This document shows positions 1 through 40,891 of a stretch of DNA of 40,891 nucleotides, piece by piece. The translations under genes and the position numbers were made by a program. Below the pieces are notes generated by a model, which was not told the DNA's origin, ran no database searches, and saw only the letters and a list, made by a program, of their open reading frames with translations. Each line of letters opens with the position of its first letter. Position 1 is the first letter of the stretch. The stretch is from Bacteroidota bacterium (GTDB lineage: Bacteria > Bacteroidota > Ignavibacteria > Ignavibacteriales > Ignavibacteriaceae). The stretch covers positions 1 through 40,891 of the forward strand of contig JAKAJV010000072.1 of NCBI GenBank assembly GCA_021813585.1. The letters run 5' to 3'.

Positions 1-69
1 ATACCCGCGAAAGCGGGTATCCAAGATGCGAAAATATGATAAAAAATGGATTCCCACTTTCGTGGGAAT
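1..69. repeat. Pair of inverted REP-like palindromes
   Basis: Two small palindromes lie in opposite orientation. The first has arms ATACCCGC (1-8) and GCGGGTAT (13-20) closing a GAAA tetraloop. The second has arms ATTCCCAC (50-57) and GTGGGAAT (62-69) with loop TTTC, which is the complement of GAAA. Both are extended by ATCCA/TGGAT flanks facing each other. This matches the layout of paired REP elements found between genes in many bacteria. The element sits downstream of the thiolase stop, and the window edge may cut it. Confidence 0.6.
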
Positions 70-182
70 GACAATGCGGACATCAAAATGTATTCCTGCA
101 TAACATGAGCTTGTAATAAATTTTTATATGTCTTCCAGATGCTGTCATCCGTTCTTCATCCGGCACACTGAGCAATAATAAA

Positions 183-1358
183 CTAATTCATCAACTCAAA
201 AATAGCCGCCACTCCCTGCCCGCCGCCCACGCAGGCAGTAACCATTCCATATTTGTTGTTCCTTCTGCGCAGTTCGTTAATAATCTGAACCGTAAGCTTG
301 GCGCCCGTACATCCTAGCGGATGGCCCAATGCTATGGCTCCGCCGTTAACATTCAGCTTCTCTTCATTTATTCCAAGTTCCCGTACAACTGCAAGCGACT
401 GTGCGGCAAATGCTTCATTCAGTTCTATTAAATCAACATCGTCCAGCTTCATCCCGGCTTTCTTCAAAGCTTTGGGTACCGCTTCAACCGGGCCTATTCC
501 CATTACCCTCGGATCTACGCCTGCCAGCGCATAAGATACCAGACGGGCAAGAGGCTTTAGGCTCAGTTCCTTTACCATTTCTTCGGACATAACGATTACA
601 AACGCAGCGCCGTCGGATGTCTGTGAAGAATTCCCGGCAGTAACCGTTCCTCCCTGCGCGAATACCGGCTTAAGTTTTGCAAGAGCTTCCAGTGAAGTAT
701 CCGCCCTTGGACCTTCGTCGGTATCTACTACAAACTTCCTTACTTTCTTTTTGCCGTTTTCAAGATAAGTTTCCTCAACTTCAATTGGCGCTATCTGGTC
801 TTTAAAATATCCTTGCCGTATAGCGTTAACAGCCTTCATATGGGAATGGTAAGAAAACTTATCCTGGTCTTCGCGCGAGATTTTATAATCTCTTGCAATC
901 TCCTCTGCTGTTAAGCCCATGCTTAAATAATACTCCGGGTGTTCAACAGCTATTTTATAATTGGGTGAAAGCTTCCAGCCGGTTACGGGAACCATAGACA
1001 TCGATTCCGTACCGCCGGCAATTATGCAGTCCGCCATACCGCTGCGTATGCGGGCAACTGCGGATGCAATGGTATCTACTCCCGATGCACAATATCTGTT
1101 AACGGTTTCACCGGGCACTTCAATAGGCAGGCATTGAAGCGCGATCATTCTTCCGATCTGAAGCCCTTGTTCGGCTTCCGGCACGGCATTGCCTACAATT
1201 AGGTCGTCAACTCTGTGTGGATCTAGTTGAGGGACGGATTTTAACAGTTGTTTAATTACTTCCGAGGCCAGGTCGTCGGACCTATAAAAACGGAAGCCGC
1301 CTTTTTTAGCTTTGCCTACCGCCGATCTTAATCCGGCTACTATATATGCTTCTCTCAT
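183..1358 (-). CDS. fadA: Acetyl-CoA acyltransferase (thiolase), FadA type
   Basis: A 391-residue thiolase that cleaves 3-ketoacyl-CoA to acetyl-CoA plus a shortened acyl-CoA, the last step of beta-oxidation; it is predicted to be cytosolic. The acylated cysteine is C90 in NRYCASG. The GHPLG motif carries H346, and the general-acid cysteine is C376 in ACVGGGQG. Length and motif order are those of a full-length degradative thiolase. The start is ATG. It is the last gene of a minus-strand set with the bifunctional dehydrogenase/hydratase and acyl-CoA ligase, though a 209-bp spacer with an inverted repeat separates it from the gene upstream. This grouping favours fatty-acid breakdown over acetoacetyl-CoA synthesis, but a biosynthetic role cannot be excluded from sequence alone. 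Confidence 0.93.
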
Positions 1359-1444
1359 GGCTTTATTTCTACTTTTATTTTATAAATTTAATTTATTTAC
1401 GAATTATTTTTTGCAACTGATACTTTTAATATTTTCTGGAGTAG

Positions 1445-1505
1445 TGGAGTAATGGAGTAATGGAATATCTAGGTTAATTCCAATTCACTTCACTCCATTA
1501 CTCCA
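1445..1505. repeat. Inverted repeat between fadA and fadN-like gene
   Basis: The 14-mer TGGAGTAATGGAGT (1445-1458) is repeated as its perfect reverse complement at 1492-1505, separated by 33 nt. The left arm also contains TGGAGTAATGGA twice, overlapping, at 1445 and 1453. It could fold as a hairpin in the fad transcript or be a dispersed intergenic repeat. No U-run follows, so it is not a typical intrinsic terminator. Confidence 0.55.
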
Positions 1506-1567
1506 ACATTCCATAATTTCACTACTTCATCTCTGTCCCCCCATAGTCTATATCCAATAATCACTAA

Positions 1568-3973
1568 TTAGTTTCTAAGCGGCTTACCGGTATTTAAAAT
1601 GTACTCAATCCGCTCCATGGTTTTCTTCTCGCCTATAAGGCTTAAGAAGGCTTCCCGTTCAAGGTCGAGCAAATACTGTTCGCTTACCAGTGTACCCTGG
1701 GATAAGTCTCCACCGCACATTACGTAAGCTAGCTTCTCAGCAATTTTTTTGTCGTGGTCTGTAATATAATTTGCCGTCCTGTAAGAATAAGCGCCCAGCA
1801 GCAGTATTGCCAGTGCTTCCCTGCCTAGAACTTTAATATCGTTGCGCGGAATAGGCATTGAATATCCTTTCTCCGCCAAAGCAAGTACCGAACGCTTCGC
1901 ATCATAAATTACCTTGCTGGGATTAATTGTAATTTCATCCCTGCCTGTTTTGAATATATCCAGATCGAACGCTTCGTAAGCCGATGTGGATACCTTAGCC
2001 TGGGCAATATTCATAAACCTCTTTTGAAGTTCCGGCATTTCTACAGAACCCTCTGCATAGCTGTCGGACGCCCGGAGAGTCATCTCTTTAGAACCGCCGC
2101 CGGCAGGAATAATTCCTACTCCTACCTCTACCATGCCGATATAAGTTTCGGCTGAGGCCTGCACTTTATCTGCATGCAGGCAAATTTCGCAGCCGCCGCC
2201 TAAGGCAAGCGCATGCGGTGCTACAACAACCGGGATGTTGGAATATCTTATGTGCATCGTAGTGTTCTGGAAAGTCCTTACGGCCATGTCTATCTCGTCG
2301 TATTCCTGTTCAACGGCAAGCATCAGCATCATAGCCAGGTTTGCACCCGCAGAAAAATTTTGGCCGTTGTTCCCGATTACAAGTCCGGCAAAATCTTTCT
2401 CAGCAATTTCAATTGATTTATTCACAGCTTCTAAAATTTCCGTGCCGATAGAATTCATTTTTGTTTGGAACTCAAGGTTAACAACTCCGTCGCCTAAATC
2501 GTGAAGTGTGGCGCCGGTGTTCAGCCAGACAGGCTTGTTGGCTCTATAATTATCAAGAATTATAAAATCATTCATGCCGGGGATTTCTTTATAAGAGGAA
2601 GATTTTAAGTCGTAATATTTTTTCTTACCTCCTTCTATTTTATAGAATGAAGAAAATCCCTTCTCCGCCATTTGCTTAACCCAAGCGGCAGGCTTAAAAC
2701 CGGCTTCTTCCATCAGCTTCAAATTTTTTTCAACTCCCAGAGCATCCCAAGTTTCAAAGGGCCCAAGCTCCCATCCGAAGCCGGCTTTCATCGCGTCGTC
2801 AATCTTATAAATTTCATCTGCAATCTCCGGAACCCGGTGGGATGCGTAGCTGAAAATATAAAAAGAAAGCATGCGCAGGAAATCCCCGGCTTTATCTTTG
2901 GCGTAGTGAAGGCTCCTCAGTCGCTCACTTAAATTCTCAATCGCTTTGGCGGCGCCAACCGATGCAAACTTAGTTTTGCCACTCGGCTTGTATTCCATTG
3001 TCTTTACATCAAGCTCCAGAATCTCTCTCTCTCCGTTCTCCTTTTTAATCTTTTTGTAAAACCCTTGTCCGGTTTTGTCTCCCAGCCAGTTTTTACCAAC
3101 CATACTGTTTACATATGCAGGTATTGAAAAAATACCGCGCTGCTCATCATCGGGACAATCGTGGTAAACATTGCCAGCCACTTTAACCAGGGTATCTATT
3201 CCCACAACATCGCACGTTCTAAAAGTTGCGGACTTCGGCTTGCCGGTTAACGGACCTGTCAAAGTATCAATCTCTTTTATTGATAGCCCCATTTCATCCA
3301 TCAGCTTGAATACCGCCATCATACTAAAGACGCCTATCCTGTTTGCAATGAAAGCGGGAGTATCCTTACAGAGAACAGTAGTCTTTCCTAAAAACAGCCT
3401 GCCGTAGTGCATCAGGAAATCAATTACATCCGCACCGGTATCGACAGTAGGAATCAGTTCAAGCAGTTGCAGATACCTTGGAGGATTGAAGAAATGCGCG
3501 CCGCAGAAATTTTTCCGGAAGTCTTCGCTCCGTCCCTCGGCCATAAGATGAACCGGAATACCGGAGGTATTCGTAGTAACCAGAGAGCCCGGCTTCCTGC
3601 TTTTTTCTATTATATCGAACACGCTCTTTTTAATCTCCAGGTTTTCAACCACAGCTTCAATTATCCAGTCGGCGTTGCTCAAATATTTAAGATCATCTTC
3701 AAAATTGCCGGTTGTAATTCTTGAAGAAAAATCTTTATGATAAATGGGCGAAGGTTTAGCCGAGAGAACATTTTTAAGGTTATCGTTAACTATTCTGTTC
3801 CGCACTGTTTTATCCGAGACTGACAGCCCGTCTTTTTTTTCACTACCGGTCGGCTCTTTCGGAACAATATCCAAAAGAAAAACCTTACAGCCTATGTTTG
3901 CAAAATGGGCAGCAATACGGGAGCCCATAACCCCGGAGCCCAAAACAGCTACTTCTTTTATTTTTCTGTTCAT
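1568..3973 (-). CDS. fadN: Bifunctional 3-hydroxyacyl-CoA dehydrogenase / enoyl-CoA hydratase (FadN-like)
   Basis: An 801-residue protein for the two middle steps of beta-oxidation. The N-terminal half is an NAD-dependent 3-hydroxyacyl-CoA dehydrogenase with the dinucleotide motif GSGVMG at residues 12-17 and the family's HFFNPP motif further on. The C-terminal third is a crotonase fold, with the oxyanion region ALGGGCEI and the second acidic segment MVEVGVGIIPAGGG. Dehydrogenase first and hydratase last is the order of Bacillus FadN; E. coli FadB has the reverse order. The start is ATG. The gene lies 29 nt behind the acyl-CoA ligase and upstream of the thiolase, so the three were probably selected together. 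Residues typical of both active sites appear intact. Confidence 0.9.
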   Translation of the reverse strand: MNRKIKEVAVLGSGVMGSRIAAHFANIGCKVFLLDIVPKEPTGSEKKDGLSVSDKTVRNRIVNDNLKNVLSAKPSPIYHKDFSSRITTGNFEDDLKYLSNADWIIEAVVENLEIKKSVFDIIEKSRKPGSLVTTNTSGIPVHLMAEGRSEDFRKNFCGAHFFNPPRYLQLLELIPTVDTGADVIDFLMHYGRLFLGKTTVLCKDTPAFIANRIGVFSMMAVFKLMDEMGLSIKEIDTLTGPLTGKPKSATFRTCDVVGIDTLVKVAGNVYHDCPDDEQRGIFSIPAYVNSMVGKNWLGDKTGQGFYKKIKKENGEREILELDVKTMEYKPSGKTKFASVGAAKAIENLSERLRSLHYAKDKAGDFLRMLSFYIFSYASHRVPEIADEIYKIDDAMKAGFGWELGPFETWDALGVEKNLKLMEEAGFKPAAWVKQMAEKGFSSFYKIEGGKKKYYDLKSSSYKEIPGMNDFIILDNYRANKPVWLNTGATLHDLGDGVVNLEFQTKMNSIGTEILEAVNKSIEIAEKDFAGLVIGNNGQNFSAGANLAMMLMLAVEQEYDEIDMAVRTFQNTTMHIRYSNIPVVVAPHALALGGGCEICLHADKVQASAETYIGMVEVGVGIIPAGGGSKEMTLRASDSYAEGSVEMPELQKRFMNIAQAKVSTSAYEAFDLDIFKTGRDEITINPSKVIYDAKRSVLALAEKGYSMPIPRNDIKVLGREALAILLLGAYSYRTANYITDHDKKIAEKLAYVMCGGDLSQGTLVSEQYLLDLEREAFLSLIGEKKTMERIEYILNTGKPLRN

Positions 3974-4002
3974 ATCTTTTTCTTTTTTGTGTTAAAATTA
4001 TT

Positions 4003-5769
4003 TTACTCGCTATATATTTTATCAACCAGATTTTTATTCTTTTCCAAAATTATTTTGCGCTTCAATTTCAGCGTCGGTGTCAGCTCGCCGCTTTCAACTG
4101 TCCAATCATGGTCGGTCAGTTCAAACTTCTTAATTTGTTCAATGTGAGAAAACCGCTTGTTATACTTTTGAATATCCTTCCATATCCTGTCTTTAACAAT
4201 TTGGCTATGAAGTATCTCTTCAAGCGGAAGATTATCCAGCCCCTTCTTTTTGCACCAATTAAATATGAAGACGGCCTCAGGGACAACAAGTGCTGCGGTA
4301 AACTTTCTGTTTTCTCCGATGACCATAATATTTTTAATGAACCAGGATTCTTTCATCTTGTTTTCGATCGGAAGAGGGGCAACAAATTTTCCTCCGGAGG
4401 TTTTGAATACTTCTTTCAGCCTGTCCGTCACTTTTAAAAATCTGCCTTGCACAAATTCCCCGATGTCTCCGGTGTGAAACCAGCCATTGGAGTCGAACGC
4501 CATGCTTGTAAATTCGGGCTTGTTGTAATATCCTTTAAAAATGTTGGGGCCTTTGGCCAGTATTTCCCCAGAGTCGTCTATCTTTATTTGCACACCAGGT
4601 ATGGGAAGCCCGGCAGTTCCTAAATAATAATCACCATCTTTAAACCTGTTACATGTAAGCACCGGTGAGGTTTCCGTAAGTCCGTAGCCTTCTCTAACCG
4701 GCAGACCTGCAGCCGTAAATATTCTGGCAAGCCTGGGTTGCAGCGTTGCAGCGCCGCTTATTATTCCGGAAACTTTTCCGCCTAGAGCTTCCTGCCATTT
4801 TTCAAACACCAGGTGCCTTGCAGCCATCAACCTTGCTTTATAAAACAGATTGTTCCTACCCTGCGGATCATAATGGTTGGCAAGGTTGACCGCCCAGCCG
4901 AAGATCGACTTTTTTATACCGGATAACTCTCTTCCTTTAGCCATTATCCTCTCGTATATTTTTTCCAACAGTCTCGGTACGGTCGTAAAATAATTCGGCT
5001 TAACCTCTTGAAAGTTTTCAACTATTTTATCAAGGTCCTCGGCATAATAAACTGCGCCGCCAACCATCAGATAAAAATATATTGCTGTTCTTTCAAAGAT
5101 ATGGCAGAGAGGTAGAAAGCTAATCATTCTGTGCCCGGAATTCATCGGCATAATTTGATTAAGCGACACTGCGTTGCTTATTATGTTGTTGTGCGTAAGC
5201 ATTACTCCCTTGGGTGTTCCAGTGGTGCCGGAGGTATAAATGATTGTAGCTATGTCGTCAGGCTTTATAGAATCTTCTATTTGTTTAAGCTGATCTTCAA
5301 ATGTCTTATCCTGAATCGAAGAGATATCGGACCAATGCTTAATCCCGTCAATCTTATCGAATGTATAAACATCCTGAACCGATTTAGTCCTTGGAAGAAC
5401 TTTGCGAACTTTTTCATACAGATCTTTATTAGCGGCAAATACAAGCTTAACCTGTGCGTCGTTTAATATGTACGCATATTCATCCAACGTCATTGTAGGA
5501 TAAACCGGCACATCAATTCCTCCTATTTGAAGTATGCCGAGGTCGACAAAATTCCATTCCGTTCTGTTGGGAGAAATGATTGCGAAAGTATCTCCCGGTT
5601 TATAGCCCAACTTCAACAGTCCAAGGCTAAATGAGTCGACTATTTCTTTAATTTTTATTGAACTAAACTTTTGCCAGGCGCCGTTCTGTTTATCGCACAG
5701 AGCATCGGGCCTGGGGTATGTTTCCAATTGGTAAGGCAGAATATCGATCAATCTTTTAATGTTTTTCAC
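4003..5769 (-). CDS. fadD: Long-chain acyl-CoA synthetase (AMP-forming), GTG start
   Basis: A 588-residue AMP-forming ligase that activates fatty acids to acyl-CoA. It shows the phosphate-binding motif YTSGTTGTPKG (178-188), the adenylate motif GYGLTETSP, GWFHTGDIG, and the C-terminal DRLKEVFKTSGGK hinge region. The start codon is GTG at 5769, supported by a GGAG Shine-Dalgarno site five bases upstream; no ATG fits as well. It heads the fad block and is divergent from the XRE/ScfR-type regulator. A plausible -35/-10 promoter and palindromic operator lie in the shared 167-bp gap. Chain-length preference cannot be read from the sequence. Confidence 0.92.
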   Translation of the reverse strand: MKNIKRLIDILPYQLETYPRPDALCDKQNGAWQKFSSIKIKEIVDSFSLGLLKLGYKPGDTFAIISPNRTEWNFVDLGILQIGGIDVPVYPTMTLDEYAYILNDAQVKLVFAANKDLYEKVRKVLPRTKSVQDVYTFDKIDGIKHWSDISSIQDKTFEDQLKQIEDSIKPDDIATIIYTSGTTGTPKGVMLTHNNIISNAVSLNQIMPMNSGHRMISFLPLCHIFERTAIYFYLMVGGAVYYAEDLDKIVENFQEVKPNYFTTVPRLLEKIYERIMAKGRELSGIKKSIFGWAVNLANHYDPQGRNNLFYKARLMAARHLVFEKWQEALGGKVSGIISGAATLQPRLARIFTAAGLPVREGYGLTETSPVLTCNRFKDGDYYLGTAGLPIPGVQIKIDDSGEILAKGPNIFKGYYNKPEFTSMAFDSNGWFHTGDIGEFVQGRFLKVTDRLKEVFKTSGGKFVAPLPIENKMKESWFIKNIMVIGENRKFTAALVVPEAVFIFNWCKKKGLDNLPLEEILHSQIVKDRIWKDIQKYNKRFSHIEQIKKFELTDHDWTVESGELTPTLKLKRKIILEKNKNLVDKIYSE

Positions 5770-5818
5770 GTATTCTCCAAAGCTTAGTTCTAATTATTTT
5801 CAGATAATTAATGGTTTC

Positions 5819-5879
5819 AATATATTTACCAAAATTTTAAAAAACAAGCGAAATTTCGCTAATGATGAAATTCTGCTAA
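5819..5879 (-). promoter_or_regulatory. Predicted fadD promoter with palindromic operator
   Basis: On the minus strand a -35-like TTGTTT (5847-5842) and a -10-like TATATT (5824-5819) are separated by exactly 17 nt. Directly upstream, and touching the -35 box by one base, is the perfect palindrome AGCGAAATTTCGCT (5847-5860). A partial copy follows: GAAATTTCGCTAA (5850-5862) recurs as GAAATTCTGCTAA (5867-5879), 11 of 13 identical and 17 bp apart. The natural candidate to bind here is the regulator encoded divergently from 5937. That binding is inferred. Confidence 0.5.
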
Positions 5880-5936
5880 CATCTGTGCTGCTTTTTTTCT
5901 ATATTGCAGACGTAAAACACAAGAAATGCGGAATAA

Positions 5937-7433
5937 ATGGCAAAAGGAAACTATATTAAGATTATTTTCGGGCTTAAACTGAAACAGCTTAGAATTGATA
6001 AAAATATGTCACTTTCTTATCTGGCTGTAAAAAGCAATTTATCGGTCTCTTATTTAAATGAAATTGAGACCGGAAAGAAATATCCAAAAGCCGACAAGAT
6101 AGCTACTTTGGCAGGCGCACTGGGAGTAAATTATGACGATCTAGTCTCATTAAAGCTTTTCCGAAACCTTGCACCCATAGGCGATTTGCTGGAATCTAAC
6201 ATACTCGAGCAGCTTCCCCTTGACCATTATGGAATTGAGATTAATAAGCTTATTACCATTATGTCCGGGGCTTCGATGCAGTTAAGCGCATTGATTGCAA
6301 CATTTATTGAAATGGCTAAAAGCTCGGAGATGAGCCAGAATAATTTCAGCAGAACAGCCCTAAGAACATTCAAAGAATTTAATGATAATTACTTTGAAGA
6401 GCTGGAAAGCGCCGCAAAAGAATTTTTAGAAGAGAATCATCTGGACGGATTGAATTTTATCGAATCCGGCAGACTAAGCTCGATACTTGAAAAGAAATAT
6501 AATTATGCTGTTGACGAAGAGACAACAAACAACTTCCCCGAGCTTGACGAGCTTAGAGCAGCGGTAGTAAAAGGCAAAAAGAACAAGCTCTTCCTTAACC
6601 GCAGATTATCCGATGCCCAAAAGGCTTTTGTAATAGGCAAGGAGCTTGCATATAATTTTTTATCGATCAAAGACAGAAGCTATATCTACTCTAGCATAAA
6701 GCTGAATACGTTCGATCAGCTTCTGAATTATTTTAAAGCATCGTATTTTTCTACCGCACTTCTAATTAACAGCATGTTTTTTGTCCGGGATCTTGAGCTG
6801 TTCTTCAATTTGCCTGAATGGAACGGAAATACTCTGCTGGAATTAATGTCGAGGTATAACTGCACGACTGAAATGTTCTTTCAGAGGTTGACCAATTTAT
6901 CTTCCAAACATCTGGGCTTAAATAAATTTTTCTTCCTTCGCTTTAATTATGAAAACGGATCGAACAGGTTCGATCTATCAAAGGAATTAAGATTAAATAC
7001 GCGGCGCAATCCAGGCGGATATCAAACAGACGAGCATTACTGCCGCCGATGGCTTTCAATTGATACCTTGAAAAAATTAGAGGCCGAGTTAAAAAAAGAT
7101 AACCACTTCGAAAAAAAAATCACCGGTATACTTCACTCAAAATTTTTCGGATCGGAAGACGAGTACCTATCCATCTCTGTGGCACAAAAGGGCAGACTGC
7201 TGGAAAACAACATTTCCAGTTTAACTATAGGTTTTCAAATAGATGATGCACTGAAGGGGAGAATAAAATTTTGGAACGATCCGGCAATAGAGTTTAAGAC
7301 GGTTAACGATACCTGTGAAAAATGTAAAATTGCAGACTGCGCCGATCGTGTAGCGCAGCAGGTATCCGCCGAGAGGGCCGGGAAAATGGAAGCGCTGGAA
7401 ACTGCTATTAAAAAGCTGGAAGAATTAGAATAG
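5937..7433 (+). CDS. XRE-family regulator with ScfR-like C-terminal region
   Basis: A 498-residue transcriptional regulator. Residues 1-70 form an XRE-type helix-turn-helix (SYLAVKSNLSVSYLNEIETGKKYPK is its core). The middle resembles the ImmA/IrrE-like domain of short-chain fatty acid regulators of the RamB/ScfR group. The region where HExxH would be expected reads VIGKELAYNFL, so the metal site seems lost. Near the C-terminus is a CxxC-x4-C cluster (CEKCKIADC) as in ScfR-type proteins. The start is fixed by an in-frame stop just upstream, and no clear ribosome site precedes it. Divergence from fadD suggests control of the fad genes, perhaps sensing an acyl-CoA. Effector and sign of regulation are unknown. 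Confidence 0.8.
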   Translation: MAKGNYIKIIFGLKLKQLRIDKNMSLSYLAVKSNLSVSYLNEIETGKKYPKADKIATLAGALGVNYDDLVSLKLFRNLAPIGDLLESNILEQLPLDHYGIEINKLITIMSGASMQLSALIATFIEMAKSSEMSQNNFSRTALRTFKEFNDNYFEELESAAKEFLEENHLDGLNFIESGRLSSILEKKYNYAVDEETTNNFPELDELRAAVVKGKKNKLFLNRRLSDAQKAFVIGKELAYNFLSIKDRSYIYSSIKLNTFDQLLNYFKASYFSTALLINSMFFVRDLELFFNLPEWNGNTLLELMSRYNCTTEMFFQRLTNLSSKHLGLNKFFFLRFNYENGSNRFDLSKELRLNTRRNPGGYQTDEHYCRRWLSIDTLKKLEAELKKDNHFEKKITGILHSKFFGSEDEYLSISVAQKGRLLENNISSLTIGFQIDDALKGRIKFWNDPAIEFKTVNDTCEKCKIADCADRVAQQVSAERAGKMEALETAIKKLEELE

Positions 7434-7481
7434 CTCTAACAACTTCGTAAATGATCAGTACCATTCTTGACGCCTTATTTT

Positions 7482-7910
7482 TTACAAGCCTTCAAAGTCT
7501 TTTATTTTCTTTTTAACATCATCCGGTATGGCTGCGGACTTTAAAGTCTTATAGTCGTACGATACGAGCTTGGTTACGGCGGATGCAGCTATTACTTCAG
7601 CCCCGCCTCTATAAACAACAATCAGATGCCTAACTTCCGAGCTTTTATTGCCGAGCATCGACACTCTAGATAAAACCGCAATCTCTTCACCAAATATCAG
7701 CGGCTGCAAATAATCAATTTCTATTCTAGCAACAACGGCGCCAAAATTCAGATCGTTTCTCGTACGCTGAAGTACATCCGCAAAATATGATATCCTCGCC
7801 TCTTCAAGATACGATAAATACGTTGCGTTGTTTACATGGCGCATAGCATCCAGGTCCGAAAATCTTACTTTAATTTTTATTCTATGTTTAAAAAGTTTTA
7901 TATCATCCAT
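7482..7910 (-). CDS. Acyl-CoA thioesterase, 4HBT/YbgC-like
   Basis: A 142-residue single hot-dog-fold thioesterase predicted to hydrolyse acyl-CoA in the cytosol. The N-terminal FSDLDAMRHVNNATYLSYLEE segment (around residues 17-37) holds the conserved Asp, the HVNN turn and the following helix of the YbgC/4HBT family. The start is ATG, preceded by GGAAAG. The gene is convergent with the XRE regulator and lies 11 nt downstream of the threonine aldolase gene, so it is probably co-transcribed with it. Closeness to the fad block makes an acyl-CoA substrate reasonable, but chain length and partner pathway are not visible. Confidence 0.82.
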   Translation of the reverse strand: MDDIKLFKHRIKIKVRFSDLDAMRHVNNATYLSYLEEARISYFADVLQRTRNDLNFGAVVARIEIDYLQPLIFGEEIAVLSRVSMLGNKSSEVRHLIVVYRGGAEVIAASAVTKLVSYDYKTLKSAAIPDDVKKKIKDFEGL

Positions 7911-7921
7911 AATCTTTCCGG

Positions 7922-8956
7922 CTATTTGAACAAATTCTTCAAAGTTTTAATTGCATTCAATATATCTTCATAGCCAGCATCAAGATGAGTAATTGCCCGC
8001 AGGTAACCGGGCTTGCCTTCGGACAACAGAAGTCCTTCGTTCCTGCATTTTTCAATTACATCTTCTACAGAATTTTTGAGCGGCTTGAAAATTACTATGT
8101 TGGTCTGAACCGAATCCATGTCAATCTCAAATACCGGGATTTCATCAATCGTCTCAGCAAGAAGACGTGCATGTTTATGGTCGTCCTTAAGTCTTTCAAA
8201 ATTATTTTGAATTGCGTACAGGCCAGCAGCGGCAAGAATACCTATCTGTCTCATTCCGCCGCCCCAGGCTTTGCGCACTCTAAATGCTTCGGTAATAAAA
8301 TCCTTCGTCCCGGCAATAATAGAACCCACAGGCGCGCCCAGCCCCTTGGAAAGGCAGCAGGAGACAGAATCGAAATGAGAAGCGTATTCTTTAACCGGTA
8401 TGCCGGTAGCCGCCGAGGCATTCCACAAACGAGCACCGTCCAGATGATATCGCAAGTTGTATTTTTTAGCCAGGGCTTTCACATTAACAATATTATCCAT
8501 AGGTTGCACTGTGCCGCCCGCCCTGTTATGAGTATTTTCCAGCGCGATAACTTTTGTACGGGGCATATAATATGCACTAACAGGCCTAATGTTCGGTTCA
8601 ATTTGTTCCGGGGTAATTACGCCCATCCTGCCTTCTACCGGCATTAGCTGAAGCCCGCTTAAAACCGCGGGCGAGCCGGACTCGTACTGAAAAATATGAG
8701 CATCCCTTTCGCAAATTACTTCGTCGGCGGGGTTAGTATGCACTCTTAAACAAAGCTGGTTGCCCATTACGCCGCTGGATACAAACAACGCCGCTTCTTT
8801 ACCCAGCAGTTCGGCAGCAAATTCCTGCAGCTTATTAACAGTCGGGTCTTCCTGGAAAACGTCGTCTCCAACCTCGGCTTCGTACATAGCTTTACGCATC
8901 CCTTCCGAAGGCCTGGTTACGGTATCGCTGCGCAGATCAATATATTTTTTACCCAT
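7922..8956 (-). CDS. ltaE: Low-specificity L-threonine aldolase
   Basis: A 344-residue PLP enzyme of the beta-eliminating lyase/aldolase family that splits L-threonine or allo-threonine into glycine and acetaldehyde. The N-terminal LRSDTVTRPS motif (8-17) is diagnostic. The PLP-binding HLDGARLWNA follows at about 171-180, and the Schiff-base lysine is K204 in CLSKGLGAPVG. Length is normal. The start is ATG, with an AAAGGAGC ribosome site about ten bases upstream. The thioesterase follows after 11 nt. Other members of the fold act on related beta-hydroxy amino acids, so substrate range is an inference from the family. Confidence 0.92.
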   Translation of the reverse strand: MGKKYIDLRSDTVTRPSEGMRKAMYEAEVGDDVFQEDPTVNKLQEFAAELLGKEAALFVSSGVMGNQLCLRVHTNPADEVICERDAHIFQYESGSPAVLSGLQLMPVEGRMGVITPEQIEPNIRPVSAYYMPRTKVIALENTHNRAGGTVQPMDNIVNVKALAKKYNLRYHLDGARLWNASAATGIPVKEYASHFDSVSCCLSKGLGAPVGSIIAGTKDFITEAFRVRKAWGGGMRQIGILAAAGLYAIQNNFERLKDDHKHARLLAETIDEIPVFEIDMDSVQTNIVIFKPLKNSVEDVIEKCRNEGLLLSEGKPGYLRAITHLDAGYEDILNAIKTLKNLFK

Positions 8957-9000
8957 TATAAAAATTGCTCCTTTATGTTTCAGTTCAATTTAATAAAACT

Positions 9001-10671
9001 TCAATTCCGTTTAATCTTTTTTAGGATAAAGAAACCGAAAATCCAAACAGAAATGATCGATGCTAAATTCGGAATTATTAATGGATATCTTGTAAAAAGC
9101 GTTTCAGTATTTTCCAGGTGAACATCTCCGACAATAAAAGTTTTCGTATCGAACTTGGATTCTGTAACCGTTCTGCCCAGAGGATCGATTATACAACTTA
9201 TGCCGCCGTTGGCAGCTCTAATTACGGTTCTTCTGTTCTCAACGGCGCGCAGAACCGAAATTTCTTTATGCTGGTATGGCCCGCTCGAATTGCCCCACCA
9301 GCTGTCGTTTGTAACTACCGCAATAATCTTTGCACCTCTCCTTATAAAATTTGTTACGAAGTAAGGGAAAATGGATTCATAACAAACCAGCCCGTCTATG
9401 CTGACTGAATCCCGCCCAGTATAATCAGCATCGGCGGCAGAGGCAGGTATTTTAAAATCGGTAGTATCCCTGCCCACATTCCAACCGGAAATTCCAACTC
9501 CCCATTTTATAATTTTACCCAGCACGGGAAATGTATCTACAAAAGGAACTCTTTCAGCGAAGGGTACAAGCTTCATCTTTCCGTATCTTTGAATCATTGA
9601 TGAGCGGGGAGAAAGCAGAAGTATGCCGTTGTAAGTTGTATAATAAAATGCGCCGCCGCCAGCTTTAAGCGCATCGGGCGGAATTTTATCTCCTCTGAAA
9701 TAATATTTCACATCCGGCATGCCGGTAAGAAGGTATACGTTATTCTTATTTATAAATTTATATATCGAATCGAGCACCGGCTGATTTGATCCGTCGAGTA
9801 AAAATACCGGTAGAGCGGTCTCCGGCCAGACAATTAATCTTGCACCTTTATCCGCCGCTTTTTTAGAAAGGTGAAGATACAAACCGGTAAGCTTGAACAA
9901 ATTTCCGCCCTGCCATTTTTCCTGGGGATTAAGGTTCGGCTGGATCAATCCGACTTTTAACGTACTCTTTGAAATTTTAAAAGTAGAATATCTGATTATC
10001 CCGTAAGACAAAACAATTAAAAAAATAAACGCCGCAGAGGATAGGTTTATAACAAACCGCCTTTTGTCTGTTCTGTAGTACTTGAAAGCTTTCAACAAAA
10101 AGATGTTTATATAAATAACTACAACTGAAATACCCACAGAGCCTATTACATCCGCTATCTGTATAAATACGACGAAGTGAGCCAAGCCGTTTCCGAGTGT
10201 AAGCCAGGGGAAGCTTAGATCGGTAAGCATATATAAATATTCGTAGGTTATCCAAAAAAGTGGGAATAAGAATATAACATCCCTTTTAGGAAATGATTTA
10301 CGCGCAAAATATAAAAGCGTGGATGGTATTAAAAAGAAAAGCGGGTTTACTATTATTAAAGCCATCCCGCCAATCATCAAAAACGGATCGGCTTGCTTTT
10401 GCCAGCTGCCTACCCAGTATAAAGTAATCAGACTGAAAATAAAAAAAGTTAGATATGTAGCTCTGTTTATTTCGCCAAGAGTTTTCTTCTTTTCAATTAC
10501 TTTTAAATACGGGACCAATCCTATAAACAAAAGCAAAGGGAAAGGAAACGGGAAAGGCGGGAAAGCAATTCCGAGCAATACGCCGCTCAATATTAACAAC
10601 AGCCTCTCGTATCGTCTTTCCCATTTTTGTTCCGGAGAAAGATGAAATTGATTTTTGCGGAATAATCTCAC
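9001..10671 (-). CDS. lnt: Apolipoprotein N-acyltransferase
   Basis: A 556-residue inner-membrane enzyme that transfers the third acyl chain to the N-terminal cysteine of lipoproteins. About seven hydrophobic segments fill residues 22-230. A periplasmic nitrilase-like domain follows with the expected triad: E284 in WPETALPVF, the lysine of YGKMKLVPF (about 365) and C430 in GLVCYES. A final hydrophobic helix precedes the basic C-terminus. The start is GTG at 10671, which overlaps the dedA stop as GTGA, a sign of coupled translation. It is first in the downstream half of the dedA-ispF-acylphosphatase-eamA chain. Several lipoproteins encoded in this window are its likely substrates. Confidence 0.93.
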   Translation of the reverse strand: MRLFRKNQFHLSPEQKWERRYERLLLILSGVLLGIAFPPFPFPFPLLLFIGLVPYLKVIEKKKTLGEINRATYLTFFIFSLITLYWVGSWQKQADPFLMIGGMALIIVNPLFFLIPSTLLYFARKSFPKRDVIFLFPLFWITYEYLYMLTDLSFPWLTLGNGLAHFVVFIQIADVIGSVGISVVVIYINIFLLKAFKYYRTDKRRFVINLSSAAFIFLIVLSYGIIRYSTFKISKSTLKVGLIQPNLNPQEKWQGGNLFKLTGLYLHLSKKAADKGARLIVWPETALPVFLLDGSNQPVLDSIYKFINKNNVYLLTGMPDVKYYFRGDKIPPDALKAGGGAFYYTTYNGILLLSPRSSMIQRYGKMKLVPFAERVPFVDTFPVLGKIIKWGVGISGWNVGRDTTDFKIPASAADADYTGRDSVSIDGLVCYESIFPYFVTNFIRRGAKIIAVVTNDSWWGNSSGPYQHKEISVLRAVENRRTVIRAANGGISCIIDPLGRTVTESKFDTKTFIVGDVHLENTETLFTRYPLIIPNLASIISVWIFGFFILKKIKRN

Positions 10672-11282
10672 TTTAACCGCCGTTTCCGTTTTAATATAAA
10701 ATATCTAACAACATAAACTAAAATTATTAAAGCAGTAACTGCGATAACGATATTACTGTAGGTTGAAAGATAACTGTCGACAACATCCAAATTTCTGCCG
10801 AAAATTATTCCCAGATAAATTATTAATGAGTTCCAAACTAAAGCGCTAACTGACGCATAAATGAAGGTCTTCTTTGCGTCCAGCTCGCTTAAACCGCCAA
10901 AGAAAGAGATAACCGATCTTGTGCCGGGCAGAAACCTGTTGAACAGTATTATCGAATATCCGTACCTTGCATACCAGCTCTCAAGTTTATCAAGAGCCTC
11001 AATAGAAATAAATTTAACCTTGCCTGCTCTTACTACCTTTTTATCTAGCTGCTTGCCGATAAGGAACAGAATCATAAATCCAAGTACGCTTCCTACAGTA
11101 GTTAAAAGCAATGTGGGTACATAATGAATAGAATGAGAGACAATTAAAGAGCCGCTGATAAGCAGTATAACATCGCTCGGCGAAGGCGGGAAGACATTCT
11201 CGATAAATGCAAAAAAGAATAACGCTACATAAATCCAGAAAGGACTCAATGCCGAAATAAAATCGATAATGTTTTCAATCAT
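10668..11282 (-). CDS. DedA-family membrane protein
   Basis: A 204-residue polytopic inner-membrane protein of the DedA/SNARE-associated (VTT) family. The two family signatures are present: ENVFPPSPSDVILLISG near residues 28-44 and FNRFLPGTRSVISFFGG near 115-131. DedA proteins have been linked to lipid-carrier (undecaprenyl phosphate) translocation and envelope homeostasis; which of these applies here cannot be told. The start is ATG, four bases after the ispF stop, and the end overlaps the lnt start by 4 nt. Adjacency to lnt fits an envelope role. Confidence 0.88.
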   Translation of the reverse strand: MIENIIDFISALSPFWIYVALFFFAFIENVFPPSPSDVILLISGSLIVSHSIHYVPTLLLTTVGSVLGFMILFLIGKQLDKKVVRAGKVKFISIEALDKLESWYARYGYSIILFNRFLPGTRSVISFFGGLSELDAKKTFIYASVSALVWNSLIIYLGIIFGRNLDVVDSYLSTYSNIVIAVTALIILVYVVRYFILKRKRRLK

Positions 11283-11286
11283 CTTA

Positions 11287-11772
11287 TTATTTTCTAAGAA
11301 TTAATACTGTGGCAAAGGCAGAGGCACCTTCTTCCCTTCCTACAAAGCCAAGCTTCTCCGTTGTAGTAGCTTTAATAGAAATCCTGTTCAATTCCACGTT
11401 GAAAAGACCAGCCAGGTTCTCTCTCATCTTCATTACGTAAGGGGAAATTTTCGGGCGCTGCATAGTAACCACAGCATCAATATTGCCGAGCGAATAGCCG
11501 CTTAGCAGAACATGCTCGTATACTTTTTTCAGAAGGATCATACTGTCGACATCCTTGTAGTTTTCATCCGTGTCCGGGAAATGCCTGCCTATATCTCCAA
11601 GTGCAAGTGCGCCGAGCAGGGCATCGCTAATTGCATGCAGCAGAACATCTGCATCCGAGTGGCCGAGCAGGCCTTTATCGTACGGAATGCTAACACCTCC
11701 GATTATTAATTTCCTGCCTTCGGCAAATGCATGCACGTCAAAGCCTATACCGGTACGGTAATCAGGATTCAA
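11287..11772 (-). CDS. ispF: 2-C-methyl-D-erythritol 2,4-cyclodiphosphate synthase, TTG start
   Basis: A 161-residue enzyme of the MEP isoprenoid pathway that cyclises CDP-methylerythritol 2-phosphate with release of CMP. The zinc ligands D12 and H14 (GIGFDVHAF) and H46 (DADVLLHAISDALLGA) are in place, as is the GDIGRHFPDTD segment. The start is an unusual TTG at 11772. It overlaps the acylphosphatase stop as TTGA and is supported by a GAGGTGA ribosome site six bases upstream; no ATG is available at a sensible place. Length matches the family. No ispD gene is adjacent. Confidence 0.95.
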   Translation of the reverse strand: MNPDYRTGIGFDVHAFAEGRKLIIGGVSIPYDKGLLGHSDADVLLHAISDALLGALALGDIGRHFPDTDENYKDVDSMILLKKVYEHVLLSGYSLGNIDAVVTMQRPKISPYVMKMRENLAGLFNVELNRISIKATTTEKLGFVGREEGASAFATVLILRK

Positions 11773-12053
11773 AATCTCACCTCAAAGCTTTCAAATTCAT
11801 TTTTAAAATCCTGCCACTGCATAATACAGCTTTTAACGGAGGAACGAGACGGTCCTAATTTTATTTGTAGGTATAGTTCTTCGATCATCGCCTTGTCTCC
11901 CTCAACAACAGTTTGCACTTGGCCGGAATACAAATTCTTAACGTATCCTTTCAATCCCAGCGCCGAAGCTTTCCTAATAACATAATACCTGAAACCGACG
12001 CCCTGTACAAGGCCGCCGGCAATTATTTCAGCTCTTTTAAGGTCTTCAGCCAT
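11769..12053 (-). CDS. Acylphosphatase
   Basis: A 94-residue small cytosolic enzyme that hydrolyses acyl phosphates such as acetyl or carbamoyl phosphate. The catalytic arginine is R22 in QGVGFRYYV, and the water-orienting asparagine is N40 in GYVKNLYSG, at nearly the canonical positions. Length is typical. It starts with ATG, eight bases inside the end of the EamA transporter gene, and ends in a 4-nt overlap with ispF, so it belongs to the same transcript. The physiological substrate is not known for most bacterial members. Confidence 0.93.
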   Translation of the reverse strand: MAEDLKRAEIIAGGLVQGVGFRYYVIRKASALGLKGYVKNLYSGQVQTVVEGDKAMIEELYLQIKLGPSRSSVKSCIMQWQDFKNEFESFEVRF

Positions 12054-12957
12054 TATTAAATTTTAATTTGTCGAATAATTCAGTAGCTAACAGCCCTGTA
12101 AATATAAGTATCCCGCCTAAAAAGCCAAAGTGAGAAATTCTTTCATGAATTGCCCAGTAGGCTAGGAGCGCTGCAAAGATAGGCTCGAAAGAAAAAATAA
12201 TTCCCGCCTTAGTAGGTGTTACAATCTTCTGAAATCGTGTCTGCAGTGTTGTGGTAACCAGCGTAGCTAAAAGTGTGGTATACAGAAAAGCGAACAGCAC
12301 GTTTCCGGTAAATGAAAACCTTGCCGGCTCCAGTCCGGATGAAGACAGCAACGCCGTAAATATTATTCCGCTTACCGCAGTAACGCTTACCTGCATAAAG
12401 ACAAGGGGCATGTAATCGAATTTTTTACTCACTATATCTAGATAAACAAGATACATTGCATAAGAGACTGCACAAAGAAGCGTAAAGAAATCGCCGATAT
12501 TAAAGCCCGATCCGATCTCGTGAAAGATACCGAATATCGACTCGCCTTTACTGGACAATAAAATTAATCCAAGCAAGACAAATACAATTCCGATAATGTT
12601 CCCCTTGCCCGGTTTTTTCTTCTCGAAAAGATATTGGAAAACCGGAGTGAAAAGAATAAACGTACCCGTAATAAATCCTGACTTTGTAGCCGTAGTATAA
12701 TTTAATCCTATGGTTTGGGTTGCAAAACCCGTAAAGTACATTAGCCCTAAAACAATACCGCCGTAAAAAACTTCTCTGCCCGTATTCTTTAATTTCTTTA
12801 TCATAAAAGGCAGAAGCAGAAGAGTTGCGAAAGAAAACCTTATGGTAACGAAAAGGACTGGAGAGACATCTTTAAGAGCAACTTTAATTATTACGAATGT
12901 AGCTCCCCAAATTAAGGTAACCAATAGCAATAATCCTTCGCCGGTATACTTTTTCAT
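12046..12957 (-). CDS. DMT-superfamily EamA transporter
   Basis: A 303-residue inner-membrane protein with about ten hydrophobic helices in two EamA repeats. The first begins LLLVTLIWGATFVIIKVAL and the second follows a central loop near residue 150. Such proteins export amino acids or other small metabolites, but the substrate cannot be assigned from sequence. The start is ATG. The gene is 44 nt downstream of era and overlaps acylphosphatase by 8 nt. It is most likely part of the era-to-lnt transcript. Confidence 0.88.
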   Translation of the reverse strand: MKKYTGEGLLLLVTLIWGATFVIIKVALKDVSPVLFVTIRFSFATLLLLPFMIKKLKNTGREVFYGGIVLGLMYFTGFATQTIGLNYTTATKSGFITGTFILFTPVFQYLFEKKKPGKGNIIGIVFVLLGLILLSSKGESIFGIFHEIGSGFNIGDFFTLLCAVSYAMYLVYLDIVSKKFDYMPLVFMQVSVTAVSGIIFTALLSSSGLEPARFSFTGNVLFAFLYTTLLATLVTTTLQTRFQKIVTPTKAGIIFSFEPIFAALLAYWAIHERISHFGFLGGILIFTGLLATELFDKLKFNNG

Positions 12958-13001
12958 CTTAAAAGATCTTAAAATATTAAATTCAAAATTGATTGATGGT
13001 T

Positions 13002-13922
13002 CTAATCATTATCGCGGGAATAGCCGAAGGCCTTAAGCATATTCTCATCCGATCTCCATTTATGCCTTACCTTCACTCTTAATTCCAGGAACACCTCATG
13101 CTGAAGGAACTCTTCAACCGCCTGCCTGGCAACTTGCCCTAATTTTTTTATTGCGGCCCCCTGCTTCCCGATTATAATCCCTTTCTGGCTGTCCTTCTCA
13201 ACCACTATCTCCGCCTGAATAAAATTCTTTTTATCGTCCTTCTCCTTAAAATCGGCAATAAGTACCTCGCAGCTGTATGGTATTTCCTCCTTGAACAACT
13301 CGAAAATTTTTTCGCGGATAATTTCCGATACGAAGAACCTTTCGTTTTCATCTGCAACGATATCGTCAGGATAAAATTTCGGGCCCGGCGGCAGCAGTTC
13401 CAAAATGGTATCCAGTACAGCCCTTATATTAAAATTTAAAGATGCTGAAACGGGAATAACTTTTTTGAATATGCCGCTACTTTCAATTTTGTCCACTATC
13501 GCCTGAACTTTTTCCTGTTTAAGCAAATCGACTTTGTTTAGAACAGCCAGCTTTGGCTTTTTACTCTTTACTACCGATTCGTATATAAAATCTTCCTTTA
13601 AGGTGGCTTCGGCTCCAGGATCGGCAGAAACATCAATAATAAGTACAACAATATCGGCATCGGATAAGGATAATTCCACGGCTTGCATCATCTTTTTTTG
13701 CAGCAGATAAGCGGGGTTTAATATTCCCGGCGTATCTAAAAAGATTATCTGGTAATTTTCTTCAGTTAAAATCCCAAGAATTCTTTTTCTTGTTGTTTGG
13801 GGTTTGCTGGTTGTAATAGAGAGCTTTTGCCCTAAAAGAGAATTTAGTAGTGTCGATTTACCCACATTGGGCTTTCCCAATATTGCAACGTAACCGGCTT
13901 TTGTATATAATCTGTTATCCAT
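13002..13922 (-). CDS. era: GTPase Era
   Basis: An approximately 306-residue GTPase that binds the 3' end of 16S rRNA and assists 30S assembly. The G motifs run in order: GKPNVGKST (G1), DTPGI (G3), NKVD (G4) and SAS (G5). The C-terminal KH domain carries GIIIGKQGAAIKKLG. The frame extends to a GTG at 13931, but the ATG at 13922 is the better start because GGTGAG lies a few bases ahead and homologues begin close to this point. It heads the minus-strand housekeeping run; upstream lies a gene-free repeat region. Confidence 0.95.
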   Translation of the reverse strand: MDNRLYTKAGYVAILGKPNVGKSTLLNSLLGQKLSITTSKPQTTRKRILGILTEENYQIIFLDTPGILNPAYLLQKKMMQAVELSLSDADIVVLIIDVSADPGAEATLKEDFIYESVVKSKKPKLAVLNKVDLLKQEKVQAIVDKIESSGIFKKVIPVSASLNFNIRAVLDTILELLPPGPKFYPDDIVADENERFFVSEIIREKIFELFKEEIPYSCEVLIADFKEKDDKKNFIQAEIVVEKDSQKGIIIGKQGAAIKKLGQVARQAVEEFLQHEVFLELRVKVRHKWRSDENMLKAFGYSRDND

Positions 13923-14080
13923 TCTTCTCACCGTTTTCCTACAAACAATTTACCGGAACTGCAAGCATCTTTTTCCCGTCTGCCTGGCTCCGTTTATAAG
14001 CGTTACGGGAGAATCAGCAACGGCATCCAAGACAGAATATGTTATATTTCTGAAAACCATGGGCACAATTTAAACCGGTC

Positions 14081-14121
14081 GTGGTTGAAAATCAACCAAG
14101 TGGCGGACGATTTTCAACCAC
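14081..14121. repeat. 13-bp inverted repeat with competing inner hairpin
   Basis: GTGGTTGAAAATC (14081-14093) is mirrored perfectly by GATTTTCAACCAC (14109-14121) across a 15-nt loop. The left arm can alternatively close on itself, TGGTTGA (14082-14088) with TCAACCA (14092-14098), so two mutually exclusive hairpins are possible. It lies in the gene-free stretch between the anti-sigma gene and era, about 160 bp upstream of era. Confidence 0.55.
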
Positions 14122-14186
14122 CTTGTGGATGATTTGCAGGCGGACCAATTACAAGATCAAGCGGAATAAAAAATCAGATATCAGAT

Positions 14187-14249
14187 TCTGACTACTGACC
14201 TCTGCCCTCTGATCTCTGACTTCTGACCTCTGACTTCTGACCTCTAATT
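14187..14249. repeat. Heptanucleotide tandem repeat, nine imperfect units
   Basis: The 7-mer TCTGAC(C/T) is iterated about nine times with small variations, ending in TCTAATT. The last full units alternate TCTGACT and TCTGACC. It is intergenic, between the anti-sigma stop and era. The rest of the 397-bp gap (13923-14319) shows only the inverted repeat at 14081-14121 and no convincing reading frame. Confidence 0.8.
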
Positions 14250-14319
14250 TTTTTTCTAGTTATTGTAATATTCTTTTGAATAGATTCTTATATTAAAAAA
14301 GAATTATTAAGCTATTGGA

Positions 14320-14847
14320 TTAAAGCATCTTACTCAGCCTCCGCTTTGTCTGCCTAAGACTCTCATAGAAGAAATAAGCAATGACGAGCATCCCAAGGGA
14401 GAAAATCGATCCCAGGATGGAGACATTTTGATTTGTAAATAATTCTTTTAGCGAAGAAAGATTTTTTATTGCAAATTCTACATAACGATTTATGTTTTGC
14501 CCTGTAGCCGTAGCGCTGCCTGCCTGCCCGGCAATAATTACGAGCAAATAAATAACCGAGGCAAGGCATATAGCAATTAATATTGAGGAAATAGACAAAA
14601 TAAAATTTCTGTCTTCTTTCTTAGCTCTGGCATTCTTCAAAATCTTAGACATTATCGAAGAAGTAAAAGCGGGACTTACTTCAAAAGTTTTTATTTTGCC
14701 TAGATGGTAGTGCACGGCCTGTAAAGCAGCAAACCTTTTTCTATCCTGCCCGGATTGGGCAAGCTTTTCGCGCACCAACTGAATTGTGTCGTAATCAAGC
14801 TCTCCGTCAATATATTTATTCAGAATTTCATCAGTTAATTCAATCAT
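14320..14847 (-). CDS. Membrane protein, probable anti-sigma factor
   Basis: A 175-residue protein directly behind an ECF sigma gene, starting in an ATGA overlap with its stop. Residues 1-75 are soluble and begin LTDEILNKYIDGELD, like the N-terminus of many membrane anti-sigma factors that clamp sigma; no HxxxCxxC zinc motif is seen. A transmembrane helix spans about 83-108 and a second about 142-163, followed by a short basic tail. I infer that it sequesters the sigma factor at the membrane. Position and overlap are the main evidence; the signal sensed is unknown. Confidence 0.72.
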   Translation of the reverse strand: MIELTDEILNKYIDGELDYDTIQLVREKLAQSGQDRKRFAALQAVHYHLGKIKTFEVSPAFTSSIMSKILKNARAKKEDRNFILSISSILIAICLASVIYLLVIIAGQAGSATATGQNINRYVEFAIKNLSSLKELFTNQNVSILGSIFSLGMLVIAYFFYESLRQTKRRLSKML

Positions 14848-15410
14848 AATAATTCCTCTGCATAATTATTTTTAATAAGCAGGTCCCTTAGTGCGTTCCG
14901 CGATCTGTACAGAATTACTTTTATGTTATTAACAGTAGTTTCCATTACCTGTGCAATTTCCTCGCAAGTCATGTTTTCCAGGTAGAACATGCTGATAACC
15001 GAAGCATAATTTACCGGGAGCTGCTCAATAACGTTATGAACAAATTTTGAAAGGTCTTTTTTCTCGGAGACATGGTAATCATAATCGCTCTCAAGGTATA
15101 AATGGTCTTCTACAGACGTCATTTCCGTTTCAATTTTTCTTTTCTTAGCCGAAAGCCGTGTTAATGCCGTGTTGTAAACAATCCTGTAAAACCATGTAGA
15201 AAATTTTGCGTCCTGCCTGAATTTATCAAGCGCCTTAAATGCTTTTAAAAAACAGTCCTGAAGAACTTCCTCGGCTTCCATATCATTCTTCAGCATTCTT
15301 ACCAGCAGGGAATACGCCTTATTCTTATACCTGTCAATCAGTAAAGCATAATCAGAATGATTGCCTTTTTTAACAGAATCGATAATTTCAAAATCAGTAA
15401 GGTTTTTCAT
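14844..15410 (-). CDS. RNA polymerase sigma factor, ECF family
   Basis: A 188-residue sigma70-type factor with only regions 2 and 4. Region 2 spans about residues 20-95 and includes EAEEVLQDCFLKAFKALDKF and the DNA-melting FSTWFYRIVYN. Region 4 (about 130-182) contains the helix-turn-helix MTCEEIAQVMETTVNNIKV. It probably redirects RNA polymerase to an envelope-stress or similar regulon and may control its own promoter. It overlaps the anti-sigma gene downstream. Its 5' leader carries a small hairpin (15448-15463), and it is divergent from the small membrane protein gene at 15603. Confidence 0.92.
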   Translation of the reverse strand: MKNLTDFEIIDSVKKGNHSDYALLIDRYKNKAYSLLVRMLKNDMEAEEVLQDCFLKAFKALDKFRQDAKFSTWFYRIVYNTALTRLSAKKRKIETEMTSVEDHLYLESDYDYHVSEKKDLSKFVHNVIEQLPVNYASVISMFYLENMTCEEIAQVMETTVNNIKVILYRSRNALRDLLIKNNYAEELL

Positions 15411-15447
15411 TTACCTTTAAGACTTCCCGCTTAATTAAAAGGTTACT

Positions 15448-15463
15448 CCCGTTTTTTAACGGG
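15448..15463 (-). promoter_or_regulatory. Small hairpin in sigma-factor leader
   Basis: CCCGTT (15448-15453) pairs with AACGGG (15458-15463) around a four-base loop. It lies about 40 bases ahead of the sigma-factor start, in the divergent region shared with the gene at 15603. On the minus strand it is followed by AGTAACC and an AT-rich stretch, with no U-run, so it is not a clear terminator. It may be a regulatory site. Confidence 0.3.
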
Positions 15464-15602
15464 GATTACCGGCGCTTAATTATCTCAACGTAAAAAACCA
15501 TCCGTATCAACTTAATAAAAATTAACAACAGATACTTTATAATTTGTAACCAATAAATAGAAGCATTAGTCTAATTCAGTAAAAAGAGTATCGGAGGAAA
15601 AG

Positions 15603-15971
15603 ATGGCACAAGACATAATAGCAGTATTTATACCGATTGTAATAACATTGGTAGCCGGGTTGGTTATTGTAACGGTAATATACTTAAAGTCGCGCGAGAA
15701 GCAAATGCTTATTGAAAAGGGCTTGGATGCCCAGTCAATTAAAGAATTCTTCGAGGGCAAAAACAGCAAGAAAGATCCTTACATATGGATGAAGCTAGGA
15801 ATTATCTGTATCGGCTTCGGAATGGGATTAGGATTGGGGATGTACCTTCAGGAAGCAACGGGAATGGAATTCTGGGTTCCATTCTTACTCTTTACATTTA
15901 CAGGAATAGGATTTGTTGTGGCAAACATTTCTTCTAGAAAGCTGCTTGGAAAAGAGAAAGGCAACCTGTAA
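15603..15971 (+). CDS. Small membrane protein, DUF6249-like
   Basis: A 122-residue protein with an N-terminal hydrophobic helix (about 7-29), a basic cytoplasmic stretch, KSREKQMLIEKGLDAQSIKEFFEGK, and two further helices (about 60-80 and 88-108). This layout resembles the DUF6249 family often found beside ECF sigma factors in Bacteroidota; the family call is from memory of that pattern. A strong GGAGG ribosome site precedes the ATG, and a TATAAT lies about 60 bp upstream (15538-15543). It is divergent from the sigma/anti-sigma pair and may be a target or modulator of it. No enzymatic motif is visible. Confidence 0.7.
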   Translation: MAQDIIAVFIPIVITLVAGLVIVTVIYLKSREKQMLIEKGLDAQSIKEFFEGKNSKKDPYIWMKLGIICIGFGMGLGLGMYLQEATGMEFWVPFLLFTFTGIGFVVANISSRKLLGKEKGNL

Positions 15972-16007
15972 AATCTTTATCATCTAAAATACTTCTTGTT
16001 TAATACC

Positions 16008-16040
16008 AAAAGGCATCCCGATAAAATCGGGATGCCTTTT
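16008..16040. terminator. Bidirectional intrinsic terminator
   Basis: A perfect 15-bp stem, 16008-16022 against 16026-16040, closes an AAA loop and is flanked by an A-run on one side and a T-run on the other. It sits between the convergent ends of the small membrane protein gene and trxB, so it can stop transcripts from both directions. Confidence 0.9.
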
Positions 16041-16061
16041 TAATTTTAAATCGCAGTTTAA

Positions 16062-17009
16062 TTATTCCTGGGCTTCAAGCCATCTTTCAACATCTATAGC
16101 CGCCATGCATCCGGAGCCTGCGGCTGTAACAGCCTGCCTGTAAGTTTTATCCGCTACATCGCCGGCAGCAAAAACTCCCGGTATGTTTGTATATGTAGAG
16201 CCCGGTTTAACTTTTAAATAACCGGTTTCGTCCATATCCAGTACGCCTTTAAATAGATCGGTATTCGGCTTATGTCCGATAGCAATGAACAAGCCGTCGG
16301 CATCTACTTTTAAAGTTGAATGATCCTTAGTATCCTCAAGCAAAACGCCGGTCATGGTTTTACGACCGTTTTCTTGTTTGCCTAGAACTTCTTTAATTAT
16401 TTTACTTGTCTGGAATTTTATTTTAGGATTTTTCTTTACTCTATCAAACATAATTTTAGAAGCGCGGAACTCATCTCGCCTGTGAACGATGGTAACCTCG
16501 GAAGCAAACTTAGTTAGGAAATTAGCTTCTTCCATTGCGGTATCGCCGCCGCCGACAACCAGCACTTTCAAGTCCTTGAAAAAGAATCCGTCGCAGGTAG
16601 CGCAGGCGGAAACGCCATAGCCCATGTATTTATTTTCACTCTCAATGTTCAAAAGTCTTGCAGACGCACCGGTGGATATAATCACTGCGTCGGCCGTATG
16701 AACATCGTCGTATGTTTTCAGAACAAACGGTCTTTTGGAAAAGTCGACTTCCGTAACCTCGGTATAAATCGATTTGGCGCCGAACCTTTGAGCTTGCTTT
16801 CTCATTATATCCATTAGTTCGGGTCCCATAATTCCGCTTTCAAATCCGGGGTAGTTTTCTACTTCGGTAGTAATCGTAAGCTGGCCGCCCGGCTGCATGC
16901 CTTCAAATATTACCGGGTTCAAATTAGCGCGCCCGGTATAAAGACCTGCGGTAAAACCGGCGGGGCCGGATCCTATTATTGCAACCTTATGATGATTTTC
17001 AGATGACAT
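16062..17009 (-). CDS. trxB: Thioredoxin-disulfide reductase
   Basis: A 315-residue FAD enzyme passing electrons from NADPH to thioredoxin. The FAD-binding GSGPAGFTAGLY lies at 13-24, the redox pair C136-A-T-C139 in SACATCDG, and the NADP motif VVGGGDTAMEEA at about 151-162. A second FAD signature, GVFAAGDVADK, is near the C-terminus. The start is ATG, with an AAGGAG ribosome site at ideal spacing. It is a separate unit, ended by the strong terminator at 16008-16040. In this lineage ferredoxin-linked variants exist, but the NADPH motif looks standard. Confidence 0.95.
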   Translation of the reverse strand: MSSENHHKVAIIGSGPAGFTAGLYTGRANLNPVIFEGMQPGGQLTITTEVENYPGFESGIMGPELMDIMRKQAQRFGAKSIYTEVTEVDFSKRPFVLKTYDDVHTADAVIISTGASARLLNIESENKYMGYGVSACATCDGFFFKDLKVLVVGGGDTAMEEANFLTKFASEVTIVHRRDEFRASKIMFDRVKKNPKIKFQTSKIIKEVLGKQENGRKTMTGVLLEDTKDHSTLKVDADGLFIAIGHKPNTDLFKGVLDMDETGYLKVKPGSTYTNIPGVFAAGDVADKTYRQAVTAAGSGCMAAIDVERWLEAQE

Positions 17010-17060
17010 CTTATCTCCTTTGTACAGTAAAAGTTTTTCGGTTTAAATTTCAATTAAATA

Positions 17061-18038
17061 TCAATTAAGTTTCGGCAGCCAATCGAATAGAATATTCTCA
17101 ACCTCGTATACCTTCAACCCGCTCGGCAGCAAATTCAAATTCTCATCGGAAAAGGTTAACCGGTAATTCCAGTCCAGTACCGGGCTGTGTCCGGTTATCC
17201 TCCACAAACCTTTTTTATTCAATTCAATATGATTCAGTTTTTCGGCTAAAGGTTCAAAGCTTTTTCGCCTTGTGCGCTGGGGTCTGGTAGTGTCGAACCA
17301 CGTATAATATTTATAATCGAGTTCATAGATGTTTCCGCGCTGCCCCTTTACAACCGATAGCACTATATCGTTCTCGGCGGTCATAACCTTAGCAGTTAGG
17401 TGAAGCGGGAAATTCGACTCGACGACAGATAAATTGCAGTCGCTGTAGTTGCTAACAACGGATTCCCTTAATGCAAATGACCTTTCCGATTTCTCAAACA
17501 ACCTGCATTCATCCCGCCATATTTCTTTATACTTGTCAATGTCATTAATTATTGAGGGGATCAGCTCAAATGTTTTTTCATAGATCTTTTGCATGGCTTC
17601 CGGGTATTTTTCATGCTGTAGAATTTCCTTGAACATGCTTCTGGTTTCATCGGCGAATGACTCAATAACAATTGAAGCTTTCAATGCATCGCCGGTTGTA
17701 AATTCTGCAAAGTCGCCCGTAAGCGAAATATTGATTAATGACGTTTTATTTTTTATTGCAAAGTCCTGGCTTAACAAAACGAACGCGCTTAAAGCTCCGT
17801 CTGCATCGAAGTGGTTGTTGGACACGATATTAATATCTTTAAGATACATTCTTTTATTCACGTGCTCAATCAGCTTAAAGGCCATTTGAGTTGTCGTCTC
17901 GGCTTTTAGCTCAGCAGGGGAATTATTGCCGTGCCAGTGACTAAGCTGCAGTTTTGCATCGAACGCACCGTCTACACAAATAACATTTTGTCTTGATTTA
18001 AGCAGGGGTTCAAAAATAAATTTCATGGCGCAACTCAT
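17061..18038 (-). CDS. Conserved protein, DUF6687-like
   Basis: A 325-residue cytosolic protein, apparently of the DUF6687 family by its CVDGAFDAKLQLSHWHGN opening and the NNHFDADGALSAFVLL motif (about residues 66-81). The acidic/histidine motif recalls metal-binding DHH-type phosphoesterases, but no further DHH signature is clear. The reaction is unknown. It starts with ATG, overlapping the queG stop as ATGA; an internal ATG at 18026 (MKFIFEPL) is an alternative start. Translational coupling to queG suggests joint expression, though family-wide context with queuosine synthesis is not established here. Confidence 0.65.
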   Translation of the reverse strand: MSCAMKFIFEPLLKSRQNVICVDGAFDAKLQLSHWHGNNSPAELKAETTTQMAFKLIEHVNKRMYLKDINIVSNNHFDADGALSAFVLLSQDFAIKNKTSLINISLTGDFAEFTTGDALKASIVIESFADETRSMFKEILQHEKYPEAMQKIYEKTFELIPSIINDIDKYKEIWRDECRLFEKSERSFALRESVVSNYSDCNLSVVESNFPLHLTAKVMTAENDIVLSVVKGQRGNIYELDYKYYTWFDTTRPQRTRRKSFEPLAEKLNHIELNKKGLWRITGHSPVLDWNYRLTFSDENLNLLPSGLKVYEVENILFDWLPKLN

Positions 18039-18973
18039 CCATTTTTTTTTGAATCGATAAGGAAACCGGCGTTCCGCTTAAGGCCTTTTAACCTAGCCCG
18101 GCTTACCGGACTAGTATCGAACCTGGTTTTAAATTCTTCATCAGTCATTTTCATAATTTCATACAAATCGATTTCCGTATTTCCTCCGGCGGGATTAAAC
18201 CCTTCCTTATTAGTCTCAATGGCAAACTTAATATTCCAGGGGCAAACATCCTGGCAAACATCGCAGCCGAATAACCAGTTATCGAATTTACCCCCGAACT
18301 CTTCCGGAATGCCGTTCTTGTTTTCTATGGTTAAATAAGAGATACATTTATTGGAATCCACCGCATACTCATCCACAATTGCGCCGGTCGGACACGCATC
18401 TATGCAAGCGGTGCAGGTACCGCAAAAATCCGGTATCCTTTGGGAATAATTAAACTCATAGTTAGTAATTATCGAAGCCAAAAATATCCAGCTGCCGAAA
18501 TTCTTATTTATTACATTAGTATGCTTGCCCATCCAGCCCAGCCCGGATTTTACAGCCCATACTTTATCCATAACCGGCCCGGTATCCACGTATGAAATCG
18601 ATTCAAAATCCGGATCGGTTTTCTTCAACCACGCCTCCAGTTCTCTAAGCATCTCCCAGATTATTAAGTGATAGTCCTTGCCCCAGGCATACCTGGAAAT
18701 TTTCCCGGAATCGTTTTTACCTGAATAACCATAACTTGTAAAGTAATTTACTGCCAGCGAGATAATGCTTTTAGCCGTGGGTAAAATATTCCTAACATCT
18801 TTTCTTTTTTCAATGTACCTTTCCATATAACCCATGCCGGCCTGTAAACCTCTGCTCAGCCACTCTTCAAGTTTCCGCTTTTCATCGGTTAGTTCATCCG
18901 CCCGCGCAAAACCTACCAAATCAAAGCCGATCTCTTTTGCCTTCTCAATTACTATATCGCTGGTCAACTTCAT
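18035..18973 (-). CDS. queG: Epoxyqueuosine reductase
   Basis: A 312-residue cobalamin- and iron-sulfur-dependent enzyme that reduces epoxyqueuosine to queuosine in tRNA, the last step of the pathway. The active-site region holds YVDTGPVMDK and SGLGWMGKHTN. Two [4Fe-4S] cluster motifs follow: CGTCTACIDACPTGA (about 181-195) and CDVCQDVCPWN (about 238-248). The protein is slightly shorter than forms with a C-terminal HEAT extension. The start is ATG. The downstream DUF6687-like gene overlaps by 4 nt. No other queuosine gene lies in the window. Confidence 0.93.
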   Translation of the reverse strand: MKLTSDIVIEKAKEIGFDLVGFARADELTDEKRKLEEWLSRGLQAGMGYMERYIEKRKDVRNILPTAKSIISLAVNYFTSYGYSGKNDSGKISRYAWGKDYHLIIWEMLRELEAWLKKTDPDFESISYVDTGPVMDKVWAVKSGLGWMGKHTNVINKNFGSWIFLASIITNYEFNYSQRIPDFCGTCTACIDACPTGAIVDEYAVDSNKCISYLTIENKNGIPEEFGGKFDNWLFGCDVCQDVCPWNIKFAIETNKEGFNPAGGNTEIDLYEIMKMTDEEFKTRFDTSPVSRARLKGLKRNAGFLIDSKKNG

Positions 18974-19022
18974 AATAAGAATTTAAATTACGCAATAATT
19001 AAATCTAAAATAAATGTTGGTC

Positions 19023-19382
19023 TTACCAGTTAAAACTTTTCTTATCTGCTTTAATAAAAATGTAGTTGTCTTTAATCCGGATAGGATATGCTGTAAGGCC
19101 GCTTCTCTTTGTCGGCATTAAACCGGTTCTCAAATCGAACATCCAACCGTGCACTGGACAAACTACGCATCCGTCCTCGATGAAGCCGTCACATATTAAT
19201 GAAGTATGCTGATGCGGACAAATATTACTCAATGCAAAAACCTCTCCCGATACTTTGAAGACCGCAATTTCCAAATCGTTAACAATAAATCTTTTCCCTT
19301 CGCACTCTTTCAAATCATCGCATCGGCACACTTTTGAATAACCGTCAATTTCCTGAAGGTCAGAATGACTTAAACTTTCCAT
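19023..19382 (-). CDS. Rieske [2Fe-2S] protein
   Basis: A 119-residue Rieske ferredoxin-type protein. The cluster ligands form CxH-x17-CxxH (CPHQHTS then CVVCPVHGWMFD), followed by the usual DLRTG turn. It has no signal peptide or membrane anchor, so it is a soluble cytosolic electron carrier or small subunit, as in oxygenase or nitrite-reductase systems. The start is ATG and lies 23 nt inside the end of the MBL-fold hydrolase gene, so the two are almost certainly co-translated. Its redox partner is not apparent in the window. Confidence 0.88.
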   Translation of the reverse strand: MESLSHSDLQEIDGYSKVCRCDDLKECEGKRFIVNDLEIAVFKVSGEVFALSNICPHQHTSLICDGFIEDGCVVCPVHGWMFDLRTGLMPTKRSGLTAYPIRIKDNYIFIKADKKSFNW

Positions 19383-20205
19383 TTGCCTTAAAGCCCTTTT
19401 CTGTTCTGGTTATATCCGCAAAAGCGAATTCAGAATCATGTTCGAAAAATAATTTCCAGCCCTCATTAAGCGCACGTGTTAATATGTTCTTCTTTTCTGC
19501 AATCGTAACCAGAGGTTGAAGATCATAGCCCATAACATAAGGCAGAGGTATATGGGAGGCTGTCGGGAAAAGGTCGCAGCAGTATAAAATTGTATTGTGC
19601 GAATCCGATACTTTGATTAACTGCTGGGCGAACGTATGCCCGTTAACCGGAATTAGTTCAATCTCATCGTCAAAATTTTCACTGCCGTCTGTAAATTTCA
19701 ATACTCCCTCTTCCATTAAGGGAACGAAATTATCTTTTATATAACTTCCCTTGTCTTTATCCGATGGATTAACCGACCAATCATAATTTTTCTTTTGTAC
19801 AAAATATGTAGCATTCGGAAATGCAGGGACAAGCTTGCCGTTCTCAAATTTTGTCGAGCCGCCGGTATGGTCAAAATGGAGATGTGTTAGAATGACGTCG
19901 GTAATATCCTCCGGCTTTATATTAAGCTTCTGTAACTCGGAGCCGAGAGAAAATTCATCCTGTGCAATGCTGTAAATACTACTAGATTTTTCATCCCACT
20001 TGTTTCCCATTCCTGTATCGATAAGAATTTTTTTAGAGCCGTTAACAAGCAACAGGTTCCGCGTGGCTAATCTTATTCTGTTCGCCGCATCCGGCGGATT
20101 AGTTTTTTCCCATAACGGCTTCGGGATAATTCCGAACATTGCACCGCCGTCTAATGCAAAGTAACCAGAGTTAATAACATGGATTTCATATCTTCCGATT
20201 TTCAT
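19360..20205 (-). CDS. MBL-fold metallo-hydrolase
   Basis: A 281-residue metallo-beta-lactamase-fold protein. Metal ligands are seen in LTHLHFDHTGG (HxHxDH), in the histidine of NGHTFAQ, in the aspartate of CCDLFPTASH and in the final histidine of FEHDSEF. The N-terminal IDTGMGNKW is typical of the lactonase/glyoxalase-like branch. The substrate is not known; hydrolysis of a lactone or thioester is possible. The start is ATG. The gene overlaps the Rieske gene by 23 nt, which hints at a shared pathway. It may start its own transcript, since a 198-bp gap with the ferredoxin terminator lies upstream. Confidence 0.87.
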   Translation of the reverse strand: MKIGRYEIHVINSGYFALDGGAMFGIIPKPLWEKTNPPDAANRIRLATRNLLLVNGSKKILIDTGMGNKWDEKSSSIYSIAQDEFSLGSELQKLNIKPEDITDVILTHLHFDHTGGSTKFENGKLVPAFPNATYFVQKKNYDWSVNPSDKDKGSYIKDNFVPLMEEGVLKFTDGSENFDDEIELIPVNGHTFAQQLIKVSDSHNTILYCCDLFPTASHIPLPYVMGYDLQPLVTIAEKKNILTRALNEGWKLFFEHDSEFAFADITRTEKGFKANGKFKSF

Positions 20206-20347
20206 TTGGACTGTCCTATTAAAGGAAATTTTTTCCGCAAAAAATAAAAACTGCCAATCAAGTTAAGCAAGAAAATAGAAATTTAAAAGACAAAGCGGGA
20301 GAGACGGTGCTGTAAAATAGTTCTAGTGTAGAGCTAATAAGATGTAA

Positions 20348-20375
20348 ATAAAAAAGGGCATCGCGGGATGCCCTT
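20348..20375 (-). terminator. Intrinsic terminator of ferredoxin gene 1
   Basis: On the minus strand the arms AAGGGCATC and GATGCCCTT (20354-20375) close a four-base loop and run into a T-rich tract (TTTTTTATTT, 20353 downwards). It stands just downstream of the ferredoxin gene ending at 20404. Confidence 0.88.
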
Positions 20376-20403
20376 AGAAATATAAATTAACACCAATTAA
20401 TTA

Positions 20404-20736
20404 TTATCTGCCAATACTATCTAAACTTTCTTTTTTAGCTAATAGCGCTGCTTTGTCCTCTTCATGGCTCGGGTCTAATACACAGCATTCAACCGGGCAA
20501 ACCTCAACACATTGCGGGGAATCGTGAAAGCCTTCGCATTCAGTGCATTTATCGGGAACTACATAGAAATAATCGTTAGAAAAAAATCCGGTAGCGCCTG
20601 ATGGTGTTGCATCGCCTTCTCCGTATGTCTTGCCGCCTAGTTCCCAGCTCGTACCGCCTTCATAAATTGCATTGTTCGGGCATTCAGGTTCGCAGGCCCC
20701 GCAATTAATGCATTCTTCGGTTATCTTGTAAGCCAT
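20404..20736 (-). CDS. 2[4Fe-4S] ferredoxin, copy 1
   Basis: A 110-residue low-potential ferredoxin carrying two [4Fe-4S] clusters. The first cluster motif is [12 protein letters not shown] (10-21). The second is [18 protein letters not shown], where the extra residues between the second and third cysteine are characteristic of this branch. A 40-residue linker with YEGGTSWEL sits between them, and further cysteines (ECC) follow. It is cytosolic, probably serving pyruvate:ferredoxin-type oxidoreductases or similar enzymes. The start is ATG, with AAGGAG a few bases ahead. A single-gene unit is likely: a sigma54-like promoter lies upstream and a terminator downstream. The paralogue at 21067-21399 is about three quarters identical, without gaps. 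Confidence 0.92.
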
Positions 20737-20819
20737 TTTCTTTACTCCTTATTGTTCGTTAAAATAAATTTTAAATGATTTCAATATTTATAATTCTTAA
20801 TAATGTTAGGGTTTTATTC

Positions 20820-20834
20820 GCTAATATTGTGCCA
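20820..20834 (-). promoter_or_regulatory. Sigma54-like (-24/-12) promoter before ferredoxin 1
   Basis: The minus strand reads TTGGCACAATATTAGC. The GG and GC dinucleotides are exactly 10 bp apart, as in the -24/-12 consensus TGGCAC-N5-TTGC, with one mismatch (TAGC for TTGC). The GC lies 84 bases ahead of the start codon. No activator-binding site was recognised upstream, and a sigma70 reading with TTGGCA as -35 is possible. Confidence 0.4.
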
Positions 20835-21021
20835 AGTTATTAAGTATTACATATTGCTTTGTGCTTACTCCATGCTGTTAAATTTCAAACAGGTTTAATT
20901 AATTAAAACCGAATTACCGGTGATGACATTTTCAATTGTGAGAAATTCAAAATGTGCTTTCTCTATATTGGTCTGTTTATATTAAGTATGAATTTACGGA
21001 GTTTTTTAATTTGGAGGGAGT

Positions 21022-21050
21022 AAAAAAAAGGACACGTTTCCATGCCCTTT
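21022..21050 (-). terminator. Intrinsic terminator of ferredoxin gene 2
   Basis: On the minus strand AAAGGGCATG pairs with CGTGTCCTTT (two G-T pairs) around a GAAA tetraloop, followed by eight T residues (21029-21022). It stands 17 nt downstream of the stop of the ferredoxin gene at 21067. Confidence 0.88.
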
Positions 21051-21066
21051 CATTCATTTTCGAAGC

Positions 21067-21399
21067 CTATCGTCCTATTCCGTCTAGATATTCTTTCCTG
21101 GCCAATAAAGTAGCCTCGTCTTCAACGTGTTTGGGGTCGGGAATACAGCAATCGACAGGACAGACCGCAGCGCATTGGGGTTCATCGTGGAAGCCTTTGC
21201 ACTCAGTACATTTATCGGGCACAATATAAAAGAAATCGGTAGAATAAAATCCAACAGCTCCCGAAGGTGCGGCATCGCCGCTGCCGTAGGTTTTTCCTGT
21301 CAATTCCCAATCAACACCGCCTTCATAGATTGCAGTATTAGGGCATTCCGGCTCGCATGCACCGCAATTAATACATTCTTCAGTTATCATTATAGCCAT
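21067..21399 (-). CDS. 2[4Fe-4S] ferredoxin, copy 2
   Basis: A 110-residue paralogue of the neighbouring ferredoxin with the same motif plan: [12 protein letters not shown] (10-21), the YEGGVDWEL linker, CTECKGFHDEPQCAAVCP and DCC. Changes cluster in the linker and the C-terminal tail. The start is ATG, with GAGGAG ahead. It has its own terminator, and a 191-bp AT-rich upstream gap probably holds its promoter, where I see no -24/-12 element. The pair looks like a tandem duplication kept under separate control, so the two may serve different redox partners or growth conditions. Confidence 0.92.
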   Translation of the reverse strand: MAIMITEECINCGACEPECPNTAIYEGGVDWELTGKTYGSGDAAPSGAVGFYSTDFFYIVPDKCTECKGFHDEPQCAAVCPVDCCIPDPKHVEDEATLLARKEYLDGIGR

Positions 21400-21590
21400 A
21401 GAAAAATTCTCCTCTTAATCGTTTGAGAGACTTTCCATATATAATTCGAGGGAAGATTAAAAATAAATCCACTCTCCGCCTCTTAACATTTTATTGAGAA
21501 AGTTAAATATAATAAACCATAATTTTTACGGGGCTAATTTTAATAAAACTCGAATCAAACATCAATGATAAATTATAAAAAAGTTACTGC

Positions 21591-22319
21591 TTACCAGCTG
21601 CCGCTTGCCCCGCCGCCGCCAAAGCTGCCGCCTCCGCCGGAAAATCCGCCCCCGCCAAAACCGCCGCCGGAGGAACCGCCGCCACCGGAGAAGCCTCCTC
21701 CGCTCCCGAATCCGCCTCCGTAATAAATAAAGCCTCCTCTTCCCCCTCTGCCGCCTCTAATAAAAAACGATATGATAATAAATATTATAAACAACAGTGT
21801 AAAAATACCCGGACCCGAACCGTTGTGAGAGCTATGCTTTTTATCGGGTTTATATTCGCCTTTTGTTGCCAGAATAATAGCGTTAATCCCTTCTGTAATC
21901 CCGCCGTAATAATCATCATTCCGGAAATACGGAATCATAACGTTTCTTATTATTGAGCTTGCGAGGGCATCGGGCAGCGCGCCTTCCAACCCGTACCCAA
22001 CCTCAATTCTTACCTTCCTGTCGTTCTTTACTACAAGAAGAAGAATCCCATTGTCGTTTTTTTTCGTTCCGATTTTATTTTTAATTGCGGTCTCGTTGGC
22101 GTACTCTTCAAGCGGGTAATCGTTTAATGTAGGTATAATCAACAGCACAATTTGATTGGACGTAGAGTCATCAAAAGTTTTCAGACGTTCATTTAAAACA
22201 GAAAGCTGCTCTTGATTTAGTGTGCCGGTAAAATCGTTGGCGTAATATTTTAGAACCGGCATTTCCGGCTGAGCAAAGCTAACAGCGGCAAATAAAAAGA
22301 GGAATGTTATTAATTTCAT
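21591..22319 (-). CDS. TPM-domain (YgcG-like) envelope protein
   Basis: About 242 residues from an ATG at 22319; the frame runs back to a TTG at 22334, but the ATG gives a clean signal peptide (MKLITFLFLFAAVSFAQP). The TPM domain follows (about 25-150), with NDFTGTLNQEQL, then a membrane helix (about 175-190) and an extreme Gly/Ser-rich tail ending GGGGASGSW. The N-terminal domain is extracytoplasmic. TPM proteins are found beside LemA; a role in envelope stress or photosystem repair is known only for a few relatives. The gene follows lemA with one base between the lemA stop and its ATG, so the two are one unit. Confidence 0.88.
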   Translation of the reverse strand: MKLITFLFLFAAVSFAQPEMPVLKYYANDFTGTLNQEQLSVLNERLKTFDDSTSNQIVLLIIPTLNDYPLEEYANETAIKNKIGTKKNDNGILLLVVKNDRKVRIEVGYGLEGALPDALASSIIRNVMIPYFRNDDYYGGITEGINAIILATKGEYKPDKKHSSHNGSGPGIFTLLFIIFIIISFFIRGGRGGRGGFIYYGGGFGSGGGFSGGGGSSGGGFGGGGFSGGGGSFGGGGASGSW

Positions 22320-22320
22320 T

Positions 22321-22929
22321 TCAGTTAAAATCAACCTTAGGTACTGTCTCTGCCCCGGCTACAGCTTTAAAGTATTGTTTCTCTCTAAAGCTAAACACAT
22401 TTGCAAATATCGAATTTGGAAACCTTTTAATTGTAGTATTGTAATTTTGAACCGTCTCGTTGAATTTCCTTCTTTCCACTGCAATCCGGTTTTCAGTACC
22501 TTCTAGCTGGGCCTGCAGCTGAAGGAAGTTTTCGTCGGCTTTTAAGTCGGGATAATTTTCTACTGTAACAAGCAGCCTAGAAATAGCTCCGCTTAATTGT
22601 CCTTGTACCTGCTGGAATTTTTGAAATGACTGGGGATCGTCTAAAATTTCTTTAGAAACAGTAAGCTGGCCGACTCTGGAACGTGCGTCGGTAACTTCGG
22701 TAAGAACGCTCTTTTCAAAATTAGCATACCCCTTTACAGTATTTACTAAATTTGGAATAAGGTCGGCACGTCTTTGGTATTGGTTTTCTACCTGGCTCCA
22801 GCTCTGGTTTACGGTTTCGTTTAAGGTAACTAAATTATTATAGGTGCTTATCCCCCACATTATTAAAATTGCTATAAGCAAAAGAACTCCCCCAGCAACG
22901 GAACAACCTACGATCATTCCTTTCTTCAT
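22321..22929 (-). CDS. lemA: LemA family protein
   Basis: A 202-residue protein with one N-terminal transmembrane helix (about 7-28) and a long helical extracytoplasmic domain. It contains the family's YNNLVTLNETVNQSWSQVE segment, followed by YQRRADLIPNLVNTVKGYA, and NYPDLKADENFLQLQAQLEG. Two ATGs stand in tandem, at 22932 and 22929. The second is preferred because AGGAGG would be too close to the first. LemA proteins have unknown biochemical function and are usually paired with TPM proteins, as here. Upstream (22933-23250) I see no gene, only an AT-rich inverted repeat. Confidence 0.93.
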   Translation of the reverse strand: MKKGMIVGCSVAGGVLLLIAILIMWGISTYNNLVTLNETVNQSWSQVENQYQRRADLIPNLVNTVKGYANFEKSVLTEVTDARSRVGQLTVSKEILDDPQSFQKFQQVQGQLSGAISRLLVTVENYPDLKADENFLQLQAQLEGTENRIAVERRKFNETVQNYNTTIKRFPNSIFANVFSFREKQYFKAVAGAETVPKVDFN

Positions 22930-23152
22930 CATTCCTCCTATATGGTTGAGTACTACATTGGAAGTTAGCTGTTTTCGTTTTGAAAATTTAGTTTCCTTGC
23001 CGAAGGCTTCTAATTGCAGCCGGAAGGCTCGTTCTGGAAAGGTTGTTGCTAAAATCTAATGCTGCCAAGGTTTTTTTACACAAAGCCTCCTCGCCGGCCT
23101 GTTATGGCGGAATTTATATTCTTAGTTTAAAAACAAGCTTTGTAGAACGTAA

Positions 23153-23194
23153 TTATATTTTCAAAAAGTTAAATTATTTTTGAAAGGAATATAA
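23153..23194. repeat. AT-rich imperfect inverted repeat
   Basis: TTATATT-TTCAAAAA (23153-23167) pairs with TTTTTGAA-AGG-AATATAA (23177-23194), giving 15 base pairs with a 3-nt bulge and a nine-base loop. It lies just downstream of the TPR gene ending at 23251 and might help end that operon. It lacks a GC-rich stem and a U-run. Confidence 0.35.
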
Positions 23195-23250
23195 TATAAA
23201 TTATTAACTTATTCCCAAAGTAATTCCGATTTTTTCAAACGCGGCTAAAA

Positions 23251-24093
23251 TTACGGCTTGGTCCCGGAATAATTATACTGCAAATAATTTAACGCCCTGT
23301 TGGAAATCTTTATGTTTTCTTCTTCTGCAAACTTACTGGAATTCTGCAGATTACCGTTATAAAACCTCAGCCATAAAAAATTGGCAATCATAACACCGTC
23401 AAAAGTTCTGCCGGCATTAAATGCACTTATCGTTAAGTATCCCCACAATACATTCCAGCCTAGAGATAACAATCCGCTTAAATAATGGCCTGTGTAAAAC
23501 TGGCCTGCACCGGGAATAAAATGAGATATTATTTCTGCAAAAGGTACCGAATACCTTTCCCGTTCAACTTTTCTGCACAGTTCCTCAAGCGTTCGGCTGG
23601 AATCAGTCTTCGAAAATGATTCGGCGGCTTTGTCCCACCTATCGGCGAATATATAAGCCCAGCCTTTCCAGTAATAAACGTCCCCCGTTTTGGAAGAGAA
23701 TTTTTTTTGCACATGCATCGAGTCCAGCAAATCCAGCGCCCTGTCGGTTGTTCTTCTTAAAATATTTGCACGGACGATATTTATCTTTGCAGTAAAGAGC
23801 TCATCAAAATTAGCGGCGTTTATTTCCGAATAAACAAAATACCTTATCGCATCGGAAAATTTGCCTCCCATCTTGTACGACATCCCGATATACTCATTGG
23901 CCGTATAACCGAATTTATTGCCGGCGTCAAAAAACAGCAAGCGCTTAAACTCGGTTACGGCATCGTAATAATCTTCTTTATCGTATAAACTCTTTGCATA
24001 ATCAAACTGCGAATGCAGTGCATCCTGACCGGGCATTTTGAACGAAGCAGCAAAAAGAAAAAGCGGTAAAAAGTATTTCAGATAGACTTTCAT
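23251..24093 (-). CDS. TPR membrane protein B of the YidD cluster
   Basis: A 280-residue exported protein of unknown function. It has a signal peptide or anchor at 1-20, then TPR-like helices (LYDKEDYYDAVTEFKRLLFF and VYYWKGWAYIFADRWDKAAESF). A hydrophobic C-terminal part begins IPGAGQFYTGHYLSGLLSLGW. The PGxGxFYT signature and the small-residue-rich helices that follow are shared with the neighbouring 289-residue protein, so the two are probably paralogues. The start is ATG, one base after the upstream stop. Placement behind an exported YidD-like gene suggests a joint envelope role, but there is no direct clue to an activity. Confidence 0.72.
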   Translation of the reverse strand: MKVYLKYFLPLFLFAASFKMPGQDALHSQFDYAKSLYDKEDYYDAVTEFKRLLFFDAGNKFGYTANEYIGMSYKMGGKFSDAIRYFVYSEINAANFDELFTAKINIVRANILRRTTDRALDLLDSMHVQKKFSSKTGDVYYWKGWAYIFADRWDKAAESFSKTDSSRTLEELCRKVERERYSVPFAEIISHFIPGAGQFYTGHYLSGLLSLGWNVLWGYLTISAFNAGRTFDGVMIANFLWLRFYNGNLQNSSKFAEEENIKISNRALNYLQYNYSGTKP

Positions 24094-24094
24094 T

Positions 24095-24964
24095 TTACCT
24101 GCAGAAATTTATATTGGGTATAAAATAGTTCCGTAACGAGAGAAAGTTCTTCAGCATATTTGTAAAATCAAAATTTACTTTGGCGTTAAACAACTGCGCC
24201 GATGCGGCCGAGCCGTATATATTGCCTCCGTAAAATCCTGCGGCAAGACCTGCGAATAACCAGCCTCTAAAATTATGATCGGCTTTGAAGTCACTGTACG
24301 ACAGGTAGCCAAGTATCCCGGTAGATAGGAAAGCAAAAACTCCGTCCCAATATTCATGAGTATAAAATTTACCTAGGCCAGGAATAACTGCGGACATAAG
24401 CGCTGCGGCAAGGGCGCTTTTATGAGGCGGATCTTCCTTCCAATTGTAAAATTTAATTGCCGAATCCCTGTCCGAACCCATGTAAGATGCAAGGAATTTA
24501 TTCTTATCCGGCAGCGGTCCGTCATTTAAGAGGTAGGAAAAGTTATAAAGCGATTCGGCCTCATTGGAATACCGGAATCCGCTCTTTATACCTGCAGCGG
24601 AATATTTTGCGCGGTACTCGGTTAAGCTGCCTTTAAGGAAATACGTTTTTAGAAATTCTAATTTAGATAATTGATACAGTGCCGAAGCCGGCGGTATATC
24701 CGCAAATCTTCCCGCAGCCTCGCTATATTTGTCCATACTGCAAAGCGAGACTGCAATTTTGAACTCTACTGTATCGTTGTAATTGGTCTTTAAATAATTC
24801 TCATATTCGCCGGCAGCCCGCAGGTAATCTCCCTGGCAGAAAAGATAATCGGCAAACTTTTTTATATTGGGAGGAGAAAATAAATTTAAGCTGTCACCGG
24901 GCTTTTTATCCTGCGGTAAAGAAGTAGAAAAAATTAATAATACAATTAAAAATGCTTTTCTCAT
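24095..24964 (-). CDS. TPR membrane protein A of the YidD cluster
   Basis: A 289-residue exported protein. It has a signal peptide (about 1-18), a TPR-like segment including YLFCQGDYLRAAGEYENYLK, and a C-terminal hydrophobic region beginning VIPGLGKFYTHEYWDGVFAF and continuing with a glycine-rich helix near GLAAGFYGGNIYGSAAS. The plan parallels the 280-residue neighbour. It starts in an ATGA overlap with the YidD-like gene and is followed after one base by the paralogue. Function unknown; the glycine-rich helices suggest insertion in a membrane, while the TPR part may bind partners in the periplasm. Confidence 0.72.
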   Translation of the reverse strand: MRKAFLIVLLIFSTSLPQDKKPGDSLNLFSPPNIKKFADYLFCQGDYLRAAGEYENYLKTNYNDTVEFKIAVSLCSMDKYSEAAGRFADIPPASALYQLSKLEFLKTYFLKGSLTEYRAKYSAAGIKSGFRYSNEAESLYNFSYLLNDGPLPDKNKFLASYMGSDRDSAIKFYNWKEDPPHKSALAAALMSAVIPGLGKFYTHEYWDGVFAFLSTGILGYLSYSDFKADHNFRGWLFAGLAAGFYGGNIYGSAASAQLFNAKVNFDFTNMLKNFLSLRNYFIPNINFCR

Positions 24965-25452
24965 TCATTACTTACTACTGCTGAAGGAGGCATATAGATA
25001 ATTTTATTTTTATTTAAAGTATAAAGCGAAGGCGGATCGTAAAAGTAACCGTTCGATGCGTAGGGATAATGCCCTATCTTGCCCAGTATATCCATATCCC
25101 GTGTGAACCTGTCGAAAAACATCAGCGTGCCCTGAGCTATGTTTGTCATCTTAACCGACCGGAGGAAAAATTCAGAGCACGTAGGATTAAAAGAGCAGTT
25201 GTCCCCGTCAACGTCTGATATGAAATACCAGTAAGTGTTCAGCAAGGATTTAAGCACGAACCTTCCCGGATTCTTCTCATCAAAAGAAAAATCCCGCTGT
25301 GCAAAACTGTCCTTTATCTCGTACGAGTAATCGGCTTTACCCCATTTTACCCAGCGGGATTCATTCTCTGACGATTTGATCTGGGCCTTTACCAAAGGAG
25401 CCGCGGCCAGGATCAAAACGGATATTATCAACTCTGCTTTTTTATTTTTCAT
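24961..25452 (-). CDS. Exported YidD-like protein
   Basis: A 163-residue protein. The YidD core is at about 70-142: FISD, then CSFNPTCSEFFLRSV with C86 and C92, then IGHYPYASNGYFYDPPS, matching the FxPTCSxY and GGYDP motifs of YidD. Ordinary YidD is a cytosolic, membrane-attached protein of some 70-100 residues that aids membrane-protein insertion with YidC. This one carries an N-terminal signal peptide (AELIISVLILAAAPLVKA) and a 50-residue spacer, so its core should face the periplasm. It starts 11 nt inside the acyl-CoA dehydrogenase gene and overlaps the next TPR gene by 4 nt. Confidence 0.8.
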   Translation of the reverse strand: MKNKKAELIISVLILAAAPLVKAQIKSSENESRWVKWGKADYSYEIKDSFAQRDFSFDEKNPGRFVLKSLLNTYWYFISDVDGDNCSFNPTCSEFFLRSVKMTNIAQGTLMFFDRFTRDMDILGKIGHYPYASNGYFYDPPSLYTLNKNKIIYMPPSAVVSNE

Positions 25453-26587
25453 CCAAAAGAGCTCTAGATATTACAATCCTTTGTATTTCGTTTGTGCCTT
25501 CGTATATCTCGGTAATTTTCGCATCGCGCAAATACCTCTCAACAAGATACTCCCTTACATAACCGTACCCGCCGTGTATCTGTATAGCTTCCAGCGCGCA
25601 TTCAACTGCAATCTTTGACGAATATAATTTTGCCATAGCGGCTTCTTTATAATATTTCTTCCCGGCATCTTTTAATGCGGCAGCCTTAAGAGTAAGCAGC
25701 TTGGCCGCATCAACTTTTACAGCCATATCTGCAAGCTTAAATTGTATGCCCTGGAAGTTTGAAATAGTCTGTCCGAATGCTTTTCTTTCCTTTGAATATT
25801 TTAATGCTGCTTCCAGCGAAGCTTCGGCAATACCTATTGCCTGGGCTGCTATGCCTATCCTGCCGCCGTTCAATGTATTCATCGCAAAGTTAAAGCCTTT
25901 GCCTTCTTCCCAGACCAAGTTGGCTACCGGCACCCGGCAGCTATCAAAAGTTAGCGACGAAGTATCCGAGCTCCTTATGCCTAGCTTATCTTCCTTTTTG
26001 CCGTAGCCGAAACCGGGCGTACCCTTTTCCACTACAATGGTAGATATGCCGTGGTGGGCTTTCTCTTTATCGGTAGTTGCCATAACAAGAACATAATCTG
26101 CCGACTGGCCGTTTGTAATCCAGTTCTTTATTCCGTTAAGAACATAATAGCCGTCTTCTTTAAATGCTGTAGTCTTCTGCTTTGTAGCATCGCTTCCCGC
26201 TTCAGGTTCCGAAAGAGCAAAGGCACCCAGCTTTTCGCCCTTTGCCAAAGGGATAAGATACTTTTCCTTAATATAATCCGAGCCGTGTTTTTCTAGGCCG
26301 AAGCAGACTAGAGAATTATTAACCGACATAATAACTCCCACGCTTGCATCAGCCTTGGAGACTTCAATCATCGCAAGCACATAGCTAATAGTATCAAGCC
26401 CGGCGCCTCCGTATTCGGGTGATACCATCATTCCTAGAAAGCCAAGTTCCCCCAGCTTTTTAACAATTTCCGCAGGGAAGGTTCCGTTAAGATCGCGTTC
26501 GACGGATGATGGCGCTACTTCGCCCTGCGCAAATTCCCGCGCTGTGTCCCGGATCATTATTTGATCCTCTGTAAATTCGAAATTCAT
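25442..26587 (-). CDS. Acyl-CoA dehydrogenase
   Basis: A 381-residue FAD enzyme for the first oxidation of beta-oxidation, or for a short/branched-chain acyl-CoA. The substrate and flavin-binding FALSEPEAGSDATKQ lies at about 127-141, WITNGQSADY follows, and the catalytic base is probably E363 in IYEGTNEIQRI, its position in short/medium-chain members. Length is standard for the butyryl-CoA/short-chain group. The start is ATG. It lies about 20 kb from the fad block and heads the operon with the YidD-like gene. Upstream, TTTTGCAATTTTGCGC near 26640 weakly resembles the fad operator. Confidence 0.92.
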   Translation of the reverse strand: MNFEFTEDQIMIRDTAREFAQGEVAPSSVERDLNGTFPAEIVKKLGELGFLGMMVSPEYGGAGLDTISYVLAMIEVSKADASVGVIMSVNNSLVCFGLEKHGSDYIKEKYLIPLAKGEKLGAFALSEPEAGSDATKQKTTAFKEDGYYVLNGIKNWITNGQSADYVLVMATTDKEKAHHGISTIVVEKGTPGFGYGKKEDKLGIRSSDTSSLTFDSCRVPVANLVWEEGKGFNFAMNTLNGGRIGIAAQAIGIAEASLEAALKYSKERKAFGQTISNFQGIQFKLADMAVKVDAAKLLTLKAAALKDAGKKYYKEAAMAKLYSSKIAVECALEAIQIHGGYGYVREYLVERYLRDAKITEIYEGTNEIQRIVISRALLDEK

Positions 26588-26813
26588 ATTTGTCCCTTTA
26601 TGTTAATTATTACTTGTGGTAATTTTGGTGCGCAAAATTGCAAAATGATTTTTTGATCACTTGCACTTATTTATTTTTAATTAAAACTAAAACCCAATAA
26701 GAAAATAACGTAATATTATTTTTATTTCAATGCCTATATCACAATTAACCGGGATTGAGCATTATTATGCTTTTTTAATTTTATAGGAATATCTTATTTA
26801 TTATATTTGAACC

Positions 26814-27917
26814 ATGGAAAACATTGAATTAAAAACTGAGAATAACCAGGCAAAGCCTGCTCAAAATAATAAGAGGACCCAGCTTAAAGGCTTAACCTTG
26901 GAAGAATTGAAAAATTATTTCGGCAAGACGGGTAAGCCCCGCTTTAGGGGCGAACAGCTGTTTAACTGGATGTACAACCATCTAGCCGTCGATTACGACG
27001 AGATGTCCAACATTCCCAAAGTTCTGCGGAACGAGCTAAGAGATATTACTGAAATAGTTACTCTCTCTTATTTTGATTCCGTAGTTTCTCCGGAGAACGG
27101 GACTAAAAAATATATTTTTGAAACTAACGATAAGCATAAAATAGAATCGGTTTTAATTCCCGAAACAGACCGCACTACTCTCTGCGTTTCTACACAGGTA
27201 GGCTGCCCTCTAGACTGCAAGTTCTGCGCTACCGGACTTATGGGTTATAAAAAGAATCTCTCTGCCGGAGAAATTTTCGACCAGTATCTTCTTGCTGCCA
27301 AAGATTACGGCGCAGATAAAATTACCAACCTGGTTTATATGGGTATGGGCGAGCCGATGCTGAACTTTAACGCTACATTAAAATCGCTGCAGATTTTTGC
27401 ACAAGAGCTTACGACTGGAATAAGCCTTAAGAAAATTACCGTATCAACTGCAGGTATTCCGCAAAAGATTAGAGAGCTGGCAGATTCTCACTTAAAGGTT
27501 AAGCTTGCATTCTCGCTCCATTCTTGCTTCGAGGATATCCGCTCCAAGCTGATGCCTATTAACGATAAGTACAGCCTTAAAGACAATATTAACGCTGTTA
27601 AATATTATGCAAGAAGGACTGCTACGCGTATTACGTTTGAATACGTAATGCTAAAGGATATTAACGATAGGGAAGAAGACATCGATGCTCTTAGCCGGCT
27701 TTGCGGTGAGATTCCGTGCAAGATAAATATTATTCCTTTTAACTCCTTAAAGCACATGCAGCCTACCGGTTTCTCGGCCGAGCTGGAAACATCTCCCATG
27801 GACAGGATAGACGAGTTTGCGCAAAGACTGCGCGATAAAAATATTACCGTTATGCTAAGGAATACGCAGGGAGAGGATATTGCGGCGGCCTGCGGGCAGC
27901 TGGCAATAAAATACTGA
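26814..27917 (+). CDS. rlmN: 23S rRNA (adenine-C2)-methyltransferase RlmN
   Basis: A 367-residue radical-SAM enzyme that methylates C2 of A2503 in 23S rRNA and of A37 in some tRNAs. The cluster motif is C131-x3-C135-x2-C138 in VGCPLDCKFCATG. The two mechanistic cysteines correspond to C124 (TTLC) and C360 (AAACGQL). The SAM-binding MGMGEPMLN is present. The first 20 residues are a polar extension. The start is ATG, only four bases after TATATTTG, so a leaderless transcript is possible. The gene is followed after 19 nt by the second RNA methyltransferase gene. Confidence 0.96.
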   Translation: MENIELKTENNQAKPAQNNKRTQLKGLTLEELKNYFGKTGKPRFRGEQLFNWMYNHLAVDYDEMSNIPKVLRNELRDITEIVTLSYFDSVVSPENGTKKYIFETNDKHKIESVLIPETDRTTLCVSTQVGCPLDCKFCATGLMGYKKNLSAGEIFDQYLLAAKDYGADKITNLVYMGMGEPMLNFNATLKSLQIFAQELTTGISLKKITVSTAGIPQKIRELADSHLKVKLAFSLHSCFEDIRSKLMPINDKYSLKDNINAVKYYARRTATRITFEYVMLKDINDREEDIDALSRLCGEIPCKINIIPFNSLKHMQPTGFSAELETSPMDRIDEFAQRLRDKNITVMLRNTQGEDIAAACGQLAIKY

Positions 27918-27936
27918 TAATCCTTTTTAGTCCTTA

Positions 27937-28506
27937 ATGAAGAAGCTTTCACACGACGAGATCTCAAAAAAAAGAAGCTCGCTGGATAAACTTCATACCG
28001 TTAATAAGCTGCCTGTATACGTTGTTCTTAACAGCATTAGAAGCAGCTACAATGTGGGCTCTATTTTCCGCACCTCCGATGGGGCGATGATTGAAAAGCT
28101 ATACCTTTGCGGCTACACTCCGCATCCCCCAGTAAACAATACAAGCTCCGGCAATAAGGATGTTCTTAAAACTGCTCTCGGCTCTACGCAGAGCGTTAAA
28201 TGGGAATACGTGAAGGACCCGCGCGAAGTAATTACCGAATTGAAATCCAACGGCGTTAAAATATGCGCACTGGAACTAACCGACAACAGCAGGCAGTATT
28301 ACGATATTTCCAAATCCGACTTCCCGATGTGCTTAATTGTAGGCAACGAAATTACTGGCGTCTCACAGGATTTAATTGACCTTTGCGACTTCTCGATTGA
28401 AATTCCGCAGTACGGAATTAAGCAGTCGTTAAACGTTGCCGTAGCTTACGGCATAGCGGTATTCGAGCTTAGGCAAATTTTTGATCTAGGAAAAGACATA
28501 CATTAA
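27937..28506 (+). CDS. SpoU/TrmH-family RNA methyltransferase
   Basis: A 189-residue SPOUT-fold 2'-O-methyltransferase. The three SpoU motifs are present: NSIRSSYNVGSIFRTSDGA (motif 1, about 28-46), LIVGNEITGVSQDLIDL (motif 2) and IPQYGIKQSLNVAVAYGI (motif 3), which form the SAM-binding trefoil knot. There is no long N-terminal RNA-binding domain, so it resembles the short TrmH/TrmL-like group. Whether rRNA or tRNA is the target cannot be decided. It is co-oriented with rlmN and 19 nt behind it. Confidence 0.9.
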   Translation: MKKLSHDEISKKRSSLDKLHTVNKLPVYVVLNSIRSSYNVGSIFRTSDGAMIEKLYLCGYTPHPPVNNTSSGNKDVLKTALGSTQSVKWEYVKDPREVITELKSNGVKICALELTDNSRQYYDISKSDFPMCLIVGNEITGVSQDLIDLCDFSIEIPQYGIKQSLNVAVAYGIAVFELRQIFDLGKDIH

Positions 28507-28618
28507 TCTCAATTGTCCGAAATAAATTTCTATTAAAATTTTGAAGTGAAAGATGACAAAATAAAAGAGGATGACATCCTTTTAAAAGATACCATCCTTT
28601 AATAAACCTATTTACTAA

Positions 28619-28766
28619 AAATCATTTTCTTCGCTTAATGATGCTTTTATAAATTTATGGGGGATGTCAAGAGCGAGTCTTCTCCGAAGGAGTCCTTTAG
28701 ACGAGTTCATATACTCTTGACATACCACAGAAATTTATTATCTTGTTTAAGCGAAGAAAGTGATTT
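28619..28766. repeat. 148-bp nested imperfect inverted repeat
   Basis: The outer arms are 20 nt long (28619-28638 and 28747-28766) with one mismatch, which is a G-T pair. Inside are ATAAATTT (28649-28656) with AAATTTAT (28731-28738), ATGTCAAGAG (28664-28673) with CTCTTGACAT (28714-28723), and an apical CTCC-GAA-GGAG (28682-28692). The arms are collinear, so the whole can fold as one long hairpin with internal loops. It looks like a miniature inverted-repeat element or a structured RNA. The rest of the 358-bp gap between the TrmH-like gene and the lipoprotein gene holds only a possible 37-codon frame. Confidence 0.7.
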
Positions 28767-28820
28767 GCCGTTTCTTTCTTCCTTAATCTTTTCTTTTTCC
28801 TTTCTATCTTTCTTTTCCAT
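28707..28820 (-). CDS. Possible small lysine-rich protein
   Basis: A 37-codon frame with ATG start, preceded by AGGGAG at fair spacing. It encodes a very basic N-terminal half (MEKKDRKEKEKIKEER) and a tail ending FLWYVKSI. It lies 45 nt downstream of the lipoprotein gene on the same strand. Its second half is formed by one arm of the inverted repeat, so it may be a chance frame or a remnant cut by that element. No family is recognised. Confidence 0.2.
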   Translation of the reverse strand: MEKKDRKEKEKIKEERNGKSLSSLKQDNKFLWYVKSI

Positions 28821-28864
28821 CTGTTTTCTCCCTGTCTTTCATAAAACTTTTGACACTACCTTTT

Positions 28865-30139
28865 TTATTGTTTTGTACCAATTAATATTTTAGCCGAAAT
28901 GCCGTCTGCATTACGGCCTACTACAAAAACTTTATTGCCTATTTCAAATACTCCGTGGTTTGCCCCGCCGGAAGGAGTATAAAGTTCGCTGTAATAATGC
29001 CAGGTTAAGCCATTATAGTGAGCAACAGTCCCCCAATCTCCAACCGCAAAAAAATCATTGATTGATTCGCCTCTTATTTTACCAATTACATAATCTATTG
29101 GATAATTCATATTATACCATTTATCAAACTTCTTTATTGCCACTTCTGCTCCACCTATTATAGTTTGATCAGATGTAGGGGTAAATACAGTAGTAGAAAC
29201 ATCTAATGCAAATGAATTATCTTGCTGCCACAGCGAGCCGTCATAATGAAAAACAAGATAGGCTGGGCCATTATTTTTCCCTCCCGTAGCCCAAATGTTG
29301 TTATCTGATGTCCCGTTTATATCATTAAATCCAAAATCATTTTGTGAAGCTTGAGTGTACACTATTGAAGCTTTTGATCCATTCCAATGAATTATATTTA
29401 CTGTTTCTCTTACTCTTGCACTTGCTAAGTAAAGATCCGAGCTGCTCATTCCCCAAATAGCTTTATATGGTGTATTATAAAATAAGATTGAATCTAATGG
29501 TATTGCCTGGCTGTTTACTATTTTGCTATCTACCTGATTCCAGGCTATTCCATCAAAATGAAATACACCTCCTCCTGCTGTCCAGATATCGTTTTTATTA
29601 AAACCATAAATAGCATATCCGCCTGCATTGCTTACGGGCTGCCATTGGCTTCCATCATAATGAAGCATCCCGTATGGATTCCCATTCAATTGGATATGTC
29701 CTGCAGCGTACACGTTATTTTCATCAGTTCCCCAAACATCATATAATGTACTTTGAAATTCTCCTATAACATATTTTTGCCAGGTATAATCATGGCTTGT
29801 TGTATCAAGCGTATTTGCCGTTACTGTCACGCTTTTCAAATTACCGGACTCAGCTTGATATGTATAAGTTTTATTTGGCGAAAGATTATTATCATAAATT
29901 ATAGTATCACTGCTAGTAAGAGTAATATTAAATAACAAGCTGTCATTTTTATTTATAGTTACATTTACTGGCAAAGAAATATTACTTGCATTTAGGCTTA
30001 ACCATGCTTCTGTACAAGAAACATCTGCAACCTTTAACGACAAGCCTTTGCTGATTGGTGTAGTTGGGCTTTTGCAGTTAAATTGTAAGAAAGTAATTAA
30101 GATAACAGTTACCAAAAAAAGTAAAGAGATTTTCATCAT
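28865..30139 (-). CDS. Beta-propeller-like lipoprotein A
   Basis: A 424-residue predicted lipoprotein. The hydrophobic N-terminus ends at C22 in LQFNCKSPT, a relaxed lipobox. A fibronectin-III-like segment (about 33-110) follows, and then repeats built around VWGTDENNVYAAGH, LHYDGSQWQP and FHFDGIAWNQ, which suggest beta-propeller blades. Such proteins are surface or periplasmic with no known enzymatic role. The start is ATG, with a second ATG directly after. The paralogue lies immediately upstream. The sequence is more AT-rich and repetitive than the flanking housekeeping genes. Confidence 0.7.
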   Translation of the reverse strand: MMKISLLFLVTVILITFLQFNCKSPTTPISKGLSLKVADVSCTEAWLSLNASNISLPVNVTINKNDSLLFNITLTSSDTIIYDNNLSPNKTYTYQAESGNLKSVTVTANTLDTTSHDYTWQKYVIGEFQSTLYDVWGTDENNVYAAGHIQLNGNPYGMLHYDGSQWQPVSNAGGYAIYGFNKNDIWTAGGGVFHFDGIAWNQVDSKIVNSQAIPLDSILFYNTPYKAIWGMSSSDLYLASARVRETVNIIHWNGSKASIVYTQASQNDFGFNDINGTSDNNIWATGGKNNGPAYLVFHYDGSLWQQDNSFALDVSTTVFTPTSDQTIIGGAEVAIKKFDKWYNMNYPIDYVIGKIRGESINDFFAVGDWGTVAHYNGLTWHYYSELYTPSGGANHGVFEIGNKVFVVGRNADGISAKILIGTKQ

Positions 30140-30259
30140 AAAAATATCCTTTCGAAGCCAAGAAGTAATTTTCTAATTTCTTTCCACTTACTTAAGCATA
30201 AGAACTCAAATCCACAAACAATGTAAAATGATTTTTAATCTTTTCATATAGCCTCCAAT

Positions 30260-31336
30260 TTATTTTTTTGTACCAATTGTTATTATTGCTGAATTGCCTT
30301 CAAAACCTACAAGAGCTACTATATTTCCTTTTACATCCAGACTCTCATAATTACCGCTTGATAATGAAACCTCATTTATAATTGTCCAGCGCGCACCGTT
30401 AAACTGTGTAGTAAACCCAAAACCCCCGGTTGCCCAAATATTGTTTATATCGGTACCTCTTATACGGAATACGGCATACTGGTCTGATATATCTTCTTTT
30501 TTCCAACTGTTATTGTTTATTGAGAATATTCCGTCTCCCGCCGCATAAACAATGTTACGGAAATTAAACCATACGCTTCTTATTATCCTATCCGGATTAA
30601 AGTTTGCAACTAACGAAGTGTTCCCGTTTAACTGGAATATTTGTCTACCGGCAGCATAAAGCACAACATCTTTGGAATCAATTATTCCTTTATAGCCCCA
30701 TATATCTGATATATCTTGATCAGTATTGCTTTCTATCTTTTGCCAGGTGCCATTTGAAAACTGGACTATTGTACCTGTATTTCCAACTCCGTTTAACTCT
30801 GAACTTGAGCCTCCCCATAATTTAATAACGGTAGCATTTGGGTCAGATAATGTAAGGCGATTAAATGAAAACTCTGTTAATGAATCCTTGCCATTCCAAT
30901 GAAACACACTTCCAGGAGCTAGCCAAATATCCGTTGAGCTAAAAGCAAATATTCCCTTTATAGAATATAGTGGAATTATTGTCTGATAGTCCTTGTTGTA
31001 ATAATATAGCCGCTTCAATGTCCAATTTCTACCATTCCATCTAGCTAAACAAAATGGAATTGGATCAACTTTCCCAGAAGAATCGTTTACATAAATGTTC
31101 CCAACAGCAAAAATAAGAGTATCATTAACAATTGCAACATCCTCCAAGCTGCTGCTTGCTGCGCCGCCAAATGTAAATTTCTGCCAGCTATAATTTGTAC
31201 CGGTCGTATCAATTCCATCGGAGTCTGTTGGGCTTTTGCAGCTTTGCAAATTAATAAACAAAACTATGCTTGCGGTTATACCTACTAAGAAGAAGAATGA
31301 GAAAATATATTTACTGACAAATGTTACCCTTTTCAT
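30260..31336 (-). CDS. Beta-propeller-like lipoprotein B
   Basis: A 358-residue paralogue of the neighbouring protein. The N-terminal hydrophobic segment ends at C33 in LQSCKSPT, so a lipoprotein anchor is likely. The fibronectin-like segment of copy A is missing, but YSWQKFTFGG corresponds to YTWQKYVIGE in A. Blade-like repeats follow: ARWNGRNWTL, FHWNGKDSL, QFSNGTWQKI, then IRGTDINNIWATGG. The start is ATG, with AAAGGG upstream. The 220-bp upstream gap holds a GATAAAA-A-TTTTATC palindrome (31393-31407) and two ATTTCCGGC direct repeats (31413, 31428). Function unknown. Confidence 0.68.
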   Translation of the reverse strand: MKRVTFVSKYIFSFFFLVGITASIVLFINLQSCKSPTDSDGIDTTGTNYSWQKFTFGGAASSSLEDVAIVNDTLIFAVGNIYVNDSSGKVDPIPFCLARWNGRNWTLKRLYYYNKDYQTIIPLYSIKGIFAFSSTDIWLAPGSVFHWNGKDSLTEFSFNRLTLSDPNATVIKLWGGSSSELNGVGNTGTIVQFSNGTWQKIESNTDQDISDIWGYKGIIDSKDVVLYAAGRQIFQLNGNTSLVANFNPDRIIRSVWFNFRNIVYAAGDGIFSINNNSWKKEDISDQYAVFRIRGTDINNIWATGGFGFTTQFNGARWTIINEVSLSSGNYESLDVKGNIVALVGFEGNSAIITIGTKK

Positions 31337-31556
31337 ACGTACCCTTTAAATTTATCGTTTTATAAAATATAACCAATCATGCTATAAAATCCGATAAAAA
31401 TTTTATCCACCTATTTCCGGCCAATTAATTTCCGGCAACAAATAAGTCAATAACAAAAAAATAGAAATTAAATCATTCCAGACTATTTGTTAAAAGCACG
31501 GGGGCGACAAACGACAAATTTGGCGTCAATGTTGTCGTATAATAAAATATATTTTA

Positions 31557-32210
31557 TTACTTGCCTGTAAAATATTCCTCACCGTTGTCTTTAACGTGGA
31601 TTATTAATAAGTCAGCTCTTACCAATTTAACAAGCGTCCGGGAAGCTCTTCTTTCCGAGATGTTGACGAGCCTGCTTAAATCCTTTACGGTAATGGATTC
31701 GTTTCTGGAAAGGTAATCGAACAAGCTTTTTTCGCTGGCGCCGATGGAGTAATTCTTCAGCAGAAGGTTGTTCGTACCGGCGCGCATTATCCTAATCATT
31801 TCCTTGCTTGCCTGGATGCACTTATCGTTAACCCTTATTGTAACGACAGCTTTGTTTATGTCGAACTCGCCCAGGTAATCCTGAAGCCGGTGCGGCTTAT
31901 TATTCGATTCGGCAATTACGGCTACTACAACTTCCCTGCCGTACATGTCTATATATTCGATGGATACTTCGAGCGGCGGCTCGCAGTAATTTTTAGCTGC
32001 ATCCAGTATCAACTCGGTTTCCGATTTCTCGCTTTCAACTCCAATTACCTCCCTGTCATCGTCAATGCCGAATAAAATATATCCGCCTTTCGTGTTGGCA
32101 AAGGCTATCATCTCCCTGGCTATCTTTTCGGGCGTAGAAAACTTTCTTTTAAATTCGCAGTGAATGTCCTCCCCTTCCTCTATCAGCTCGGTAAGCTCTC
32201 TCCTTTTCAT
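31557..32210 (-). CDS. AlbA_2/Schlafen-type ATP-binding protein with winged helix
   Basis: A 217-residue protein. Residues 1-130 form an AlbA_2 (Schlafen-like) domain, shown by EDIHCEFKRKFSTPEKIAREMIAFANTKGG (in two parts: the E-x-K segment and the AFANTKGG turn) and FGIDDDREVIGV. The C-terminal 65 residues are a winged helix (ITVKDLSRLVNISERRASRTLVKL). This pairing is common in predicted transcription regulators, and the ligand is unknown. The gene is two bases downstream of the transglycosylase gene and likely co-transcribed with it. Schlafen-like domains also occur in defence systems, but nothing nearby supports that here. Confidence 0.82.
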   Translation of the reverse strand: MKRRELTELIEEGEDIHCEFKRKFSTPEKIAREMIAFANTKGGYILFGIDDDREVIGVESEKSETELILDAAKNYCEPPLEVSIEYIDMYGREVVVAVIAESNNKPHRLQDYLGEFDINKAVVTIRVNDKCIQASKEMIRIMRAGTNNLLLKNYSIGASEKSLFDYLSRNESITVKDLSRLVNISERRASRTLVKLVRADLLIIHVKDNGEEYFTGK

Positions 32211-32212
32211 TT

Positions 32213-32959
32213 TCAGTTCTTGGGGAAGAGGACAACATCACTCATTCTTGCAGCGGCAATGCCTGCGCGCCTTAGTACGTAAAGTGAATTTGTATTCGGC
32301 TTATGTTCCAGAGGAGAGGGGATTACGGCAGCCAGCCTTGTACACTGGCTAACAGTAAGACTCGAAGGCTCCTTTTTAAAATATGTTTCGGCAGCTTCCT
32401 TTATACCGAAGATGCCATCCCCCCATTCGATGGCGTTTATATAGTTTTCCAGAATAGCCTTTTTCGAAATCTCCTTCTCCATCCTGAATGTAATGAGTAT
32501 TTCCTTGGCTTTTCTAAGGACGTTTCTACCGGTAGTTAGGTAAAGGTTTTTTGCAAGCTGCATGGTAATAGTGCTGCCACCGCGCATTATTCTGCCGCGC
32601 CGCTTGTTTTCTCTTAAAGAAGTATTCAGCTGTTTCCAGTCAATTCCCTTGTGCATAAAGAAGGCGTCGTCTTCCAGGGAAAGAATTGCCTTCAGCAAAT
32701 TCGGATTAACGTCATTTATGTCAACCCACGACTGCTTTGGGTAGAAGATTAAGCCGTGTTCCAGCGCCCGCTGTTCCATAAGCGAGGTTACTCTAAAGTG
32801 ATTATATTCCAACAAGGGGATAGAAAACGACGGGATGCTGAAATAGATGAGGAATAACAAGTAGAGAAAAAGACTTTGTGTTTTCCTATTCTTAATCTTC
32901 GGCAGGCTTTTCGCAAAAAGCGCAGCAACTTCATTTTCAGGGAATTGCGTTACATCCAC
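32213..32959 (-). CDS. mtgA: Monofunctional peptidoglycan transglycosylase
   Basis: A 248-residue GT51 enzyme that polymerises lipid II into glycan strands at the outer face of the inner membrane. One N-terminal helix (about 30-50) precedes the catalytic domain. GT51 motifs are EDDAFFMHKGIDWK (with the catalytic Glu), GRIMRGGSTITMQLAKNLYL, KAKEILITFRMEKEISKKAILENYIN and EWGDGIFGI. No transpeptidase domain follows. The start is GTG at 32959, with GGAGG upstream; internal ATGs lie too far in. It is two bases ahead of the AlbA_2 gene. Confidence 0.9.
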   Translation of the reverse strand: MDVTQFPENEVAALFAKSLPKIKNRKTQSLFLYLLFLIYFSIPSFSIPLLEYNHFRVTSLMEQRALEHGLIFYPKQSWVDINDVNPNLLKAILSLEDDAFFMHKGIDWKQLNTSLRENKRRGRIMRGGSTITMQLAKNLYLTTGRNVLRKAKEILITFRMEKEISKKAILENYINAIEWGDGIFGIKEAAETYFKKEPSSLTVSQCTRLAAVIPSPLEHKPNTNSLYVLRRAGIAAARMSDVVLFPKN

Positions 32960-33051
32960 TTATTATCTGCCTCCGGATATTAAATAGAAACAGGGCACCT
33001 TAGTCCAAAAAATTAATTTCCGGTAAAATAAAAATATTATACGAAATATTT

Positions 33052-35283
33052 TTACCTCTCCCGTATTTTCCTTCGAATTCTTATCAGTGTATCCGGGTTT
33101 GCCGGACTTTTTTGAGGCAGCAGCTCTGGCCTTTGCAGCCGCTTCCTTTCTTCTTCTTTAACCTTCTCCACATTATCAATGTTCTCTGCGGTGTTCACTC
33201 CCGCTTTAGCAACTGTATCTACCTTAGCGGCAACAGCATTAGTCCCGGGCAGTTTTGTGCCGGATTTTAGAGAGTCGGTTTTTGCAGAAGCCAGCTTAAG
33301 CGAGTCTTCTTGAGCCTTCTTCAGTCTGGCCAGTTCAGTCCTGTAAAATGTAAGTTCCGGAAGAACGCTTGCCGCGTACACAGACTGCGGGAACTCCGAA
33401 GTAAGAGAATCATAAATAACTGCCGCCGAATCCCTCAGGTTCAATTTGTTTTCCAGTATCCACCCCGTTGCATACAAAGCCTTGGCAGCGTAAGGGGATT
33501 TCCGGTGAGTAATATAAATGTTATAAAATTCGGTTAGGGATGAATCGTAATTGCGGCTCATCATTTTCTTTTCGGCTTCGGCATAAAGCGGCATTGCCGG
33601 GTCGTAATTAAAGTCTATAAGCGGCTTGTGCAGCTTTGTAGCAGCCGCATTCACAATGCTCTCTTTCTTATAATTATCGTAGATGATATTGAACAGGCTG
33701 TCGGCTTTAACGGAATCGTTCAAGGTAGAGTAATAGCTGCCCATAGCAAACAGCACTCTCGCCTGGTAGGGCGTGCCAGGGTAATTAGTCAATATATCGT
33801 AGTAATATTTATAAGCGGAATCCTGCATATTGAACTCGGTGAACAGCAGGTTGCCCAGTTCAAACTCTGCTTTAACCAGCCGGTTAGTAAGGGAGTCCAG
33901 GGGCATTGTAGGCCGCTTGGGCTCTATTAAAGGAGGTAAGTTCTGCAGCTCGGACTCAACCGGTTTCTGGTTGGGTATAATCTGCTGTCTGTTTCTGGCT
34001 GCAAGAGAATCTTTACCTTCTAGTTCAAGCTTTATCTTGGCGAATTTCTGCTGCTCTTCCCTCGCTTTAAGGCTGTCCGCATAAGCCAGAGAATCTCTTT
34101 TGAAAGCCGTTGAATCTACCGCGTAAAGGATTTGTGTTTTGCTGTTGTTTACCTCGGCAATCTTTGTTTGATAGGATTTTAAAAGATCGCCCTGCGTTCT
34201 TGCATCCGTTATGTATTTTACAGGAGCTGTAGAGGTTACCACCTTGCCGAAGTAAGTCGAAGCGCTGTCGAAGTTACCGAAATTATTCAAATACAAATAA
34301 GCCAGCTCGTAGCTTGCTATGCCAGAGCTTGGGGTACGGGCATAGGCGGTATCTACATATTGAAGCTGGTCCATTGCGTCCTTAACATTGTCCATCTTAA
34401 TAAGGGTGAGTCCGCGCTGCAAGTCGATTACTGCTAGCGAATCGGAATATTTTTGCTGCCGCTTCAGCCTGTCGAAAATATCCAGCGCCTGCTGGTTCTG
34501 GTTATCATTCCGGAGAGCTTTGCCTAATGCAAGCAGGGCATTAAACTGTATTTCGAAGGTCGGTGAATATTTGCTGACATTTTCAAATGCTTTAATTGCG
34601 TTCTTATTGTCCTGCACCCGTTCATAAAGCTTACCAAGCTCTAAAGATACTTCGGCATTAACCTCGGAGTTTTTAGAGACCGATAGGAACTGGTTCGTCA
34701 GATCAATGGCGCCGGCGTAGTCCTGCTGGATTATCTTATATTTTATCTCTTCAATAAAAGCATCCTCTACAATCGAGCGCTCATCATCTTTAAGCGCTTT
34801 TTCTCTAACATCCTTTAAAGTTGCAAGGCCTTCGCTGAACTGCCGAAGCCGCATTTGAGATTTTCCCACCCAGAGCTCGGCTGTAAGAAGCATTATGCCT
34901 TTAGGCTGCCTGGCTATAAGCTCGTTAAACTTTCTTAATGCTTTAAGATAGTTTGCCTGGTAGTAAAAGCTTTTTCCCAGCATAAGCAGTGCATCGTTTA
35001 CAAAGCCGCTGTTGGAATGGAACTGGAGAATTTGAGAGCATTTTTCCACAACCTTAGTAAGCTGGGTGCTGGCGCTCTGCGGCAGAATTAAATCCTGTGT
35101 TGAAAATAAATCCCTCTTTTGAGAGTTTATGTCTTTCTCAGCCTGGCTGAAAGCATCCGAGGCGTTGTAATACAGATTGAAATACGTCGTAAAATCGGCC
35201 CACACGCCGCACCCGAAGAACAGCGCCGAAGGTGCGATAATCAACAACGATTTTAAAACAAACAAATGAATTTTATTTTGCAT
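33052..35283 (-). CDS. Large TPR lipoprotein, PorW/SprE-like
   Basis: A 743-residue protein with a lipoprotein signal ending at C25 in ALFFGCGVW. The segment that follows, TTYFNLYYNASDAFSQAEKDI, resembles the N-terminus of PorW/SprE, the lipoprotein needed for type IX secretion and gliding in Bacteroidota. About ten TPR-like units follow, interrupted by a polar, charged middle region (about 385-450), and the C-terminus is basic and proline-rich (RPELLPQKSPANPD). The start is ATG. If the match is right it acts in the periplasm, linked to the outer membrane. An alternative is a general TPR outer-membrane assembly lipoprotein. No other secretion gene is adjacent. Confidence 0.65.
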   Translation of the reverse strand: MQNKIHLFVLKSLLIIAPSALFFGCGVWADFTTYFNLYYNASDAFSQAEKDINSQKRDLFSTQDLILPQSASTQLTKVVEKCSQILQFHSNSGFVNDALLMLGKSFYYQANYLKALRKFNELIARQPKGIMLLTAELWVGKSQMRLRQFSEGLATLKDVREKALKDDERSIVEDAFIEEIKYKIIQQDYAGAIDLTNQFLSVSKNSEVNAEVSLELGKLYERVQDNKNAIKAFENVSKYSPTFEIQFNALLALGKALRNDNQNQQALDIFDRLKRQQKYSDSLAVIDLQRGLTLIKMDNVKDAMDQLQYVDTAYARTPSSGIASYELAYLYLNNFGNFDSASTYFGKVVTSTAPVKYITDARTQGDLLKSYQTKIAEVNNSKTQILYAVDSTAFKRDSLAYADSLKAREEQQKFAKIKLELEGKDSLAARNRQQIIPNQKPVESELQNLPPLIEPKRPTMPLDSLTNRLVKAEFELGNLLFTEFNMQDSAYKYYYDILTNYPGTPYQARVLFAMGSYYSTLNDSVKADSLFNIIYDNYKKESIVNAAATKLHKPLIDFNYDPAMPLYAEAEKKMMSRNYDSSLTEFYNIYITHRKSPYAAKALYATGWILENKLNLRDSAAVIYDSLTSEFPQSVYAASVLPELTFYRTELARLKKAQEDSLKLASAKTDSLKSGTKLPGTNAVAAKVDTVAKAGVNTAENIDNVEKVKEEERKRLQRPELLPQKSPANPDTLIRIRRKIRER

Positions 35284-35337
35284 AAAGGAAGCTAAAAAAG
35301 ATTGTAAAAAAGTAAAAGGTAAAATATCCTGACTGTC

Positions 35338-35506
35338 GAGAGTGTTGCAGAACTACTATGCTGCAATGCTCTCTGCCGGCACCTGTCTATCGAGCCTGTT
35401 GCACAACTCGAGTGCAGGGCAGTCATGGTCCAAACCATGACTGAATTGTGAGTTTTTTATGTCACGGAATGGTCCGTGACATCCCAGTTTTACAGTTCTG
35501 CAACAC
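35338..35506. repeat. Multi-hairpin structured element with alternative pairing
   Basis: The outer arms GTGTTGCAGAACT (35342-35354) and AGTTCTGCAACAC (35494-35506) are perfect 13-mers. Inside are two perfect 10-bp hairpins with four-base loops: 35420-35443 (CAGTCATGGT/ACCATGACTG) and 35459-35482 (ATGTCACGGA/TCCGTGACAT). The left outer arm can instead join a local 13-bp hairpin (35338-35350 with 35361-35373, two G-T pairs), which excludes the outer stem. It lies between the TPR lipoprotein start and the glnB stop. It may be a mobile miniature element or a structured RNA. Confidence 0.75.
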
Positions 35507-35568
35507 GGAGGTTGACCAGAAAGTAATTTTCAATGAATAAATAATAATTTTTATGAATATTGAAATAT

Positions 35569-35719
35569 CTTAACCTCACTCTAGTCTCTCTCCTGCCAGG
35601 AGAGAGACTTATTGCCAACAAAACGATTTATGATAATATTCTGTCAGAATTATTTACATTAAGTCACTAACTTTTATAAGCCTTTCTCCTTTTAGGAGAA
35701 GGGTTGGGATGAGGTTAAG
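35569..35719. repeat. Paired REP/MITE-like element with terminal inverted repeats
   Basis: The ends are CTTAACCTCA (35569-35578) and TGAGGTTAAG (35710-35719). Just inside each end is a hairpin: GTCTCTCTCCT-GCC-AGGAGAGAGAC (35584-35608) and CCTTTCTCCT-TTT-AGGAGAAGGG (35681-35703, one G-T pair). The centre is AT-rich without a frame. The CCTCA...CTCTCC pattern recalls widespread REP elements. Together with the element at 35338-35506 it accounts for most of the 506-bp gap upstream of the TPR lipoprotein gene. Confidence 0.75.
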
Positions 35720-35789
35720 GATAATCTCCAATTTTAATGTTTGAATATTTGTTCATTCAGTTTTTACTTCCTGGTCAACATAGCAGCAT

Positions 35790-36140
<351 letters not shown>

Positions 36141-39100
36141 TTATTTACCGTGACAGTGTTTATATTTCTTTCCGCTGCCACACGGGCACGGATCGTTTCT
36201 GCCTATCTTTTCGGCTACCTGAACCGGCTGCGGTTTCCCAGCAACCTGCTCACCGCCGCCGTCTCCGCCGCTGCTGCCGCTCATGCCTATATTGTCGGTG
36301 CTTTGCTTAATCTCTCTAAACCTTGCAGCCGGCTGTCTTCTTCTCTTTGTCTGAACTTCTTCCGGCGCCTGGGGGAAGAATTTGAATGCGAATGAGATTA
36401 CCTCATCCCTTATCAAAGTAATAAGCTGCTCGAACAATTTAAAGGCTTCCACTTTGTATTCTACAAGAGGATCTTTCTGTCCGTATGCTCTTAATCCGAT
36501 CCCTTCTTTAAGATCGTCCATTTCCCGCAGGTGCTCTTTCCATTTATGGTCTATTACGCTTAGCACTGCAAACCTTTCAAGTCTTGCCATAAGCTCAGAG
36601 CCGAGCATCTCTTCCTTCTTTTTGTAGAAGGTGCGGGCTGCGTTCATAACTCTTTCAGTAATTCCTTCCTTGCCCAGCTTCTCAAATTCCACCGGCTCCA
36701 GAGGGAACTCGATTAGGAAATTGTGCAGCATTTTTTCTTTAATGTTATCTGCAAGAACATCGTCAAAGCTTTCATCAACAACCTGCTGGACGTAATCTTC
36801 CAGCATCTCGAATATTTCGGCTTTCAGCCTGTCGCCCTGCAAGGCACGCTTCCTCCTGGTATAAATAACCTCGCGCTGCTGGTTCATTGTGTCGTCATAC
36901 TCTAGCAGCCTTTTACGAATCGAGAAGTTGTTCTCTTCAACTTTTTTCTGGGCGCGCTCAACCGATTTGGTTATAAGCCTGTGCTCAATAACTTCGCCGT
37001 CCTGAATGCCCATTCTCTGCATTACCGAGGAAATCCTTTCGCTGCCGAAGAGCCGCATAAGATCGTCTTCAAGAGAAAGGCAAAATTTAGTAGAACCCGG
37101 ATCGCCCTGGCGTCCGGAACGCCCTCTTAACTGGCGGTCAATTCGCCTGGATTCATGCCGTTCAGTTCCGAGGATAAACAGGCCTCCTCTATCCCTAACG
37201 CCTGCGCCCAGCTTAATATCGGTTCCGCGGCCTGCCATGTTGGTGGCAATTGTAACCGCGCTTATCTCGCCGGCGTGAGCAACTATTTCCGCTTCCCGCT
37301 GATGCTGCTTGGCGTTCAATACATTATGCTGTATGCCTTTTCTCTTAAGCATTCTGCTTATTGTTTCGGAAACTTCAACGGAAGTTGTACCGACAAGTAC
37401 CGGTCTGCCTTCCTTGCGCAGCTGTTCTATCTGGTCTATAACTGCGTTATATTTTTCTCTTTTGGTTTTAAAAATCGCATCGTTAAGGTCGTCTCTAACT
37501 ACCGGCTTGTTTGTAGGGACAACTACTACTTCAAGCTTGTATATTTCGTAGAACTCCCCTTCTTCGGTTTCTGCCGTTCCGGTCATTCCCGCCAGCTTGT
37601 TGTACATCCTGAAATAATTCTGGAGAGTAATGGTAGCCAGTGTTTGGGTATCCTTTTCAACTTTTACATTTTCCTTAGCCTCTATAGCCTGGTGAAGCCC
37701 GTCGGAATATCTTCTACCTGGCAGTACGCGGCCAGTAAATTCGTCTACAATTGCTATCTTGCCTTCTTCGGTAACAACGTATTCAACATCTTTTTCGAAA
37801 AGTGTGTAGGCTTTAAGAAGCTGATGAATTGTATGGATCCTATCGCTGCTTTCGGAGTACCGGTTGTAAAGTGCATCTTTCTTTTTTAGCTTCTGCTCAT
37901 CGTTAAGGCTGGGGTCGTTTTCCAGTTTGCTTATTTCGGTGCCCAGATCGGGAAGAACGAAAAAGTCTTTCTCCATGCCGCTGCCTCTTGCCAGCTCTTC
38001 TCTTCCTTTTTCAGTAATATCTATCGTATTATTTTTCTCATCAATAACAAAGTAAAGCTCATCGTCAATAATATACATGTTCTTTGCTTTTTCACGCAGG
38101 TATTCCATTTCGGTGGACTGCATGAGCTTTTTAAAAACCGGCTCGCTTAGGACTTTTGCAAGCTTGTTGTTCTTAGGCAGCCCCCTGTAGGCTCTTAATA
38201 GCAATATGCCTGCCTGATTTGTATTGTCCTTTCCGTCCGTGTTTAATAGGCTCTCAGCCTCCTGAACAATCTTAGCGACAAAATTGGATTGAAGCCTGAA
38301 CAATTTCTCCACCCTCGGCTTCATCTCATCAAATCTCTGGTCGTCAACTTCGACCGGACCGGAAATAATTAAAGGAGTCCGAGCTTCATCGATAAGGACT
38401 GAGTCAACCTCGTCAACGATAGCGTAGTTATGGCCTCTCTGTACTTGAAATTCCTTTTCAACCGCCATGTTATCGCGCAGGTAATCGAAGCCGAACTCGT
38501 TATTGGTACCGTAAGTAATATCGCAGTTGTAATGTTTTTTCCTTTCGTCGGGGTCCATTGTATTAAGGATAACGCCTACGGTTAGCCCGTGGAACTTATA
38601 AATTTCGCCCATCCACTCGCTGTCGCGTAGAGCCAGGTAATCGTTAACCGTAACCAGGTGTACACCTCTGCCGGTTAGCGCGTTTAAATAAATGGGAAGG
38701 GTTGCAACTAAAGTCTTTCCTTCACCCGTAGCCATTTCTGCAATTTTACCCTGGTGAAGAACGATGCCGCCTAAAAGCTGAACGTCGTACGGAACCATAT
38801 CCCAGGTTATTTTATTGCCTGCAACAGTCCAGGTTTTTCCCAGAAGCCTTTCGCAGGTGCTTTTAACTACGGCAAAGGCTTCGGGCAGAATTTCATCGAG
38901 GACTTCTTCATACTTGTCGTTAAGCTCTTCTTCAATGCCGTCAATCTTTTCGTGTATTTCATGTATATCTACATCTTCATTTGATTGAAGCTGCAGTTTA
39001 AGATCGTTAAGCTGTTGCAAAAGCTCGGCTGTGTGTTCCTGGATTTTATTCTTAAACTCCTGGGTCTTTGCTCTCAATTCGTCGTCGGTTAAAAGCTTTA

Positions 39101-39200
39101 TTTTTTCATATTCTTCCTTTATCTCCTCAACAACAGGCCAGAGCAGTTTCAAATCTTTAACTTGTTTATCGCCAAATATCTTCTTAATAATACTTTTCAT
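36141..39200 (-). CDS. secA: Preprotein translocase ATPase SecA
   Basis: A 1019-residue motor that drives preproteins through SecYEG. The Walker A segment is [11 protein letters not shown] (G159-K162). The DEAD-like motif is [17 protein letters not shown]. The later helicase motifs [13 protein letters not shown] and [11 protein letters not shown] are intact. The C-terminal zinc-binding [14 protein letters not shown] tail, which contacts SecB or ribosomes, closes the protein. It is longer than E. coli SecA (901 residues). The additions are a helical stretch at about 55-100 and an insert after the DEAD motif at about 290-400, as in Bacteroidota. The start is ATG. glnB follows after 12 nt. Confidence 0.97.
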
Positions 39201-39340
39201 CTAAATTGATTCTCCGTTGGATAAATTGAATTCAAAATTAACCATTGAGGGTATGAAATGCAATTTAGGAAATCATGATGGGTGTGCGACAAAAATGTTA
39301 CATCTATTAAAATTGTTACTAAAATGATTATAAACAATAT

Positions 39341-39514
39341 ATCGTCCCTACGGGATTTTGGTTTGTGTTGGTAATGTCTGCCCATAAATATATCGTCCCT
39401 ACGGGACTTGCTAATAGTTATTAATTCCTTTTCAGTTACCTTTTGTCCCGGAAGGGACAAAATATTTTTAGAATATACAAATCGAAAGCATACCAAAGTC
39501 CCGTAGGGATGGTA
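39341..39514. repeat. Cluster of GTCCC-TAC-GGGAC family palindromes
   Basis: Four related small palindromes fall within 175 bp. GTCCC-TAC-GGGAT is at 39344-39356 and GTCCC-TAC-GGGAC at 39395-39407, both preceded by ATATATC. TTTTGTCCC-GGAA-GGGACAAAA is at 39441-39462. GTCCC-GTA-GGGAT, in reverse orientation and flanked by TACC/GGTA, is at 39498-39510. The 435-bp gap between secA and the last gene holds only these; the 132-codon frame across them (39197-39595, minus) is not a credible protein. Confidence 0.75.
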
Positions 39515-39635
39515 TAGCAAGACTTTTATATAAAGCTTTTTATAAAAAATTTTTATAATTTGTTCTGTAAATCTATGGCAATATCCGTTCTTCATTTATT
39601 TAAATGAATTTGTAAAATTATTAAGAGGGGCCAAA

Positions 39636-40874
39636 ATGAAAAATGTTTTTATTTACTTAATTATTTTTTCAACGGTCATTTCGATAAATACCGCAAATGC
39701 CCAATCAAATATCAAAACATGGACTCAAGCTACAGTTCAAGATTTTTCTCAAAATCAATTGATAGATTTATTAGTTACAAACGCCTCAGGCGGCGAAGTA
39801 CAGTTTCCAAGGCCGTTACAAAAAATCGTTCAAGATTATAAAGATAATTCCGCTCCAATGTTTACAGCAAAAGACAGCTCCGGGAATTATATCAGAACCT
39901 GGGTTGAAGGCGGAAATGTATACGTAAAAAAATATTCGACTGAAGGAAGAGAGATTACAAAAAACATTCGGGTAAATGAAGTTGATGGAATTGCCGGACA
40001 GGATGGGAAAAGCAGAGTTGCTACGTTTAACGATGGTACGTATTTGGTTGTATGGGCTGATATTGGATATAATCCAAAAGGAAATGATTATAATATTTAC
40101 GGACAGATTCTTAAAAATGATTCGGTTAAGGTCGGAAACAATTTTAAAATAAATCACGTACCGAACATAAGTGCACGCATACCTACTATACTGGCAAATA
40201 AATTTGACCAGACGTTCTGGATATTTTATTCCCTAAATATCCCTAATATTTATGATAGGTATAAAATATATGTTCAGAAAAGAGATAAGAACGGCAATAA
40301 TTTAAGCGATACACTTTATTTAAATCAATCAAGTATAACAACTACAGAAGGAAGTCCATCGGTTGCACAAAACGAAAAAGGATTTAGTGTTGCCTGGTGG
40401 GGCGCAAATAGTAATTCTAGTTTATACTGCGATATTTATTTCAGGAATTTTAATTCTAACGGCACTCCTTTGGGTGATATTATAAAAGTAAATGACGATA
40501 CACTAAACCATTGCCAGCTTAATCCTTCTTTATGTTTTGATAATAAATCTAATTTGCTAATTGTTTGGGGCGACCAAAGAGATCAGGATACAACATCTTT
40601 TACAGTAGTTTTTAATATTTATGGGCAAATGTACGATAGTTCGGGAACTAAAATAAGCAACAATATTAGACTGCAAGACTCTTCGTACACAGGGATGCAA
40701 CCATTTATAGAATTTACTCAAAACGAATTCCAATTAACATGGACATCTTACAATGGATATGGTGGGTATAATACTTTTGTAAATAGATGGAAATTCCATC
40801 CGATCTATTACGGAGAAATGATCTCAAAGATTTTTGATGCCGGTCCATCAAGTAAAAACTTAGGAAAAATATAA
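39636..40874 (+). CDS. Secreted beta-propeller-like protein, frame ends near window edge
   Basis: A 412-residue protein with a clear signal peptide (MKNVFIYLIIFSTVISINTANA, cleavage before QSN) and an AGAGGGG ribosome site. The body has degenerate repeats of the kind VVWADIGYNPKGNDYNIYGQ and IVWGDQRDQDTTSF...NIYGQMYDSSGT. These are typical of extracellular propeller-like proteins of this lineage that often end in a type IX secretion sorting domain. No such domain is seen here: the frame stops at 40874, shortly after KIFDAG, a motif that usually opens a further domain. The stop follows an A5 run, so a frameshift or a real end are both possible. Function unknown. Confidence 0.68.
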   Translation: MKNVFIYLIIFSTVISINTANAQSNIKTWTQATVQDFSQNQLIDLLVTNASGGEVQFPRPLQKIVQDYKDNSAPMFTAKDSSGNYIRTWVEGGNVYVKKYSTEGREITKNIRVNEVDGIAGQDGKSRVATFNDGTYLVVWADIGYNPKGNDYNIYGQILKNDSVKVGNNFKINHVPNISARIPTILANKFDQTFWIFYSLNIPNIYDRYKIYVQKRDKNGNNLSDTLYLNQSSITTTEGSPSVAQNEKGFSVAWWGANSNSSLYCDIYFRNFNSNGTPLGDIIKVNDDTLNHCQLNPSLCFDNKSNLLIVWGDQRDQDTTSFTVVFNIYGQMYDSSGTKISNNIRLQDSSYTGMQPFIEFTQNEFQLTWTSYNGYGGYNTFVNRWKFHPIYYGEMISKIFDAGPSSKNLGKI

Positions 40875-40891
40875 TGTCGGCAATCATTATC

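Follow-up and report, generated by a model that had tools for sequence, protein, structure and literature searches.

An export-signal YidD linked to TPR/PG membrane proteins: a conserved gene cassette with a putative role in the bacterial envelope

YidD is a widespread bacterial protein whose mechanism is unclear, and the ordinary form works at the inner side of the membrane. The locus analyzed here, part of a 40,891-nucleotide stretch of Ignavibacteriaceae DNA (the window), raises the question of what a YidD with an apparent export signal might do next to two putative membrane proteins. A sequence-only reading had claimed three translationally coupled genes, and this was borne out: the minus strand carries all three open reading frames at the positions given, yidD first, followed by tprA and tprB (Table 1; tprA and tprB are working names given in this analysis), the yidD stop and the tprA start overlap by 4 nt, and 1 nt separates tprA from tprB. 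Upstream, an acyl-CoA dehydrogenase gene overlaps yidD by 11 nt. A promoter and terminator scan gave counts near the shuffled mean, and no such signal was used.

Table 1. Features of the yidD-tprA-tprB cassette in the window
Feature	Coordinates	Strand	Evidence
Exported-type YidD, 163 aa	24961..25452	-	PF01809 38.1 bits (cut-off 27); TIGR00278 45.1 bits (cut-off 40); alignment of 28 relatives
Putative YidD signal peptide, residues 1-23, cleavage between VKA and Q by eye	25384..25452	-	Sequence
YidD core, residues 66-118 (C86, P90, C92, D114-R115, R118)	25099..25257	-	Domain search (PF01809), alignment
tprA, first TPR-like/PG membrane protein, 289 aa, signal-peptide-like N-terminus	24095..24964	-	
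tprA C-terminal PG module, about residues 185-260	24185..24412	-	DUF5683 22.6 bits, below 26.7 cut-off
tprB, second TPR/PG membrane protein, 280 aa, signal-peptide-like N-terminus	23251..24093	-	TPR_2 29.4 bits (cut-off 27)
tprB C-terminal PG module, about residues 185-260	23314..23541	-	Profile and alignment

As judged by eye, the N-terminus of the window YidD (MKNKKAELIISVLILAAAPLVKA, followed by Q) combines an n-region rich in lysine with a hydrophobic core and a V/A site at -3/-1. The residue after the predicted cleavage, Q24, is invariant in all 28 rows of the alignment of relatives. These features support the signal peptide that had been proposed for this protein, with the proviso that signal peptides and lipoboxes were judged by eye and with a simple hydropathy script, without a dedicated predictor. 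The YidD core, preceded by 65 residues, exceeds the cut-offs of both family models (Table 1). An old name of PF01809 is "haemolytic", a reading for which no evidence came up in this analysis.

The genome of the window contains a second, canonical yidD in the order rpmH-rnpA-yidD (contig C56), which answers a question left by the sequence-only reading, namely, whether such a copy exists beside rpmH and rnpA. A canonical yidD is also present in 49 of the 51 system-bearing genomes, so the exported gene does not take the place of the housekeeping one. The window yidD does not occupy the rpmH-rnpA-yidD position and sits between the acyl-CoA dehydrogenase gene and tprA; exported yidD genes as a group are not beside rnpA and, unlike the canonical gene, are mostly linked to TPR/PG genes. 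The exported and canonical proteins separate from each other. This is illustrated by the comparison of 135 exported YidDs with 21 canonical ones, the latter being a nonrandom sample taken from 19 genomes that carry the system and from G135 and G140, which lack it. Two cysteines and one arginine are invariant in all 156 domains, with a proline and a serine nearly so. However, the [D/E]R motif occurs in 135/135 exported and 0/21 canonical YidDs (which have K, R, W or others there), and C-P stands in place of C-R in 91 exported forms. The GG-x-DP motif, with its second G in all canonical YidDs, is lost in the exported forms, with an insertion. Finally, the N-terminus of exported YidDs is longer and carries a signal peptide or lipobox, whereas the canonical form is characterized by the absence of a signal peptide, a domain that begins near the first Met and a location on the cytosolic face. 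Of 14 control genomes, 10 had a YidD over the Pfam cut-off.

The two proteins encoded next to YidD had been described as paralogues that share TPR repeats and a PGxGxFYT module. Their homology held, since the tprA and tprB profiles each find the other protein, and the common module extends past PGxGxFYT to FYxGN(I/L)xxAxxxAxxxN (alignment consensus). The TPR assignment held at the Pfam cut-off for tprB only (Table 1); tprA had no Pfam TPR match at E <= 1, and on present sequence evidence it is TPR-like only by homology. In the paralogue tree, tprA groups with first-position genes and tprB with second-position genes, the long rows L168, L108, and L060 being of uncertain place. In the structure model, the PG module is predicted to have two short helices at its PGxG turn, after which come two long ones. 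As to known families, tprA missed the cut-off of DUF5683 (PF18935) and weakly matched TM2 (PF05154; 16.8 bits, below cut-off), and tprB gave no DUF5683 match in the Pfam search. DUF5683, TM2 and tprA have in common a PGxGxxY turn and subsequent hydrophobic helices, but the window-type PG module is joined to a TPR arm and an FYxGN(I/L) ending, or straight to YidD.

Of the 32 genomes sampled from the window's order, 30 contain the triple, and the other two lack the system. A chance origin is excluded by this conservation in other genomes. The gene order, whose conservation in Ignavibacteria and relatives had been put forward as a check, is thus kept in the order. The module itself extends far beyond Ignavibacteria and occurs in Bacteroidota, Spirochaetota, Thermodesulfobacteriota, Fibrobacterota, and Fidelibacterota. 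A PG gene is adjacent to YidD (gap < 300 bp) or fused to it at 118 of 135 distinct loci. The linkage was observed in 33/33 class-sample loci that strongly match the window YidD (L034-L066) and in 20/20 Spirochaetota loci, which were picked from among the higher-ranking entries of the YidD-profile list; at 15 of the 135 loci, termed solo forms, YidD was seen without a PG gene. Dropped before counting were L067 (a canonical YidD), L070 (where the canonical copy lies), the fragments L113, L114, and L115 (retrieved with the TPR profile and showing no YidD), L130 (protein identical to that of L069) and the duplicates L155, L157, L172, and L181. The 17 loci L107-L123 (14 with YidD, 3 being the fragments without it) were chosen from strong matches and are not all of them, and 70 loci were found with fusion-derived patterns, which introduces a bias toward fused and YidD-PG forms. 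Our literature searches found no description of an exported YidD module. Together with linkage and conservation, this agrees with the earlier suggestion of a dedicated envelope system without a described function; any function remains an inference, as there are no functional data.

Canonical YidD is reported to act in membrane protein insertion near YidC/SecY in Escherichia coli (Yu et al. 2011, as cited in a table of PMC8082313; this E. coli study is also cited in PMC6822775). The hydrophobic N-terminal segment found ahead of the YidD domain at 133/135 loci could be a mere anchor, leaving the domain in the cytoplasm beside YidC/SecYEG as an ordinary second insertion factor, and the YidD motif kept in the core and the passing of the NCBIfam YidD cut-off by 10 of 11 exported forms tested are compatible with this. 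We nevertheless consider it very improbable: the n-region is net positive at 123/135 loci, lipoboxes are present, by eye, on 10 of the 15 solo forms, a LolA-fold domain lies between signal peptide and YidD in spirochaetes, the [D/E]R motif separates all exported forms from the canonical ones, and the canonical copy is retained. Fusions are of the types YidD-TPR-PG (9 loci), YidD-PG without TPR (11 loci), LolA-like-YidD (10 loci), and TPR-YidD (Desulfonema magnum). In fusions with a C-terminal membrane module, YidD lies between the signal peptide and that module. Export of YidD is supported by the lipoboxes, the LolA-fold insertion and the fusion layout; the localization itself is inferred. A sequence search brought up no solved structure of YidD. 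A fused model matched only TPR proteins among the best 50 matches listed, none at E <= 0.001; among these, there was no fold match to the YidD domain or the PG module, the YidD part being of low-to-middling confidence and not searched alone, and a new fold is accordingly not claimed.

In the model of a Treponema protein, the N-terminal domain has the LolA/LolB fold (3buu_A, E=3.1e-10; 9tp6_B, Z=15.2, rmsd 4.1 over 185 residues), a result of one model with pLDDT mostly > 90 over the beta domain. At five loci, a separate LolA-like gene overlaps the yidD start; the one at L220, left out of the profile, scored 118.9 bits (E=7e-36). Such separate genes miss Pfam LolA (PF03548; L065, 13.6 bits, cut-off 23.6; no match for L066 and L108) and NCBIfam LolA (TIGR00547; L065, 14.4, and L066, 17.3, cut-off 112; no match for L108). 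The LolA-like partner did not turn up in the window's order: a search of 12 genomes with its profile, 8 of them from the order, yielded a single weak match (E=0.022), which lies in the window's own genome. Outside this order, the YidD partner domain or gene has the superfamily fold of LolA/LolB carriers in common with them, but differs in scoring below the LolA cut-offs, in being fused to or overlapping exported yidD and in not being found with the window cassette. Specialized LolA paralogues are known, such as LolA2/LolB2 of Flavobacterium johnsoniae at the flexirubin locus (PMC11885536).

We propose that the cassette encodes a periplasm-facing, inner-membrane client-handling complex, with a rough probability of 0.4 and without interaction, location or client data. 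Its architecture and linkage are established at the sequence level, the periplasm-facing topology is strongly inferred, and client transfer is inferred. The TPR proteins would be held in the inner membrane by their PG module and extend the TPR arm into the periplasm, and YidD would rest on the outer leaflet via the helix preceding the first Cys (Y...IS), its two invariant cysteines probably forming a disulphide bond. Exported YidD may serve envelope clients as canonical YidD is thought to on the cytosolic side, helping hydrophobic segments or acyl chains to enter or leave the membrane. The TPR arms could then hand the client to a lineage-specific carrier or machine. For some Spirochaetota and Bacteroidota this would be a LolA-type carrier, and for desulfobacterial genomes it may be the type II secretion system (T2SS); none is identified in Ignavibacteriales. 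The function of canonical YidD, on which the analogy is based, is itself poorly understood. A broader version, which we regard as doubtful, is that of an undescribed, widespread envelope transport module of two-membrane bacteria, in which YidD moved to the periplasmic side of the inner membrane early in the evolution of bacteria and, with an ancient TPR/PG anchor pair, became a station loading outer-leaflet hydrophobic clients into LolA-fold carriers or secretion machines. If true, this loading station would give such bacteria a further pathway alongside LolCDE.

The gene neighborhoods leave room for an assembly factor dedicated to one secretion machine, which would be type II or, in Ignavibacteriales, type IX, with TPR arms recruiting secretion subunits to the inner membrane and no handling of membrane or lipid clients. 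A T2SS ATPase-like (GspE-like) gene is directly upstream, at -1, in 10 of 18 YidD-PG loci labelled Thermodesulfobacteriota or Myxococcota, and BLAST clusters also place secretin-like genes at -2 in 8 loci and GspC-like genes at -3 in 4 (Pfam-tested only in L144 and L135). These neighbors were recognized only in desulfobacterial loci and so are no universal partner; in the neighbor clusters, no secretion genes were recognized beside Spirochaetota, Fidelibacterota, or window-order cassettes, although most of these clusters had no family search. As to type IX, the cassette protein P0003 matches PorW/SprE (NF052312) weakly (22.2 bits, cut-off 250), and a PorW/SprE-like TPR lipoprotein is encoded in the same window (33052-35283; 152 bits, also below 250). 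The TPR arm is common to P0003 and PorW/SprE, which is periplasmic by its NCBIfam name, but the match is confined to TPR residues 69-163, and the PorW/SprE-like protein is a distinct gene. We regard an assembly role of this kind as rather unlikely.

The invariance of the two cysteines in 135/135 exported forms would also suit a periplasmic metal or redox protein that binds zinc or forms a thiol pair and is tethered to the membrane by the TPR/PG proteins. By BLAST clusters, 6 of the 15 solo forms (L176, L177, L180, L183, L190, and L191) have zinc-type ABC transporter genes close upstream, those of L176 matching ZnuA (E=6.5e-61) and ABC-3 (E=1.2e-71) in Pfam. However, none of the 5 loci in the ZnuA-like cluster is a YidD-PG locus. 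Furthermore, a three-cysteine site is not conserved, since the third cysteine, present in 21/21 canonical YidDs (R-C-[HN]-P), is replaced by Asp in 43/43 window-order loci (D119 in the window YidD) and by Glu in 11 others, and two periplasmic cysteines may merely form a structural disulphide. We therefore hold this reading to be improbable.

Many bacteria have a second, export-signal YidD, mostly beside or fused to a membrane-anchored partner, which looks like an undescribed envelope machine and points to an envelope pathway common to Ignavibacteriota, Bacteroidota, Spirochaetota, Thermodesulfobacteriota, Fibrobacterota, and Fidelibacterota. The YidD domain moved across the membrane and fused to a LolA fold, TPR, or PG hairpin would be a natural experiment that offers a direct handle on its role. 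NCBI's curated YidD model accepts 10 of the 11 exported forms put to it and would therefore label them "membrane protein insertion efficiency factor", a name that presumes the other side of the membrane.

Several further candidates were considered. The Leptospira LIC11435 family was rejected as a relative, as its match to P0002 reached 10.6 bits against a cut-off of 380 and its best matches in 4 genomes were elsewhere, in frames of 160-190 aa. In the window's order, an acyl-CoA dehydrogenase gene is at most 5 genes upstream in 35/39 loci, in 25 of them as the immediate same-strand neighbor, and LemA, TPM, and two more genes are each at most 7 genes downstream in 30/39. Outside the order, the dehydrogenase was seen only on the opposite strand (L107 and L232), and LemA/TPM were absent among neighbor clusters of >=4 loci. 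For this reason, these genes were read as order-wide synteny and not as parts of the module. Too rare for a claim, though possibly an extra part of the module, is a PEGA lipoprotein (Pfam-tested in L069, L111, and L065), encoded directly upstream in L068, L069, L107, and L111 and on the opposite strand in L065.

The three minus-strand genes of the cassette are tightly packed: yidD overlaps tprA by 4 nt, and 1 nt separates tprA from tprB (the latter two names are our own). The coupling of yidD to two paralogous membrane-protein genes noticed in the sequence-only reading is thus upheld. Upstream, an acyl-CoA dehydrogenase gene overlaps yidD by 11 nt. Residues 66-118 of the window YidD scored above the cut-offs of Pfam (38.1 bits; cut-off 27) and NCBIfam (45.1 bits; cut-off 40). 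Judged by eye, all three proteins have signal-peptide-like N-termini, and the Q that immediately follows the predicted cleavage site of YidD is an invariant column in an alignment with 28 relatives. The proposal that tprA and tprB share TPR repeats and a PGxGxFYT-type C-terminal membrane module (PG) stood in part: 34 tprA- and tprB-type proteins from 17 loci were alignable over a helical arm and the module (consensus KSxxxAxxLSxIIPGxGQxYTGEY...RFYxGN), whereas the Pfam TPR cut-off was reached by tprB only, not by tprA.

Coordinates of the cassette genes and of other features observed in the window and in sampled loci (L numbers)
Location	Feature	Position	Strand	Remarks
Window	yidD	24961-25452	minus	163 aa; PF01809 (Pfam) and NCBIfam YidD model
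Window	tprA	24095-24964	minus	289 aa; homologous to tprB
Window	tprB	23251-24093	minus	280 aa; homologous to tprA; Pfam TPR above cut-off
Window	LemA and TPM-domain pair	21591-22932	minus	downstream of cassette
Window	ferredoxin-like protein	20404-20736	minus	110 aa; named by eye
Window	ferredoxin-like protein	21067-21399	minus	110 aa; named by eye; in tandem with the preceding and very similar to it
Window	TPR lipoprotein	33052-35283	minus	743 aa
L068	PEGA-type lipoprotein	3480-4037		next to exported yidD
L069	PEGA-type lipoprotein	3654-4124		next to exported yidD
L107	PEGA-type lipoprotein	6165-6653		next to exported yidD
L111	PEGA-type lipoprotein	3312-3833		next to exported yidD
L065	PEGA-type lipoprotein	956-1324		next to exported yidD
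L064	hydrophobic protein	6614-7015		~135 aa
L065	hydrophobic protein	1456-1869		~135 aa
L066	hydrophobic protein	4497-4901		~135 aa
L220	protein with CsgG/LpoB-like start	619-1464		281 aa; spirochaete
L164	no known Pfam family	2710-3291		193 aa

Of 197 genomes of the class, 83 matched the window YidD at E ≤ 0.01, 34 of them with an E-value no higher than 1.5e-6 and a frame of at least 128 aa; the weak ones were mostly short, canonical-looking frames, which were not checked singly. The three-gene order is kept beyond the window's genome. YidD with a signal-peptide-like N-terminus (exported YidD) was present in 30 of 32 sampled genomes of the order (12 from the window's family and 20 others) and was not found in the other two, G135 and G140, and two PG genes adjoin YidD at all 33 strong loci besides that of the window (L034-L066). 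Conversely, in 17 loci hand-chosen from strong matches to the TPR/PG profile, exported YidD was beside or fused to a PG gene in 14, and the other three were fragments without it. When named genomes were scanned with an alignment built from three naturally occurring fusions, 70 loci were recovered, assigned by NCBI name to Thermodesulfobacteriota (among them Desulfobacter latus and Desulfonema magnum), Spirochaetota (Treponema), Fidelibacterota, Fibrobacterota, Bacteroidota, KSB1, "Deltaproteobacteria" placed under Myxococcota, and a few others. At least 40 of 198 Spirochaetota genomes had matches at E ≤ 2e-12 in a stop-free frame of at least 120 aa (not checked singly), and all 20 loci taken from the upper part of that match list had one or two adjacent PG genes. 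A second long YidD was seen in a minority of 118 genomes from the phylum of Desulfobacter latus (no exact count). A quick tree was built from the 78 PG proteins of 39 loci, the window-order loci of G-numbered genomes having been thinned from 39 to 12; in it, first- and second-position genes separated with 2 changes (~26 in shuffles). The split is imperfect: nine spirochaete loci have their second-position genes on the first-position side, and the tree includes some long rows. Read most simply, a single duplication predated the spread over Bacteroidota and Spirochaetota, via descent or transfer of the whole cassette.

Exported YidD forms a lineage of its own. A 69-aa canonical yidD, detected by a whole-genome Pfam search, lies on another contig of the window's genome (C56), directly 3' of rpmH and rnpA (NCBIfam: rpmH 76, rnpA 42.5 and YidD 94 bits, all above cut-off), so that the second copy sought beside these genes does exist. 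Of 53 genomes surveyed, all but G135 and G140 carry the system; a canonical copy was present in 49 of these 51 system-bearing genomes, and for G506 and G511 the search recovered the exported type alone. A single branch (SH-aLRT 92) split 135 exported from 21 canonical domains in a quick tree, needing 1 change where shuffles averaged 20.1 (0/500 shuffles as low); the program warned of few columns and some long branches. All 156 domains share two invariant cysteines and an invariant arginine. The residue preceding this arginine is D or E in 135/135 exported and 0/21 canonical domains (K or R in 13/21), and the first cysteine is followed by P in 91/135 exported and by R in 21/21 canonical domains. 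A third cysteine is retained in 79/135 exported and 21/21 canonical domains, its position being Asp in 43/43 exported YidDs of the window's order. YidD itself is a known domain family. Its exported lineage and the module around it appear to be new, and no description of either was seen among the papers listed by searches of the open-licence PMC literature.

The 135 distinct loci (139 minus 4 duplicates) comprise YidD-PG-PG (51), YidD-PG (32), YidD fused to PG (20), a LolA-like domain fused to YidD and followed by two PG genes (10; 9 Treponema and 1 other spirochaete), a LolA-like gene followed by YidD-PG-PG (5), YidD without a close PG gene (16) and YidD at a contig end (1). Setting aside two of the last 17, L153 with a PG gene ~770 bp downstream and L166 with a PG fragment encoded in an 86-aa frame close by, leaves 15 solo forms. 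A lipobox was recognized by eye in ten of these (L173, L174, L176, L177, L180, L183, L187, L190, L191 and L196). These ten come from desulfobacterial genomes, and zinc-type ABC transporter genes are close upstream in six of them, or 6 of the 15 solo forms. Among the 20 fusions, the domains are separated by ~180-206 residues (TPR-type arm) in 9 and by only 15-25 residues in 11, 10 of the latter from Fidelibacterota. Desulfonema magnum, which also has a solo form, encodes a protein in which YidD ends a repeat-rich N-terminus (292 aa; taken for TPR by eye); its gene overlaps one for a TPR-PG protein. YidD is therefore joined to PG, a TPR-type arm or a LolA-like domain, at either end. The predicted structure of the 416-aa YidD-TPR-PG fusion of L132 had a mean pLDDT of 79.5 (TPR and PG >90, YidD stretch ~59-84, linkers low), with PG modelled as two short helices at a turn, then two long helices. 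The 50 Foldseek matches listed are all helical-repeat proteins, TPR or other, and none reached E ≤ 0.001; a sequence search found no solved YidD structure.

A hydrophobic N-terminal segment precedes the YidD domain in 133 of 135 loci (hydropathy test, no dedicated predictor), the exceptions being L141 (frame at a contig edge) and L194 (97-aa frame). Under established protein-export rules, three features put YidD outside the cytoplasm, a topology that is strongly inferred rather than measured: the lipoboxes, the LolA-fold domain that follows the signal peptide and precedes YidD, and, in fusions, the placement of YidD N-terminal to the membrane module. Separate LolA-like genes overlap the yidD start by 4-14 nt in L064, L065, L066, L108 and L220, and the domain fused to Treponema YidD resembles them at 15-19% identity. 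A joint profile of fused and separate sequences detected the L220 gene, which was outside the profile, with 118.9 bits (E=7e-36). Matches to known LolA families were weak or absent by sequence, and the single PDB match at E ≤ 10 was a LolA-superfamily protein (E=0.57). The predicted structure of the Treponema protein of L170 (mean pLDDT 82.8; beta domain mostly >90) matched the LolA/LolB superfamily (Foldseek, 3buu_A, E=3.1e-10) and Porphyromonas gingivalis LolA3 (9tp6_B; VIA-align Z=15.2, rmsd 4.1 over 185 residues). A profile search of 12 genomes, 8 of the window's order, gave no convincing LolA-like match (one match, E=0.022). Specialised LolA paralogues have precedent (PMC11885536).

We tentatively read the cassette as a client-handling complex on the periplasmic face (probability about 0.4); its architecture and linkage are established by these data, and client transfer is inferred. 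The main rival reading is an assembly factor for a secretion machine. Of the 18 YidD-PG loci that carry a Thermodesulfobacteriota or Myxococcota label, 10 have a gene resembling the T2SS ATPase immediately upstream; Pfam confirmed both T2SSE and a secretin for L144, and T2SSC for L135, and the remainder rest on BLAST clusters only. We consider this role unlikely and rank client handling above it. The sequence-only picture of a dedicated envelope system was right overall, and too modest.

Other neighbours were also recorded. A PEGA-type lipoprotein gene precedes exported yidD in four loci, and those of L069 and L111 are weakly similar to the Leptospira LEPBI_I2678 family. In the three Bacteroidota-class loci, the gene for the small hydrophobic protein (~135 aa) lies second upstream from exported yidD; the L220 protein occupies the same place, and its end resembles the hydrophobic protein (36% over 69 residues). 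The 193-aa protein of L164 is directly upstream of the LolA-YidD fusion there and in eight other Treponema loci. LemA and the TPM-domain gene are each at most 7 genes away in 30 of 39 window-order loci. The 743-aa lipoprotein resembles T9SS PorW/SprE below the cut-off (152 bits; cut-off 250) and exceeds that of YbgF (105.6 vs 90.1 bits); its relatives are also near the cassette in L035, L036, L054 and L121.
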